The notes beneath the pieces are model-generated. The model ran no database searches. It was not told the DNA's origin and saw nothing but the letters and a program-made list of their open reading frames with translations. From the NCBI GenBank assembly GCA_027491155.1, contig JAIXWR010000020.1, positions 62,001-126,000 on the forward strand: a DNA stretch of 64,000 nucleotides, written 5' to 3'. Shown here in pieces: positions 1-64,000 of this stretch. The translations under genes and the position numbers were made by a program. Positions within the stretch are counted from its first letter, which is position 1; every line of letters starts with the position of its first letter. This DNA comes from Verrucomicrobiaceae bacterium. GTDB taxonomy: Bacteria; Verrucomicrobiota; Verrucomicrobiia; Verrucomicrobiales; Akkermansiaceae.

Positions 1-1020
1 CGCCGCGCCGTAGGCCCAGCCCGCCGCGAGGAAGAGGACCATGAAGCCCGCGACCAGCGATTGGAACAGCGGGTTCATCCGCTCGAACCAGCGCTTGCCC
101 TCGCTGCCCGGGCCGTCGTCGAGCAGCGGCGTGCCCGGCCCGAGCGCCAGGAACAGCCACAGGCCGGTCACCGCCAGGCAGGCCACGCCCGCCCGCGTCA
201 GGCCGCTCCGCTGGGCCGCCGACAGCGGGTTGTCTTCCTCCGCATAGGTCTCCGCCTGCGCCGCGTCCGGCGTCCAGCGGCCGAGCTTCGGCTCGATCAC
301 CCGGTCGGTCACCCACCAGATCACCGGCAGGTAGATCACCAGCAGCGCGATGATGAAGTAGGTGTTGCCCGCGATGTTGACCGTCCAGCCGCTGTCGATC
401 CCGCTGCCCTTCATCGCGCTTTCCGTGATGCCGAAGAGCAACGCGTCGAGCTGCCCCGGGGTGAGGTTCGCCGAAAAGCCGCCCGACACCCCCGCGAAGG
501 CCGCAGCGATCCCCGCCAGCGGATGGCGGCCGGCCGAGGCGTAAAGCACCCCCGCCAGCGGGATCAGCACCACGTAGCCGGCGTCCGCGGCGTGGTTGGA
601 AAGCATCGACACCGTGGCCACCACCGGCGTCAGCAGGTACTTCGGCGCGCCCCGCACCGCCGCGCGGATCGCCGTGCCGAAAAGCCCCGACCTTTCCGCC
701 ACGCCCGCCCCCAGCATGACGACCAGCACGTAACCCAGCGGATGGAAGGCGGTGAAGGTCTTCGGCATGTCGACCAGCAGCCGCCTGAGGTTGTCCGGCG
801 AAAGCAGGCTGGCCGCGCCGATCACCACCGGGCTGCCGTCCGGTCCCGTCTGAGTCGGGTGCGGCGCCGACACGCCGGCCGCCATGCACACCACCGAGAC
901 CACGACCAGGGCCGCGATCAGATAGAAGAACAGGAAGACCGGATCCGGCAGCTTGTTGCCGGTCCGCTCGATCCATCCGAGAAAGCCCTTCCGTCCGTCC
1001 TTCGCCGTGGTGTCGTTCAT
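1..1020 (-). CDS. AbgT family transporter (partial, C-terminus beyond window)
   Basis: Inner-membrane transporter of the AbgT family, known for p-aminobenzoyl-glutamate uptake or antimetabolite efflux. I translated 340 codons from the ATG at 1018-1020 to the window edge. The N-terminus carries a helix around FFYLIAALVVVSVV. Family-typical stretches follow: HPLGYVLVVMLGAGVAERSG, the APKYLLTPVV region, SNHAADAGYVVLIPLAG, and GRHPLAGIAAAFAGVSGGFS. Full members have about 500 residues, so roughly a third is missing at the window edge. It stands alone; the next gene, a lipoprotein, lies 230 bp downstream of its start on the same strand. Family assignment is firm, substrate is not. Confidence 0.88.
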   Translation of the reverse strand, partial: MNDTTAKDGRKGFLGWIERTGNKLPDPVFLFFYLIAALVVVSVVCMAAGVSAPHPTQTGPDGSPVVIGAASLLSPDNLRRLLVDMPKTFTAFHPLGYVLVVMLGAGVAERSGLFGTAIRAAVRGAPKYLLTPVVATVSMLSNHAADAGYVVLIPLAGVLYASAGRHPLAGIAAAFAGVSGGFSANLTPGQLDALLFGITESAMKGSGIDSGWTVNIAGNTYFIIALLVIYLPVIWWVTDRVIEPKLGRWTPDAAQAETYAEEDNPLSAAQRSGLTRAGVACLAVTGLWLFLALGPGTPLLDDGPGSEGKRWFERMNPLFQSLVAGFMVLFLAAGWAYGAA

Positions 1021-1250
1021 GGAAATCGTCCGGGTCCACCGGAATGCCGGACTCTAACGAAGCGATCCCGGCCCCTGCAATGCGCGAAGCGGCGCGCCTA
1101 CGATTGGCGCATGGCCCTGACCTTGCCGTGCCAAGGCGTGCGGGAGTTCGCGACGGTGGACGTAAAGGACTTCGAGGGGCTGGGATTCGCGAGGGTTTGG
1201 GATCCTCTGTCTCGATCTTGAGTTCGCCTGATTGAGCCCATGAGAACGTC

Positions 1251-1928
1251 CTACTCCTCCTCCACCACCTCCCACTTCAAGTAATCCGCAAGAAGGTCCG
1301 ACACCCAGGCACAAGTGGCTTCCAGATCCTTGCCGAAGAGCGCGGGCTGGGCGCGGTATTCGTCCATGGTGCGCACCGGGAGCTGATCGTTGTGCGGGTA
1401 GCTGCCTTCGTGCGAGCGCCAGAGCACGGTGCCGTCATTGGCGGTGAGCGTCGCCTCCACTTCCATGGTAATTTGCATCTCGCTGGAGAAGGGCTTCAGC
1501 GGCATCAGGCCGAGCTTCTTGTATTCGAGCTTCAGCACGGACCTGGCACCGGCCTCGGTGACGGTGGTGAATTTCTTTTTCTTCAGGGCAGTGGCCATCG
1601 CCTCGCGCAGCGGCTTGCCTGCTTCGCCGACCGTCCCGACGATCATCCGCTCGAGTTCGTTCCGGTTGCCGGCATTCATGCCCTCCGCGATGGCCCCACC
1701 GGCCAATCCTCCGACCAGACCGCCGGTGATCGCCAGCGGCATTGACGCCGCCGCCGCGCCGGCGTCGGTGTACATCAGCTTCTCCGGGCGGGCCACCTGG
1801 CGCTCGATCCGGATCTTGGATACATCCGCGCGCCGGGCGGAATCGACGCTCACGGTGTTGCCGCAGGAGGCGAGTAGGGCGAGTGCCAGCACGCCGGCAA
1901 GACGGAGGAGAGGGGCAGGAAAAGACAT
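1251..1928 (-). CDS. Predicted lipoprotein, unknown function
   Basis: A 225-residue protein starting at the ATG whose next residues form a lipoprotein signal peptide with a lipobox ending LASC (Cys about residue 22). The open frame extends 57 codons further upstream, but that part has no signal peptide and runs through the acnA terminator, so I reject it. Residues about 65-85 are Gly/Ala-rich (LVGGLAGGAIAEG), resembling glycine-zipper membrane motifs. The rest looks like a mixed alpha/beta periplasmic domain. I do not recognise a named family. It follows acnA on the same strand but is separated from it by a strong terminator, so it probably has its own promoter. Confidence 0.75.
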   Translation of the reverse strand: MSFPAPLLRLAGVLALALLASCGNTVSVDSARRADVSKIRIERQVARPEKLMYTDAGAAAASMPLAITGGLVGGLAGGAIAEGMNAGNRNELERMIVGTVGEAGKPLREAMATALKKKKFTTVTEAGARSVLKLEYKKLGLMPLKPFSSEMQITMEVEATLTANDGTVLWRSHEGSYPHNDQLPVRTMDEYRAQPALFGKDLEATCAWVSDLLADYLKWEVVEEE

Positions 1929-1996
1929 GACGGAGATGAGTCGGCGCTTGATTGGATCGCAAGGCGAATTTCGGGGATTGAGCCGGGAGGTCCTGA

Positions 1997-2035
1997 CGGA
2001 AAAGAAAAGGCCGCTTCCCTTTTGAGGAAGCGGCC
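1997..2035 (-). terminator. Rho-independent terminator of acnA
   Basis: Perfect 10-bp stem GGCCGCTTCC/GGAAGCGGCC (2009-2018 with 2026-2035) and a 7-nt loop. On the minus strand it is followed by a T-rich run, TTTTCTTTTC. It lies about 70 bp beyond the acnA stop. Confidence 0.85.
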
Positions 2036-2105
2036 ACCTGGAAAAGACAGGCGGATCGGAACCGCAGCGCAGCGGAGATGGCCGGAGGCAATCCGCCACT
2101 CCTTG

Positions 2106-4877
<2,772 letters not shown>

Positions 4878-5273
4878 AGGAGGCTACCTATACAACAGTG
4901 CCCATGAACTTCCAGAGGCTTCCCGCAGCCTTCCTCGCTGGAAGGCAGTTCATCGCCCTGAAGGAACGGTGGGAATGGGCCGGCAGCGTGAGGCCCGAGC
5001 GTCATAGGAAAGTCATACAAAAGCATGAGTCGGCATCGGTCCAAGGCTGGAAACATCAGGGCCAAGGGCCCATTCCATACCAGCCTAGGCCGGAGGCCTA
5101 GGTTGGCTCCGCCCCGCATTAGAAAGGGCCAACGGCCCGCTCCATTTGAGGCCACGGCTTGGTGCCATGATAGTACGGGCCGTTAGCCCTCGGGAATGTT
5201 GGCGATTCCGGCCCTGGGCCGCTGGCCCGGGCTGGTATGGAGCGCGCCTTTGGCGCTTGAGGAATCTGTCGCG
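4878..5273. repeat. acnB-acnA spacer with nested inverted repeats (REP/BIME-like)
   Basis: This 396-bp spacer has no credible gene. It holds two related units, each present in inverted copies. AGGGCCAAGGGCCC followed by ATTCCATACCAGCC (5058-5085) recurs on the other strand at about 5216-5244. AGGGCCAACGGCCC (5125-5138) recurs inverted at 5177-5190. Between them lies CCTAGGCCGGAGGCCTAGG, itself nearly palindromic. The arrangement resembles extragenic palindromic elements, and the transcript could fold into a long cruciform. Whether it terminates acnB, protects the mRNA or is a mobile miniature element cannot be decided here. Confidence 0.6.
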
Positions 5274-8048
5274 TCAAGACGCCGCCACCAGCTCCTTCAC
5301 CGGCGGGGCGAAGGTGGTGAGGTCGATGCCTTCGACGGCGGTCTTGTATTCCTCCAGGCTCGGCGTGCGGCCGAGGACGGCGGAGAGCACGACGACCGGG
5401 GTGGAGGAAAGCAGCGACTCGCCCTTCTTCCGCTCGGAGTCTTCCACCACGCGGCCTTGGAACAGGCGGGTGGAGGTGGCCATGACGGTGTCGCCCTTCT
5501 CCGCCTTCTCCTGGTTGCCCATGCACAGGTTGCAGCCGGGGCGCTCGAGATACATCATGTTCTGATACTCGGTGCGGGCGGCGGTTTTCGGCGCGTTGTC
5601 GTCGAACTCGAAACCGGAATACTTCTCGAGGATGGCCCAATCGCCTTCGGCCTTGAGCTCGTCGATGATGTTGTAGGTCGGCGCGGCGACCACCAGCGGC
5701 GCGTTGAACTCCACCTTGCCCCGTTCCTGCTCGAGATTCTTGAGCATCTTGGCGACGATCTTGAGGTCGCCCTTGTGGACCATGCAGGAGCCGACGAAGC
5801 CGAGATCGACCGACTTACTGCCTTTGTAGTAGGAAAGGCCGCGAATGACGTCGTGGGTGTAGCGCTTGGAGACATCCTCGTTGTTGACGTCCGGGTCGGC
5901 GATCATCGGCTCGTCGATGAGATCGAGGTCCACGACCATCTCCGCGTGGTACTTGGCATTCGCGTCGGGAGCGAGCGGCGGTTTTTCCCCGGAGCGGATC
6001 TCGGCGATGCGCTTGTCGGCCTTGTCGATCAGGCCCTGGAGGACGCCGCCTTCGTTGTCCATGCCCTTGTCGATCATGATCTGGATCCGGTTCTTCGCGA
6101 TCTCCAGCGATTCGATGAGGGTTTCCGGCTGCGAAATGCAGATGGAGGCCTTCGCCTTCATCTCGGCGGTCCAGTCGGTGAAGGTGAAGGCCTGGTCGGC
6201 GGGCAGCGTGCCGATATGGACCTCGATCACGCGGCCTTGGAAGACGTTCTCGCCGAATTTCTTGAGCATCTGCGCCTGGGTGGAGTGGACCACGTCGCGG
6301 AAATCCACGTGGGGCTTGAGCGTGCCCTTGAAGGTCACCTTCACGGACTGCGGGATGGGCATCGTCGCTTCGCCGGTGGCGAGCGCGAGGGCGACCGTGC
6401 CGGAGTCCGCGCCGAAGGCGACGCCCTTCGACATGCGGGTGTGCGAGTCGCCGCCGATGATGATGTCCCAATCGTCCACGGTCAGGTCGTTGAGCACCTT
6501 GTGGATGACGTCGGTCATGGCGTGATAGCCGTCCTTCGGGTCGCGGGCGGTAATGAGCCCGAAGCGCTGCATGAAGGACATCAGCTTCGGGATGTTGGCC
6601 TGCGCCTTCTTGTCCCAAACGGAAGCGGTGTGGCAGCCGGACTGGTAGGCGGCATCGACCGTCGGGGAAATCACGGTGGCGGCCATCGCCTCCAGCTCCT
6701 GCGAGGTCATCAGGCCGGTGGTGTCCTGCGAGCCGACGATGTTCACCTTCACCCGGACGTCGGACCCGGCGTGCAAGGTCACGCCGGGCGTGGTGCCGAC
6801 GGCATTGCGGTTGAAGATTTTCTCGACCGCGGTGAGGCCCTGGCCGGCATGCGACACTTCCTTGGCGGGGGCGAACACGACGGGTGCCTCGATCCCCAGT
6901 GTTTCCGCCGCGAAGGTCTGGAGCTTCTTGCCGAAGACGATGGCGTAGGAGCCGCCTGCCTTAATGAACTCCAGCTTCTGCGGGGTGAAGGCGGACGAAA
7001 TGTCGGCCAGCACCTTGCCGTTGCCGTAGAGTTTCTTCTCCCTGGTGTTGATGGTGAGGACAGTGCCGGTTTCCACCGAATAGGCCTGCTCCAGCACGGG
7101 ATCGCCGTTGGCGTCCTTGACGACCTTGCCCTCGGCGTCGGTCTTCTTCACCCAGTTCTTCAGGTCGAGACCGATGCCGCCGGTCACGCTGACGGTGGTG
7201 AGGAAGATCGGGGAAATGCCGTTGGTGCCCGCGACGATCGGGAAGATGTTCACGAAGGGCACGAAGGGGCTCGCCTGGCGGCCGGTCCACAGCGCCACGT
7301 TGTTGACGCCGGACATGCGGGACGAACCCACGCCCATGGTGCCCTTTTCCGCGATGAGCATGACGCTCTTGTCGGGGTGGAGCTTCTGCAGCGCCTTGAT
7401 GGTCTCCTGGGCCTCCGCATTGATCATGCACTTGCCGTGCAATTCCCGGTCGGAGCGGGAATGCGCCTGATTGCCGGGCGAAAGCAAGTCGGTCGAGATG
7501 TCGCCCTCGGCCGCGATGAAGGTGACGACCTGGATTTCCTCCGGGACGTCCGGCAGCTTGGTGAAGAACTCGGCGGCGGCGTAGCTTTCGAGGATCTCCT
7601 TCGCGACCGGGTTGCCGGCCTCGTAGGCGGCTTTGAGGCGCGCGGTATCGGCGTCGTAGAGGTAAACTTGGGTTTTCAGGACCTCGGCGGCCTGCTTGGC
7701 GATGCCGGCATCGTCGCCAAGCGCGAGATTGAGGAGGGTGGTGATGGAGGCCCCGCCCTTCATGTGGGAGAGCAGCTCGAAGGCGAAAGGCGTGGAGATT
7801 TCCGCCACGGCGACCTTGCCGAGAATGATCTCCTCGAGGAAGCGGGCCTTCTCGCCCGCCGCGCTGGTGGTGCCGGGCAGGGTGTTGTAGATCAGGAACT
7901 GGAGGGAGTCCTTGCGGTGCGGATGAGCCGGATCCTTGATCTGAGCGATAATCTCCGCCGCCAGCTCGCCGCTATCGATGGGCTTGGGATGCAAACCCGC
8001 GGCTTTGCGTTCCTCAATTTCCGCCAAGTAGTCCTGATAAAGGTGCAT
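5274..8048 (-). CDS. acnB: Aconitate hydratase B / 2-methylisocitrate dehydratase
   Basis: The second, phylogenetically distant aconitase, which usually serves both the TCA cycle and the methylcitrate pathway. It has 924 residues from the ATG before HLYQDYLAEIEERKAAG; E. coli AcnB has 865. The N-terminal HEAT-like domain is recognisable (ALGDDAGIAKQAAEVL). The [4Fe-4S] ligands are Cys755 (VGSCMVHKG) and Cys839/Cys842 (PGCNLCMGN). GGDSHTRMSKGVAFGADSG is the substrate-site signature. An in-frame extension of 33 codons upstream lacks family similarity and was dropped. acnA lies downstream on the same strand, beyond a repeat-rich spacer. Confidence 0.97.
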   Translation of the reverse strand: MHLYQDYLAEIEERKAAGLHPKPIDSGELAAEIIAQIKDPAHPHRKDSLQFLIYNTLPGTTSAAGEKARFLEEIILGKVAVAEISTPFAFELLSHMKGGASITTLLNLALGDDAGIAKQAAEVLKTQVYLYDADTARLKAAYEAGNPVAKEILESYAAAEFFTKLPDVPEEIQVVTFIAAEGDISTDLLSPGNQAHSRSDRELHGKCMINAEAQETIKALQKLHPDKSVMLIAEKGTMGVGSSRMSGVNNVALWTGRQASPFVPFVNIFPIVAGTNGISPIFLTTVSVTGGIGLDLKNWVKKTDAEGKVVKDANGDPVLEQAYSVETGTVLTINTREKKLYGNGKVLADISSAFTPQKLEFIKAGGSYAIVFGKKLQTFAAETLGIEAPVVFAPAKEVSHAGQGLTAVEKIFNRNAVGTTPGVTLHAGSDVRVKVNIVGSQDTTGLMTSQELEAMAATVISPTVDAAYQSGCHTASVWDKKAQANIPKLMSFMQRFGLITARDPKDGYHAMTDVIHKVLNDLTVDDWDIIIGGDSHTRMSKGVAFGADSGTVALALATGEATMPIPQSVKVTFKGTLKPHVDFRDVVHSTQAQMLKKFGENVFQGRVIEVHIGTLPADQAFTFTDWTAEMKAKASICISQPETLIESLEIAKNRIQIMIDKGMDNEGGVLQGLIDKADKRIAEIRSGEKPPLAPDANAKYHAEMVVDLDLIDEPMIADPDVNNEDVSKRYTHDVIRGLSYYKGSKSVDLGFVGSCMVHKGDLKIVAKMLKNLEQERGKVEFNAPLVVAAPTYNIIDELKAEGDWAILEKYSGFEFDDNAPKTAARTEYQNMMYLERPGCNLCMGNQEKAEKGDTVMATSTRLFQGRVVEDSERKKGESLLSSTPVVVLSAVLGRTPSLEEYKTAVEGIDLTTFAPPVKELVAAS

Positions 8049-8250
8049 GTTCTTGAATCGATCGATGGGAGTTCGGGGAGGTCGGGCGGCGTCGGGTGCC
8101 AGATGACGGATGGCCGGGAACAAGGGTTCACGGCCATCCCTCCGCACGCGGCGCGGAGGTTAGGAACGGGGGAAAAAATGTCAAAAGCTTCCCCGGGGAG
8201 ATGCGGGGGCTTGCCGCGGACGGGGAATTGCCGAAAGTCGCCACGCTACC

Positions 8251-8613
8251 ATGAGCCTGCCCGCCAACCTCGTCACCATCCACCCGTATTTCAAATCCCA
8301 TCCCGGCAAAGCGGAGCAGGTCGAATGCCTGCTGGGAAAGTTCGTCGACGAGACCCGCGGCGAGCCGCTCTGCCTGTTCTACGAATTCACGACCCTCGAC
8401 GACCAGGTCTTCTGCCGCGAGGGCTACGCCGGGGCCGCCGGGGTGCTGCACCACCTCGAGAACGTCGGGGCCATCCTCGGCGAAATGCTCACGATCGCCG
8501 ATCTGACCCGCCTCGAGTTCCACGGCCCGGCGGAGGAGATCGACCAGCTCCGCGGGCCGCTCGGCCACCTGAATCCGGCCTGGTTCGTGCTGCGCTGCGG
8601 GGTGGAACGCTGA
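8251..8613 (+). CDS. Antibiotic biosynthesis monooxygenase (ABM)-like domain protein
   Basis: A 120-residue cytoplasmic protein. The pattern VTIHPYFKSHPGKAEQVECLLGKF followed by CLFYEF and VFCREGYAGAAGVLHHLENVG matches dimeric ABM/quinol-monooxygenase ferredoxin-like folds, which oxidise quinols or act in stress responses. No catalytic residues are diagnostic in this family, so the reaction is unknown. It is transcribed divergently from acnB across about 200 bp and stands alone. Confidence 0.72.
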   Translation: MSLPANLVTIHPYFKSHPGKAEQVECLLGKFVDETRGEPLCLFYEFTTLDDQVFCREGYAGAAGVLHHLENVGAILGEMLTIADLTRLEFHGPAEEIDQLRGPLGHLNPAWFVLRCGVER

Positions 8614-8757
8614 AATTGCTACGCGATTCCGTAGTTCAAAGCTCTGGGCTTTGTCGGGATTTCATGGTTGGTTTCGGCGGTTTCAAAAGTTCCCTCCCCT
8701 TGAAAATCATCGCGATCCGGCACCCGCCGGGCGCGACCGGACCCCCGACCGGATGCC

Positions 8758-11700
8758 ATGACGACCGCCCCCCGCCTCTTTTTGACCGGCCTGCTTGTGC
8801 TTGCCGGATGCTGTCAGGCACTTGCCGACCGGACAAAAGTCCTGATCATCGAAGGTGCCAGCAACCACGACTGGCAGGCGCGCAAGGACCAGCTGACCGC
8901 GATCCTTTCGCGCGACGGCACGCTGGATGTGTCCGTCAGCGTCACGCCCGGCTCGGCCTCGGATCCCGGCTGGGCCACCTGGGCACCGGACTTTTCGCAA
9001 TATGACGTGGTCCTTTCCGGCTACAGCAACGGGGCCGGCGGCCAACCGCGCTGGCCGGCGGCAGTCGAGACGGCCTTCGCGAACTACGTGAACACGGGCG
9101 GCGGCTTCGTCGCCTTCCACGAGGCCGCGAACTCTTTCGCCGACTGGCCGGCCTACAACCAGATGCTCGGCCTGCGCTGGAACGATGCCAATGTCGGCAC
9201 CGCGGTGCAGATCGCGACCAACGAAAGCCTGATCTTCCACGCTCCCGGCCAGCCCGGGCCGGGCGCCTACACCAGCCACGGGCCGAACACCAACGTGCTG
9301 GTCAAGCGCCTGGGCAACCACCCGATCCACGCCGGCCTGCCGAGCTCGTGGATGGCCGCCAACCTCGAGGTCTGGCGCTATTCCCGCGGCCCGGCGAACA
9401 ACCTGACCGTCCTCAGCTACGCCAAGGACCCGGAAACGCAGCTCCAGTTCCCGGTCGAGTGGACCGTCAACTACGGCAGCGGCCGCGTCTACGTCTCCAG
9501 CTACGGCCACATCTTCCCCGGCGATGTCGAACCCGCCGGCATGCGCTGCGCCGCCTTCCAGGAAACCCTGGTCCGCGCGGTGAAATGGTGTGCCGGGATC
9601 AATCCGCCGGCAACCGTGCCGTCCGACTTCCCCTCTCCCACCGCGATCTCGCTGCGCGCCCATGCCGAGGGCATCAGCGGTTTCGGCGGACCCAAGCCGG
9701 TCGCCCCCTTCTCCAACGGCGCACTGCCGACCCTGTCGGTCGTGCCGACCGGCGTCCAGGTGGTCAAAGCTTTCCCCGCCCTGAACTGGGAATCGCCGAT
9801 CGACGCGAAGCCGTGGCCCGGACAGGCGGGGCAGTTGATGGTCGCCGAAATGGACGGCCGCATTTTCAAACTGGCCGACAGCGACGCGACCACCACCCGC
9901 ACCCAGGTCCTCAACATCACCGACCGCGTCTGGTACATCAACTGGGACGTCGGCGCGCCGACCCACAAGCACGGCGGCATCTTCTCCACCGCCTTCCACC
10001 CGCAGTTCGGGACCGGCGCGGGCAAGGACTACCTCTACGTCTATTACACCCACCATCCGGCCAACGATTCCCCCGATGCGCTGGTCGACTCCAACAATCC
10101 CTTCTACAACCGCCTCTCCCGCTTCACCTGGAACGGCAGCGCCTTCACCGCCGCCAGCGAACAGATCCTCCTCCACCTCCACGACGTCGCCAAAGGCCAC
10201 GAGGGCGGCGGCATGGCCTTCGGAAGCGACGGCTTCCTCTACCTCGCCTTCGGCGACGGCGGCGACGAAAGCAACAGCGCGATCGAGGACACCCAGAAAC
10301 TGAACGAACGCGCACGTTCCGGCGTTTTCCGGATGGACGTCGACCAGCAAGGCGGCACGGTCAGCCATCCGATCCGCCGCCAGCCCGCGGGCACCGGCTC
10401 CTACAGCGCGAACTACTACATTCCTAAAAGCAACCCGTGGGCCCAGCCCCACACCGGCGGCACGGCGTCGGTGCTGGAGGAATTCTATGCCATCGGCCTG
10501 CGCGAACCCCACCGGATGAGCTTCGATCCCGCGTCCGGCTTCTGGATCGGCGATGTCGGCGCGGGGCTGTTCGAGGAGATCGACCTGATGGACGCGCCCG
10601 GCCTGAACTTCCAGTGGATCTACAAGGAAGGGAATGCCAACGGCTACGGCCCGGTCCCCAGCCCGATCCTCGGCACCGAGCGCCCGCCGATCCACGATTA
10701 CGGCCACGGCATCGGCAACTGCATCATCGGCGGCCACGTCTATCGCGGCAGCGCGATGCCCTTCCTCCAGGGCAAGTATCTCTTCGGCGACAACGGCACG
10801 CAGCTCATCTACGCGCTCGAGTTCCATCCGGTGACCAAGGCGAAGATCGGCGTCCAGCAGATCGCGCAAGGCCGGGCCGGCGGCATCTGGGAAGGCATCA
10901 GCTCCTTCGGCATCGACTCCACCGGCGAGCCGCTGCTCCTCCAGCTCGGCGCGGGCGTGAACGGCGCCGCGCAGATCTCCCGCCTCAAGCCGGCCGGCCC
11001 GCCCGGCGGCGGCACCTGGCAGTACCCGCCGCTGCTTTCGCAAACCGGCGTCTTCACCAACCTGCCCGCGTTGACGCCCGCGCCGTCGATGATTCCCTAC
11101 GACGTCAACATGCCCTTGTGGAGCGCCGGCCTGGCGAAGAAGCGCTGGGTGATGATCCCCAACGACGGCGTCGCCAACACCGCCGCCGAACGCATCACCT
11201 ACAGCAGCAGCGGCACCTGGCAGCTCCCGGTCGGCAGCGTGTTCGTCAAACACTTCGCCCGCCCCGACAACGGCAAGCCGCTGGAGACCCGCATCATGGT
11301 CCACGGCACCGACGGCTGGGGCGGCGTGACTTACAAATGGCGCGCCGACGGCAGCGAGGCGGACCTGTTGGAGAGCGGCGGCGAGGAAGTGCTGACCATC
11401 GGCGGCGACACTTTCGACTACCTCTACCCGTCCCGCGCCCAGTGCAATCTCTGCCACACCCCGGTCGCCGGCCCGGTGCTCGGCTTCCGCACCCGGCAGC
11501 TCCACCGCGACCTCGCCTACCCCGGCGGCGGCACCGCGAACCAGATCGAGTCGCTCAGCGTCGCTGGCTTCATCGATCCCGCCCTCACCGTCGAAGGCCT
11601 CGCCACCGTCCTGACCTCCTCCGGCAAGGACGACCCCGCCGTGAGCGACGAGGACTGGGTCCGCTCCTACCTCGACAGCAACTGCTCCCATTGCCACCAG

Positions 11701-13464
11701 CCCGGCGGCAGCTCGCGCGCCTCTTTCGACGCCCGCCTCACCACCCCGCTGGCCAACCAGTCCATCGTCTGCGGCCCGGTCATCGACGGCCTCGGCGCCC
11801 CCGCCCCCGCCGTCGTCAAGCCCGGCAGCTACGAGAACTCGGTGATGCTCCTGCGCATGAACACCATCGACGAGTGCTGCTCGATGCCGCCGCTCGCCAA
11901 GGGCATCGTCGACAGCGAAGCCGTCATCCGCGTCGCCGACTGGATCCTCGGCATGAACGCCGACTCCTGCACCAAAACGCAGAGCTTCTACGGCGGCGGC
12001 AGCCTCGGCGCGAACCCGCCGGTTGCGACCGCCCTCGACACCTGGCGCTCGAACCTCGTGATCGACGAGGACAACGTCTTCACCAACACCAGCGGCGCGG
12101 CCCTGACCTTGGAACTCGACCGCTTCACGTTCCAAGCCGGCCGCACCGGCGATCCGGTCACGCCCTTCGTCGTGAAGGTCAACGGCAACAACAGCTTCAC
12201 CGTCCGCGCCGTCGGCACGCCGCGGACCAGCTATGCCGTCGGCGACAACGACCTGCCCTTCGCCGACAGCCCCGCGAAGATCCTCGTCGCACCCGGGGAA
12301 ACGATCGCCACCGGCTTCCTCGATGCCAACCCGAACGGCTCCGGCGGCACCCAGCCAAGCATCGTCACCTACCAAAGCGGCACCACCGAGGTCTGGCACA
12401 CCGGCGGCACGGCCGACAACCACAACGGCTCCGTCACCGTCGGCCTCGCCCCGGTGCCCGGCAACACCACGGTCACCAACCAGCTCCGCGACTACGACTT
12501 CGGCGTGAGTTATCTCATCACCGAATACCAGGCCGGCAACGGAAACCAGCCGCTCCCCGGCTACACGGTCGACGGGGCGAACTCGAATCTCGTGATCAAC
12601 GAAAGCGACGTCTTCACCAACACCACCGCGAACCCGATGACCGTGAGCGTCGAGCGCTTCCGCTTCCACGCCTCGCGCGTGGGCGACCCGGTCACGCCCT
12701 TCCTGGTTCGGGTCAATGCCAACAACAATTTCACCGTGCTGGCCATCGGCACCACCCGCACCGGCTATTCCCTCGGGGCAAACGACTTCCCCTTCGCCGC
12801 CGGCCAGGTCCGGCTGGTCATCGCGCCCGGCGAAACCGTCGCGCCGGGCTTCGTCGACGCCTATCCCGACGGCACCGGCGGCACCGGCCAGGGCGTCGTT
12901 TCCTACGAATACTACGGCAGCGACCAGATCTACTACAGCTACGACGTCACCAACGTCGCCAGCAGCATCGCCGTCGGCGAGACCCCGGTTTACAAGGGCT
13001 ACCAGCTCGTCGACCTGACGCGGAACTACTACTTCTCCGTCTCGCTCGGCTTCGGCGGCAAGGAGGACGAGGATGCCGACGGCCTGCCCGACAAGTGGGA
13101 GCTCGCCTACGCCACCGGCCTTGGCGCCCTGTCCGCCGCGGCCGACAGCGACAAGGACGGCACGACCGATGCCGCCGAGCTCGAAGCCGGCACCAACCCG
13201 ACCGACTCGTCGAGCGTCCTGCTCGCCCTCGGCCTGAAGCCCGGGCCGTCCGGCCAATCGGCCATCGCCACCGTCAAGACCGTGCCCGGCCGCTATTACA
13301 AGATCGAGGCTTCCGCCAACCTCCAGTCCTGGGCCGTCGCCGGCACCTGGAAAGCCGCAAGCTGGCCGGCGACCAGCAGCGCCTTCAGCATCCCGCAGAA
13401 CCTCCTGCCGCCGGGCTCCGGACAGAAGCTCTTCGTCCGCGTTTCGCCGGGTGTCGGAAATTGA
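8758..13464 (+). CDS. Exported ThuA / glucose-sorbosone dehydrogenase / di-haem cytochrome c fusion protein
   Basis: A 1568-residue secreted protein with a cleavable or lipoprotein signal (LLVLAGCCQALA). Domains in order: ThuA-like (about 25-280, starting KVLIIEGASNHDWQ); PQQ-type glucose/sorbosone dehydrogenase propeller (about 340-750, with GGIFSTAFHPQF, KGHEGGGMAFGSDG and GLREPHRMSFDP); and a cytochrome domain with two haem sites, CNLCH at 896-900 and CSHCH at 976-980. Two homologous beta modules follow, beginning SNLVI near 1098 and 1276. Next comes a Ca-binding, TSP3-like segment (DEDADGLPDKWE, SDKDGTTDAAE) near 1436-1486, then a C-terminal tail GSGQKLFVRVSPGVGN. It probably oxidises sugars and passes electrons to its own haems outside the cytoplasm. 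Domain assignments are firm, substrate unknown. Confidence 0.9.
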   Translation: MTTAPRLFLTGLLVLAGCCQALADRTKVLIIEGASNHDWQARKDQLTAILSRDGTLDVSVSVTPGSASDPGWATWAPDFSQYDVVLSGYSNGAGGQPRWPAAVETAFANYVNTGGGFVAFHEAANSFADWPAYNQMLGLRWNDANVGTAVQIATNESLIFHAPGQPGPGAYTSHGPNTNVLVKRLGNHPIHAGLPSSWMAANLEVWRYSRGPANNLTVLSYAKDPETQLQFPVEWTVNYGSGRVYVSSYGHIFPGDVEPAGMRCAAFQETLVRAVKWCAGINPPATVPSDFPSPTAISLRAHAEGISGFGGPKPVAPFSNGALPTLSVVPTGVQVVKAFPALNWESPIDAKPWPGQAGQLMVAEMDGRIFKLADSDATTTRTQVLNITDRVWYINWDVGAPTHKHGGIFSTAFHPQFGTGAGKDYLYVYYTHHPANDSPDALVDSNNPFYNRLSRFTWNGSAFTAASEQILLHLHDVAKGHEGGGMAFGSDGFLYLAFGDGGDESNSAIEDTQKLNERARSGVFRMDVDQQGGTVSHPIRRQPAGTGSYSANYYIPKSNPWAQPHTGGTASVLEEFYAIGLREPHRMSFDPASGFWIGDVGAGLFEEIDLMDAPGLNFQWIYKEGNANGYGPVPSPILGTERPPIHDYGHGIGNCIIGGHVYRGSAMPFLQGKYLFGDNGTQLIYALEFHPVTKAKIGVQQIAQGRAGGIWEGISSFGIDSTGEPLLLQLGAGVNGAAQISRLKPAGPPGGGTWQYPPLLSQTGVFTNLPALTPAPSMIPYDVNMPLWSAGLAKKRWVMIPNDGVANTAAERITYSSSGTWQLPVGSVFVKHFARPDNGKPLETRIMVHGTDGWGGVTYKWRADGSEADLLESGGEEVLTIGGDTFDYLYPSRAQCNLCHTPVAGPVLGFRTRQLHRDLAYPGGGTANQIESLSVAGFIDPALTVEGLATVLTSSGKDDPAVSDEDWVRSYLDSNCSHCHQPGGSSRASFDARLTTPLANQSIVCGPVIDGLGAPAPAVVKPGSYENSVMLLRMNTIDECCSMPPLAKGIVDSEAVIRVADWILGMNADSCTKTQSFYGGGSLGANPPVATALDTWRSNLVIDEDNVFTNTSGAALTLELDRFTFQAGRTGDPVTPFVVKVNGNNSFTVRAVGTPRTSYAVGDNDLPFADSPAKILVAPGETIATGFLDANPNGSGGTQPSIVTYQSGTTEVWHTGGTADNHNGSVTVGLAPVPGNTTVTNQLRDYDFGVSYLITEYQAGNGNQPLPGYTVDGANSNLVINESDVFTNTTANPMTVSVERFRFHASRVGDPVTPFLVRVNANNNFTVLAIGTTRTGYSLGANDFPFAAGQVRLVIAPGETVAPGFVDAYPDGTGGTGQGVVSYEYYGSDQIYYSYDVTNVASSIAVGETPVYKGYQLVDLTRNYYFSVSLGFGGKEDEDADGLPDKWELAYATGLGALSAAADSDKDGTTDAAELEAGTNPTDSSSVLLALGLKPGPSGQSAIATVKTVPGRYYKIEASANLQSWAVAGTWKAASWPATSSAFSIPQNLLPPGSGQKLFVRVSPGVGN

Positions 13465-13497
13465 ACCCGCAAAGCTGCACCCCGGGACCGCCGGTCC

Positions 13498-13559
13498 TTC
13501 CCGGCCTTCGTAGCTTTCCCGGCCTTCGTAGCTTCAGCGAAGTAGGCAGCGAAGTAGGC
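13498..13559. repeat. Tandem 18-bp and 12-bp direct repeats
   Basis: TTCCCGGCCTTCGTAGCT occurs twice head to tail (13498-13515, 13516-13533). It is followed at once by AGCGAAGTAGGC twice (13536-13547, 13548-13559). The two units share an inverted core (GCCTTCG / CGAAGTAGGC), so the block can fold. It lies just after the 1568-residue fusion gene in a 308-bp non-coding gap. No gene is visible in it. Confidence 0.8.
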
Positions 13560-13660
13560 AGACCGGCTCGAAGCCTCCCTTGGTGGCGCCCTTGATCGCA
13601 GCTCGCCCGTCTTGGACCGGATCGGGCTACGACTTCAAGCCTGGCGTGCGATACCGGGGT

Positions 13661-13688
13661 CTTATCCCGTCGAGTTCGACGGGATAAG
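13661..13688. repeat. Perfect 13-bp inverted repeat (2-nt loop)
   Basis: CTTATCCCGTCGA (13661-13673) and its exact reverse complement TCGACGGGATAAG (13676-13688) are separated by only GT, forming a 28-bp near-palindrome between two convergent genes. The 2-nt loop and lack of a T-run argue against a classical terminator. A DNA-level role (protein site, REP-type element or cruciform) is equally possible. Confidence 0.8.
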
Positions 13689-13772
13689 AATTCATGCCGG
13701 TTCGAACAACCTCATCCTCACAACATTCGCAGAGGGACAGGGGAGTTCGTGCACAGCCGGAGTCCGGGCGTT

Positions 13773-14228
13773 TCACTTCAGTTCAATGACGAACTTGTCG
13801 ATACCCATGGATGTGGCGAGGCCGGAGGTCTTTCCGGTGAGGTAAATCACCGTGCCTTTGTCGTTGGCCAGGCGTTCGTGCATCTTGCCTTCGAGGAGGG
13901 TCAGGCCGCTGCGGGCACCGGTGTAGGTGCCGGGGAATGCTGCCAGGGAACCGAGGTGGTAGACCTTGCCGGTGGCTTCGATGGATTGGGCACCGAGGCC
14001 GCCACCGCCAAGTGCCTTGACGGAGATCGGGTAGCTGCGGCCTTGGTATCTGAGAGTGCCGTCACCCGCGGAGGCGGAGCCATAATAGGAAGCCTGGACG
14101 ATCTTCACCGACAGGGTTGCATCCGGCGGCCCGCTCGGCGCGGTGGGGTCGTTGGACATCTTGGTGGCGCAGCTTGCAAGAAGCAGGGCGCTGGCGGAGG
14201 CGAGGATGGAGGTCAGTCTTGATTTCAT
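13773..14228 (-). CDS. Predicted lipoprotein, unknown function
   Basis: A 151-residue protein with a lipoprotein signal peptide (ALLLASC, Cys at about 19). The mature part begins with a disordered Thr/Pro-rich stretch, followed by a beta-rich domain: VKIVQASYYGSASAGDGTLRYQG and SVKALGGGGLGAQSIEATGKVYHL. The tail ends in LATSMGIDKFVIEL. The pattern resembles small envelope proteins with a GxG-rich beta-sandwich, vaguely like DUF1134/EipA proteins, but I am not sure. It lies 37 bp downstream of the DUF4239 gene on the same strand, so the two may be co-transcribed. Confidence 0.75.
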   Translation of the reverse strand: MKSRLTSILASASALLLASCATKMSNDPTAPSGPPDATLSVKIVQASYYGSASAGDGTLRYQGRSYPISVKALGGGGLGAQSIEATGKVYHLGSLAAFPGTYTGARSGLTLLEGKMHERLANDKGTVIYLTGKTSGLATSMGIDKFVIELK

Positions 14229-14265
14229 GGTTTGTTGGTTCGGTTGGAGAATGGTCGTTGGCGCT

Positions 14266-15054
14266 TCACGGGGTCATCAATTGGCTCCGTACGAGCCGAT
14301 AGGGTTCGGAATCGATTCCAAGTTCGCCGCGAAAGGGCCGGTCGAAGGCGAAGATGAGAGTCGTGATCACACCGATGAACACCGACAGCAAAGCAACCTG
14401 GATCAAGTGCAGCCGCAGGTTGCGAACTTTGAAAAGAAATGTGGAGGCAAGGCTCACGATGCCTCCGAAGAAAATGACGAACCAGAGGGTCCCGGGGAGT
14501 TTGACAAGCATCGCGTCCAAGCGCAGGCGGCGCGCCTCCACCATGTGGTTGTATGCACCCAGGGTTTCGGCATGGAGAATCTTCATGCCATCCGAGGCCG
14601 GTTCGAAAGCGTAGAGCGAGGCCTGGAAGCGGTTCATCCACTCGACGCCCCGCTGCGGATGGATACCGGCCTGTTGCTGCGGCCACGCCTCGTCGATCAG
14701 GTAGTTGGTGTAACCCAGCAATTGCGCCCTCAATTCGGAGCGGATGGGTTCAGGGTAGCCGCCCACATCGCGGTAAAGACAGGCCAGGCGGCTGGATTCC
14801 GACGACACCACGTTGGAAACTTCGGAGTGGGTTTCCCACACGCTTACCGCGATCAATGCCATCGCGAGGCCGTAGAATACCATGACCGCCTGCATCATCG
14901 CCCCGGTGAATTCCGAGTCGTGCTCGCCGATGCCGAGCCTGGGTTGCAGGAACCGTCTCACCAACGCGGTGCCCACCATCGAGTACAGGCAGAATCCGCT
15001 GACGACCACCAGGCCAACGACGAACAGGGGAAAATCGTAGAATGCGTCCGGCAT
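14266..15054 (-). CDS. DUF4239 (bestrophin-like) membrane protein
   Basis: A 262-residue inner-membrane protein starting at MPDAFYDFPLF; a further 21 in-frame codons upstream are unlikely to be used. Four hydrophobic helices are visible, two near the N-terminus (FPLFVVGLVVVSGF, MMQAVMVFYGLAMALIAV) and two near the C-terminus (PGTLWFVIFFGGIVSL, LIQVALLSVFIGVITTL). A soluble helical region lies between them. This layout, with conserved SESSRLACLYRD, matches DUF4239 proteins, which are of unknown function and distantly similar to bestrophin channels. Confidence 0.75.
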   Translation of the reverse strand: MPDAFYDFPLFVVGLVVVSGFCLYSMVGTALVRRFLQPRLGIGEHDSEFTGAMMQAVMVFYGLAMALIAVSVWETHSEVSNVVSSESSRLACLYRDVGGYPEPIRSELRAQLLGYTNYLIDEAWPQQQAGIHPQRGVEWMNRFQASLYAFEPASDGMKILHAETLGAYNHMVEARRLRLDAMLVKLPGTLWFVIFFGGIVSLASTFLFKVRNLRLHLIQVALLSVFIGVITTLIFAFDRPFRGELGIDSEPYRLVRSQLMTP

Positions 15055-15166
15055 CAGTGGATGGTTAGGCTTGTTGCGGGCTTGGCCGGGAACCTGGGGA
15101 TCCCGGTCCCGGGTCAACGCATGCGGCTGATCCTAGAGACGAGCATCGGTCCGGGATGCGAGTGAA

Positions 15167-15200
15167 CGCGCCGGCACGCTTGCGGAAAGCGGCCGGCGCG
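15167..15200 (-). terminator. Possible terminator hairpin after the DUF1254 gene
   Basis: 9-bp GC-only stem CGCGCCGGC/GCCGGCGCG, 14 bp beyond the stop of the DUF1254/DUF1214 gene. No T-run follows, so it may be a mere transcript-stabilising hairpin. Confidence 0.4.
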
Positions 15201-15213
15201 CTCCACAGGTTGA

Positions 15214-16743
15214 TCATTTCACCAGCTCGATTTCGCCGGGGCGCCACGTTTTGTCGAACCAGGGTTCGAGCGGCCCGTAGAGACGCAGGATCATGAACCA
15301 GCCTTTGCCCGGCAGTGTCTGCACCCAGTTCTTCTCGTAGCCTTCGGGAGCTTTCGGGCCGAAGAAAACGTCCACGGAGCCGTCGGCATTCTTCTTCAGG
15401 TCCTTCTCCTGGCTGGTCACGCTCGGGGCCTTCTGGTTGGTCTGGATCATCGAGCGCGTCTGATTGTCGTAGACGATCACGGACCAGAAGTCCTTCACCG
15501 GCACGTTGGGCGGGATGCGCATTTTGTAGGTATTGCCGCCGTCGAAGGGGTTGCCGTTCGAATCCTGAACGGACCACGGATACTGCGAGCCCTTGCCGAC
15601 CATCTTCATCTCCATCGCGGGTGTGACACCGGTGGCGAAGTAGTAGTAGAAGATATAGCCATCCATGTTCGTGACGCCTGGCGACGTCTCGAACTTGTAG
15701 CCGCCGAAGAATGGCAGGCGCCAGGTGCTCTTCGGATAGAAGTAGGCTTCCGGCGAGCGCACCTTGAAGGCGATGGTGCGCGCGGTGACGGCGCCGATGT
15801 TCGCGGCGTCGGCGAGGATTTTCTTCATCCGCTCGTCAGGGGCGAAGGGTTGGCCCTTGACGATGCCGATGGAGGCGAAGAGGCCGAGCATGGTCGGATC
15901 GCTGCCAATCGCGGGTTCCTCCTGAATGACTTGGTTCAGCAGTTCCCAGAACTGATAGTCACCGGGCGCGACAAAGGTGGCCGGCACTCCGGAGGCATTG
16001 GCGAACTTCATCGCCGGCGGATTGGCCGCCTCGGAGTGATGATAGATCTTGAGGTGCTTCTTCACCGACTCCACGCCGGGCTTGGTGGAGCCGTCGACGA
16101 CGAAGGCGCGGAAGAAGAGCCAGTTGCCGTAGGTGTTCGGGCGGAGGACCACGTAGCCTGAAGGAACCTCGCCTTTGTATTCGGGAGGCAGGACGAGATA
16201 CTTGCCGCCCTTGCCCTGATCCTCGCCGGTGATGCCGACATCGGCGACCCAGCGGTACCAGAAGTCGTTCACGCCGCCGAGGACCCCGGGCGGGACTTCG
16301 ACCACGAGCGGCCCCTTCTTGGTGTCGAGCCAGATGAAGTTGTAGATCGTGTTGTCGTTGGCCGTGAGTTCGACGGAGCGGGGATCGACGAGGTCCTCCC
16401 AGAGGACGTCGGTATGATTGTCCGGGCCGAACTGGCGGAGCGAGTCCCGCATGCCGGCCTGGTTCACGATCGGGATGGCCATGAGGTAGGCCTGCAGGGC
16501 GCGCGAGCGATCGAGGTTGTCGTAGATCTTCTCGACGGTTTCAGCCGAGGGGTAGCCGTAGCTGAGGTCGAGCGTGCCGATCGAGCTTTCGATCTTGTCG
16601 GGCACGGCCACGCCGGGGGCGATGGGCGTCGAATACTTGAGATTCGGGTCGGCCGGGATCGTGTAGCGCTCCTGGGCAAGCAAGCCGAACGGGCTGGCGA
16701 GAAGCGCGACGAGTGCCGCGCACGTCATGGTGTTTTTTGTCAT
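15214..16743 (-). CDS. DUF1254/DUF1214 exported protein
   Basis: A 509-residue protein with a Sec signal peptide (about 1-23, ending LLAQ). The first half has the DUF1254 pattern (ETVEKIYDNLDRSRALQAYLMAIPIVN, NDNTIYNFIWLDTKKGPLVVEVPP). The C-terminal part has DUF1214 (FFYYYF..., PVKDFWSVIVYDNQTRSMI, NWVQTLPGKGWFMILRLYGPLEPWFDKTW). Families of this type are widespread and uncharacterised, with DUF1214 proteins often encoded near regulators. Here the neighbour is a divergently transcribed AraC regulator 170 bp away, which suggests local control. Length is normal. Confidence 0.9.
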   Translation of the reverse strand: MTKNTMTCAALVALLASPFGLLAQERYTIPADPNLKYSTPIAPGVAVPDKIESSIGTLDLSYGYPSAETVEKIYDNLDRSRALQAYLMAIPIVNQAGMRDSLRQFGPDNHTDVLWEDLVDPRSVELTANDNTIYNFIWLDTKKGPLVVEVPPGVLGGVNDFWYRWVADVGITGEDQGKGGKYLVLPPEYKGEVPSGYVVLRPNTYGNWLFFRAFVVDGSTKPGVESVKKHLKIYHHSEAANPPAMKFANASGVPATFVAPGDYQFWELLNQVIQEEPAIGSDPTMLGLFASIGIVKGQPFAPDERMKKILADAANIGAVTARTIAFKVRSPEAYFYPKSTWRLPFFGGYKFETSPGVTNMDGYIFYYYFATGVTPAMEMKMVGKGSQYPWSVQDSNGNPFDGGNTYKMRIPPNVPVKDFWSVIVYDNQTRSMIQTNQKAPSVTSQEKDLKKNADGSVDVFFGPKAPEGYEKNWVQTLPGKGWFMILRLYGPLEPWFDKTWRPGEIELVK

Positions 16744-16913
16744 GGTTCCTGGTGTTGGATGGGTGGGGTCACACGTGAAGCAGCGGCGGATCTCGGGGCC
16801 GATAATCCTTCAGGTTTCGTCATTCCAGCGGGGTTCGGCGAGGATCAAATGTATCCCAAATGCGCAGTGAAACGCCTTGATCCACGGCGAGCGGTTCTGG
16901 CAGGTTCCTTCCG

Positions 16914-17894
16914 ATGGAAGGGGGGGTAACGCCGATTGTTTCTCAACAGATCCTTGATCCCGAGGCGCTGGCGACGGCGGTGCGCAGCACGAACCTGGAG
17001 ACCTGCCAACTGAGCAAACGGCCGTTACCGAGCATGATCGGCCGTGTGATGTGCCAGAGGGTTTGCCTTGATTTCGCCGAGCTGGGGCCGGCGATGGTGT
17101 TTTCCGGTTCCATGCCGAAGGATTGCTACACGCTTGTGTTCGTGACCGAATGTCCGGAAAAGGGCAGGGCCTTCAATTTTTCAACGGAGCACACCGACGG
17201 CTACATGGGGTTTTTCCCACCGGGAGCCGTGTTGGATGCCTACACGCCGGAGGGCTATTCGAATGCGACATTGACCGTTCCTGCCGCCATTTTCCTTGCG
17301 GCGGTGGAGCGGTTGTTTCCAGAGATCCCGGAGGGGGTTTTGAAACGCGGGGCCTGTCTGCGCATCGGCGCGGCGGAACAGGCCCGGTTGCGTGTTTTGT
17401 TATCCACAGTCAGGGCCGGAATGGAGGATCGGGCCAATCCTCTGGCCGACGCCATGGTACGAAAACCTCTCGAGAATGCCTTGCTGGATGTCTTTCTGAC
17501 GGCCCTGCGCAGCGGCTGCGGTTCCGTGGCGCCGGATCCGGGAGGGCGTGTCGAAGGCCGACTTCGGCGACTGCGGCAAGCGCGCGACTACCTGGCAGGC
17601 CACCTCCATCAGCCGATCCATCTGGAGGATCTTTGCCGCGTGCTGGGGATGTCCCGTCGCGGAGTAGAGGTCTTGTTTCAAGATTCCCTGGGAATCGGGC
17701 CGAGCGCATTCCTCCGGCACCAGCGCCTGCACGGAGTGCGGCGTGCCTTGCTGGCAACGACAGGCTCGCATGGAGTTGTGAAGGAAACCGCGCTCCAATG
17801 GGGATTCTGGCACATGGGGCATTTCTCCCGCGAATACCGCGCGCTCTTTGGCGAAAAGCCGAGCATGACGCTAGCCCGCTTCCGTCATTCCTGA
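16914..17894 (+). CDS. AraC family transcriptional regulator
   Basis: 326 residues. The C-terminal 110 residues contain two helix-turn-helix motifs typical of AraC: HLEDLCRVLGMSRRGVEVLFQDSLGIGPSAFL and the second helix ETALQWGFWHMGHFSREYRALFGEKPS. The N-terminal about 190 residues are a sensor domain I cannot identify. It is divergent from the DUF1254/DUF1214 gene, which is the natural candidate target. The start is the ATG followed by EGGV; its Shine-Dalgarno is not obvious, so a slightly later start is possible. The gene ends next to a rearrangement scar (the relic at 17930). Confidence 0.9.
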   Translation: MEGGVTPIVSQQILDPEALATAVRSTNLETCQLSKRPLPSMIGRVMCQRVCLDFAELGPAMVFSGSMPKDCYTLVFVTECPEKGRAFNFSTEHTDGYMGFFPPGAVLDAYTPEGYSNATLTVPAAIFLAAVERLFPEIPEGVLKRGACLRIGAAEQARLRVLLSTVRAGMEDRANPLADAMVRKPLENALLDVFLTALRSGCGSVAPDPGGRVEGRLRRLRQARDYLAGHLHQPIHLEDLCRVLGMSRRGVEVLFQDSLGIGPSAFLRHQRLHGVRRALLATTGSHGVVKETALQWGFWHMGHFSREYRALFGEKPSMTLARFRHS

Positions 17895-17929
17895 CTATCT
17901 TCGAGGGATTCTGTCGGCATTCTTTCTGG

Positions 17930-17977
17930 GGCTCCGGACAAAAAATCTTCGTCCGCGTCTCGCCCGGCGTCGGGAAT
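17930..17977 (+). pseudogene. 3'-end relic of a secreted-protein gene (GSGQKIFVRVSPGVGN tail)
   Basis: Sixteen codons read GSGQKIFVRVSPGVGN, identical but for one I/L change to the extreme C-terminus of the 1568-residue fusion protein ending at 13464. Synonymous sites differ, and the stop TGA of the intact copy corresponds here to TTA. No frame leads into it from upstream. It begins only 35 bp after the AraC stop. It is therefore the remnant of a paralogous gene, cut by a deletion or insertion. Confidence 0.7.
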
Positions 17978-18135
17978 TTAGCCCAGCAGTCCGGCACCGG
18001 AATCACGGCAAGCCCCGCAGGCCTGCCGGCAACCTTTTGCGCCTTCAAACCTGGCTACCGCAACACGCCTGAAAAACAGAGTTGCTCAACAGACCACCCG
18101 TCGCATCTCCGCGAGAGGTCTCGCGGCTCTCGCTG

Positions 18136-18312
18136 CTATGCTACAGCCCTATCGCCGGCCACGGCCGGATCGCCATGGACCTTCAGCCGCGCCGCGGGCA
18201 GGAGGCCCGGGAGGTCTTCCTCCGCCGGGTTGTGAATCAGCTTGGCGAAGACCCACTCGAAGTCAGCGAAGGGATCCTTGCGGTGACGGCGGACCTGCTC
18301 GACAGCGTTGCA
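18136..18312 (-). pseudogene. Possible C-terminal relic of an IS66-type transposase
   Basis: On the minus strand a 58-codon stretch without a start reads VRRHRKDPFADFEWVFAKL, then IHNPAEEDLPGLLPAARL, and ends in a stop. The order (RRH...DPFA...W/Y-lF-kL...LLPA) resembles the C-terminal tail of IS66 TnpC transposases. Just upstream a stop codon interrupts the frame; another frame there reads SCRR. No inverted terminal repeats or intact orf were found. The identification rests on memory of the family pattern only. Confidence 0.4.
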
Positions 18313-18477
18313 GGTGAAGGGCTATCGGCGGCAACTGCGAATGATGACGCCAGGGTCAAGGGAGCCAACCCGCGGCGAATCCGGCCCCCAGCGGGCGCGA
18401 TCCCGCCCGCGCACGCTGCAACCGCGCGTCAACCGGTTGCCATGCATTCCTTGAGGCTCCCAACGGCCGGCGATTCG

Positions 18478-18774
18478 TCAACGTGTCGCTTGTGCAAGCA
18501 GCTTCACGTACTTTCCCGGGCTCTTCCGGAACTTTTTCAAGCACGGCTTGCAGCAGAACTCGAAGACCTGGGCGTCGTGCACCGTCGAGATCCGGTCGTC
18601 CATCTCGTCGAGGTCGTCGCCGGTGACGAGACAGGTTTCCAAGGGGTAAGGCTTGGGCTCGGGCGCAGCCTTCCGCCCGGTTTCCTTCGCCACGGGCGCC
18701 GCCCCGGCCGGGGCAGGCGTCGTGGCGCAGGAGGCGAGACCGAAGGCGAGCAGCAGTGCGAAGGAGGTTTTCAT
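18478..18774 (-). CDS. Small YHS-like metal-binding lipoprotein
   Basis: 98 residues with a lipoprotein signal (LLLAFGLASC). After a Pro/Ala-rich linker comes YPLETCLVTGDDLDEMDDR, then VFEFCCKPCLKKFRKSPGKYVKLL. The TCxV...FCCKPCxxKFxxxPxKY pattern is that of secreted YHS/TRASH-like domains, where the cysteines are thought to bind copper or other soft metals. It is a paralogue of the gene before it, whose stop it overlaps by 4 bp (ATGA), so the pair is translationally coupled. It is the last gene of the copper island. Confidence 0.82.
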   Translation of the reverse strand: MKTSFALLLAFGLASCATTPAPAGAAPVAKETGRKAAPEPKPYPLETCLVTGDDLDEMDDRISTVHDAQVFEFCCKPCLKKFRKSPGKYVKLLAQATR

Positions 18775-19013
18775 GGCAGCTTCGCAAGATACTTCTGCGG
18801 GTCCTTCTCGAACTTCGCGACGCAGGGCTTGCAGCAGAATTTCACTTCCTGGTCCGCATAGACCTTCGTCACCGGCGTCCCCATCGAGCCGAGCTTGTTG
18901 TCGCTGACGATGCAGGTGTCCTTGGGATAGGGCTTCACGTCGCTCCCCGCGGTGCCGGTGGCGGCACAGGAGGCGAGAAACGCGGAGGCCATCAGGGTCA
19001 TGATCGATTTCAT
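18771..19013 (-). CDS. Small YHS-like metal-binding lipoprotein (paralogue)
   Basis: 80 residues, lipoprotein signal with LASC, then YPKDTCIVSDNKLGSMGTP and VKFCCKPCVAKFEKDPQKYLAKL. It is a YHS-like domain with four conserved cysteines, without the Pro/Ala linker of its neighbour. It lies 22 bp downstream of the multicopper oxidase fusion and overlaps the next gene by 4 bp. Its location suggests periplasmic copper buffering or delivery; that role is inferred. Confidence 0.82.
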   Translation of the reverse strand: MKSIMTLMASAFLASCAATGTAGSDVKPYPKDTCIVSDNKLGSMGTPVTKVYADQEVKFCCKPCVAKFEKDPQKYLAKLP

Positions 19014-19035
19014 GGTGTCGGTTGCTTGTTGTTTG

Positions 19036-21084
19036 TTAGAAGCGGAAGCTCACGCCGCCGCCGAAGCCGTGTTCGGAATGGTACTGGGTGATCAGGGAGA
19101 ATTGCTTGGTGAGGAGCCAGTCGGCGCCCACCGTCCATTCCCACTCGCTGCCTGTGTCGTATTGGATGTCGCCGAAGATCCCGAGCCGGTCGGTGATCTG
19201 CAGCGACTTGCCGAGGCCGACCCGCAGGTCGCCCTCGCTGTCGAGCTGGAGCGAGCTGTCGATGAGGTAGGGCAGACGGTATTCGATCCCGGCGAACGCA
19301 CGGTCCTCCTCGTCCTCCAGGTTGGTGAAGCGCCAGCCGAGCACGGTGGAGAAGTTCGGGTTGAAGTAGCGCTTCCAGCCGAGGTCGATCTCGTATTCGA
19401 CGTCGTCATGCTCGTGGTGCATGCCGCCCATCATCATCGCGGGGTCGTCGTGGAAGCCGAGATCCCACATCGCGAACCAGTCGTTGCGCGAGTTCATCAC
19501 GGTGACCATTCCCATGCTCATGTGGTTCTGCAACGAGCCGTCGATCATGAAGTAAAGCGGGTCGCGGGCATGTTCGCCGAGCTGCGGCTGATGGTCCGGC
19601 CCCTGTTCCTCGTAACTGAAGACCCGCGCCATTCCGGAGTGCATGTGGTAGAGCAGGTGGCAGTGGAAGAGCCAGTCGCCGCTCTCGTTCGCCTCGAACT
19701 CGATCGTCCGCTTGCCCATCGGCGGGACGTCCACCGTGTGCTTCAGCGGCGCGTCGCTCTCCTGCCCTTCGAGCACCCGGAAGAAGTGGCCGTGCAGGTG
19801 AAGCGGGTGGTGCATCATCGTGTCGTTCACCAGCACCAGGCGCAGCACCTCGCCGCGCTTGATCTTGATCACGCCGTCTTCGGCCATCGTCCTGCCGTTG
19901 AAGGACCAGATGTAGCGCTCCATGTCGCCGGTGAGCCGGAGTTCCATCTCGCGCCGCGGCAGGGAGGCCGGGAGCGCGGTGGACTTCACGGCGCGCAGCT
20001 TCGCATAGGGCGACAGCGGGCGCTCGGCTTCTTCTTTCATCGAAGCCGGATCCATCTCGTCCATCGCCGCCATCAGGTGCGCGTCCATCGAGTAGATCTC
20101 CGGCCGCGGGATGTCGGGCGCGGGGTGCAGCTCGCCCTCGCCCAACAGGATCGACGCATGGCCGGAGCCGTCCTGGGAGGTTGCACGGACTTCCCATTGG
20201 CCGGATGCGGGGACGGTGACGATCACGTCGTAGGTCTCCGCCATGCCGATCAGCAGGCGCTTCACCGCGAGCGGCCTGACCGCCGGACCGTCGGCGGCGA
20301 CAATGGTCAGCGGTCCGGTGGCGGACTGAAGGTAGAAGTAGGTCGAGGCGCCCGCGTTGATGAAACGGAGCCGGACCTTTTCGCCGGGCCTCGCCGGGAA
20401 CGAGATCGACTTCCGTCCGTTGGCGAGGAAGGCGTCGTAGGCGACGTCGGAGACATCCATCGCCGGCATCCGGGTGCGCTCGCGGTCCCAGAAATCGGCG
20501 AGCGCCCCGGCTTTCATCGCACCGGTCACGCTCTGCATGCTGCCCTTGCGCAGCGCGTACCAATCGCTGCCGCGCATCAGCGTGCGCATCACCTCGTCCG
20601 GGTTCTCCCGGGTCCAGTCGGACAGCACGACGACGTGGTCGCGGTCGGCCTTCACGGGTTCGCCGCCCTTCGGCTCGATCACGATGGAGCCGTAAACCCC
20701 GCGCTGTTCCTGGAGGCCGGTGTGGCTGTGATACCAGTAGGTGCCGGCGTGCTTGAGCGGGAACTCGAAGGTGTGGGTGGTGCCGGCCTCGATCGGCGGG
20801 GTGGTGACATAGGGCACGCCGTCCTGCACGTTCGGCAAGAGCAGGCCGTGCCAGTGGATCGAGGTTTCCTCGTTCTTGAGCCGGTTGTGGACGCGGATCC
20901 GCGCGCTGTCGCCTTCGCGGAAACGAAGGGTCGGTCCCGGGATCCCGCCGTTGAGGGTCAGGGCGGGGACCGGCTTGATCCCGTCGCCGGGCGACCACGC
21001 TTGCTCGGCGACGGTGAGGTCGTATTCCACCAGCCGGGCGTCCAGGACTGAAAGCGACAGGATGAAGATGAGGATGGTTTTCAT
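19036..21084 (-). CDS. CopA-CopB fusion: multicopper oxidase with C-terminal outer-membrane CopB-like domain
   Basis: 682 residues. A Sec-type signal (MKTILIFILSLSVLDA) replaces the Tat signal usual in CopA. Residues about 20-495 are a multicopper oxidase with all four copper motifs: HWHG (77-80), WYHSHTG (117-123), HPLHLHG (426-432) and HCHLLYHMHSGM (474-485). A Met-rich loop (about 333-349) resembles Cu(I) sites. From about 500 to the end the sequence switches to a CopB-like beta-barrel region with DLGWKRYFNPNFSTVLGWRF and EYRLPYLIDSSLQL. It is preceded by MMMGGMHHEH and ends in phenylalanine as outer-membrane proteins do. Its ATG overlaps the permease stop (ATGA). It probably oxidises Cu(I) while tethered to the outer membrane. 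Confidence 0.88.
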   Translation of the reverse strand: MKTILIFILSLSVLDARLVEYDLTVAEQAWSPGDGIKPVPALTLNGGIPGPTLRFREGDSARIRVHNRLKNEETSIHWHGLLLPNVQDGVPYVTTPPIEAGTTHTFEFPLKHAGTYWYHSHTGLQEQRGVYGSIVIEPKGGEPVKADRDHVVVLSDWTRENPDEVMRTLMRGSDWYALRKGSMQSVTGAMKAGALADFWDRERTRMPAMDVSDVAYDAFLANGRKSISFPARPGEKVRLRFINAGASTYFYLQSATGPLTIVAADGPAVRPLAVKRLLIGMAETYDVIVTVPASGQWEVRATSQDGSGHASILLGEGELHPAPDIPRPEIYSMDAHLMAAMDEMDPASMKEEAERPLSPYAKLRAVKSTALPASLPRREMELRLTGDMERYIWSFNGRTMAEDGVIKIKRGEVLRLVLVNDTMMHHPLHLHGHFFRVLEGQESDAPLKHTVDVPPMGKRTIEFEANESGDWLFHCHLLYHMHSGMARVFSYEEQGPDHQPQLGEHARDPLYFMIDGSLQNHMSMGMVTVMNSRNDWFAMWDLGFHDDPAMMMGGMHHEHDDVEYEIDLGWKRYFNPNFSTVLGWRFTNLEDEEDRAFAGIEYRLPYLIDSSLQLDSEGDLRVGLGKSLQITDRLGIFGDIQYDTGSEWEWTVGADWLLTKQFSLITQYHSEHGFGGGVSFRF

Positions 21085-22205
21085 CGGTTCAGCAGCCAGG
21101 CGATGATCAGGACCTGCGGCACGGTGATCAGCGGCAGGGCGAGGGTGGCTTTCCACGAGCGGGTGGTTTCGCGGAGGACCAGGATCTCGGTGTAGTCGGT
21201 GGCCACTCCGGCCATCAGGAAGGTGAAGGCGTTGCCAGGCGCGCCGGCCCGGTTCAGGAGGTCGGCGGCGATCGGGCTGGACCCTTCCGAGCAGACCTCG
21301 ATCACCGTGGTCACGACCAGGGTCAAAGTCAGGCCGAGCAGGGTCGGGCCGAAGTACTGCGAGAATAGTGCTTCCGGCACGAAGGCGCGGATCGCCGCGG
21401 CCAGCACCACGCCGAAGAAAATCCAGCGCAGGATCATCCGCGAATCCTTCAGCCCGCCGAGCGCGATCGCCTTGAGGTTGGCGGCGGTCGGCTTGAGGTC
21501 GTGCAGCGCTTCCTTGAAAGCGGGGCCGAAGCGGAATCCGGCCGGCAGCTCGCGGGCGTTCGGATTGGCCGGCAAGGTCCCGCGCTTCACCAGCAGCTCG
21601 GCGATCCAGCCGGTCAGCACGCCGATGGCCATCGACAGCCCGATGAACGCGAGCATCCACTTCCAGCCGATCAACGCGGCGAGGATGAAGGTCAGGGACA
21701 GCGAGTTCCAGGGGCTCGAAACCAGGAAGGCGAGGGTTTGTCCCAGCGACGCGCCCTTTTTGTAAAGCTGTGCGCCGACCATCAGGATGCCGTGGCTGCA
21801 AAGGTCGAGCAAGGTGCCCGCGAACACCGCGCGGAGGATGCCGGTGAAGGTCCCGCCGCGTCCTAACAGCCCGGTCACCAGCGACTGCGGCATCCGGCCG
21901 ATCACCCCGACCGCGACGATCCCCGCGAGGAGTCCCCACCATGCCTTGGCCATGAATTCGGCGGTTCCGTGGGCGAAGGTGAGCCACCAGACGGGCCCGG
22001 GAACCATCAGGAAGTGCCCGGCCAATCCCGCCGCCACCAGTGCCAGCGAGCCCCACAGCAGACCGTCGAACTTGCGGCCCGGGGTGCAGCAGGACGACGG
22101 CTCTTCACCGCCGCTGCCGCAGCAGGACGGCTTGGTCTCCGGGGCCGGAGCGCAGCACGAGGGCCGGGGTTCCGGCTCCGGAGGCGGCTTGCAACAGGAG
22201 CTCAT
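21081..22205 (-). CDS. Permease of the ArsP/SO_0444 metal-efflux type with N-terminal Cys-pair repeats
   Basis: 374 residues with about eight to ten membrane helices. The core (GILRAVFAGTLLDLCSHGILMVGAQLYKKGAS, VSSPWNSLSLTF, TVIEVCSEGSSPIAADL, NAFTFLMAGVATDYTEI) matches DUF318/permease proteins such as the SO_0444 Cu/Zn efflux family and ArsP. The first 45 residues are a hydrophilic tail with four CC pairs at 4-5, 17-18, 28-29 and 39-40, likely a metal-capture arm on the cytoplasmic side. It lies 18 bp downstream of csoR and overlaps the oxidase start by 4 bp. Its ion is probably copper, by context. Confidence 0.85.
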   Translation of the reverse strand: MSSCCKPPPEPEPRPSCCAPAPETKPSCCGSGGEEPSSCCTPGRKFDGLLWGSLALVAAGLAGHFLMVPGPVWWLTFAHGTAEFMAKAWWGLLAGIVAVGVIGRMPQSLVTGLLGRGGTFTGILRAVFAGTLLDLCSHGILMVGAQLYKKGASLGQTLAFLVSSPWNSLSLTFILAALIGWKWMLAFIGLSMAIGVLTGWIAELLVKRGTLPANPNARELPAGFRFGPAFKEALHDLKPTAANLKAIALGGLKDSRMILRWIFFGVVLAAAIRAFVPEALFSQYFGPTLLGLTLTLVVTTVIEVCSEGSSPIAADLLNRAGAPGNAFTFLMAGVATDYTEILVLRETTRSWKATLALPLITVPQVLIIAWLLNR

Positions 22206-22223
22206 GGTCGTGGTGCTTGGGGT

Positions 22224-22499
22224 TCAGGCGAGGCGGCGCTTGTAAAGGGTCACCAGTTCCTCGAGGCGGCGGTCGAGCTGCTTCGGGTCGGAGGCCGCTT
22301 CCGCGACGCAGTGGCGGACGTGGTCCTCCAGCAGCGCGGCCTCCAGGCCGCGCAGGGCGGCGTGGATCGCGGAGATGGTGTGCAGGATTTCCGGGCAATC
22401 GCGGTTCTCCTCGATCATCCGGCCGATCCCCTGGACCTGGCCGGCGATCCGGTTGACCCGGCCGGTCAGGGGCTTGCGCTCGCAGCAGTCGCGCTTCAT
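22224..22499 (-). CDS. csoR: CsoR-type copper-sensing repressor
   Basis: 91 residues of the CsoR/RcnR/FrmR family of all-helical tetrameric repressors (LTGRVNRIAGQVQGIGRMIEENRDC). The metal site is the C-H-C pattern of Cu(I) sensors: Cys in NRDCPEIL, then His and Cys four apart in EDHVRHC. An N-terminal CC (residues 4-5) is extra. Start at the ATG before KRDCCERK; an upstream in-frame ATG would run through the operator. First gene of csoR-permease-oxidase-YHS. It presumably represses its own operon until Cu(I) binds. Confidence 0.9.
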   Translation of the reverse strand: MKRDCCERKPLTGRVNRIAGQVQGIGRMIEENRDCPEILHTISAIHAALRGLEAALLEDHVRHCVAEAASDPKQLDRRLEELVTLYKRRLA

Positions 22500-22504
22500 A
22501 AGAA

Positions 22505-22552
22505 TACCAATAGGGGGTAAGGGTATAATCCGCAAGCGAGATTTTCGCGCAA
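22505..22552 (-). promoter_or_regulatory. csoR promoter and CsoR-type operator
   Basis: On the minus strand a -35 TTGCGC (22547-22552) and -10 TTATAC (22523-22528) are 18 bp apart. The palindrome TACC-CCCTATT-GGTA (22505-22519) lies just after the -10, where transcription would start, only 5 bp before the csoR ATG. It resembles known CsoR operators (TACCC...GGGTA). With so short a leader, no Shine-Dalgarno is possible, so csoR may be translated from a nearly leaderless mRNA. Confidence 0.65.
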
Positions 22553-22581
22553 GGCCCGGTGGTCTCGCGAAAACGGCCCGC

Positions 22582-22923
22582 TTACTTCGACTTGCCCGCC
22601 TTCACCTTGGCGAAGCTTTCGGCGGAGCGTTCGACCTTCTTCGGCTCGAAGCCCGACTTCTTGATGAAATCGGTGATCTCCTTGTCGCTGATCGAGGCGC
22701 CTTTCTTCTCCTCCAGCAGGACGAGCTTGCGGGTCAGGTCCACGTGGATGTCGGAGACCGCCGGATGCTTCTTGAAGTGGGCGACGATGCCCTGCGCGCA
22801 GAACGAGCAGACCATGCCGTCGACGCTGGCCTTGACGGTCATGACGCGGTCGGGCGCGGCGCGGGCGGTGGTGGTGGCGAAGAGCCAGGCCCCGATGAGA
22901 CTGAGCAGGATGGGATGATTCAT
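22582..22923 (-). CDS. Exported heavy-metal-associated (HMA) domain protein
   Basis: 113 residues. A signal peptide (about 1-22, ending ARA) is followed by a MerP/CopZ-like ferredoxin fold. Its metal motif is GMVCSFCAQGI (Cys39, Cys42), then VSDIHVDLTRKLVLL and a second helix. The CxxC is in the periplasm, so it likely buffers or shuttles Cu(I) between envelope partners. A lysine-rich C-terminal tail (about 95-113) follows. It lies 13 bp downstream of the outer-membrane protein gene, so the two are co-transcribed. csoR begins 82 bp later with its own promoter. Confidence 0.85.
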   Translation of the reverse strand: MNHPILLSLIGAWLFATTTARAAPDRVMTVKASVDGMVCSFCAQGIVAHFKKHPAVSDIHVDLTRKLVLLEEKKGASISDKEITDFIKKSGFEPKKVERSAESFAKVKAGKSK

Positions 22924-22936
22924 TTTCGTGATTTTG

Positions 22937-23557
22937 TTAGAAGTGGACCATGAAGTTCAGCAGCGGCGCGCCTTCGAGCGAGCAGCCGAGTTCCAGGAAG
23001 TAGTTGCCCTTGAACAGGCGGATCTTCGGGATGACATCGAGGTCGTCCTCCATGCCGCTGACGTGTTCGAGCTGGAGGATCAGCCAGGTGTTGAGTTCCT
23101 CGAATTCCGCCTTGTAGGGCGCGAAACCGATCGAGGCGCTGGTGACCCCGCGCGAGACGTCCTCGGACCCGACCAGCTTGGTTTCGAAGGCGGTGAAGAT
23201 CCGGCGGGTTTCGTAGTCGGCGCGGAAGAACCCGAGGCCGGCGGGGGCCCAGGGATCGCCGTCCTGTTTCGCGAGGCCGGCGGCGGCGCCGAGGTAGACG
23301 TTGGCCTGGGCGTCGGGCAGGTTCCAGCGCTTGAGCAGCCAGTTGTGCTGGAGCCCGGCGAAGAGGTCGTCGGCGCGCTCGTCCTCGAAGCGCATCGCGT
23401 GGAGGCCGAAGGCGGTCTTCGGGGTGTAGGAGTGGTAGAGTTCGAAGTTCTGCACCGTGTCGGTGCCGCCGAGCATGAGCTGGTACGCTCCTTCGAAGGA
23501 GACGGGATGCGCGGCGGCCACCCCGGCGAGCAGGATGGATAAAGAAAGGGATTTCAT
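22937..23557 (-). CDS. Predicted outer-membrane beta-barrel protein in the copper island
   Basis: 206 residues with a short signal peptide ending AAA-HP. The mature protein alternates polar and hydrophobic residues with aromatic girdles (YQLMLGGTDTVQNFELYHSY, ANVYLGAAAGL, NTWLILQLEHVSG). It ends with ...NFMVHF, whose terminal Phe is the outer-membrane-protein recognition signal. It may be an eight-stranded barrel. I do not recognise a named family. The HMA gene follows after 13 bp, which ties it to metal handling. Confidence 0.7.
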   Translation of the reverse strand: MKSLSLSILLAGVAAAHPVSFEGAYQLMLGGTDTVQNFELYHSYTPKTAFGLHAMRFEDERADDLFAGLQHNWLLKRWNLPDAQANVYLGAAAGLAKQDGDPWAPAGLGFFRADYETRRIFTAFETKLVGSEDVSRGVTSASIGFAPYKAEFEELNTWLILQLEHVSGMEDDLDVIPKIRLFKGNYFLELGCSLEGAPLLNFMVHF

Positions 23558-23661
23558 GGATTCAGTTGCTTGGATCGGGAGAAGACATCACGGAACGACG
23601 GCACGGCTTCACCGCGGCCGTTCCAGGCATGGCGGAGGGCGGCGCGAAGGGCCGCGTCTTC

Positions 23662-24027
23662 TCACAGCAAGCGACTGACCAGCCGGGCGCGTCGCTCGGC
23701 CGGCGGCGCGTGCCACGGCGGCGGCGGGGTCCAACGCGGACGCTCCAAGCCTGGCACCGGCAGATGGCCGATTTCCACGCCCGCGGCTGGCGGCGGGCAG
23801 CCAAGTAAAGCTCCCGCCCCCTGCGGCAGCACGAGGGGATCCGGGATCTCCCGCGGATCTTCGCTGGCACAGGGGCAGCGGTGGCACGGTTCATCCTCCC
23901 CGGAAGAACCCGCGCAGCAACAGGACGGCTCGCGCTCTTCCAAGACCTGACCCGCGCAACAGCACAGCGGGCAGGCGACCACGAGGGCCAGCAGGCAGGC
24001 GAAGAGGGCGGAGATCCGTGACACCAT
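23662..24027 (-). CDS. Small Cys-rich exported peptide
   Basis: 121 residues beginning with a hydrophobic signal (SRISALFACLLALVVAC) that could be cleaved before or within PLCCCAG. Twelve cysteines occur, clustered as PLCCC, PSCCCAG and EPCHRCPC; the C-terminal half is Pro-rich with GLERPRWTPPPPWHAPP. No family recognised. The Cys clusters, and its position as the first gene upstream of the outer-membrane and HMA genes (104-bp gap), suggest a secreted soft-metal sponge. An alternative is that it is a spurious frame, because the GC-rich region carries other open frames. Confidence 0.55.
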   Translation of the reverse strand: MVSRISALFACLLALVVACPLCCCAGQVLEEREPSCCCAGSSGEDEPCHRCPCASEDPREIPDPLVLPQGAGALLGCPPPAAGVEIGHLPVPGLERPRWTPPPPWHAPPAERRARLVSRLL

Positions 24028-24147
24028 GGGTGGGAGCGTCTTTCAAACGCCGTATTCCCACCATGCACCGGTCCCGCCGGGGATCAAGCACACCTTTCCT
24101 CCCCCTTGACTCCGCCCCCCGTCCTCCCCACCTTCCCGCCCGACCTT

Positions 24148-25288
24148 ATGGCTGAAATTCACACCGCCGACCTCTCGTCGCTGGACACGGACGCTCTGAA
24201 GAGCCGTCTGACCCAGCTCGGGAGGTATCTTTGACGTCCCGACCCTTGAACGCGAGATCGGCTCGCTGGAAGCCGCGATGGGCGACCCCGAGTTCTGGAA
24301 CAACCAGGAAAAGGCCCGCGCCACCAACAGCCGGATCTCCTCGCTGAAGAAGAAACTCGGCGCCTTCCAGAAACTCAACGGGCGCTACGACGACCTGCTC
24401 GCCGGCATCGAGCTGGCACGCGAGTTCGACGACGACTCCGCCGCGGCCGAGGCCTTCACGCAGGCCGCCGAACTCGATGCGGACATCGCTTCCTTCGAGC
24501 TGCTCACCCTGCTCGACAAGCCGGGCGACATGGCCTCGTGCTACCTCATCATCCAGGCCGGTGCCGGCGGCACCGAGGCCTGCGACTGGGCGCAGATGCT
24601 CTACCGCATGTACCAGCGCTGGGCGGAGCGGAAGGGCTTCACCTGCGAAACGATCGACTGGCAGGACGGCGAAGGCGCGGGCCTGCGCGGGGCGACCATG
24701 AAGATCACCGGCGACTACGCCTACGGCTACCTGAAGAACGAGCGCGGCGTGCACCGCCTGGTGCGGATCTCGCCCTTCGACTCGGCCGGCAAGCGCCACA
24801 CTTCCTTCGCCTCCGTCGATGCCACCCCCGAGGTGAACGACGAGATCAAGATCGAGATCAACGACAAGGACATCGAGATCACCACCATGCGTTCCGGCGG
24901 CAAGGGCGGCCAGAACGTCAACAAGGTGGAGACCGGCGTCCTGCTGCGCCACCTTCCGACCGGCATCCTGATCCGCTCGACCAACGCCCGCTCCCAGGGT
25001 GCCAACAAGGAACTCGCCTACGAGATCCTCAAGGCGAAGCTGTTCCAGCTCGAGGAGGACAAGCGCAAGGCCGAGTCCGAGCGGGCCTACGGCGAGAAGG
25101 GCGACATCGGCTGGGGCAACCAGATCCGCTCCTACGTCTTCCAGCCCTACCAGAAGGTGCTCGACCTCCGCACCGGCCACGAGTCCGGCAACATCCAGAA
25201 CGTGATGGACGGCGACATCGACGGCTACATCGAGGCCAAGCTGCGCGGCAAGGTGCGGGTCAAGGGCGCGAAGGACGAGGACGATTGA
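24148..25288 (+). CDS. prfB: Peptide chain release factor 2 (programmed +1 frameshift)
   Basis: Recognises UGA and UAA and triggers peptide release. The product has 379 residues. It is encoded as 28 codons from the ATG at 24148 to CTT, then a +1 shift over the in-frame TGA (24232-24234), then the long frame continuing to 25288. Codon-recognition tripeptide SPF is at 208-210 and the catalytic GGQ (in RSGGKGGQN) at 253-255. Calling only the second frame from its internal ATG (24278) would lose the N-terminal 43 residues. It is transcribed divergently from the copper island. Confidence 0.95.
24220..24235 (+). promoter_or_regulatory. prfB +1 programmed frameshift site
   Basis: The sequence GGGAGG TAT CTT TGA C is the classical site: a Shine-Dalgarno-like AGG three bases before the slippery CTT, then in-frame TGA with C after it. 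When release factor 2 is scarce the ribosome pauses at TGA and slips forward to read GAC, completing the enzyme. This is autoregulation by the product. Confidence 0.95.
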
Positions 25289-25423
25289 TCGACCGGCGCC
25301 TCGTGGAGCCTGAAGGTCAGGCGACAGGCCATTCCTGGCGGGGCTTCGCCATCCCGGGCGAAATCCTCATTGCCTGATGTTAGATTTGTTGCTGGCTTGA
25401 TCGGGTAACTTCCCCACCAAACC

Positions 25424-25795
25424 ATGCTCAAAGAATTCAGAGACTTCATCCTCAAGGGCAACATGCTCGACCTCGCGGTCGGCGTGATCATCGGCGCGGC
25501 ATTCGGCAAGGTCATCACCGAGTTCACCGGCGTGCTCCTGAAAACCATCACCGCGATCGCGAAGGTCAAGGAGGTTGGCACCATCATGATCGGAGGACTG
25601 GTGGACATCGGGCCCCTCATCAATTCGCTGATCAGTCTCCTGCTGGTCGGCTTCGCCTTGTTCATCGTGGTCAAGGCCTACAACACCGCGAAAGCCCGCT
25701 TCGAGAAGCCCGCGACCCCCGCCGGCCCGCCGGAGCCCAGCGCCGAGGAAAAGCTCCTCGCCGAGATCCGCGACCTGCTCAAGAACAAGGCCTGA
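25424..25795 (+). CDS. mscL: Large-conductance mechanosensitive channel
   Basis: 123 residues, normal for MscL. The signature KEFRDFILKGNMLDLAVGVIIGAAFGKVI covers the N-terminal helix and first pore helix. A short periplasmic loop follows, then TM2 (LISLLLVGFALFIVVKAYN) and a cytoplasmic bundle (EEKLLAEIRDLLKN). It opens a wide pore at high membrane tension and protects against osmotic downshock. It follows prfB in the same direction after 135 bp and is closed by a bidirectional terminator. Confidence 0.96.
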   Translation: MLKEFRDFILKGNMLDLAVGVIIGAAFGKVITEFTGVLLKTITAIAKVKEVGTIMIGGLVDIGPLINSLISLLLVGFALFIVVKAYNTAKARFEKPATPAGPPEPSAEEKLLAEIRDLLKNKA

Positions 25796-25807
25796 GCCTG
25801 AACATGA

Positions 25808-25842
25808 AAACGCCGGGGGACCATGGCGGTCCACCGGCGTTT
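25808..25842. terminator. Bidirectional terminator between mscL and azurin
   Basis: Stem AAACGCCGG/CCGGCGTTT (25808-25816 with 25834-25842). The 17-nt loop itself can pair (GGACC...GGTCC). Because A-runs and T-runs flank the stem on both strands, it can serve the convergent mscL and azurin genes. Confidence 0.8.
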
Positions 25843-25862
25843 CCTTGAAAAAGGGGCGGATC

Positions 25863-26309
25863 TTACTTCGCCTTCACGATGATCTTGCCCTGCATCTTGT
25901 CGAAGTGCCCGGGCGAGGAGCAGAAGAACGGGTATTCGCCGGGTTCGCCGGCGGTGAAGGTCATGGTGGCGGTTTGTCCGCCGCCGATCAGCTTCACGTG
26001 GCCGACCATCTGCTCCTTCGACTCCTTGTCGGTCGGCACGTAGCCGGTCTCCGCAGCCGCGAGGCATTTCACCGCGAAGGACACGATGGTGGTACCCGGC
26101 TTGAGCACCACCACGTTGTGCTTCATGGACTTCTCGCCCTTGGTGCCGGTGTTCTTGAAGACCAGCGTGACCTTCTGGCCGCTGACGACTTCGAACTTCG
26201 TCTTGCTGAAGACCATCCGGTCGTCAGCGCTCAGTTCCAGCTTCACCGCCTCCGCCGCATGGGCGGAGACGGCGGCGAGGAAAACGATCGGGGCGAGGAA
26301 TCCGCGCAT
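25863..26309 (-). CDS. Azurin-like blue copper protein
   Basis: 148 residues with a signal peptide ending AHA (18). The mature cupredoxin has the four type-1 copper ligands His64 (MKHNVVVL), Cys130, His135 and Met139 (FFCSSPGHFDKMQG), the azurin spacing. It carries electrons in the periplasm between c-type cytochromes and oxidases or reductases. It lies 4 bp after a cytochrome c gene on the same strand, its likely partner. A terminator follows. Confidence 0.93.
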   Translation of the reverse strand: MRGFLAPIVFLAAVSAHAAEAVKLELSADDRMVFSKTKFEVVSGQKVTLVFKNTGTKGEKSMKHNVVVLKPGTTIVSFAVKCLAAAETGYVPTDKESKEQMVGHVKLIGGGQTATMTFTAGEPGEYPFFCSSPGHFDKMQGKIIVKAK

Positions 26310-26313
26310 GGCC

Positions 26314-26787
26314 TTACTTCTTGTGCGAGGCGGCGGTCTTCTCGAGGTCGGCGCGAAGCACCGGTGCCTTGATGTCTTTGAACATCTCGCGGAACTTCTT
26401 GGCGTCCTCCGGGGTCACGACGTCGGCCTTGTTGCCGAAGGAATTGCGGACGTAGGTCATCACGCCGGCCAGTTTCTCGTCGTCGAGCGTGGCTTCCAGC
26501 GGGGCCATGATGCCGAGGACCGCGGTGTTGGCCGGGTCCTTCTGGATGCCTTTCAGCACGGAAAGGGCGAACACGGCCGGGTCGCCCGTGGCGATTTTCG
26601 AACCCGCGAGCGTGGGGGCCATTTTCTTGTCGGGGCCGACCGCGACGCCCTGGCCGTCGGGACCGTGGCAAGCCATGCAGGTGGCAAAGCTGGCCTTGCC
26701 GATTTCAATGAGCTTCGCCTTCTGGGCCTCGTCGGCCGAGGCGCTGAAAATCGAGGCGGCGAGGATGGGAAGAAGGAAGTGCTTCAT
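26314..26787 (-). CDS. Periplasmic c-type cytochrome, class I
   Basis: 157 residues with a signal peptide ending SADE-like (about 18). One haem motif CMACH at 37-41 and a likely axial Met in GIMAPLEATLDD near 94. The C-terminal about 40 residues (FREMFKDIKAPVLRADLEKTAASHKK) are a charged helical extension beyond the usual domain. It forms a two-gene unit with the azurin gene 4 bp downstream, so the two probably exchange electrons. The terminal oxidase or reductase they serve is not in the window. Confidence 0.9.
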   Translation of the reverse strand: MKHFLLPILAASIFSASADEAQKAKLIEIGKASFATCMACHGPDGQGVAVGPDKKMAPTLAGSKIATGDPAVFALSVLKGIQKDPANTAVLGIMAPLEATLDDEKLAGVMTYVRNSFGNKADVVTPEDAKKFREMFKDIKAPVLRADLEKTAASHKK

Positions 26788-26963
26788 GGGGTATGATTCG
26801 GAATGCGCCCTACCATGGGCGAAGGATCCGACTTTCGCAACCGTCCCGGCGCGTCATTTCGCGAAAACTTCGCACGAATCTCCGGCCGCTGACCGGTTTT
26901 CCGCTCGCCAAGAATGCCCGCGAAACCTAGCTTGAATCAGTTTTAAAAAATTCCCTGCCGCAT

Positions 26964-26980
26964 TTGGCACGGGCATTGCT
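26964..26980 (+). promoter_or_regulatory. Sigma-54 promoter of glnB
   Basis: TTGGCACGGGCATTGCT: the -24 GG (26966-26967) and -12 GC (26978-26979) are exactly 10 bp apart within an almost perfect TTGGCACG-N4-TTGCT consensus. It is 29 bp before the glnB ATG. It implies control by RpoN and an NtrC-like activator under nitrogen limitation. I saw no clear NtrC site in the 190 bp upstream. Confidence 0.9.
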
Positions 26981-26993
26981 CAAGGGTCTCTGA

Positions 26994-27356
<363 letters not shown>

Positions 27357-27375
27357 GTTTTCTTTCCCCCTCACC

Positions 27376-27410
27376 GCCCGGCTTCCTTCCAGGGGGCCGG
27401 GCATTTTTTT
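27376..27410 (+). terminator. Rho-independent terminator of glnB
   Basis: GCCCGGC/GCCGGGC stem (27376-27382, 27396-27402) with a 13-nt loop, followed by ATTTTTTTG. It lies 20 bp beyond the glnB stop and just before the convergent secretion gene. Confidence 0.93.
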
Positions 27411-27411
27411 G

Positions 27412-28401
27412 CTATTCGGTGATCGATTCGATCATGTCGAAGTAGCCGCTGTAGATCCGGATGATGGTCGCGGCGACGAACAGCAGGACGAGGAAATAGA
27501 CCGCCTTCGAGACGATGTTCGAAGCCGATTTGACGCCGCGGACCGCTTCCTCGTGGTAAAGGTTCGACCAACGCGCCAGGTCCTTGTCGAGGCCGCCGGC
27601 TTCCTCCGCGGTGGCATAGGAACGGGCGAAGGCGGCCGGGAAAGCGCCGGAGTCGATGAACTTCGGCCCGAGCGCGCTCCCTTCCTTGAGGGCGGCCTGC
27701 AGGACTTCGCCCGCCTCGCGGATCACGCCGCTGTGGGAGGCGGTGCAGGCGGTTTCCACCGTCTCCTGCATCGAAAGCCCGGCCAGCAGGCAGGTGTGGT
27801 AGACCTTGGTGAAACGGGCCATCGCCATCGCGCGGCGGGCCTTGCCGATCACCGGGATCCCGCGGATCAGGCGGTCGATCGCCGCGCTTCCCGGTGCCGA
27901 TTTCAACAGGGCCCGGACCGCCAGCCAGCCGGCGAACACGACCCCATAGACCAAGCCCAGGCTCATCACGAAGCCCGCGAGGATCTCGCCCAAGCCGCTC
28001 TGGCTCATCAGGCCCGGAGCCAGCACCGCGACGAACAGCCCGAGGTGGAGCAGCAGGACCGGATAGACCATCGCCTGCCGGACATCGCGCCGTGCCGTGG
28101 CGATCATCCCGAAGTAATCCGCCAGTTGCTGGAAGGCCTGGGCGAGCCGGCCGCCGCGCTCGCCCGCGCCGATGATGCTGCGCTCCAGTTCGCCCACCGC
28201 CGCATGGCCGCTGCCGAAGGATTCCGTGATCGATTTCCCGGCCTCCAGACCCGCCTCCATTTCCCGGAGCAAGCCGGCCTGGAACGACGGGGGCCGGGTG
28301 TCGAGCATCGCGCGGGCCGCATCCCGGATCCCGAAACCGGCCTCCAGCATCTTCGCGATCTCGGTGTAGAAGAGGTGCTTCTGGGCGGGGGTGAAGGCCA
28401 T
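27412..28401 (-). CDS. Type II secretion system F family protein
   Basis: 329 residues. Two GspF/PilC domains, each a soluble helical bundle followed by hydrophobic helices: about 1-130 (LFYTEIAKMLEAGFGIRDAARAM, ELERSIIGAGERGGRLAQAFQQLADYF) and 170-300 (ARFTKVYHTCLLAGLSMQETVETA, SYATAEEAGGLDKDLARWSNLYHEEAVRG). A terminal membrane segment is VYFLVLLFVAATIIRIYSGYF. Such proteins form the inner-membrane platform for type II secretion or type IV pili. No other secretion or pilus gene is nearby, so it may be a dispersed component of a system encoded elsewhere. Confidence 0.88.
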   Translation of the reverse strand: MAFTPAQKHLFYTEIAKMLEAGFGIRDAARAMLDTRPPSFQAGLLREMEAGLEAGKSITESFGSGHAAVGELERSIIGAGERGGRLAQAFQQLADYFGMIATARRDVRQAMVYPVLLLHLGLFVAVLAPGLMSQSGLGEILAGFVMSLGLVYGVVFAGWLAVRALLKSAPGSAAIDRLIRGIPVIGKARRAMAMARFTKVYHTCLLAGLSMQETVETACTASHSGVIREAGEVLQAALKEGSALGPKFIDSGAFPAAFARSYATAEEAGGLDKDLARWSNLYHEEAVRGVKSASNIVSKAVYFLVLLFVAATIIRIYSGYFDMIESITE

Positions 28402-28470
28402 GGCTTGCCTGTTAGGATGGCAGCCCGCGGAAGGAAGGAAAGGTGATTTCCGGACGCCGGCCTGCGGGGA

Positions 28471-30363
28471 TCATTCCGCCGCCCCCGCCGTCCGGATCGC
28501 CGGGCGGACCGGCGGCTTCATGCCCGCCCCTAGGAAGAACGAGGGATGCGGCGGCTTGTTGTAGGAAACATTCTGCCACGCGACCGAAAGCCGGTACTGG
28601 GGATCGTGCATCAGCGTGGTGAGCCGGTGCGCGGTCGGGATGGTGGTGGTGTAAAGCCGCAGCGACCTGCCGCCCGGTCCGGGGACCAGCAGTTCCTCCC
28701 GCCAGTCGCCGATCAGGTCGGCCGCGAGCGACGGCCGGAGCCCGGCGTGGCGGTTGCCGCGCCCGCTGCCGAAGGGCGCTTCGGCGGTGAAAATCGGCTC
28801 TTCCCGTCCCTCGCCGGGATTCCATTTGAAAATCGAGAATCCGCCGTAGATCTCGCGCAGCAGGTCACCGTCCCACCAGATGACCCAGTCCGCGATCCGC
28901 GGCCTCGGACCGATTTCCTTGCCGCGGATTGTCCGCAACCCGCCCGGCCCGCCCCAGACCTCGGCACCGGGATGGCGGGGATCGATGTCCGCCACCACGC
29001 CGTCGCTGATGTCCACGCCCGGGCTGTGGCTCCACAGCAGGCTGCCGGTTTTGGCATCGTGCAAGCCCGCGCCGGGTGTCCGGAAACGCACGGTCTCCCC
29101 CTCGTTCTCGGTCACCAGATACAGCTCCGCGCCGGGACGCTCGGGGTCGAAATCACCGACATGCAGCGCATCGCCATGGCGGCGGCCGGTCGAGTAAAGG
29201 CCCTTGCCGTTGTCGTCGACGGTCATCGCCTGATAGACGATCTCGTCCTTGCCGTCGCCATCCACATCCGCGACCGACAGCGCGTGGCCGCCCATCCCGG
29301 AGTAGGGCGATGCCTTGTCATAGGGCGCCTTGCCGATCCCCGAGTCGAAGACCCAGCGCGAGGACAACTCGCCACCGCGCCAGTCCCACGCCGCCAGCAC
29401 GATCCGGCCGTAGACGCCGCGAGACATCACGACGCTGGGGTGTTTCCCGTCGAGATAGGCCACGCAGGCCAGGAAGCGGTCGCAGCGGTTGCCGTAGCTG
29501 TCGTTGCCGCCGTTGCCGCCGATCCCGCCCCAGCCGTCGACCGGATCGCGTCCGGGAATGAAATCCACCGTCTTGAGCGCCGCGCCGGTCCTGCCGTCGA
29601 AGATCGTGAAGTATTCGGGGCCTTCGAGAATGCGGCCGAACCGCTGGCTTCCCTCGTCCTTGTTGCGCCAGTCCTTGTCCTTGTCGCCGATGATCTTGCC
29701 TCGGCCGTCCTTCGTCCCGTCGGCGGTCTTGCAGGCGATCTCCGCCCGGCCGTCGCCGTCCAGATCATACACCATGAACTGCGTGTAGTGCTCGCCCTCG
29801 CGGATGTTGATGCCCAGGTCGATGCGCCACAGGTGGGTGCCGTCGAGCTTATAGGCATCGAGCACCGGCGTGCCGGTGATGCCGCTGAACGAATTGTCGC
29901 GGCCGCCGGAGACCTGGTGGAGCACGATCTCGTATTCCCCGTCTCCGTCGAGATCACCGGCCGAGGCATCGCCCGGACGGTAGCCTTCGATCGGCCGGAC
30001 CGGGATCTCGATGAAGTCCGAAGCCAGCACCTTGGCCCGCTTGCCCGGCGGCCCCTCTTTCCCGCCGACCACCGGACGGATGAAATAAGCATCGACCTCG
30101 CCCGGCAACTCGTCGACCCGGCAGGTCGCTCCCTCGAGGGGTTCACGGTTCACCCGCTGGACCTCGCCGCCGGCCACGCGGTAAAGATGGAAGGCGGTTC
30201 CTTCCGGGTCGGTGGCCAGCAGCCGCCAGGAGGTGAAAACCTTTCCGTCGGCCTGGCGGACCGCCACCAGACCGCGGTCGAGCGACTCCATCTCCCGCTC
30301 TCCCTTCGCGGGCATCGCAAGCAGCCCGGCGGTGAGGAAAGCGTTCAAGATGAGGTTTCGCAT
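28471..30363 (-). CDS. Rhamnogalacturonan lyase family PL11
   Basis: 630 residues with a signal peptide (about 1-21). The eight-bladed propeller of PL11 is visible: DRGLVAVRQADGKVFTSWRLLATDPEGTAFHLYR, calcium-type loops SAGDLDGDGEYEIVLHQ, YDLDGDGRAEIACKTADGT, SVADVDGDGKDEIVYQ, and the C-terminal LRLYTTTIPTAHRLTTLMHD and AWQNVSYNKPPHPSFFLG. It cleaves the rhamnogalacturonan I backbone of pectin by beta-elimination, outside the cytoplasm. The start is the ATG before RNLILNAFL; the upstream 23 in-frame codons contain no signal. It is an isolated gene divergent from a glycosyltransferase operon. Confidence 0.93.
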   Translation of the reverse strand: MRNLILNAFLTAGLLAMPAKGEREMESLDRGLVAVRQADGKVFTSWRLLATDPEGTAFHLYRVAGGEVQRVNREPLEGATCRVDELPGEVDAYFIRPVVGGKEGPPGKRAKVLASDFIEIPVRPIEGYRPGDASAGDLDGDGEYEIVLHQVSGGRDNSFSGITGTPVLDAYKLDGTHLWRIDLGINIREGEHYTQFMVYDLDGDGRAEIACKTADGTKDGRGKIIGDKDKDWRNKDEGSQRFGRILEGPEYFTIFDGRTGAALKTVDFIPGRDPVDGWGGIGGNGGNDSYGNRCDRFLACVAYLDGKHPSVVMSRGVYGRIVLAAWDWRGGELSSRWVFDSGIGKAPYDKASPYSGMGGHALSVADVDGDGKDEIVYQAMTVDDNGKGLYSTGRRHGDALHVGDFDPERPGAELYLVTENEGETVRFRTPGAGLHDAKTGSLLWSHSPGVDISDGVVADIDPRHPGAEVWGGPGGLRTIRGKEIGPRPRIADWVIWWDGDLLREIYGGFSIFKWNPGEGREEPIFTAEAPFGSGRGNRHAGLRPSLAADLIGDWREELLVPGPGGRSLRLYTTTIPTAHRLTTLMHDPQYRLSVAWQNVSYNKPPHPSFFLGAGMKPPVRPAIRTAGAAE

Positions 30364-30558
30364 GACGTATGGGAGAATGGTAGCACCGCGGCAGCCGATA
30401 TGAATGCCTACCCCTTCGGGGGATGGATGCACATCAACATGGTAAAAGATTCGACAACTTGTGCCGCCATCCCTTCATCTCTGCCCGTGAATCGGAAGCG
30501 CCGCTTCCCCCCGGAGTCCCGCAGGCATGGCGCCTGAAGGCCTGAACCTCCCGATCCG

Positions 30559-31746
30559 ATGGCCACCCCCCGACCACCTGGAATCCTGATCGCCCATCCC
30601 TGGATGGGCCGCGGCGGCTCGGAGGCGACCGCGATGTGGGCGCTGGACGCCTTGCAGGACCTCGCCGAAGTCACCTTCACCACCTCCTCGCCGGTCGATT
30701 GGAGAGACCTCAACGACGTCTACGGCACGCGGGTCGATCCCGCGAAGATCACCCTGCTGCCCGCCCCGCGGCTTCCCGGGGTGGAATCCGGAACCACCCT
30801 CGCCTTCTGGCAGCGCGCCCGCTTCGAGCGCTTTTGCCGCTCGCTCGGCGACCGCTTCGACGCCTGCATCAGCGCCTACAATCCGATCCGCTTCGGACGC
30901 CCGGGCATCCACCTGATCGGCGATTTCAGCTTCAACGAGGAATGCCGCCTCGCACTCTACCCGCACGCGGCCGACCTGGGCCGCCACCGACCCTCGATGC
31001 TGCGCCAATGCTACCTCGCGATCGGCGAAGCGATCGCAGGCCGCGGCGACACGCCGGACTTCGGACCCGACGACCTCGTCGTGGCCAACTCCAACTGGTC
31101 CGCGCAAGTGCTCCAGCGCTTCTTCCAGCGGCGCGGGGCACCGGTGCTCCATCCGCCGGTCCTGTCGAAAACCCGTCATGCCCCGCAGCCGCGCGACCCC
31201 CTCGGTTTCGTCTGCCTCGGCCGGGTGGTGCCGGACAAGGAGATCGGGGTGATCATCGGCATCCTCGACCGCGTCCGCGCCGCCGGCCATGCGGTGACGC
31301 TCGACCTGTTGGGACATTTCGGCAACTGCCCCCATGCCCGCGAGATCCGCCGCCTCGCCGACCAGCGCCGCGAGTGGATCCGCACGCCCGGCTTCCTGGG
31401 GCCCCGGGAAAAGGCGGAGCGGTTCGCGTCCCGCAGCTTCGGGATTCACGCCTGCCGCGTCGAGGCCTTCGGCATCGCCGTCGCGGAAATGGCCGCCGCC
31501 GGCCTCGTGCCCTTCGTCCCCGCGGAAGGCGGCTCGCGGGAGATCGTCCCGGTGGCCGGTTTGGTCTATCAGGATCCCGATGATGCGGTCCGCAAGATCA
31601 TCGCCCGAATCGAAGACCCCGCGGGCACGGAGGCCCTCCGCGATGTCGCCCGCGACCATGCCGCCCGCTTCAGCCCGGAAAACTTCGCCCGCAACCTGGT
31701 CGCCCTCGTGCAGGATTTCCTCGGCCGGCCGCTGACCCCGCCCTGA
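30559..31746 (+). CDS. Family 4-type glycosyltransferase
   Basis: 395 residues, GT-B fold. The N-terminal Rossmann half starts ILIAHPWMGRGGSEATAMWAL, a glycine-rich acceptor-site loop. The C-terminal half has FVCLGRVVPDKEIGVIIGIL, LLGHFGNCP and the nucleotide-sugar motif SFGIHACRVEAFGIAVAEMAAAGLVPFVPAEGGSREIV, the E-x7-E of GT4 enzymes. Sugar donor and acceptor are unknown. It leads a co-directional trio with a PIG-L deacetylase (10 bp) and a conserved protein (19 bp), suggesting a common glycoconjugate step. Confidence 0.88.
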   Translation: MATPRPPGILIAHPWMGRGGSEATAMWALDALQDLAEVTFTTSSPVDWRDLNDVYGTRVDPAKITLLPAPRLPGVESGTTLAFWQRARFERFCRSLGDRFDACISAYNPIRFGRPGIHLIGDFSFNEECRLALYPHAADLGRHRPSMLRQCYLAIGEAIAGRGDTPDFGPDDLVVANSNWSAQVLQRFFQRRGAPVLHPPVLSKTRHAPQPRDPLGFVCLGRVVPDKEIGVIIGILDRVRAAGHAVTLDLLGHFGNCPHAREIRRLADQRREWIRTPGFLGPREKAERFASRSFGIHACRVEAFGIAVAEMAAAGLVPFVPAEGGSREIVPVAGLVYQDPDDAVRKIIARIEDPAGTEALRDVARDHAARFSPENFARNLVALVQDFLGRPLTPP

Positions 31747-31756
31747 ACCGACCGCC

Positions 31757-32554
31757 ATGTGGAGCAAGCTTTCCCAACGCCTCACCGACCCGCTCTTCTA
31801 CCGCAAGCGCGGCCTCCAGCTCCTGCGCAAGATCCGCCCGCCGCGCGCGCCGCGGCCGGTCGCGCTGGAGCACTTGTTAGAAAAACCCGGGCCGGTGCTG
31901 GTCGCCATCGCCCACCCCGATGACGAGCTGTTCGCCTCCGGCCTGCTCTGCGAACTGACCGCGCGCGGCCGGGAATTCCACCTCGCCTGCCTGACCCGCG
32001 GCGAAGGCGGGATCACCGGCGGCGTTACCCGCGAGGAACTCGGGCGCCGGCGCGAGGCCGAACTCCGCGCTTCCGCCGCCGCGCTGGGAGCCGCGTCCGT
32101 GGAGTTCCTCGGCCACATCGATCCCCTCGGCAAGGCCCACCGCACCTTCGCGCCGGACGTTTCTGCGAGCGACCTCGCCGCGCAACTCGCCGGCCTGTTA
32201 GAACAACTCCGGCCCTCCCTGATCGTCACCCACGGCAGCGGCGGCGAGTATTGGCACCCGGCCCACCTACTGGTTCACCACGCCGTCTTCCAAGCCTCCG
32301 GAAACGCCCGCGACATCCTGACGATCCACGCCTGGCAGGAAAACCACGCCCTGCCCGGCCTGCTGAACCGCGACGATCCCGCCGACCTCGTGATCGACGC
32401 CACGTCCCACCGCGACCAACGCCTCGCCGCCTTCCGCGCCCACGCCTCCCAGCACGACTACTTCGCCGGCCACGGCGGCGGCTCGCTCGAAGGCTTCATC
32501 GACCTCACCGCCCGCGAGGCCTATCGCCATTACCCGGCGGCCATCGTGGCGTGA
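31757..32554 (+). CDS. PIG-L (LmbE-like) deacetylase
   Basis: 265 residues. The Zn-binding AHPDDE motif is at about 52-57 (VAIAHPDDELFASGLL), followed by RRREAELRASAAALGA and the second His in EYWHPAHLLVHHAVF. The family removes N-acetyl groups from sugars such as N-acetylglucosaminyl compounds. A basic N-terminal 30 residues (FYRKRGLQLLRKIRPPRAPRP) precede the domain. It is the second gene of the glycosyltransferase operon, so it probably de-acetylates the sugar added by its neighbour. Confidence 0.9.
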   Translation: MWSKLSQRLTDPLFYRKRGLQLLRKIRPPRAPRPVALEHLLEKPGPVLVAIAHPDDELFASGLLCELTARGREFHLACLTRGEGGITGGVTREELGRRREAELRASAAALGAASVEFLGHIDPLGKAHRTFAPDVSASDLAAQLAGLLEQLRPSLIVTHGSGGEYWHPAHLLVHHAVFQASGNARDILTIHAWQENHALPGLLNRDDPADLVIDATSHRDQRLAAFRAHASQHDYFAGHGGGSLEGFIDLTAREAYRHYPAAIVA

Positions 32555-32573
32555 CTCCTGCTCTCCGCCTGCC

Positions 32574-33974
32574 ATGCAGGCCGAAGAACTGGATACCCAC
32601 CACAAGGCGCTCAAGATCAACCTCGATCCACGCTGGTACGGCACGCTGGCCGAAATCGGAGCCGGCCAGGAAGTCGTGCGCTGGTTCTTCCGCGTCGGCG
32701 GCGCGGCCGGCACCGTCGCCAAGAGCATCTCTGCCTACGACATGACCGTCAGCGACGCGATCTACGGCAGCGGCGACCGCTACGTCTCGCGCACCCGCCT
32801 GCAGGCGATGCTCGACCGCGAGTTCAAGCTCAACGTCGACCGTCTCGAGGAACGGCGCGGCGACACCACCGCCTTCTTCGCCTTCGCCGACACCGTGGTC
32901 GCGCGCAGCTTCAAGGGCGGCAACGAATGCCACGGCTGGATGGGCGTGAAATTCCAGTCCCGACCGCGCGACGAGCCGTCGCAGATCCTCATCCACGTCC
33001 GCATGCTCGACGCCGAGGCCTCGCTCCAGCAGGAAGCCCTCGGCGTGGTCGGCGTGAACCTGCTCTACGGCGCCTTCTTCCTCCACCACGAGCCCGAGCT
33101 GCTGGTCGAAAGCCTGCTCGACAAGCTGACCACCGGCCGCATCGAGATCGACGTGATCGAGTTCCGCGGCATCGAGTTCCGCTCCGTCGACAACCGCCTG
33201 ATCAGCCTCAAGCTCGTCCAGCTCGGCCTCAGCGGCGCGGCGATGTTCGACCCCGGCGGCCAAGTACTACAACCCTCGGAGGTCCTTTACAAAAAGGCCG
33301 TTCTGGTCGAGCGCGGCAGCTTCCGCCCGCCGACCCACGTCAACCTCGACATGCTCCAGTGCGCGCTGGAGAAATTCACCGCCGACCCCGACGTCGCCGG
33401 CAAGGAGGTGCTCCCCGTCTTCGAACTCACCATGCGCAACCTGCTGGCCGGCGGCGACGACGTGGACCGCCGCGACTTCCTCGCCCGCGCCGACCTGCTC
33501 GCCGCCTGCGGGAAGACGGTGATGATTTCCGACTACTTCGAATACTACCGCCTCGCCGCCTACCTCTCCTGGCGGACGAAAGAGCGCATCGGCATCGTCA
33601 TGGGCGCGCCCAGCCTGACCGAGCTGTTCGAGGAAAAATACTACACCCAGCTCCCCGGCGGCATCCTCGAAAGCTTCGGCCGCCTCTTCAAAAACAACCT
33701 CAAGCTCTACGTCTATCCGCTCAAGAATGCGGCGACCGGCGAGCTGACCACCGTCGACAACCTGCAAGTCGCGCCCGAACTCAAGAAGCTCTACGGCTAC
33801 CTCGCCGACCGCGGCAGCTTCGTCGCGCTCGACAACTTCAACCCGGACTACCTCAGCATCTTCTCGCGCGAGGTCCTCAAGAAGATCGCCGCCGGCGACG
33901 AAAGCTGGACCGACATGGTACCGCCCCAGGTCGCCGACCTCATCCGCCAGCGCCGCTTCTTCGGCTGCCGGTGA
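32574..33974 (+). CDS. Conserved cytoplasmic protein, function unknown
   Basis: 466 residues without signal peptide or membrane helices. It begins with DTHHKALKINLDPRWYGTLAEIGAGQEVVRWFFRVGGAAGT and has well-formed blocks CHGWMGVKFQSRP, DPSQ-like ILIHVRMLDAEA and EYYRLAAYLSW. The conserved blocks suggest a widespread soluble family, but I cannot name it. It is the third gene of the glycosyltransferase-deacetylase operon. Whether it belongs functionally with them or is simply co-transcribed is open. Confidence 0.8.
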   Translation: MQAEELDTHHKALKINLDPRWYGTLAEIGAGQEVVRWFFRVGGAAGTVAKSISAYDMTVSDAIYGSGDRYVSRTRLQAMLDREFKLNVDRLEERRGDTTAFFAFADTVVARSFKGGNECHGWMGVKFQSRPRDEPSQILIHVRMLDAEASLQQEALGVVGVNLLYGAFFLHHEPELLVESLLDKLTTGRIEIDVIEFRGIEFRSVDNRLISLKLVQLGLSGAAMFDPGGQVLQPSEVLYKKAVLVERGSFRPPTHVNLDMLQCALEKFTADPDVAGKEVLPVFELTMRNLLAGGDDVDRRDFLARADLLAACGKTVMISDYFEYYRLAAYLSWRTKERIGIVMGAPSLTELFEEKYYTQLPGGILESFGRLFKNNLKLYVYPLKNAATGELTTVDNLQVAPELKKLYGYLADRGSFVALDNFNPDYLSIFSREVLKKIAAGDESWTDMVPPQVADLIRQRRFFGCR

Positions 33975-34039
33975 GGGTCAAAGACCACAGGGGGTGGAAT
34001 CAAATTGCCAGATGACAGCACCCGCGCTATCATCCAGCA

Positions 34040-34468
34040 ATGCCGCCCCGCATTGTCGTGGATGCCAATGTTTTCATCGCCGCGCTGCTGAGTCCTGCCG
34101 GAATCAACCGGAAGGTGTTGCGGGCATGCTTGGGGGGAAAGGCCTTGCCGCTGATGGGTGCCGCCTTGTTTCACGAGTATGAAGACCTGCTGGGACGCGA
34201 TGACTTGATGGCCACGTGCCCTTTGCCCCCTGCCGAACGAAAGCTTCTTCGCGAATCCTTCCTCTCGGTGGCGGAATGGGTTCGGGTCTACTACCTGTGG
34301 CGACCGAATCTCCCTGACGAGGGGGACAATCATCTCATCGAACTGGCCGTCGCCGGTGCGGCGGAGGTGATCGTGACGCACAATCTTCGCGACCTCGACC
34401 GGGGCCTACTTCATTTCCCGAATCTCCGGATCCTTTCTCCCGAAACCTTTCTATCAACCCTGCCATGA
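34040..34468 (+). CDS. PIN-domain toxin (PIN_3/COG1569 type)
   Basis: 142 residues. The RNase-like PIN fold has an early acidic residue in VVDANVFIAALLSP (Asp8), then FHEYEDLL, PDEGDNHLIELAVAG and VTHNLRDL, providing the Mg-binding acidic cluster. Its stop is overlapped by the start of an RHH antitoxin gene (ATGA). Toxin-first order is unusual but known. Predicted to cleave RNA when unneutralised. Lower-GC, more variable codon use than the adjacent operon suggests transfer. Confidence 0.85.
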   Translation: MPPRIVVDANVFIAALLSPAGINRKVLRACLGGKALPLMGAALFHEYEDLLGRDDLMATCPLPPAERKLLRESFLSVAEWVRVYYLWRPNLPDEGDNHLIELAVAGAAEVIVTHNLRDLDRGLLHFPNLRILSPETFLSTLP

Positions 34469-34698
34469 GCATTCTAACGATCCGTCTGCCCGACGATAAA
34501 CACGCCAGGCTTCGCCAACTGGCCAAGCACCGGGACATCAGCATCAACAAACTGATTGAAGAGTTCGCGACGATCGGCATTGCCGAATTCGACGCGGAAA
34601 CCCGCTTCCGTGCCCTGGCCGCGAACGGCTCCGCGGACGCGGGTCTCGCCTTGCTGGACAAGCTCGACGCGGCCTTCGCCCGGCCGCCGGGGAGCTGA
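34465..34698 (+). CDS. Ribbon-helix-helix antitoxin
   Basis: 77 residues. The N-terminal beta strand SILTIRLPDDKHARLRQLAKHRD and helix INKLIEEFATIGIAEFD form an Arc/CopG-type ribbon-helix-helix, which dimerises and binds DNA. The C-terminal about 30 residues would wrap the PIN toxin. It overlaps the toxin gene by 4 bp. The entire gene, except its first 9 bp, also lies antisense to the 3' end of the CSD-DUF1294 reading frame. Confidence 0.82.
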   Translation: MSILTIRLPDDKHARLRQLAKHRDISINKLIEEFATIGIAEFDAETRFRALAANGSADAGLALLDKLDAAFARPPGS

Positions 34699-35433
34699 AG
34701 GTCCACGTGACCAACCGGAGCCAGGCGCTTCGGCGATTCGCCAGTCCCCCGGTTGATCTTCGCCGATCCCGCCCGCGCTCGCGCTCACCCGCTTCCACAC
34801 CGCATCGATCAGCGCCGAGTTCGTCAGCTCGTCGATCGCGATGAATTGATGGATCGCGACGGCCAGCCAGAAGGCACCCTGGAAGGAGCGCTTCACCGTC
34901 TTGTGGCGGAACCTCCGCTGCGCAAGGAAGGCCCCCGGCCAGCCGCCGAGGATCTCCACGAGATGGAGCGTCGTCTCCTCCACCCGCCAGCCCCCTTCCC
35001 GCGCCCGGCGCTTGTCGGAAGCATAAAGGCACCACGCCACCAAGGAGGCGACCGCATACCAGGCGGGAATCACCCACCACGGGAAGCCGTCATGGATGCC
35101 ACCCGCGACGGGTGCCACCAGCAGCAAGGCCAGCACCCCCCACGCCCCGGGCCCGATCCGTGCCGCCTGCTTCACCAGCCGCACCGCCGTCGCCCGCGGC
35201 CGGCCCTGCTCGTCCGTGCCCGGCGTGAAGGTCACCTCGTCCCCCGCCGCCGGCCGCCGCTGCCCGGGAGCGAAGTCCTTGATGTGCGCGAACACCCGCC
35301 TCCCGCCTGCATCGATCCAGCCGTAACCCTTGGCATCGTGCCATTCGGCAAGGCGGAAAGGTCCCGCCTTTGTGACATCCTCCGCGCGATGACCTTCTAA
35401 CATGCGGCCGGAGGAATCCGTGGAATTTCGCAC
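34474..35433 (-). CDS. Cold-shock domain / DUF1294 membrane protein, 3' end overlapping the antitoxin gene
   Basis: 319 residues if read from the GTG at 35431-35433; an ATG at 35401-35403 would remove 10. N-terminal cold-shock domain (about 20-85: WHDAKGYGWIDAGGRRVFAHIKDF, DEVTFTPGTDEQGRPRA). Two membrane helices follow, then DUF1294 (YAVASLVAWCLYASDKRRAREGGWRVEETTLHLVEILGGWPGAFLAQRRFRHKT...SFQGAFWLAVAIHQF). Residues about 205 onward match neither domain, and those from 246 on are antisense to the antitoxin. The family normally ends near residue 205, so the tail may be read-through into inserted DNA. Confidence 0.75.
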   Translation of the reverse strand: MRNSTDSSGRMLEGHRAEDVTKAGPFRLAEWHDAKGYGWIDAGGRRVFAHIKDFAPGQRRPAAGDEVTFTPGTDEQGRPRATAVRLVKQAARIGPGAWGVLALLLVAPVAGGIHDGFPWWVIPAWYAVASLVAWCLYASDKRRAREGGWRVEETTLHLVEILGGWPGAFLAQRRFRHKTVKRSFQGAFWLAVAIHQFIAIDELTNSALIDAVWKRVSASAGGIGEDQPGDWRIAEAPGSGWSRGPSAPRRPGEGRVELVQQGETRVRGAVRGQGTEAGFRVEFGNADRRELFNQFVDADVPVLGQLAKPGVFIVGQTDR

Positions 35434-35772
35434 GATGTAAAGGATATCACCGGCCGGCTTGCCGCCCGCCCGGTTCTCCCGCGAGCGCCCATCTCTCTCG
35501 TGGCCTTCGGACTCTCACGCCACATCCCGGGGACACGCTCCGGGCACCAAGGGCGCGTCCAACACCAGCCGAGGCCAATGGCGGGGGATCGAAGCAAATC
35601 GCCTGCCTCTCTGTTTCATGTCCCTCTGTTTCACAATGGGGGCCTGCGGCAGGATGTCGCGGCCACGGTTCGCTCCATCGCCTGCCGCGGGTTGGGCCCC
35701 ATTGTTTTCGCTCTCGCTTCATGGTAGAGACATGTCTCAAATTCTCTGAACTCCACCGCCCCGTTGCCGCCG
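35434..35772. other. Intergenic region with CTCTGTTTCA direct repeat
   Basis: About 340 bp without a convincing gene, between the CSD-DUF1294 start and a small membrane protein. CTCTGTTTCA occurs twice with a 15-bp period (35609-35618, 35624-35633). GAGACATGTCTC (35727-35738) is a perfect 12-bp palindrome about 35 bp before the next ATG and could be an operator. Confidence 0.5.
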
Positions 35773-36051
35773 ATGTCTTCTCCCGATTCTCCCTACGCCC
35801 CGCCCTCCTCGCCGCCTTCGCCCGCTCTTCTTCGGAAAAAGGTGCCGCCCTTCCTCGTCCGGCTCACCCTGCTGGGCGTCCCCACCCGCAAGGCCCTGCT
35901 GGGCTATCTCTGGCTCTCCATCGTCTTGACCGTGGCGATGATCCTTTGGGCCGGCCGGGTGGGATTGCTGGCGATCCTCGCCGTGGTGATGTACGGCTGG
36001 GCCTTGAAGTGGATGGACAAGCACGGCGACTGGCAGAGTCCCCGCGGGTGA
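35773..36051 (+). CDS. Small two-helix membrane protein
   Basis: 92 residues starting at the ATG before SSPDSPYAPP. A Pro/Ser-rich cytoplasmic head (about 1-25) is followed by two hydrophobic helices: KALLGYLWLSIVLTVAMILWAG and LLAILAVVMYGWALKWM. I do not recognise a family. An isolated gene preceded by a 12-bp palindrome. Coding is supported by the helical hydrophobicity and RPTLL...codon usage; a chance frame is possible but less likely. Confidence 0.6.
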   Translation: MSSPDSPYAPPSSPPSPALLRKKVPPFLVRLTLLGVPTRKALLGYLWLSIVLTVAMILWAGRVGLLAILAVVMYGWALKWMDKHGDWQSPRG

Positions 36052-36145
36052 GGGCAAGCGAACAAGGGCCGGGCCGTGCAAATCCGGCTGTCCCTTGGTT
36101 CATACGGCAAGCGCCACTTCTCCGGCACCCGCTGAAACCCGATGC

Positions 36146-36727
36146 TTAACGGGTCGCGGCCGCTGATTCCTTGCGTTGGAATGCGGCGCAGTGCTCCGGA
36201 AAGAAGTGCTTTCGGGTCAGCCAGAACGCCGTTACCGCAGTGCCGCCCGTGCCATCGGCATGTGCCTCATGGGTCCGGATCACGGGCGGCGTCCGCTCCC
36301 ATTCGTCGAGAAACGACATGACCTGGATGGTCGAGTGGTCGCCGCCGCGGGACAGTTTCGCGTCCTCCTTCAGGATGAAATCCAGCGCCTTCCCGTTCGC
36401 GTTCACCGCATAGTCGTAGCCGGCCAGGGCAAGATCGAACTCATGATCGCGCCGGAGATCGGTCCGCCCGATCAGATCCCGGAACTGCGGGTCTTTCTCC
36501 CCCGCCGCACGCAGGATAAGCCACAGCATGCGACGCCGTTCGGCATGGTCGCGATCCGTATCGTCGGCGAGCTTCCTGAGTTCCTTGGGCCGGTAAGCTT
36601 CGTGCGGACTGTAATCGATCGCCATGAACCGCCACGGATCTTGCTGGAGTTGGTTGGCGTCATGGCATGAGGCCATGAAAAGCAGCGGCAGTGTCAACGC
36701 GGCGATCGGAAACATTCGGTGCTCCAT
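36146..36727 (-). CDS. Predicted lipoprotein, unknown function
   Basis: 193 residues with a lipoprotein signal (PIAALTLPLLFMASC). I keep the first ATG because its Arg4 supplies the positive n-region. The mature part is alpha-rich: HEAYRPKELRKLADDTDRDHAERRRMLWLILRAAGEKDPQFRDLI, later VMSFLDEWERTPPVIRTHEAHADGTGGTAVTAFWLTRKHFFP. No family recognised. It is divergent from the endonuclease/exonuclease-family gene. Confidence 0.72.
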   Translation of the reverse strand: MEHRMFPIAALTLPLLFMASCHDANQLQQDPWRFMAIDYSPHEAYRPKELRKLADDTDRDHAERRRMLWLILRAAGEKDPQFRDLIGRTDLRRDHEFDLALAGYDYAVNANGKALDFILKEDAKLSRGGDHSTIQVMSFLDEWERTPPVIRTHEAHADGTGGTAVTAFWLTRKHFFPEHCAAFQRKESAAATR

Positions 36728-36818
36728 AGAATCGTGATGGGGTTAGATGATGCGGAGACCGCGGACAAGCCGATTCGCCCCCTTGACCCGAAACCGTCTT
36801 CTCCCGATCTTCCAACCC

Positions 36819-37790
36819 ATGGGCCGACCGATCCCTCCGTGGTTGAAGCGTGTCTTGGCACGGGTTCCAGCGCTGCTGCTCGGAATTGCCTTCCTCGGCA
36901 CCGCGGCTTCCCCGCTGGGTCTCTGGTCGAGCCACCTGGAACGGCTGAGCCACTTTCGTTTCGCGTGGATCGTGCTGTTGATCCTGCTGCTGGCCTTCTT
37001 CCTCAAGCGCGGCCGCCGCTCCGCCATCGCCAGCGGCGTCCTGCTCGCGGGATCCCTGCTGACGATCCTCCCCTACTGGATCCCTCCCACGCGACCTTCA
37101 GAACAGGACAAAGCACTCAAGTTCATCGCCTGGAACCTGCTGTGGGAAAACCCGCGGAAAGACAAGGCGCTGCCATGGTTGTTAGAGCAGGATGCCGACG
37201 TGGTCGTGCTGAGCGAATGCACGACCGACTGGCGCGCGCGGCTGGAGAAGCTTTCGGCCGTCTATCCTTACCGCATCGACAGCGGCCGCGACGGCGCGGA
37301 AGGGATGTGGCTGCTCAGCCGGCACCCGCTCGATGCCCCCGACCCCGCCGGCCTCGCCGCGGGCAAGCCATGGATTTCCACGGTCATGCACGCGCCGCAG
37401 GGCCCGGTCCGGATCCTCGGCATGCACCCGCGCACCCCCCGCTCCGGCCATCGCTTCGACGAGAGGAACGGGCAGTATGAGAAAGCGGCGGCCATCGCCG
37501 CGGCGTCGGACATCCCCGTGGTCCTCCTCGGCGACCTGAACTGCACGCCCTTTTCGCCATGGTTCCGCCGTCTGCTGCGTGCCGGACGCTTGCAGGACAC
37601 CGGAAAGGGCTTCGGCCTGCCCGTGACCTGGCGACGCCACGGCATCGGCCTGCCGATCGACCACATCCTCGTCAGCCGCTCGTGGCAGGTGCTCGAACGC
37701 CGGGTCCACCCCGACCGCATGGGCTCCGATCATCATCCGGTCATCGCCGTGCTGGTGCCGGCGGATGATGGAAAGGCGGCGGCCGACTGA
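36819..37790 (+). CDS. Membrane-anchored endonuclease/exonuclease/phosphatase family protein
   Basis: 323 residues from the ATG before GRPIPPWLKR; an upstream in-frame ATG pair adds 24 residues of low coding character. Three membrane helices (about 10-90) precede an outward-facing EEP domain: KFIAWNLLWENP, DVVVLSECTTDW, VVLLGDLNCTPFSPWF, PIDHILVSRSW and SDHHPVIAVL, containing the catalytic Asp, Asn and His residues. Such proteins hydrolyse phosphodiesters, sometimes lipids or nucleic acids outside the cytoplasm. Single gene; substrate unknown. Confidence 0.85.
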   Translation: MGRPIPPWLKRVLARVPALLLGIAFLGTAASPLGLWSSHLERLSHFRFAWIVLLILLLAFFLKRGRRSAIASGVLLAGSLLTILPYWIPPTRPSEQDKALKFIAWNLLWENPRKDKALPWLLEQDADVVVLSECTTDWRARLEKLSAVYPYRIDSGRDGAEGMWLLSRHPLDAPDPAGLAAGKPWISTVMHAPQGPVRILGMHPRTPRSGHRFDERNGQYEKAAAIAAASDIPVVLLGDLNCTPFSPWFRRLLRAGRLQDTGKGFGLPVTWRRHGIGLPIDHILVSRSWQVLERRVHPDRMGSDHHPVIAVLVPADDGKAAAD

Positions 37791-37880
37791 ACGAATGCCG
37801 CCGATCCCGCGGTATGGCTCTTCCTGCCGGCAATGCTCCGGCCTTGTATCCACGGTTCATCCACCTAGCATCACGCCATC

Positions 37881-38693
37881 ATGAAAACCCGCTCCGCCGT
37901 TCTTTTCGTTTCCCTGTTCTCCGCCGCCGCGTTCGCCCAGGACGCCAAGCCGCTCAAGGTGATGCTTATCACCGGCGGCTGCTGCCACGACTACAAGGCC
38001 CAGACCGAGATTCTCAAGACCGGCCTCGAGGAGCGGATCAACGTGACGGTCACCCAGGTCCACGTCGACGACAAGAGCACCAAGCCCGCCCTGCCGATCT
38101 ACGGCAATCCCGACTACGCCGCGGGCTACGACGTGGTGATCCACGACGAGTGCGCCGCCGACATCAAGGACGTGGAGGTCGTGAAAGGCGTGCTCAAGCC
38201 GCACGACGAGGGCATCCCCGCCGTCGCCCTGCACTGCGCGATGCACAGCTACCGCACCGGCGATTTCCGCAAGACGGTCGAGACCCTGGGCGGCGACGGT
38301 TCGCTGTGGTTCGAGTTCCTCGGCCTGCAGTCCAGCGGCCACGGCCCGCAGAAGCCGATCGACATCTCCTACACCGACAAGAACCACCCGGTGACCAAGG
38401 GACTGTCCGATTGGACCACCATCAACGAGGAGCTCTACAACAACCACCGCCTGTTCGACGCCGCCAAGCCGCTCGCCACCGGCAAGCAGGACAAGCAGGA
38501 GGCGGTCGTCGTCTGGACCAACCTCCACGGCCCGAAGAAGACCCGCGTCTTCGCCACCACCATCGGCCACAACAACGCCACGGTGGAGGACGACCGCTAC
38601 CTCGACCTCGTGGCCAAGGGCCTGCTCTGGGCCGCCGGCAAGCTCGGCGACGACGGCAAGCCCGCCGCCGGCTACGGCCGCCCGAAAAAGTGA
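37881..38693 (+). CDS. Exported ThuA-domain protein
   Basis: 270 residues with signal peptide (1-19, ending AFAQ). The ThuA/class-I glutamine-amidotransferase-like domain occupies the rest: LKVMLITGGCCHDYKAQTEILKTGLEE, YDVVIHDECAADIKD, IPAVALHCAMHSYR, NHPVTKGLSDWTTINEELYN. Members are common in Verrucomicrobia and Planctomycetes, often linked to sugar metabolism; the biochemical activity is unknown. It stands alone. The 1568-residue fusion at 8758 carries a second, more distant ThuA domain. Confidence 0.88.
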   Translation: MKTRSAVLFVSLFSAAAFAQDAKPLKVMLITGGCCHDYKAQTEILKTGLEERINVTVTQVHVDDKSTKPALPIYGNPDYAAGYDVVIHDECAADIKDVEVVKGVLKPHDEGIPAVALHCAMHSYRTGDFRKTVETLGGDGSLWFEFLGLQSSGHGPQKPIDISYTDKNHPVTKGLSDWTTINEELYNNHRLFDAAKPLATGKQDKQEAVVVWTNLHGPKKTRVFATTIGHNNATVEDDRYLDLVAKGLLWAAGKLGDDGKPAAGYGRPKK

Positions 38694-38945
38694 GGCGCCC
38701 CCTCGCGACCCGGGTCCAAGGGACGGCGGCTTAGGGCGGCGCGCCTTCGTCGCCTTCCCGCCGATTTCACCCTGCGTGAGACATTGGCGGTCCGGTCCGG
38801 ATAGCGTTCGTCATGCTTTCCGCTGCCTCGTCCGGGCGGTCCCGGCGCATGCCGTCCTCAAGCACGGAATCGGTCCGCGGCTTGAGGTCGGTCGCTACAG
38901 CTGCGGGCGCGGGAGGAGACGCCCGGGCTGCGGCCCTCGCCCGGA

Positions 38946-40481
38946 TCACGGCGCCGGTGGCAAGGACCAGTTCGGCGGCGTCAGCGGGTCGAAGCCCATG
39001 ATCCGGGGAATGAGGAAGTAGGCGGCCAACAGGATTCCGACGGCGCAGATCAGGTTGAACCAGAGGCCCGTCTTGACCATGTCCGGCACCGAGACCTTGC
39101 CGGTGCTGAACGCGATCGCGTTCGTGGGCGAGGCGCCCGGCATCATGAACGCGCAACTCGCCGCCAACGTCGCCGGAATCATGATGAGGAACGGATGGAT
39201 TCCCAAGCCGCCCGCGAGCCCCGCGAGGATCGGAAGAAACGCCGTGATGGTCGCGGAGTTGCTCATCATCTCCGACACCGCGACGATCAACACCACCACC
39301 ACGATGGTGAGAACCCACACCGGCACGGCATGCAGAACCTGCAGCTCCTGGCTCAGCCACTGCGTGACGCCGGTCTCGGTCAACGCCGCCGACAGGCTCA
39401 GGCTGCCGCCGAAGAAAATCAGGATCCCCCAGGGCAGTTTCTCGACGTCTTTCCAGGTGAGCACCGTCCGTTCCCACTTCCGGTCCAGCGGTGTCACGAA
39501 AAGCACCAGCGCCCCGACAATCGCCACCACGGCGTCTTCAATTTGGGCTCCGATCAAGCCGGAGAAGAAGTCGCTGAACACCCAGGTCGTCACGCAACCG
39601 AGGAACACCACCGTGGTGATGGTCTCGCCGGCCGTGAATTTCCCCAGCTTCGCGTATTGGCCCCGCATCATCGGTGCCAAATCCGCCACCGCCGGGGCGC
39701 CGCGCAGCAGCTTGAAATACAGCAACAGCCAGCAGCCCACGAGCAGCACCGCCGCCACCGGGACGCCGAAGGACATCCACTGCGCCAGACTCAGGTTCAC
39801 GCCGTAGGTCGCTTTCACGTAGCCCTCGAGCACGGCGTTGGTGGGCGTGCCGATGAATGTCGCGAGCCCGCCGATGCAGGGCGCGTAGGCCACCGCCAGC
39901 ACGAGCGTCCTGGTCACCGGCGAACTCGCGTCGCCCTTGGTGATCAGCGCCGCGATGCTCAGGGCCATCGGCATCATCACCATCGCCGTCGCCGTGTTGC
40001 TCATCCACATGCCCATGAAGCCCGTCACCAGCAGCAGCCCCGCGAGCAGGCTCGGCAGATTCCACGCCGCATGCCGCATCAGCCCGAGCCCGACCCGCTC
40101 GTGCACGCGCCACTTCTGGATGGCGATCGACAGGATGAAACCGCCGAGAAACAGGAAGATGAGTTCGGCCGCGAAATTCGCCGCGGCCTTCTTGAGCGGC
40201 ATCAGGTTCGACAGCGGCAAGACCACCAGCGGCAGCAGCGCCGTCACCGGCAGCGGCATGGCCTCGCTGATCCACCACACCGCCATCCACAGCGCGAGTC
40301 CGCATACCCGCCAGGCCGGCTCCGTCATGCCCTCGGGAGGCGACACGAAGAAAGTCATCAGGAAAAGCGCGACACCGAGCCCCAGCCCGACCTGACGCAC
40401 GATCGCCGGAGTTTGCTCGGCGGGAACTTCGAGCGGGGCCTCGGCGTTGGGACCGGAACTGGAAGGGTTGGGATCAGACAT
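38946..40481 (-). CDS. SLC13/DASS-type sodium symporter
   Basis: 511 residues, about 12 helices, matching divalent anion:Na+ symporters (CitT/NaDC type). Signatures include WWISEAMPLPVTALLPLVVLPLSNLMPLKKAAANFA, GGFILSIAIQKW, GMWMSNTATAMVMMPMAL, GGLATFIGTPTNAVLEGYV and the C-terminal MMSNSATITAFLPILAGLAGG with SPTNAIAFSTGKV. Both SNT motifs are intact (MSNTATA, MSNSATI). Substrate probably a dicarboxylate, by family. The start is the ATG before SDPNPSSSG; the upstream open frame is non-coding. Confidence 0.93.
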   Translation of the reverse strand: MSDPNPSSSGPNAEAPLEVPAEQTPAIVRQVGLGLGVALFLMTFFVSPPEGMTEPAWRVCGLALWMAVWWISEAMPLPVTALLPLVVLPLSNLMPLKKAAANFAAELIFLFLGGFILSIAIQKWRVHERVGLGLMRHAAWNLPSLLAGLLLVTGFMGMWMSNTATAMVMMPMALSIAALITKGDASSPVTRTLVLAVAYAPCIGGLATFIGTPTNAVLEGYVKATYGVNLSLAQWMSFGVPVAAVLLVGCWLLLYFKLLRGAPAVADLAPMMRGQYAKLGKFTAGETITTVVFLGCVTTWVFSDFFSGLIGAQIEDAVVAIVGALVLFVTPLDRKWERTVLTWKDVEKLPWGILIFFGGSLSLSAALTETGVTQWLSQELQVLHAVPVWVLTIVVVVLIVAVSEMMSNSATITAFLPILAGLAGGLGIHPFLIMIPATLAASCAFMMPGASPTNAIAFSTGKVSVPDMVKTGLWFNLICAVGILLAAYFLIPRIMGFDPLTPPNWSLPPAP

Positions 40482-40885
40482 AACTGGATGGCCGGGAATC
40501 GGGGGTCGTGGACCCGGGTGGAGATGCTTGTGGCGGGAAACCCGGAAACAGCCGTCGCGCTGGACCGGAGGGCGGTGTTTCAACGCGAAAGTTCCCGGCT
40601 CCGCACCGGGAGCGGGCGGCTTGAGGGGCTTCCGGAGGAAAAACCGATGGCGCGGACGGTACCCCGCTCGCCCGCCTTGCCAAGGTCGTTCTGGAGCGGG
40701 CAGAGCAAAAGCGGATCGCTGCGCCGGCCCGAGCGACCACATGACAGACAGAGGGTCCGGGCCCCTTGAAGAAGCTATCTCCGGGGCCCGTTGAGGCGGT
40801 GAGGGCGGGCTCCTAGGTTCGGCGCGCGGCTTGGCCCATGGCTCCGCCGCGCGAAACCAACACCGAACCCACGATCCCGCGTCCC
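40482..40885. other. Intergenic region without recognised gene
   Basis: About 400 bp between the divergent DASS gene and a broken DUF4394 copy. It contains a GC-rich inverted repeat CGGGCCCC...GGGGCCCG around 40757-40790 that could be a hairpin. Nothing else was identified. Confidence 0.4.
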
Positions 40886-41097
40886 ATGAAACATCACCTC
40901 CACCGCATGGCCCTCGCCATCGCCGGCAGCAACGGACCCCCTACGCCAGCCTGGTCGTGAAGGACGGCAAGAAGAAGAACCTCGGCGCCACCTTGTTCAC
41001 GATCGACATCGCCACCGGCACCGCCACGGAAGTCGGCAAAATCGGCGGACCCTGGCCGCTGACCTCGCTCACCGCGCTGGGCCAGCTCGCCGAGTGA
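40886..41097 (+). pseudogene. Internally deleted DUF4394 gene remnant
   Basis: The ATG at 40886 begins a signal-like start (MKHHLHRMALAIAGSNG), then the frame ends at 40960. In a different frame the sequence continues as YASLVVKDGKKKNLGATLFTIDIATGTA and then EVGKIGGPWPLTSLTAL. That is the C-terminus of the intact DUF4394 protein at 43550, which has YAGLVVKDGSKKRLRTTLF and PLGRIGGPWPLTSLTVL. So the first codons are joined to the last 45, with about 200 codons removed and a frame change at about 40940. Dead duplicate. Confidence 0.85.
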
Positions 41098-41115
41098 CAA
41101 GCCCCCGAGTGACAA

Positions 41116-41144
41116 GGCCGGGGCCGCGAAGGCTCCGGCCTCTT
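41116..41144 (+). terminator. Terminator-like hairpin after the DUF4394 remnant
   Basis: Stem GGCCGGGGCC/GGCTCCGGCC (one G-U pair), GCGAA loop, then TCTT. It lies directly after an 11-bp direct repeat CGAGTGACAAG and just before the stop of the convergent SGNH gene. Confidence 0.5.
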
Positions 41145-41148
41145 CCCG

Positions 41149-41823
41149 TCACCGGGCCGCCGCCGGCTTTTCCAAAAGCGGCGTCAGCAATTCCTTCCAC
41201 ACCGCATAGCCCGCGTCGTTCATGTGCAGGCCGTCGTCGACGAAAAGCTCCGGCTTCGGCTTGCCGGCGTCCTCGAGGAAGCGGTCCCACGAACCGGCGA
41301 CGTAGGTGATCCGCCGGTCCGCCTCCGCCGCCTTTTTGAAGCGCGCGTTCATCGCCACCTCCGTCCCGCGGATCGACACCCGCGCCGGGCTCGGGCGGAT
41401 CGCCATGACGATCAGCCTTGCTCCCGGCACCTTGGCAAACAGCCGCGTCCGGAACTCCGTGAAATCCTCCTCCACCTGCTCCGGCGTCTTCTTGTCCCAC
41501 AGGTCATTGCCGCCGCAGTAGAAGACCACCGTCGACGGCTCGTGGCGCAGCACCAGCAGCTCGAGGTAATGGTTCACCTCCGAGATGTGGCTGCCGCCGA
41601 AGCCGCGGTTCAGCGCCTTCAAGCCGGGGAACACCTTCGGCAGGCTCAGCATCCGGATGCTCGAGCTGCCGGTGAAGACGATGCCGCCTTTCTCCGGCGG
41701 GCTCTTCGCGTCGGCGGCCTCGAAGGCCTTGATCTCGTTCGCGAAACGGGCGGGATCCGGATCCGGCGCGGCCTGGGACACGACCAGCAACGCGGGGAAG
41801 AGCAGGGCGAGGAAAAACCGCAT
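41149..41823 (-). CDS. Exported SGNH/GDSL hydrolase
   Basis: 224 residues with signal peptide (1-19). The SGNH blocks are I: GIVFTGSSSIRML (catalytic Ser about 53), II: LNRGFGGSHISEV (Gly), III: FYCGGNDLWDKK (Asn), and V: FVDDGLHMNDAGYAVW (Asp, His). Typically an esterase or acetyl-esterase acting on polysaccharide or lipid esters. The start is the ATG before RFFLALLF; in-frame codons beyond it lack a signal. It is divergent from the flavin halogenase with about 110 bp between. Confidence 0.9.
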   Translation of the reverse strand: MRFFLALLFPALLVVSQAAPDPDPARFANEIKAFEAADAKSPPEKGGIVFTGSSSIRMLSLPKVFPGLKALNRGFGGSHISEVNHYLELLVLRHEPSTVVFYCGGNDLWDKKTPEQVEEDFTEFRTRLFAKVPGARLIVMAIRPSPARVSIRGTEVAMNARFKKAAEADRRITYVAGSWDRFLEDAGKPKPELFVDDGLHMNDAGYAVWKELLTPLLEKPAAAR

Positions 41824-41932
41824 GGCGCGTCTTACGGCGAAGGCGGCGCGGATCGATCCAAAAGCCCCGCGGACTGTGACATTGACAGCCCCGCCCGCGG
41901 CGGTGAACTGCCCGGTGAAAACCCTCGCTCCC

Positions 41933-43432
41933 ATGATCCAGAAGGTCCTCGTCCTCGGCGCGGGCAGCGCCGGCCTGCTCGCCGCGCTGTCGTTGAAGCG
42001 CAAGCTCCCGATGCTCGACGTCCGCATCGTCCGCAGCCCGGACATCGGCGTGATCGGCGTCGGCGAAGGCACCACGCCGAATTTCCCGCAGCACCTCTTC
42101 GACTACCTCGGCCTCAGCCGGAAGGCCTTCCACCAGCTCGCCGAACCGACCTGGAAACTCGGCATCCGCTTCCTGTGGGGCGAACGCGGGCGCTTCGACT
42201 ATTCCTTCGACCACCAGCTCGATTTCACCGCGCCGGAGCTCCGCATGCCGAACGGCTACTACTGCGACGACGAGTTCCGCTGCACCAGCCTGCCCTCCGC
42301 CCTGATGTGGCACGGGAAGGCCTTCGCCCGCCAGGACGACGGCTGCCCCGATATCGAAGGCTGGCACGCCTTCCACATCGAGAACGAGAAGCTGGTCCGC
42401 GTGCTGGAACTCGCCGCGCGGGAGTTCGGCGTCACCATCATCGACGGCAAGGTCACCGGTGCCACCCGCCGGCCGGAGGGCGGAATCGCCGCGGTCCACC
42501 TGGAAGACGGCCAGCGCCTTGAGGCGGACTTTTTCATCGATGCCTCCGGCTTCCGCAGCGAGCTGTTAGGCAAGGCGCTGGAGGAGCCCTACGAAAGCTT
42601 CGGCAACTCGCTGTTCTGCGACCGCGCGGTGGTCGGCGGCTGGGAGCGCGGCGACGAGCCGATCCTGCCCTACACCACCGCCGAGCAGATGGACGCCGGC
42701 TGGGCCTGGCAGATCGAGCACGAGCACCACGTGAACCGCGGCTATGTCTATTCGTCCGCGTTCATCAGCGACGATGAAGCCGCGGCGGAGTTCCGCCGCA
42801 AGAATCCGAAGACGCCGGAATCGCCGCGCGTCGTGAAATTCCGCAGCGGCTGCTACAAGCGCCAGTGGGTCGACAACGTCGTCGCCCTCGGCAACGCCGG
42901 CGGCTTCGTCGAACCGCTCGAAGCCACCGCCCTGATGATCGTCTGCGGCAGCATCCAGATGCTCGTTGAAATGCTCAACCGCAGCCGCCTCGAGCCGACC
43001 CCGGGGATGCGGGATCTTTTCAACGAACTCGCCGGCAAGGGCTGGACCGATATCCGCGACTTCCTGGCCCTCCACTACCAGCTCAACACGGCCCCCGGCA
43101 CGCCGTTCTGGGAGCACTGCCACCGCGAGACGGACCTCGGCGGACTGCGCGGGCTCGTCGATTTCTACCGGGAGAACGGCCCCAACGGCTTCTGCCGCTA
43201 CCGGCTCTCCGGCATGCAAAACGACTTCGGCCTCGAGGGCCACCTCGTGATGCTGGTCGGCAACCGAGTCCCCTACCGCGCCCGCTACATCCCGACCGAT
43301 GAGGACCGCCGGCGCTTCGAAGCGCGCCGCCAGGCCTTCAGCGACATCGCCCGCCGCGGACTCGACGTGAAGGAAACGCTCTCATACATCCGCCATCCCG
43401 GATGGCAGTGGCATGGGGACCCCCCGGCGTGA
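41933..43432 (+). CDS. Flavin-dependent tryptophan-halogenase family protein
   Basis: 499 residues. Rossmann GxGxxG at 9-14 (LGAGSAGLLAALSLKRK) for FAD; the halogenase-specific lysine is Lys75 (PTWKLGIRF); the WxWxI element is GWAWQIE (256-262); GGFVEPLEATAL at 323-334. It therefore has the FAD-dependent halogenase core that makes hypohalous acid. In canonical tryptophan halogenases WxWxI is followed by Pro, here Glu. No natural-product cluster or flavin reductase is adjacent, so substrate is unknown. Confidence 0.88.
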   Translation: MIQKVLVLGAGSAGLLAALSLKRKLPMLDVRIVRSPDIGVIGVGEGTTPNFPQHLFDYLGLSRKAFHQLAEPTWKLGIRFLWGERGRFDYSFDHQLDFTAPELRMPNGYYCDDEFRCTSLPSALMWHGKAFARQDDGCPDIEGWHAFHIENEKLVRVLELAAREFGVTIIDGKVTGATRRPEGGIAAVHLEDGQRLEADFFIDASGFRSELLGKALEEPYESFGNSLFCDRAVVGGWERGDEPILPYTTAEQMDAGWAWQIEHEHHVNRGYVYSSAFISDDEAAAEFRRKNPKTPESPRVVKFRSGCYKRQWVDNVVALGNAGGFVEPLEATALMIVCGSIQMLVEMLNRSRLEPTPGMRDLFNELAGKGWTDIRDFLALHYQLNTAPGTPFWEHCHRETDLGGLRGLVDFYRENGPNGFCRYRLSGMQNDFGLEGHLVMLVGNRVPYRARYIPTDEDRRRFEARRQAFSDIARRGLDVKETLSYIRHPGWQWHGDPPA

Positions 43433-43549
43433 ATCCGTCGTTACTTAATGATGCCTGAATTTCAACCTCTCCACTTGATTTGCGGGGAAAGCCGTGGGAT
43501 GGAGGGACCAGCCGGTTTCAATCACGGCCGCGCCACCACTCCCCGCATC

Positions 43550-44389
43550 ATGAAAGCCACCACCATTCTCAAGTCGCTCGCCGCCTCCCTCCTTTTCACC
43601 GCCAGCGCCCTCGCCGGCGGTCCCGTGTCCGATCAGCTCGCCGGCATCGCCGCCAACGGCAAGCTCGTCTTCTTCCGCAGCAACGATCCCGCCACCGCCA
43701 CCTCGATCAAGGTCAAGGGCCTCCAGAAGAAGGAGAAGCTGCTCGCCATCGACGTCCGCCCGCTCAACGGCCAGCTCTACGGCCTCGGCAGCACCAGCCG
43801 GATCTACACCATCAACCGCACGACCGGCCAAGCCACCGCCGTCGCCGGACCCTTCGCGCCGCTGCTTGCCGGCGAGTCCTTCGCCTTCGATTTCAATCCC
43901 GTGGTCGACCGCATCCGCATCATCAGCGACGCCGGCCAGAACCTCCGCGTCCACCCCGACACCGGCGCGGTCGTCGCGGTCGATGCCGGGCTGGCCTACG
44001 CCGGAGGCGACCCGAACTTCGCCACCATTCCCGGCGTCGTCGCCTGCGCCTACGACAACAACGACAACATCGTCGAAACGCCGACCACCCTCTTCAACAT
44101 CGACGCCACCCGCGACATCCTGGTCGTCCAGAACCCGCCGAACGCCGGCACCCTCAACACCGTCGGCGGCCTCGGCGTGGACATCACCACGGTCGCCGGC
44201 TTCGACATCTCCGGCGCCACCGGCACCGCCTACGCCGGACTCGTGGTGAAGGACGGCAGCAAGAAGCGCCTGCGCACCACCTTGTTCACCATCAACCTCG
44301 CCACCGGCACCGCCACCCCGCTCGGCCGCATCGGTGGTCCCTGGCCGCTCACGTCGCTGACCGTGCTGCCGAACAATCTCGTCCTCTGA
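43550..44389 (+). CDS. DUF4394 secreted protein
   Basis: 279 residues with signal peptide (1-22, ending ALAGG). DUF4394 repeats occur as beta-propeller blades: IAANGKLVFFRSNDPATATS, LAIDVRPLNGQLYGLGSTSRIYTINRTTGQAT, AFDFNPVVDRIRIISDAGQNLRVHPDTGAVV. Function unknown; probably extracellular. The nearby relic at 40886 is a broken copy. The ATG follows a pyrimidine-rich leader with no clear Shine-Dalgarno. Start certain from the signal peptide. Confidence 0.9.
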   Translation: MKATTILKSLAASLLFTASALAGGPVSDQLAGIAANGKLVFFRSNDPATATSIKVKGLQKKEKLLAIDVRPLNGQLYGLGSTSRIYTINRTTGQATAVAGPFAPLLAGESFAFDFNPVVDRIRIISDAGQNLRVHPDTGAVVAVDAGLAYAGGDPNFATIPGVVACAYDNNDNIVETPTTLFNIDATRDILVVQNPPNAGTLNTVGGLGVDITTVAGFDISGATGTAYAGLVVKDGSKKRLRTTLFTINLATGTATPLGRIGGPWPLTSLTVLPNNLVL

Positions 44390-44457
44390 GCCGCCGCTTC
44401 CCGATGGCCGGGGATCCGCGGGATTGACCCTTGGAAAAAATATCGGAGGCTCCGGCC

Positions 44458-46866
44458 ATGACGCGCCGGGTCCTCTCCCTTCTGCTTCTCCTCGCCGCAC
44501 CGCTGCGGTCGGAAATCATTTTCGCGGACAACTTCAACGGCACGGGTGCCCTCCACGGTGCCGCCCCGGACACTCGTCCCGGATCCGAGACCTGGGTGGC
44601 CTCCGGCCAGTTCGCCGCGAATGGCGACGTCACCGCCACGCCCACCAGCGGCGGCAGCGCCACGCTCGCGTTCACTCCGGTGAACGGGCGGACCTACACC
44701 CTCGACGCCCGTTTCACCGCCACCGCCGCCGCAAACAACAACGATTGGCTCGCGCTCGGCTTCGCCACGGGACAAAGCAACGCGGCCAGCGCGAACGACC
44801 GCTTCATCAACGCCAACGTCATCGGCAAGACCTGGATGCTGCTGCGCGGGTCGCTCACCCCGACCTCTCCCAACAACGGGGCCCTCCTCGGCAACGGCTC
44901 GACCGGCGGCACCGCCAGCAGCGTCAACTGGGTGAACTGGACCGGCGGCACCAGCGGCACCATCGACCTGCGCGTCGTGCTCGACACCACCGGCGGCCCC
45001 GGTGCCTGGACCTCCACCTGGTATGCCAAACGGCCCGCCGATCCCGCCTACGTCACCGTCCGGCCCACCGTGACCTTGCTCGACGAAACCATCAACTCGG
45101 TCGGATTCGCCAAGTCCAACACCGCCGTCACCGGCACGCTCCTCAGCTTCTCGCTCAGCGCCACCGGCGACGGACCGCCGCCGCCGCCAGCCCCCGACGA
45201 TGCCTGGGTTTCCGTCATTCCGGTCACCGACGGCAATCCCGCCACCGATGAGAACGGCTATGCCGGCTCCGCGATCAATTCGGTCGCCTTCGCCCAGAAC
45301 AATCTCATCACCGTCGGCGACCAGCAGATCATCGCCTACTACCGGCGCCATGCGAGCGACGCGGCCCATCCGGCGAACAACACCGTCGTCGTCGGCCGCC
45401 GCGCCACCGGACAGTCGCAGTGGGAACTCTTCCCCACCAATTTCCTGTCCTTCAACATCGACGACACGCACAACGTGATCAGCTGCGCGATCGACGGCGA
45501 CGGCTACCTGCACATGAGCTGGGGCATGCATGTCCACGCCCTGCTCTACGCGAAAAGCAGCGCCCCGGTGACGGGGACGGATCCGATCGTCATGACCAGC
45601 CTCGGCACCGCCGGAATGACCGGACAGGAAAACGGCGTCACCTACCCGAAGTTCCAGACCTTGCCGGACGGCGACGTGCTCTTCCTCTTCCGGGAAGGCG
45701 GTTCCGGCTCCGGCGACTGGTTTCTCAACCGCTACGACACCGCCACCGACACCTGGGCTCCGGTCCACGCCAATGCCAGCGGGATCCAGCAGCCGCTGAT
45801 GCTCGGCCGCGGCCACTCGCCGGACAATTGCTTCTACCCGGATCGCATCACCCTCGGCCCCGATGGCATGCTCCACCTCGCCGGTGTGTTCCGCTACAAC
45901 TCGGACTCGCCCGCGGGGGAATCCGGCTACCAGACCAATCACCGCTACGTCTATCTCCGCTCTCCGGACGGCGGGACGAGCTGGCAGCGCTCCGATGGCA
46001 GCCCGATCAACGTTCCGGTCGTCGAGAATGCCGCTTTCCTCGGCCTCGGCCCGAACCACGTCCCGGAAATCGTCAAGGATCTCGCCGAAGGCCACAGCAT
46101 CATGAACGAGTCCGGCATGACCACCGACAGCGCCGGCCGCCCGATCATCGCGAACTGGTGGGCCGACCAAGCCGCCAGCGGCAACCACACGCGCCAATAC
46201 CACATCTTCTTCCACAATGGCAGCACCTGGCAACAGCGCACGGTGTCCGCCCGCGCCCTCGACAACCCGGCGACGAAGTTTTCCGAATCCCAACTGGGCT
46301 CCAGCTGGGTCGGCCGGCCGGTGGTGCTCACCGATGCCGAGGACCGGATCATCGTGCTCTACAACGACAACCGCTTCGACGGCATCACCGCGGTCTTTTC
46401 CCTGCCGCTCGCCCAGGACCCGGGACGCAACCAATGGACGCGCATGAATCTGACCTCCGAGAATCTCGGCCGCTGGGAAGTGACCTACGACGAGGAACGC
46501 TGGAAGCGCGACGGCGTGCTCCAGATGCTCTATCAGAAACTCCCGGGCACCGGCGCGAGCTACACTTCCCAGAACAAGTCCACGCCCGTCGCGGTCCTCG
46601 AATGGAATGCCCGCGCGCACTTCGACTCCCCGGTCCAGTGGATTGTCGACACCCGCACCACCCCCGGACAGGCCAAGGTCTCCGCCCGCACCCGCAGCGG
46701 CTTCCGCCACGACCTCCGGACCAGCACCGGGCTCGATTTCACGGCTCCCCCCGCGGCCACCGTGACGGGCGACGGGACCTGGCAGGACCTCGGCACCTGG
46801 CCGACCCACGAAGCCCGCCGCTTCTGGCGGATCGAGAGCACCGAGGAAGCGATGAACAATCGTTGA
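44458..46866 (+). CDS. Exported BNR_4-repeat protein, candidate polysaccharide lyase
   Basis: 802 residues with signal peptide (1-18). Residues about 20-230 form a concanavalin-like beta-sandwich (IIFADNFNGTGALHG...YTLDARFTATAA). A PPPPPAP linker lies at about 237-247. A BNR_4 beta-propeller follows (about 250-700: SVAFAQNNLITVGDQQIIAYYRRHAS, DDTHNVISCAIDGDGYLHMSWGMHVHALLY, YPKFQTLPDGDVLFLFREG, GRGHSPDNCFYPDRITLG). A C-terminal beta tail (SGFRHDLRTSTGLDF) ends the protein. Proteins of this fold include PL24/25 ulvan lyases with His/Tyr catalysis. A GGAGG Shine-Dalgarno lies 8 bp before the ATG. Substrate is inferred only. Confidence 0.82.
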   Translation: MTRRVLSLLLLLAAPLRSEIIFADNFNGTGALHGAAPDTRPGSETWVASGQFAANGDVTATPTSGGSATLAFTPVNGRTYTLDARFTATAAANNNDWLALGFATGQSNAASANDRFINANVIGKTWMLLRGSLTPTSPNNGALLGNGSTGGTASSVNWVNWTGGTSGTIDLRVVLDTTGGPGAWTSTWYAKRPADPAYVTVRPTVTLLDETINSVGFAKSNTAVTGTLLSFSLSATGDGPPPPPAPDDAWVSVIPVTDGNPATDENGYAGSAINSVAFAQNNLITVGDQQIIAYYRRHASDAAHPANNTVVVGRRATGQSQWELFPTNFLSFNIDDTHNVISCAIDGDGYLHMSWGMHVHALLYAKSSAPVTGTDPIVMTSLGTAGMTGQENGVTYPKFQTLPDGDVLFLFREGGSGSGDWFLNRYDTATDTWAPVHANASGIQQPLMLGRGHSPDNCFYPDRITLGPDGMLHLAGVFRYNSDSPAGESGYQTNHRYVYLRSPDGGTSWQRSDGSPINVPVVENAAFLGLGPNHVPEIVKDLAEGHSIMNESGMTTDSAGRPIIANWWADQAASGNHTRQYHIFFHNGSTWQQRTVSARALDNPATKFSESQLGSSWVGRPVVLTDAEDRIIVLYNDNRFDGITAVFSLPLAQDPGRNQWTRMNLTSENLGRWEVTYDEERWKRDGVLQMLYQKLPGTGASYTSQNKSTPVAVLEWNARAHFDSPVQWIVDTRTTPGQAKVSARTRSGFRHDLRTSTGLDFTAPPAATVTGDGTWQDLGTWPTHEARRFWRIESTEEAMNNR

Positions 46867-46908
46867 CGCGATTGACTTTCCGCGGCGGCCCGCCGTTGAT
46901 CCAACCGC

Positions 46909-47835
46909 GTGTTCTTCCGGATCCTGCTCGATGTCTGCGTGCCGATCTTCGGCATCGTCGGCGCGGGCTGGCTGATGGACCGGAAGTTCAAGCTGCACCT
47001 GGAGACCCTGGTGAAGCTGAACATCTACCTGATGGTCCCGGCCTTCATCTTCACGCGGATGGTCAGCGCGGAACTCGGCGGCGGGGAAGCGCTGCGGATC
47101 GCCGGCTTCACCCTTTGCACCATCGCGCTGATGTTCGCCGGCAGCCTGATCGCGGGCCGGCTCTTCCGGATGCCGCGGCTGGAAAGGCAGGCGCTTTCGC
47201 TGGCCGCCATGTTCTACAACTGCGGCAACTACGGCCTGCCGCTCGTCACCCTCGCCTTCGGCAACCAGGCCGCGGCGGTGCAGATCTTCGTCCTCGCGAC
47301 GATGAACATCTCGACCTACACCGTCGGACTTTTCCTCGCCCAATCGCACGGCGAGACCGCCGGCATGCATCGCCGGGCGCTGATGAAAATGCTGCGCCAG
47401 CCGACGCTCTACGCGATGTTCGCCGGTCTCGCCTGCCGCGGTCTCGGCGTGCCGGTGCAGGAAGCGATCTGGCTGTGGACGCCCTTTGATCTCATCCAGA
47501 CCGGCTTGATCGGCTTCGCGCTGGTCACCCTGGGCGTGCAGATGTCGCAGACCAAGCCTGCCCCGTTCCGCGCGCCTCTTTTGTCGGCCATCCTGCTGCG
47601 GCTCGTCGTCTCCCCCGCGCTGGCCGTGCTGCTGGTGATCTCCTTCGGCTTCTCGCGCGAGGTCTCCGCCGCCCTCATCCTCGCCACCGCCGCGCCCACC
47701 GCGGTCAACACCGCCCTGCTCGCCCACGAATTCGGCGGCGATGTCTCGTTCTCCACCTCGGCGGTGTACTACAGCACCCTCTTCAGCCTGATCACCACCC
47801 CTGCGCTGGTGTATGCGCTGAAGCTGTGGCTGTGA
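46909..47835 (+). CDS. AEC (auxin efflux carrier-like) transporter
   Basis: 308 residues, ten helices in two sets of five. It starts at a GTG: FFRILLDVCVPIFGIVGAGWLMDRKFKL. Signature parts: MFYNCGNYGLPLVTLAF and LVTLGVQMSQ with ATAAPTAVNTALLAHEFGG. It follows the BNR_4 gene by 42 bp and could be co-transcribed. It exports or imports organic anions; the real substrate is unknown. Confidence 0.9.
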   Translation: MFFRILLDVCVPIFGIVGAGWLMDRKFKLHLETLVKLNIYLMVPAFIFTRMVSAELGGGEALRIAGFTLCTIALMFAGSLIAGRLFRMPRLERQALSLAAMFYNCGNYGLPLVTLAFGNQAAAVQIFVLATMNISTYTVGLFLAQSHGETAGMHRRALMKMLRQPTLYAMFAGLACRGLGVPVQEAIWLWTPFDLIQTGLIGFALVTLGVQMSQTKPAPFRAPLLSAILLRLVVSPALAVLLVISFGFSREVSAALILATAAPTAVNTALLAHEFGGDVSFSTSAVYYSTLFSLITTPALVYALKLWL

Positions 47836-47986
47836 TGTCCCGACGGGACTCAATACCGAAGCCCGGCGTTGCGAGGAACGAGCTACCCCGGGTCGGGCGG
47901 TCAGAGAATCCTACCTCGAAGAGGTTGTGGACGGGGTGGTATCAGCTTTCCAGATAGGAAAGGATCGGTGCAACGCTTCCATCCCC

Positions 47987-48814
47987 ATGAAGACTCAGGC
48001 CCTCCCCGGCATCCTGGTGCTGTTCTTTGCCGCCGCATGCCAGCGCGAGAAGAGCGGGGGCGCATCGTCCCCGCAGGGCGCCCAACCTGCCGCTAACGTG
48101 GCGGCCCAAGGGACGGACGGCGGCGGCGATGGCGCGATCGAAAGCCAGGTCGCCCGGGAGAAAGGGAGGAAGTTCAAGAAACGCATGGATGCCGCCAAAG
48201 AGGCCTTCGGGAAACGTGACCTGCCGGCGGCGCTTGCTGAACTGGAGGCGGCGGAAGGCATCGATGGAAATCATGTCGAGCTGCTGACGCTGCGCGGAGC
48301 CTGCCACGTGGAGACAAGGGATTTCACGAGCGCGCTGGCGGACTTTTCGGCGGCGGTGGAGAAGGCCCCTGGCAACGGCCACCTGCACTTCAATCGCGGC
48401 GAGGTATTGTTCGTGACGGACCAGTGGGCCGAGGCGATCAAGGCCTTCCGGCTGGCCAAGGAACACTTGTTCCACGGGTCGGAATCGGTGATGCCGTTGA
48501 TCGATTTCAAGCTCATGCTCTGTGAAGCAGGGCGGGGCGACCAGAATGCCTTCGAACGCCTCGCGGAGGCGAATCAAGCGTCGCCGGATCCGCAACTTGC
48601 GGCTTTCACCAGGGTCGCGCGGGCTCTTGAGGCCCAAGACCAGGCCGCCGCGGCCGATGCCTTGGCCGCAACGAAGGCGAGCGTCCCCGATGCTGCGGAC
48701 CGGGCTCCTTGGTATGACTCGATGCTCGAATTCGGCTATCAGGTCCCGCTTGAGGAGCGACGAGTGTCGGTGCTTCTTCCAAAGGAGAAAGCGGTAGTTC
48801 TGACACTGAGGTAG
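47987..48814 (+). CDS. TPR-repeat lipoprotein
   Basis: 275 residues from the ATG before [24 protein letters not shown], a clear lipoprotein signal; an upstream GTG in the same frame (47927) is rejected. A low-complexity Gly/Gln stretch is followed by a tetratricopeptide region (about 65-165: [79 protein letters not shown]). Probably a protein-interaction module in the envelope. The ABC transporter gene follows 58 bp later. Confidence 0.82.
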
Positions 48815-48872
48815 TCCGGCGGCAATTCGCACGGTTGCCATGCGGAGGTCGCAGTCTATGCTTGGGAAGCCG

Positions 48873-49607
48873 ATGAACGCCCTCGCCACCGCACCGCCCG
48901 CCACCGGCGTCGTCTTCGAAGCCCGCAAGCTGCGCAAGGTCTACCACACCGGCGAGGTGACCGTCGTGGCGCTCCACGGCGTCGACCTGCAAATGCACGC
49001 CAGCGAGCTGATTTGTCTGCTCGGCGCCTCGGGCTCCGGCAAGTCGACCCTGCTCAATATCCTCGGCGGCCTCGATGTCCCGACTTCCGGCGACCTGCGC
49101 TACAAGGGCTGGCCGCTCGACGGCTCCGACGAGAACACGCTCACCTCCTTCCGCCGCAACTGCGTCGGCTTCGTCTTCCAGTTCTACAACCTGATCCCAT
49201 CTCTCACCGCCCGCGAGAACGTCGCGCTGATCACCAGCATCTCGCGCGACCCGATGACCCCGGAAGAGGCCCTCGAAATGGTCGGCCTCGGCGCGCGGAT
49301 GGACCATTTCCCGTCCCAGCTCTCCGGCGGTGAACAGCAGCGCGTCGCGATCGCCCGCGCCATCGCCAAGCGCCCCGAAGTCCTCCTTTGCGACGAACCC
49401 ACCGGCGCCCTCGACGTCACCACCGGCATCACCGTGCTCGAAGCGATCGAGCGCATCAACCGCGAGCTCGGCACGCTGACCGTCGTCATCACCCACAACG
49501 CCGCCATGGCCGCCATGGCCGATCGCGTCCTCCACCTCTCGGACGGCAAGATCGTGCGGGAAGAGCACAACGACGTCCGCTTGCCGGCGCGCGAGCTGAA
49601 GTGGTGA
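48873..49607 (+). CDS. ABC transporter ATP-binding protein (MacB/LolD type)
   Basis: 244 residues. Walker [14 protein letters not shown]-loop [12 protein letters not shown], signature [14 protein letters not shown], Walker [13 protein letters not shown] and H-loop THN are all present; MacB/LolD-type ATPases drive FtsX-like permeases. The first ATG (48840) adds 11 residues; I start at 48873, where the fold begins with [11 protein letters not shown]. The FtsX permease is 564 bp downstream, with one small membrane protein between. Confidence 0.93.
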
Positions 49608-49648
49608 AGGGGGAAGAAGTGCCAAGTGATCCGTCAAAGAACCCCGCC

Positions 49649-50101
49649 ATGAACGGCCACCACGATGCTCCGGACTCCGCTCGATTCTCTATCGGCGACT
49701 GGCTCTTCGTCTTTGGGCTGATTGCGTTCGCTATCCTGGTGCCAGCGCTGATCGTGAAGGTGCTCCTTCTTGGAGAGAGCTCATCCTTCTCGTTGTCGAC
49801 GCGAACCGTCGGAGGGCTGGTGGCTGGGTTACTCGCCTTCGCTGCCGTTGTTTTCAATCTCTATCTTGGCTTTGTCCGCGCATGGCTTCATAAGCGGCGG
49901 TTTGGGACGATGGATGGCTTTCAATACGCCTCAGGCATGCCCTTTCTCGGATCCATTTTCGTTTTCTACGCCGCGATGACGCTGCCGACAAATACGTCGG
50001 CAGGCGTGTCTCTACTGCTCCTGTATTTTCTGGATCCGCTTGGCATTCACGTCGCGGCATTCGTCTTCGTCCGGGGTCTCTTTGCCAGCGATGCCAAATG
50101 A
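49649..50101 (+). CDS. Small membrane protein between ABC ATPase and permease
   Basis: 150 residues with about four hydrophobic helices (WLFVFGLIAFAILVPALIVKVLLL, TVGGLVAGLLAFAAVVFNLYLGFV, FLGSIFVFYAAMTL, LLLLYFLDPLGIHVAAFVFV). No family recognised. Its composition (more A/T, less GC in third positions) differs from the two ABC genes around it, which suggests an insertion. It lies 42 bp after the ATPase and 71 bp before the permease. Confidence 0.72.
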   Translation: MNGHHDAPDSARFSIGDWLFVFGLIAFAILVPALIVKVLLLGESSSFSLSTRTVGGLVAGLLAFAAVVFNLYLGFVRAWLHKRRFGTMDGFQYASGMPFLGSIFVFYAAMTLPTNTSAGVSLLLLYFLDPLGIHVAAFVFVRGLFASDAK

Positions 50102-50171
50102 GATACCCATGAAGCCGGAGCCTTGGAATTCTTCCACTGATCACTGATCCCTGATCACTTGCCACTCTGTC

Positions 50172-52541
50172 ATGCTCTCCCCCCTCGACCGCAAGCTGCT
50201 GCGCGACCTCGCCCGGATGAAGGGCCAGGTCGTGGCGGTGAGCCTGGTCATGGCCTGCGGGCTGGCGATGATGATCATGACGCGCAGCCTGATCCTCACG
50301 CTCGAGTCGACGCGCGACGCCTATTACCAGAAATACGCGCTGGCCGATGTCTTCGCCTCGTTGAAACGCGCGCCGCTCGCGATGGCCGACCGCGTCGCCG
50401 AACTGCCCGGCGTGTCGCGGGTCGAGGCCCGCGTGGCGGTCGATGTCACGCTCGACCTGCCCTGGCTGTCCGAACCGGCGACCGGCCACATCGTCTCGCT
50501 GCCGGAGGACGGCAGCGAACCGGTGCTCAACCGCGTCTTCCTGCGCAGCGGCCGGATGCCGGAGCCCGACGCGCGGCGCGAGGTGGTGGTCGGCGAAGCC
50601 TTCGCCTTGGAAAACGGCCTGCGTCCCGGCGATCCGCTGGTAGCGGTGATCAACGGCCGCCGCGAGACCTTGCAGATCTGCGGCATCGGCCTGTCGCCGG
50701 AATTCGTGTTCGAGGCACCGGCCGGCCAGACCTTGCCCGACCACCGCCGCTTCAGCGTGATCTGGATGAACTACCGCGCCCTTGCGGTGGCCTACAACCT
50801 CGACGGCGCCTTCAACAACCTCGTCCTCGACCTCGCGCCCGGCACCGCCGCCGATCCGGTGATCGCGCAGATGGATGGACTCCTTTCACCGTACGGAGCC
50901 GGCGGGGCCTACGTGCGGAAAGACCAGGCGTCGGCGCAGCGGCTTGAAGACGAGCTGCGCGTCCTCCATTCGCTCTCCGTCGCCTACCCGCTGGTCTTCC
51001 TCAGCGTCGCCGCTTTCATGGTGAACGCGGTGCTCGCGCGGATTGTTCGACTGCAGCGCGAACAGATCGCGCAGATGAAAGCGCTCGGCTACTCGTCGCG
51101 CCAGGTCGGCGTCCACTACCTCAAGTTCGTGTTCGTCATCGGCCTGCTCGGCACCGTGATCGGCGGCATCGCGGGCCGGCTGATGGGCGGCGGGCTTGTC
51201 GGCCTCTACACGGAGTTCTTCCGCTTCCCCGCGCTCGACTTCCGCATGGACTACGGCGCGCTCGGCATCGCGCTGTTGATCAGTGCCGGGACCTCGGTGA
51301 TCGGCGTGCTCTCGGTCGTCTGGCAGGCGGTGAAGCTCCCGCCGGCGGAAGCGATGCGCCCGGAACCGCCGGCCGATTTCAAGCCCTCGCTGTTCGAGCG
51401 GATCGGGCTGACCCGCTTTTTCAGCCCGACCTTCCGGATGGCGCTGCGCAACATCGAGCGCCGGCCGTGGCAGGCCGTCTTCACCGCCGCCGGCCTCGCG
51501 CTGGCCACCGGCCTGATGGTGCTGCCCGGCGCGATGAGCGACAGCATCGACTACCTGCTCACCTTCCAGTGGAACCGCCAGCAGCGCCAGGACGCCGCCG
51601 TCTTCCTGGTCGAACCCGCTTCCGGAAAGGGCCTGCACGACCTCGGCCACCTGCCCGGCGTGATCCGCGCCGAGCCGATCCGCAGCGTGCCCTGCCGCCT
51701 GCGCTTCGGCCATCACCAGCGGAAACTCTCGGTCACCGGCATCGATTCCGGCTCGGATCTCAACCGTCTGTTAGATGGAGAGGGCGACACCATCACCATG
51801 CCGGGGGAAGGCCTGGTCATGTCGAAGAAGCTCGCCGAAGTCATCGGCGCGCGGATCGGCGACCTCGTCCAGGTCGAGGTGATGGAAGGCCGCCGCCCGG
51901 TCCTCGACATCCCGATCCGCGGGCTGGTGACCGACTTCGCGGGCGTGGCCGCCTACATGGACCTCGGCGCGCTGCGGCGGCTGTTGAAGGAAGGCGACAC
52001 CATCAACGGCGCCTACCTGGCGATCGACCACGCCCGCTGGGACGAATTCATGCGCGAGGTCAAGGACACCCCGCGCGCCGCGGTGGTGATGGTGAAGCGC
52101 GACCAACTCGCCTCCTTCCGCGAGACCACGGCCAAGAGCATCGGCCTGATCCGCAAGCTCTACTTCGTCCTCGCGGTGATCGTCGCCTTCGGCGTGGTTT
52201 ACAACAGCGCCCGCATCGCCCTGTCCGAACGCAGCCGCGAGCTCGCCACCCTGCGGGTCGTCGGCTTCCGCCTGTCGGAGGTCCGCGGCGTCCTGCTCGG
52301 CGAGCTCGGCCTGCTGGTGCTTTGCGCCCTGCCCGCCGGTCTGCTCTTCGGCAAGGGCCTCGCCCTTTTCATCATGGCCTCCTTCAGCACCGAGACCGTG
52401 CGGATGCCGATCGTCATCGAGTCCTCGACCTACGCCACCGCCATCGGCGTCGTCCTCACCGCCGCCGCCCTCTCGTTCGCCCTCGTCAGCCGGATGCTGT
52501 CCAAGCTCGACCTCGTCGGGGTGTTGAAGGCGCGGGATTGA
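50172..52541 (+). CDS. FtsX-family ABC permease (two FtsX domains)
   Basis: 789 residues. An N-terminal membrane helix (MKGQVVAVSLVMACGLAMMIMTRSL) with a large periplasmic domain (about 40-260) precedes three helices (about 275-395). Another extracytoplasmic domain follows with a second set of helices near the C-terminus (680-780: IRKLYFVLAVIVAFGVVYNSARIALSERSRELATLRVVGFR). It is the permease of the ATPase at 48873, forming an export or lipoprotein-handling transporter. MacB-type machines also need a HlyD-like adaptor, which I do not see in this cluster. Confidence 0.9.
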   Translation: MLSPLDRKLLRDLARMKGQVVAVSLVMACGLAMMIMTRSLILTLESTRDAYYQKYALADVFASLKRAPLAMADRVAELPGVSRVEARVAVDVTLDLPWLSEPATGHIVSLPEDGSEPVLNRVFLRSGRMPEPDARREVVVGEAFALENGLRPGDPLVAVINGRRETLQICGIGLSPEFVFEAPAGQTLPDHRRFSVIWMNYRALAVAYNLDGAFNNLVLDLAPGTAADPVIAQMDGLLSPYGAGGAYVRKDQASAQRLEDELRVLHSLSVAYPLVFLSVAAFMVNAVLARIVRLQREQIAQMKALGYSSRQVGVHYLKFVFVIGLLGTVIGGIAGRLMGGGLVGLYTEFFRFPALDFRMDYGALGIALLISAGTSVIGVLSVVWQAVKLPPAEAMRPEPPADFKPSLFERIGLTRFFSPTFRMALRNIERRPWQAVFTAAGLALATGLMVLPGAMSDSIDYLLTFQWNRQQRQDAAVFLVEPASGKGLHDLGHLPGVIRAEPIRSVPCRLRFGHHQRKLSVTGIDSGSDLNRLLDGEGDTITMPGEGLVMSKKLAEVIGARIGDLVQVEVMEGRRPVLDIPIRGLVTDFAGVAAYMDLGALRRLLKEGDTINGAYLAIDHARWDEFMREVKDTPRAAVVMVKRDQLASFRETTAKSIGLIRKLYFVLAVIVAFGVVYNSARIALSERSRELATLRVVGFRLSEVRGVLLGELGLLVLCALPAGLLFGKGLALFIMASFSTETVRMPIVIESSTYATAIGVVLTAAALSFALVSRMLSKLDLVGVLKARD

Positions 52542-52553
52542 AATCCCCGCCCG

Positions 52554-54365
52554 CTATTCCTTCGCGATGAGAATCTCGCCGTAGGAGTCGGTGCCGCCGT
52601 CGGCCTTGATCTCGGCTTCAAGGAAGTACCTCGCGGCGGGAGAGTGCTTGGCAACGGTGAAGCGGTAGAGCGTGTGGACGTTCTCCGTTCCGGTGTGACC
52701 CGGTTGGTCGTCGCGGCCGAGGACCTTGTCGCCTTCGAGCAGCGCGACCTTGCGGAAATCGAGGCGATGGGTGCCGCGGGTGTATTGGAAGTCGAAGCTG
52801 TACTCGCCGGGTCCGGTGACCTTCTCACTGACGTCCCAGCGTTTGGTCACCCAGTCCGCCTTCAGGTCGTCGGGCGACCATTCGGCCCCTCGCTCCGGCA
52901 CCGCGAGGACCGCGCCGGCTTCCTTGAAAGCAACCGGCAGCGGCTCCATCGACTTCCACAAGCCGCGGGTGAAGTCGGGGATGGCCACGGGCATGCTGCC
53001 GGTGGCGACGGAGAGCGACGACAGCTCGATGATCGAGCTCCAGGCCGCGGCATCGTAAACCACGCTGTCCGGCGTGATGCCCTGGCGGATGCAGTCGAGG
53101 TGCCGCCAGTTCATCACGAAGTCCATGCCGCCGTGGCCGCCGCCCCTGGCCCGCTCCTCGAGCTTGCGCCACAGCGGGTGGGTGAAGAGCTTGCGCATGC
53201 GGTTGAGGTCGGCGTCGCTCATCCATTCGTGCGATCCGCCGGCATCGAGCCGGTATTTCCGCGGCTCTTCCAGCGCCAGCCGTGCGGGGTAGTCGAAGAA
53301 CGTACCGCCGGTGCCGGACAACGCGTTGATCCGGCTGTAAGGGCGCGGGCTGATGATGTCGTGCTGGATCATGATCGTGCGGCCGCGCTCGGTCTTGATC
53401 ATCGACGTGTTCATGTCGCCGCAGATGTATTTCTCATTGTCGTGCTTGCCGCCGTTCGGGTGCCGCTTGTCGCGCCACGCGGTGAGGCCGGTTTCGAGCG
53501 AGCTCATCGAAACGAGAAACTTGAACTGGTCGCCGCGGCCGATGCCGAGGTACTGGGCGACCGGGCCGAGGCCGTGGGTCGGATAGAGGTTGCCGTCGTA
53601 CTGGAGATGATAGTCGCGCCGCCAGTCGCCTTCGGTGCCGAGGGAGTAGAGCATGCCTCGGAGGTCGTGGATGTAGGCGCATTCGGCGTGGGTCAGTTCG
53701 CCGAAGACGCCCTCGCGGACCATGTTGAGGACGAACAGCTCGTTCTCGCCGTAGCAGCAGTTTTCCAGCATCACGCAGTGCCTTTGGGTCCGCTCGCTGG
53801 TGTCGACGAGTTGCCACCCTTCATCGACCGTGACCGTGGCCGAGACCTCGACGAAGGCGTGCTTGCCGTGCTTCATCGCCGCCACGGCCATCGGGACGTG
53901 CCAGGCCCAGGGCGTGGAAATGTAGACGACGTCGATGTCCTCGCGCGCCACCATCTTTTCCCAGATGTCCTCGGTGCCGCCGTAAACTTCGGGCCGCTTG
54001 CCGCGGACCTGCTGGCAGCGGTCGGCGGCGCGTTCCGCCCGGTCGGCGCGCAGGTCGCAAACGGCGACCACTTCGGTGAACTCGATGTTGAGGCTGTCGT
54101 TGAGATGGGTCATGCCGCGGCTGAGCCCGATGTGGGCGACGCGGACCTTGTCCAATGGCTTGGTCGTGAGATCGTGCACCGGCTTCTGTCCAGCGGGCCG
54201 CGGCCGGGTGTTGACGATGTCCGGGCGGATGACGATGCCGGACGGCAAGGTCACCGGACCGGCCGCCGCCTCCGCGCCGGAGGTGCCGCCGAGGAAGCCG
54301 GCAAAGGAGGTGGCGAGTCCGCCGAGGGCGGTGGATTTCAGGAGATCGCGGCGGGTGGGGTCCAT
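52554..54365 (-). CDS. GH109-type Gfo/Idh/MocA protein, Tat exported, with C-terminal extra domain
   Basis: 603 residues. A twin-arginine signal RRDLLKSTALGGLATSFAGFL is at 5-25. A Rossmann NAD domain follows (about 70-200: VRVAHIGLSRGMTHLND, FTEVVAVCDLRADRAERAADRC, DIDVVYISTPWAWHVPMAVAAMKHGKHAFVEVS). Then GH109 blocks: HDLRGMLYS, GDWRRDYHLQYDGNLYPTHGLGPVAQYLGI, and CGDMNTSMIKTERGRTIMIQHDIISPRPYSRI. GH109 proteins are NAD-dependent alpha-N-acetylgalactosaminidases. About 125 residues beyond the usual end form a beta-rich module (GEYSFDFQYTRGTHRLDFRKV). Convergent with the ABC permease (12 bp). Confidence 0.9.
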   Translation of the reverse strand: MDPTRRDLLKSTALGGLATSFAGFLGGTSGAEAAAGPVTLPSGIVIRPDIVNTRPRPAGQKPVHDLTTKPLDKVRVAHIGLSRGMTHLNDSLNIEFTEVVAVCDLRADRAERAADRCQQVRGKRPEVYGGTEDIWEKMVAREDIDVVYISTPWAWHVPMAVAAMKHGKHAFVEVSATVTVDEGWQLVDTSERTQRHCVMLENCCYGENELFVLNMVREGVFGELTHAECAYIHDLRGMLYSLGTEGDWRRDYHLQYDGNLYPTHGLGPVAQYLGIGRGDQFKFLVSMSSLETGLTAWRDKRHPNGGKHDNEKYICGDMNTSMIKTERGRTIMIQHDIISPRPYSRINALSGTGGTFFDYPARLALEEPRKYRLDAGGSHEWMSDADLNRMRKLFTHPLWRKLEERARGGGHGGMDFVMNWRHLDCIRQGITPDSVVYDAAAWSSIIELSSLSVATGSMPVAIPDFTRGLWKSMEPLPVAFKEAGAVLAVPERGAEWSPDDLKADWVTKRWDVSEKVTGPGEYSFDFQYTRGTHRLDFRKVALLEGDKVLGRDDQPGHTGTENVHTLYRFTVAKHSPAARYFLEAEIKADGGTDSYGEILIAKE

Positions 54366-54503
54366 GGAATCCTGCTGCAACGAAGCGGCGGACGGGTTCC
54401 TTGCAGAGCGGCGCGACACCAGATGGCATTTGCGGAGGAACGATGTGCGGGATTCTCCCATCGGATGCTGGGCTTCCGGCAAGCGATGCGTTAGAAGCCC
54501 GGA

Positions 54504-55604
54504 ATGAAGCTTCAGTGGTGGATCGCGCCCGCTTGCCTGGTGGCGGGGATCTGGATCGGAAGGATGGGCGTCGCTCCGGCATCGGACGGGGAGGGGTCCG
54601 CGTCCGCCGGGAGAGCGGATGGGAAATCGATGGAACGGCGGAAGGCGGAGCGGAGCGCCGGCGCGGCATCGGCCTACGGCAAGCTCCGTTCCGAGATCCG
54701 CGGGGCGTCGCCGGTCCGCATGGCGGAGCTTCTCAAGAGGGCGCTGCTTCATCCCGACGCCCTGGAGCGCCGGGCGCTGGTGATCGCGTGCTTCGAAGGG
54801 ATGGATGCCACGAACTGGCTCGGGATGTACCAGCAGTTCACCGAAGTGACGAGGGAGTCCGGCGTGATCCATCCGACCGATCAACGGATGTCGCTGATGG
54901 TCGTCGGCCGCAATGGCGGGCAGGAAGCGGCGGAGTGGTTCAAGGAGAACGCCGGGCCGGAACAATTGCGAGAGGTCGTCTGGGGCTGGGCGCAGGAGGA
55001 TCCCGCGGCGGCGGTGACCTGGCTGAATGCCGGTCCGGTCGACGATCCCGCGCTGCGCCACCGCCTGCTGTCGGTCGCCCTCGGCGGCGCGGCCCATCGC
55101 GACGGGATCGCCGCCGAGGCCATGCTCGATGCTCTCCCGCTCGAAGACCGCTTGGCCTGCGTAAGCGATTTCACCTGGAACCTGGCCCAGCGCGACGGCA
55201 TGGACGCGGCGGTCGAATGGACGGTGAAAGCGAACCAAAGGGCCGGTGCCGATCCCGCTTACAAGGCGAAGATCGCGGCCAACGTGGTCGACCGGATCCT
55301 CGACGCCTGTGAGGAAGTGGAAGGTGCCCGCGGGGCCGCGGAGCGGATGGCGCGGATCATCGCGTCCGATGCCACCCAGGCGGACAAGATGAAGCTCTTC
55401 ATCGCCCGCCTGCCGGCCGACCAGCCCTTCGAGTTCCTCGCCGGGATTTCGAAGACTCCGGTGGCTGCCAGCGGTGAGATAAGGGACCGGATCGAAGACC
55501 ACCTCTCCCACCTGGCAGCCACCCGGAAGCAGGCGGCGCTCGACTGGCTTGCCAAGCATCCGGACGATCCGCTCGCAGCCGAGCTACGGACTTTGGTCCG
55601 TTGA
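54504..55604 (+). CDS. Membrane-anchored alpha-helical repeat protein, unknown
   Basis: 366 residues. A single N-terminal hydrophobic segment (LQWWIAPACLVAGIWIGRMGV) anchors or exports it. A low-complexity stretch follows, then tandem short helices with recurring patterns such as EAAEWFKENAGPEQLREVVWGWAQEDPAAAVTWLNA and DAAVEWTVKANQRAGADP. These resemble TPR/HEAT-like scaffold repeats. No named family recognised. Divergent from the GH109 gene. Confidence 0.75.
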   Translation: MKLQWWIAPACLVAGIWIGRMGVAPASDGEGSASAGRADGKSMERRKAERSAGAASAYGKLRSEIRGASPVRMAELLKRALLHPDALERRALVIACFEGMDATNWLGMYQQFTEVTRESGVIHPTDQRMSLMVVGRNGGQEAAEWFKENAGPEQLREVVWGWAQEDPAAAVTWLNAGPVDDPALRHRLLSVALGGAAHRDGIAAEAMLDALPLEDRLACVSDFTWNLAQRDGMDAAVEWTVKANQRAGADPAYKAKIAANVVDRILDACEEVEGARGAAERMARIIASDATQADKMKLFIARLPADQPFEFLAGISKTPVAASGEIRDRIEDHLSHLAATRKQAALDWLAKHPDDPLAAELRTLVR

Positions 55605-55735
55605 TGAAGGGCTGTGTCCGGAACTGCCGGTGCCTTGGTTTGCGGAATCTTTGGCCCGTCATCCGCCCCGGGGTTCAGGTCTAAACCTACTCGGCAGATG
55701 TTTGGTAATGGTAATTCGCGCTTTTCCGTCCCCGA

Positions 55736-56467
55736 TCACAGCCGATCCCACCAGCGGGCGGTGTCGGCGAGCCTTTGCATCTCGGCCTTGTAGCGGGCCG
55801 GCACGTCGGAGCGGCGGATGGTCGTCTTTTTCAAGGGCGGATAGGCCTTGCGGATCCGCGGCTGGTCCGCGGCGAACTCGTCGGTGGCGGCGATCATGCC
55901 TTCGGCGAAAATCGGGAAGCCCAGCAGGTTGCGGCCGGTGATCGCGAGCGAGTGGAAGCGCCCGACGTAGGTCGCCTCGCCGGCCCGCACCTGGAGGGGC
56001 ACCTTGATCGGCTTGCGGTTCATCACGGTGACCGGGCCGGAGCTTCCCATGCCGGTCATCGACCAGCCGGTGATCTCGTAGTCGCCCGCCGGGAGCGGGA
56101 TGGCGATGACCTCGCTCGGCTTGCCGCCGCCCCTGAGGTAGGGGTCGCGGTTTTCGGGCATGACGATCGGAACCAGCACGGCCATTTCCTCCTTCGCCGC
56201 GCCGGTGCCGCGGACATAGACGCTGCTGTTCGCGCCGCGCGATCCCGGCTGGCCTTTCCGGTCCAGGGTCGCGCTGTGGAAAGAGCCGACGATGTAGCCT
56301 TCGCCCGGCTGGAGCCCGCGGGCTTGCAGCGTGCCGGCATCCAGCGGGTAGCGGGCCGAGACGCAGGAGCTCAGGGCGAGCGCCGAGGCGGCGGCGAGGA
56401 ATCCCGGAAGGAAAGGCAACTTGCGAAGGGAACGAAACGCGCGGCGGAAGGAAGCGGGGAAAGGCAT
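55736..56467 (-). CDS. Predicted lipoprotein, unknown function
   Basis: 243 residues from the ATG before PFPASFRRAF; a further 12 in-frame codons upstream are weaker. An Arg-rich n-region and hydrophobic core end at the lipobox ALSSC. The mature protein is beta-rich: GEGYIVGSFHSATLDRKG, EVIAIPLPAGDYEITGWSM, YVGRFHSLAITGRNLLGFPIF. I do not recognise a family; the pattern resembles small envelope lipoproteins with jelly-roll-like strands. Convergent with the helical repeat gene. Confidence 0.75.
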   Translation of the reverse strand: MPFPASFRRAFRSLRKLPFLPGFLAAASALALSSCVSARYPLDAGTLQARGLQPGEGYIVGSFHSATLDRKGQPGSRGANSSVYVRGTGAAKEEMAVLVPIVMPENRDPYLRGGGKPSEVIAIPLPAGDYEITGWSMTGMGSSGPVTVMNRKPIKVPLQVRAGEATYVGRFHSLAITGRNLLGFPIFAEGMIAATDEFAADQPRIRKAYPPLKKTTIRRSDVPARYKAEMQRLADTARWWDRL

Positions 56468-56545
56468 GGCGTGGATCGGATGGGAAGAGCGGCGGCATTC
56501 CAAACCGGCAGCCGCCCGCCGTCACGGGAGAATCCCGCAGCCACG

Positions 56546-56576
56546 AAAAAAGGCGGCTTGTTGCCAAGCCGCCTTT
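56546..56576 (-). terminator. Rho-independent terminator of katG
   Basis: 12-bp perfect stem AAAGGCGGCTTG/CAAGCCGCCTTT, TTGC loop, and a T-run on the minus strand. It lies 28 bp beyond the katG stop. Confidence 0.93.
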
Positions 56577-56604
56577 GAAGATGCCGGTCCGGATCCTTGC
56601 GGGA

Positions 56605-60316
<3,712 letters not shown>

Positions 60317-60326
60317 CGCACGACGC

Positions 60327-60704
60327 CTATTTCTCGCCGCTGGCGGTGGCAGCCTCCGCGGGAGCGGCCGGAGCCTGCGGGCTGAGGCAGCGCTGGTTCG
60401 GCTGGTGGTAGCCCAGCAGGCAGCCGTCGCGGGTGAAGCGGAGTTCCCGCTCCGTGCCGGGCACGATGCGCAGACCTTCGTAGCCCGGGGCCTGGGAGTA
60501 ATCGAAAGCACCCGCGCTGACCTTCCATGTCAGACGCCGGTCGTCCGGCCAGGGCCGCTGCACGATCAGAATCGTCGCTTGGTCCGCCCACGCTTCGCGC
60601 CGCGCGATCTCGGTCCGGGATTGTTCGAAGATCGCATTCTGGGTGACCCGGTTGCCGCAGCCGGCAAGCACGAGAGGCAGGAGGAGAAGAAGCAGCGCAC
60701 GCAT
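60327..60704 (-). CDS. Predicted lipoprotein, unknown function
   Basis: 125 residues with a lipoprotein signal (LLLLLPLVLAGC, Cys16). The mature part is short, with ATILIVQRPWPDDRRLTWKVSAGAFDYSQAPGYEGLRIVPGTERELRFTRDG and an Ala/Pro-rich tail. No family recognised. Convergent with the propeller gene (10 bp). Confidence 0.72.
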   Translation of the reverse strand: MRALLLLLLPLVLAGCGNRVTQNAIFEQSRTEIARREAWADQATILIVQRPWPDDRRLTWKVSAGAFDYSQAPGYEGLRIVPGTERELRFTRDGCLLGYHQPNQRCLSPQAPAAPAEAATASGEK

Positions 60705-60914
60705 GATGTTGGAAGTCCGGGTGGTTGCGAACTCCGGACGGCATCCCGGACCGCTCGCAATGAGCCTGCTTACCGGGAATCCCCCGGGGCGGCAAATGGA
60801 TTTCCGGAGCGGAAGGCCTCCCTTGCAAAAGGCCCCGAAAAGAGTGAAGCTTCCCTTAATTTCCAGCCGGACAAATCATCCGGCGAGCCAAACCAACGTC
60901 CGCCCCGCCATCCG

Positions 60915-61526
60915 ATGCCCTCACGTATTTCTGAAATCGCGGATTCCCTGCGGCAGATCGGGGAGATCCAGGTCAGCGATTGGGACCTGAAGGGGCTCCT
61001 GAACACCGATATCAAGGACCTGGAGATCGGCACGTCGCTGCGGAAGCTGGGGAACCGCAAGGTGCTGGAGTGGGATTTCAAGGAGGCCCTGCCGAAGGTC
61101 CACAAGCTTGCCTACCAGGAAGTCGATCTGGTCGGGTGGGTCAAACGGGCGGCTCACTACAAGGTGATGGAGTGGGATTTCCGGAGTGCCGCGGACGGAG
61201 ATCCCGCAGGTCCGGAAGTGCCGGACCCGGAGAAGATGCAGGAACTCATCGGGAGGTTGAAAGGCTTCCTCCACTTCGTCGCGGTCAACCTGATCGACGA
61301 ACCGGACCGCGCCCAGATCCGCATCCAGGAGATCGCGCCCGGGGTGCTGCGCTTCAAGCTGGTGGTCACCGGCGGCGACCTCAAGACCCTGCTGGGCCGC
61401 GACGGCTGCACGGCATCGGCCATCCGCAACCTCCTCAAGGTTGCGGCACGGGCGGAAGGGGTCCACGCCCTGCTGCAGATCCTTTCCCAGGAAGAGGACG
61501 TGGCGCAGGCGATGCGGGACCGCTGA
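60915..61526 (+). CDS. KH-domain RNA-binding protein with N-terminal WDF repeats
   Basis: 203 residues. The C-terminal about 70 residues form a KhpA-like KH domain with the GxxG loop GRDG (KTLLGRDGCTASAIRNLLKVAARAEG). The N-terminal half holds three copies of a repeat ending VSDWDLKGL, VLEWDFKEAL and VMEWDFRSA, about 40 residues apart. Such KH proteins bind mRNA; the repeats may add protein contacts. Start at ATG before PSRISEIADSL. Convergent with the PEP-CTERM gene (18 bp). Confidence 0.85.
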   Translation: MPSRISEIADSLRQIGEIQVSDWDLKGLLNTDIKDLEIGTSLRKLGNRKVLEWDFKEALPKVHKLAYQEVDLVGWVKRAAHYKVMEWDFRSAADGDPAGPEVPDPEKMQELIGRLKGFLHFVAVNLIDEPDRAQIRIQEIAPGVLRFKLVVTGGDLKTLLGRDGCTASAIRNLLKVAARAEGVHALLQILSQEEDVAQAMRDR

Positions 61527-61544
61527 GGACCGGCGCTTTCCGCA

Positions 61545-63206
61545 TCAGCGGAGGCGACGGCGGCGGAGCATGGCCAGCGCGCCGATCCCCGCCAGCAGGG
61601 CAGCGGAAGGCTCCGGAATGATCGTCACCGCCAGGCTTCCCTCGCTGAAGTAGGCCGAACGGCCGCCGCCCAGGTCGAGCGCGTTGCCTGCGCCGAAGTT
61701 GGCGAGGTTGGTGGTATCCAGCGTGAAGTCGCCGAGCACCAGCGTGTGGGTTCCCACGGCGGCGGTGTTCACGTCGAAGCCGATGATGTCGCCGAAGTCG
61801 AAGCCGCCGAAGGACAGGGTGGTGCCCGGGGCGAGGGTGAGAAGTCCCTGGCTGATGTCGAGCGTGCCGCCGGCGGCGATGTTCACGTTGCCGGTGATGC
61901 CGGAGCCGGCATCGCCCGAACCGATCGAGCCGGTCCCGGTGACGCTGACGGTGCCGCTGCTGGTGAGCGCGCCGGTGACGTAGAGCGTGCCGGCGGAAAC
62001 GAGGATCGAGCCGACGCTGTTGCCGTTGCCGGAAAGGGTCAGCGTGCCGTTGCCCTGCTTCTCCAGCGAGCCGGTGCCGACGAGGTTCGCGCCGGTGGTG
62101 ACGTTGAAGCCGTTGGTGTCGATCTTCGCGCCGCCGGACTGCACGTTCACCGTGGTGTTGGCGCTGATGAAGTTGGTCTCGTTGCGCAGCGCCTTGAGGA
62201 CGCCGCCGTTGAGGTTGAGGTTGCCGGTGCCCCCGCCGGTCTCGACCCGCCCGGTGGCCAGGGTGCCGCCGTTCAGGTTGAAGGTGCCGGTGCCGCCGGC
62301 GTTTTCGCCGACCATGGTCTTGTTGCCATCGGTCCAGGTGCCGCCCGACTGGTTGACCGTGCCGGTGCCGCCGCCGGCGCCGATGGTGGTGAAGGCGCCC
62401 GTGTTCACGGTGCCGGAGGTGACCGAACCGCCGGTCATGTTGAAGGTCCCGTTGCCGCCGGCCGCGATGCCGACGACCATCCACGATGCGGTCGAGATGC
62501 TGCCGCCGGACTGGTTGAAGGTGTGGCTGCCGCCGTTGCCGATGCGGATTTCACCGCCGCCGAGGGTCGCGATGGAGCCGGCCGACATGTCGCTGGTCGC
62601 GCCGTTGCGGAAGTTCGCGTTGCGGGCGGCGGAGATCGATCCGGTGAAGCTGGAAACGGCGAGGTTCTGGAGGTCCGGGCTGCCGTTCGAAGTGCTGGCG
62701 TTGGTGGTGGTCAGGCTGCCTGCGCCGCTGACGTTGATCTGGCCGCTGGCCCCGCCGTTGCCGACGATCCGGCCGGCGGTGAAAGTGCCGCCGTTCACGT
62801 TGATGGTGCCGGCGCCGAAGCGGACGTCGTTGTCCGTCGTGTAGGAACCTCCGGCATTCACGTTGAAGGTGCCGGTGCCGCCGCCGTTGCCGACGAACAT
62901 CCAGGCGGCATTGGTGTTGAGCGAGCCGCCGTTGTTGATCTCGAGCCGGCCGCTGGTGCCCGTGCCGTTGCCGATCCAGAGGTCGTTGCCGCCGACCGTC
63001 GCCGACTTGTTCACCGCGGTGGTGATCTGGGCGAAGTTGCCGGTGGCGATATTGATGGTCGCCCTGGAATTGATTCCGGGAACGCCGGCGGTCCAGTTGC
63101 CGGCGTTGCTCCAATCCTGGCCGGCCGCTCCGGTCCACGTGGTCTGGGCTTGGGCGGATCCCGCGAGTCCGGCGAGGAACGCGGTCTTGAGCAAGGTACT
63201 TCTCAT
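61545..63206 (-). CDS. PEP-CTERM protein with autotransporter-like beta-helix repeats
   Basis: 553 residues. Signal peptide (1-21, ending AQAQ), then a long Gly/Asn/Thr-rich beta-helix with recurring GGGTGTFN.NAGG and GTFNLNGGTLATG units. The C-terminus is a PEP-CTERM sorting tag (residues about 530-553): IPEPSAALLAGIGALAMLRRRR. The tag directs processing by an exosortase/EpsH and PrsK/PrsR-type system that is not encoded in this window. Start at ATG before RSTLLKTAFLAG; the 51-codon upstream extension is untranslated. Probably extracellular matrix. Confidence 0.93.
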   Translation of the reverse strand: MRSTLLKTAFLAGLAGSAQAQTTWTGAAGQDWSNAGNWTAGVPGINSRATINIATGNFAQITTAVNKSATVGGNDLWIGNGTGTSGRLEINNGGSLNTNAAWMFVGNGGGTGTFNVNAGGSYTTDNDVRFGAGTINVNGGTFTAGRIVGNGGASGQINVSGAGSLTTTNASTSNGSPDLQNLAVSSFTGSISAARNANFRNGATSDMSAGSIATLGGGEIRIGNGGSHTFNQSGGSISTASWMVVGIAAGGNGTFNMTGGSVTSGTVNTGAFTTIGAGGGTGTVNQSGGTWTDGNKTMVGENAGGTGTFNLNGGTLATGRVETGGGTGNLNLNGGVLKALRNETNFISANTTVNVQSGGAKIDTNGFNVTTGANLVGTGSLEKQGNGTLTLSGNGNSVGSILVSAGTLYVTGALTSSGTVSVTGTGSIGSGDAGSGITGNVNIAAGGTLDISQGLLTLAPGTTLSFGGFDFGDIIGFDVNTAAVGTHTLVLGDFTLDTTNLANFGAGNALDLGGGRSAYFSEGSLAVTIIPEPSAALLAGIGALAMLRRRRLR

Positions 63207-63530
63207 GTCGATGGGTCGCTTGGGTTTGCCACGGAAAACCGCGCCTGCTTGGGCGGGCGGAACTCGGGCCGGGACGGGACCATGGCGGAATCGCGGCCGG
63301 CCCGCTTGCTCGTTCCCGGCAATTTTGTGTATGATTTTACCCAAGCGGGTGGGCGGCATCTCCCGTTCGCTGGAGAAGCTAACCCGATCGGGTGAAGGGA
63401 ATGCCTGAGCATCCTTGATCCGTCATCGTGCCGCGAGATCCAGGCGCGCGGAAATGAACTCCAAACCGTGGAGCTTTCCGCCACCCTGCAAACCGTGGCC
63501 GGCCCGGGCGGACGCTCTGCCGCGGGACGC
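63207..63530. other. Intergenic region upstream of the PEP-CTERM gene
   Basis: About 320 bp without gene. It contains the palindrome ACCCGATCGGGT (63383-63394 area) and an A/T-rich segment (TTTTGTGTATGATTTTACC) that could supply a minus-strand promoter for the PEP-CTERM gene. Nothing else was identified. Confidence 0.45.
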
Positions 63531-64000
63531 CTAGCGCGAGACCCTCAGCCGGAGATAGCGCCGGTGGGGCGCGTCCGAGGTGGTGACGCTATCGTCGATG
63601 ACGACCGCCTGACGACCGGCGGCCGGCGATTCCTGAACGGCGTGGGCGGCGAGATTGACGGTGGGCGCCCCGGCGCTGCTGCGGGCGAGCGGGGTCCAGG
63701 AGACAAGGTCCGTGCTGCCTTGCACCTCGTAGATGAGGTCGGTCTTCAAGGGGTCGCGCGTGAAGCCGAAGCGGAGCCGGCCGGAGTTGAGGGAGCTGGG
63801 AAGATGGACGGAGCTTTGGAAGGGATCGGTGGGGGCGAGGCCGAGCGCGTATTTGAGCAGGTTCGGCGTGCCGTCGGCGCTGGCGCTGGCCTCGAGGCCG
63901 CTGAGGGATTCGGCGGACTGGCCGGGTCCGTCGAAGTTCTCCGCACGCCAGATTTCGTAGTCGTAGGTGGCGGAGATCGTGACGCGGGTCATCGGGTCGC
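63531..64000 (-). CDS. C-terminal part of a secreted protein (gene continues beyond window)
   Basis: About 156 codons visible and open to the right window edge. The internal segment GTPNLLKYALGLAPTDPFQ...RLRFGFTRDPLKTDLIYEVQGSTDLVSWTPLARS...RRYLRLRVSR is the C-terminal tail common to large exported verrucomicrobial proteins (YALGLAPT, Y-V-ST-LVSW, ending LRV). The ATG at 63992 is internal, as the frame continues in upstream codons. The catalytic domain, if any, lies outside. The strand is the same as the PEP-CTERM gene. Confidence 0.8.
   Translation of the reverse strand, partial: DPMTRVTISATYDYEIWRAENFDGPGQSAESLSGLEASASADGTPNLLKYALGLAPTDPFQSSVHLPSSLNSGRLRFGFTRDPLKTDLIYEVQGSTDLVSWTPLARSSAGAPTVNLAAHAVQESPAAGRQAVVIDDSVTTSDAPHRRYLRLRVSR

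Follow-up and report, generated by a model that had tools for sequence, protein, structure and literature searches.

The window, i.e. the whole stretch of 64,000 nucleotides analyzed here, carries at positions 19036..21084 a gene of 682 codons plus a stop codon, whose product combines a multicopper oxidase with a CopB-like outer-membrane barrel. An earlier note had given these coordinates correctly; the gene lies, however, on the minus strand, where the uninterrupted frame of 682 amino acids claimed in that note runs free of stop codons from 21084 to 19036. The plus-strand frame at 19036-21084 is unrelated to the fusion protein. The Pfam search suggested as a check revealed three domains, all encoded on the minus strand: Cu-oxidase_3 (residues 29-139, E = 7e-43, positions 20668..21000) with the copper ligands of the HWHG and YHSH motifs, Cu-oxidase (residues 149-305, E = 5e-19, positions 20170..20640), and Cu-oxidase_2 (residues 376-493, E = 9e-37, positions 19606..19959) with the copper ligands of HPLHLHG and HCHLLYHMHSGM. 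All four copper motifs described previously as intact were present, and the ligands H77, H79, H119, H121, H426, H429, H431, H474, C475, H476, H480, and M485 were invariant among 29 aligned relatives. The oxidase part possesses the three Cu-oxidase domains and the full set of copper ligands expected of TIGR01480. This model, copper_res_A, was also the top NCBIfam match, with 425.4 bits and hence below the curated cut-off of 478.95.

The oxidase is followed on the minus strand by a linker (residues 494-510, positions 19555..19605), which extends from the end of the Pfam domain to the first barrel strand, and by a CopB-like 12-stranded barrel (residues 511-682, positions 19039..19554) with a C-terminal Phe. 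The true joint of the two parts is this linker at about residues 494-510, with the barrel beginning at about residue 511. The Met/His-rich stretch MMMGGMHHEH (residues 550-559, positions 19408..19437, minus strand), previously interpreted as a hinge between the parts, is instead a barrel loop, as it is located between predicted strands 3 and 4; it was modeled with low confidence and lies on the long-loop, presumably outer, side. The Met/His-rich disordered N-terminal domain of CopB/PcoB is missing, and the barrel is preceded here by the short linker. In a subgroup of the relatives (e.g. P0080, P0105, and P0116), the linker contains an insert rich in Cys (CTDxCCVP), at about columns 600-640 of the alignment. 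A join created by a sequencing error or a frameshift was considered and rejected, as 30 of the 34 tail matches within the phylum resided in open frames of 682-1022 residues. Residues 485-682 matched 202 proteins (E up to 1e-5); of these, the 120 listed were mostly full-length proteins with Cu-oxidase domains, which likewise argues against an accident of sequencing.

The CopB profile PF05275, the second model proposed for checking the fusion, did align to the window tail (weakly, at about residues 559-635), but the score of 14.1 bits (E = 0.035) did not reach the gathering cut-off of 27. The relatives gave a clearer picture. At E up to 0.1, CopB was matched by 14 of 22 diverse tails (best E value, 2.2e-6), while OMP_b-brl and DUF481 were each matched by 11 of the 22 (best E values of 0.0018 and 0.0032, respectively). 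Four relatives of the tail passed the PF05275 cut-off with 29.4-32.9 bits, among them P0143, whose identity to the window tail is 48% with 97% of that tail covered. A profile-profile comparison of 26 tails with seven separate verrucomicrobial CopB rows yielded P = 0.0002 at a probability of 45%, compared with P = 0.41 for another exported protein of the window; this is the weaker test, because the control consisted of a single sequence. AlphaFold2 predicted 12 strands for the barrel, and a structural search with the tail placed PcoB (PDB 7pge) first, at the same Z as VhGalP and KdgM. The predicted fold is thus that of a 12-stranded outer-membrane barrel of the PcoB type. Searches against PDB sequences were less specific: the window tail alone gave nothing beyond weak matches, led by porins (E = 0.003), and the tail profile matched a designed barrel (E = 0.0043), with PcoB absent from both lists. 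The full-length fold search was filled with laccases and other oxidases and was uninformative on the barrel. Given the 14 matching tails, the relatives above the Pfam cut-off, and the predicted fold, the link between tail and CopB is more than chance, though weak for the window sequence alone. The proposal of a CopB-like C-terminal region ending in Phe therefore stands by way of the relatives and the predicted fold. The copper site of PcoB is formed by D97 and E207 (PMC9210255), a pair that was not evidently kept in the tails according to a low-identity MAFFT alignment.

At the opposite end of the protein, residues 1-16 (MKTILIFILSLSVLDA; positions 21037..21084, minus strand) form, as judged by eye, a Sec-like signal peptide. 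Neither visual inspection nor the pattern search revealed a twin arginine in the window protein, in agreement with the predicted Sec rather than Tat signal. In a pattern census based on putative start sites, the twin-arginine pattern was found in nine of 10 separate CopA/PcoA proteins (L078 being the exception) versus two of 43 fused rows. These two (L004 and L057) are doubtful, with the pattern upstream of a Met that opens an ordinary Sec-like signal. In L098 and L102, an RR pair lies within or close to the signal region but does not conform to the Tat pattern. Truncated frames and near duplicates (L002, L007-L036, L048, L082, L084, L085, L088, L089, L091, L095, and L096) were left out of both this census and the 54-row tree described below. 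Export in the folded state is impossible for a protein that has to enter the outer membrane as a barrel, and the scarcity of Tat signals among the fused proteins fits this constraint. The missing Tat signal in turn predicts that copper is loaded in the periplasm. By eye, the signal peptides of L090, L098, L099, and L102 end in a Cys, as if these proteins were N-terminally lipidated in addition to being anchored by the barrel.

The fusion gene is part of a cluster on the minus strand. Directly downstream are two genes for small YHS/TRASH-like exported proteins, the first (18771..19013) encoding a lipoprotein of 80 amino acids with a lipobox recognized by eye and the second (18478..18774) overlapping the first by 4 nt; both proteins carry a CC-x-PC motif. 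Upstream, the end of a gene for a Cys-rich ArsP_1-type permease (21081..22205) overlaps the start of the fusion by 4 nt. The permease resembles SaoE and the SO_0444 Cu/Zn efflux protein, below the cut-offs of both. It is followed by genes for a metal-sensitive repressor of the CsoR/RicR/FrmR kind (22224..22535), an exported HMA-like (CopZ/MerP-like) protein scoring below the cut-offs (22582..22923), and an exported protein of 206 amino acids that appears barrel-like by eye and matched neither Pfam nor NCBIfam (22937-23557). The CsoR-kind repressor, the HMA protein, the YHS proteins, and the Cu/Zn-type permease are neighbors of copper type. The upstream genes each occurred in only two to five of 32 related loci, some of which are short; the 206-amino-acid protein was present in L037 and L038 only. 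A few kilobases upstream, there are genes for an azurin-like cupredoxin (25863-26309, minus strand; Pfam Copper-bind, E = 3e-16) and for a small cytochrome c, the latter recognized by eye (26314-26787, minus strand).

Relatives of the first YHS gene were located downstream, within 330 nt of the stop codon, in 32 of 45 fusions; these loci are not all independent. The 13 fusions without it, some of which have little downstream DNA, include the second copy on contig C9 of the window's own genome and its like (L081 and L083), three of Akkermansia type, two from Bacteroidota, those of Ilyobacter and Nitrospinaceae, and L047, L052, and L098. The own genome encodes four YHS-family copies, all at two fusion loci and one of them 3 kb upstream. 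Near 10 canonical CopA/CopB systems, a clear YHS match was obtained only in genome G375, which itself has a fusion; the canonical system of plasmid L107 gave a weak match of 18 residues (E = 0.005). Among the papers covered by our literature search, none paired 'YHS domain' with 'multicopper oxidase'.

The genome survey recommended in the earlier note revealed the tail in 29 of 387 genomes of the phylum Verrucomicrobiota (E up to 1e-5). A less biased test of the fusion than the rows obtained with a tail query is a survey that starts from the oxidase, in which at most three candidates were scored per genome and matches to TIGR01480 at E up to 1e-60 were counted. Such CopA-like oxidases were present in 37 of the 387 genomes. 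Eight of the 37 contained an oxidase above the family cut-off, i.e. a canonical CopA, each with a separate CopB at a distance of 150 to 646 nt. The other 29 contained sub-cut-off oxidases alone, each with its own tail; the tail was recognized by the tail search in 26 of them and by inspection of the frames in three (G027, G030, and G033), where frames of 774-793 residues extend 216 residues past the last HCH motif. A few loci deviate: an in-frame stop lies within the tail in G113 (L095) and in G268 (L022), the latter having no oxidase in the oxidase survey; the tail match in G259 is a fragment, again with no oxidase in that survey; and in one of the two copies of G086 (contig C31), the tail match falls into a frame of 198 residues, the oxidase frame having 710. 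In G375, a stretch of about 6.5 kb (contig C7:154527-160947) holds both systems, a canonical CopA-CopB pair as well as a fused copy.

The fusion is present three times in the own genome, once in the window and twice on contig C9, where the two copies are adjacent (L006, 6555-8561 and 9069-11405). The surroundings of this pair comprise, by eye, an RND pump gene, AraC-type regulators, and an outer-membrane factor, and the second oxidase of the pair contains MDHS-type Met/His repeats. Profile searches with PF05275 detected no separate CopB in this genome: the single match of one search (E = 3.3e-4) was a fused copy, and a second search gave none. We conclude that, within the phylum, oxidases of this lineage are normally fused; the rarity implied by the initial description did not hold, all the more as the fusion is present in other phyla.

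The same architecture is also found in Akkermansia, Bacteroidota, Fusobacteriota, Planctomycetota, and Nitrospinota. A tail query of genome contigs gave 26 loci, mostly from Verrucomicrobiota, the remainder being two labeled Planctomycetota, one Nitrospinaceae, and three uncultured organisms. On plasmids, 25 records had a region covering at least 80% of the fusion protein, including one of Ilyobacter that matches the full length at 42%. The taxonomy of three hosts was looked up, namely Ilyobacter (Fusobacteriota), Spirosoma, and Ornithobacterium (both Bacteroidota); the remaining records carry names that we take to be those of Bacteroidota genera. With the tail alone, tblastn retrieved five plasmid records at E up to 1e-3. 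A search with an Akkermansia-type tail gave 164 proteins, and the names among the 120 listed include Akkermansia muciniphila, Flavobacterium, and Chitinophaga. The annotations displayed for full-length members, such as 'multicopper oxidase domain-containing protein', 'FtsP/CotA-like multicopper oxidase', and 'copper oxidase', mention the oxidase only, so that the barrel is easily overlooked.

In a tree of the oxidase domains with 41 rows, a single branch with 100/100 support separated 32 fused from nine separate proteins, a split recovered in 100% of 200 bootstrap trees. For this tree, the outgroup was dropped together with 12 further rows, most of which were closely related to rows that were kept. 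In the first tree, with 54 rows, the 10 separate CopA/PcoA proteins formed one clade (100/100), and two changes of label were needed; its outgroup, labeled as separate, was a very distant Ilyobacter oxidase on a branch of 9.55. A single origin of the fusion is not proven by these trees, because the only unfused CopA proteins from outside the phylum were two plasmid PcoA proteins and most of the fused rows from other phyla had been found by their tail. Having mostly been collected by tail query or near-full coverage, the fused rows from outside the phylum sample could hardly have been unfused.

Most likely, the gene product is a copper oxidase integrated into the outer membrane. This reading builds on the fused frame, the intact ligands, the homology and predicted fold of the barrel, the lack of a Tat pattern, the conservation of the fusion, and the copper-type neighbors. 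The chain would be exported unfolded via Sec, and its CopB-type 12-stranded barrel would enter the outer membrane, presumably by BAM and guided by the C-terminal Phe. Through the inserted barrel, the three-domain oxidase would be held against the outer membrane on its periplasmic face, where the enzyme would be loaded with copper, possibly delivered by the YHS protein. Cu(I) would then be oxidized to Cu(II) beside the barrel, as is thought for the separate partners PcoA and PcoB, and copper may pass through the barrel. That one chain unites a CopA-type oxidase with a CopB-type barrel is borne out by the Pfam domains, the CopB-matching relatives, and the predicted fold, and the proposed tethering of the oxidase to the outer membrane is supported as a prediction from the fused chain and its Sec-like signal.

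The role of the barrel may be more modest. That it carries no copper and is a mere anchor keeping the oxidase at the outer membrane is a serious alternative, though less likely than not: the key copper-binding residues of PcoB were not evidently conserved in the tails, and the barrel, with about 172 residues, is shorter than the 198-residue PcoB chain of 7pge. However, many charged barrel residues (E565, R572, R595, R603, D615, R621, K626, R633, D643, E649, and K660) were invariant in 29 sequences, seemingly beyond what an anchor needs. A passenger followed by a 12-stranded barrel is also reminiscent of an autotransporter, which would display the oxidase on the cell surface. This we regard as highly improbable, since PcoB, VhGalP, KdgM, and OmpLA scored higher in the structural search, strand 1 comes after a short linker and not a long helix, and the autotransporter barrel PF03797 was matched neither by the window tail (E up to 1) nor by the 22 tails (E up to 0.1); the relative P0153 gave a PF03797 match below the cut-off (E = 0.0024), and YadA_anchor matched two of the 22 tails weakly.

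Linker length differs from relative to relative, which would be compatible with a processing site, and the protein might be a precursor that is cut between oxidase and barrel into separate CopA and CopB. The retention of the fusion across the lineage in our sample makes this very unlikely. As for the substrate, a proposal made without experiment casts PcoAB as a porin-oxidase pair that oxidizes Fe(II) (PMC5566968). Fe(II) or another electron donor in place of Cu(I) as the main substrate is nevertheless unlikely here in view of the repressor, the HMA and YHS proteins, and the permease encoded next to the fusion.

Beyond an outer-membrane-integrated oxidase, the protein could be a self-contained unit that oxidizes and exports copper, with the oxidase sitting on its own copper-conducting barrel and Cu(II) leaving directly through the outer membrane. 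The YHS lipoprotein would act as the dedicated supplier that brings copper, because export via Sec forces metal loading outside the cytoplasm. The lineage would then represent an alternative to the Tat-exported CopA with its separate CopB, used in several phyla including gut Akkermansia. We put this combination forward tentatively and consider it rather doubtful as a whole. In any case, natural fusions in several phyla lend genomic support to PcoA and PcoB acting as a physical unit, and the fusion offers a single-chain protein in which the PcoA-PcoB contact could be tested. The conserved YHS neighbor is a candidate for the copper-loading step in the periplasm.

The architecture itself is not new, as it is spread over several phyla and has been noted for Legionella and Bizionia. 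One sentence of a 2012 paper mentions a fused PcoA-PcoB in five Legionella species; in the gammaproteobacteria considered there, pcoA and pcoB co-occur, mostly contiguously, with 19 genomes having pcoA without pcoB (PMC3548706). A 2024 paper states in passing that the C-terminal region of the Bizionia argentinensis oxidase G2EDV6 is somewhat PcoB-like (PMC11213822), and further papers may mention the fusion. What looks worth following is the separate lineage, the Sec-like export, and the YHS partner. For the unfused proteins, a 2025 study of Caulobacter describes that the stability of PcoA needs the N-terminal domain of PcoB and proposes docking of the two (PMC12509749); on the direction of copper flow, authors disagree in the sources considered.

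The window protein shows the organization described in print for fused PcoA-PcoB, namely an oxidase whose chain continues at the C-terminus into a porin region resembling PcoB. By description only, it is like the Legionella fusions in joining PcoA and PcoB in one chain, but it stems from a different phylum (PMC3548706). G2EDV6, likewise compared by description only, shares the three Cu-oxidase domains and a C-terminal porin-like region (its residues 611-809), but is longer (PMC11213822). With CopA/PcoA (TIGR01480) and the separate CopB/PcoB (PF05275), the window protein has in common the oxidase fold, the copper ligands, the CopB-type barrel, and the paired function. It differs in being encoded by one gene instead of two, in its Sec-like instead of Tat signal, in scoring below both family cut-offs, and in falling on the other side of the oxidase tree. 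E. coli PcoB (7pge) has 12 strands as well and was the top structural match of the tail, yet the identity is 14% and D97/E207 are not evidently kept. Finally, PcoB possesses a flexible N-terminal region at the very place where the window protein has its oxidase.
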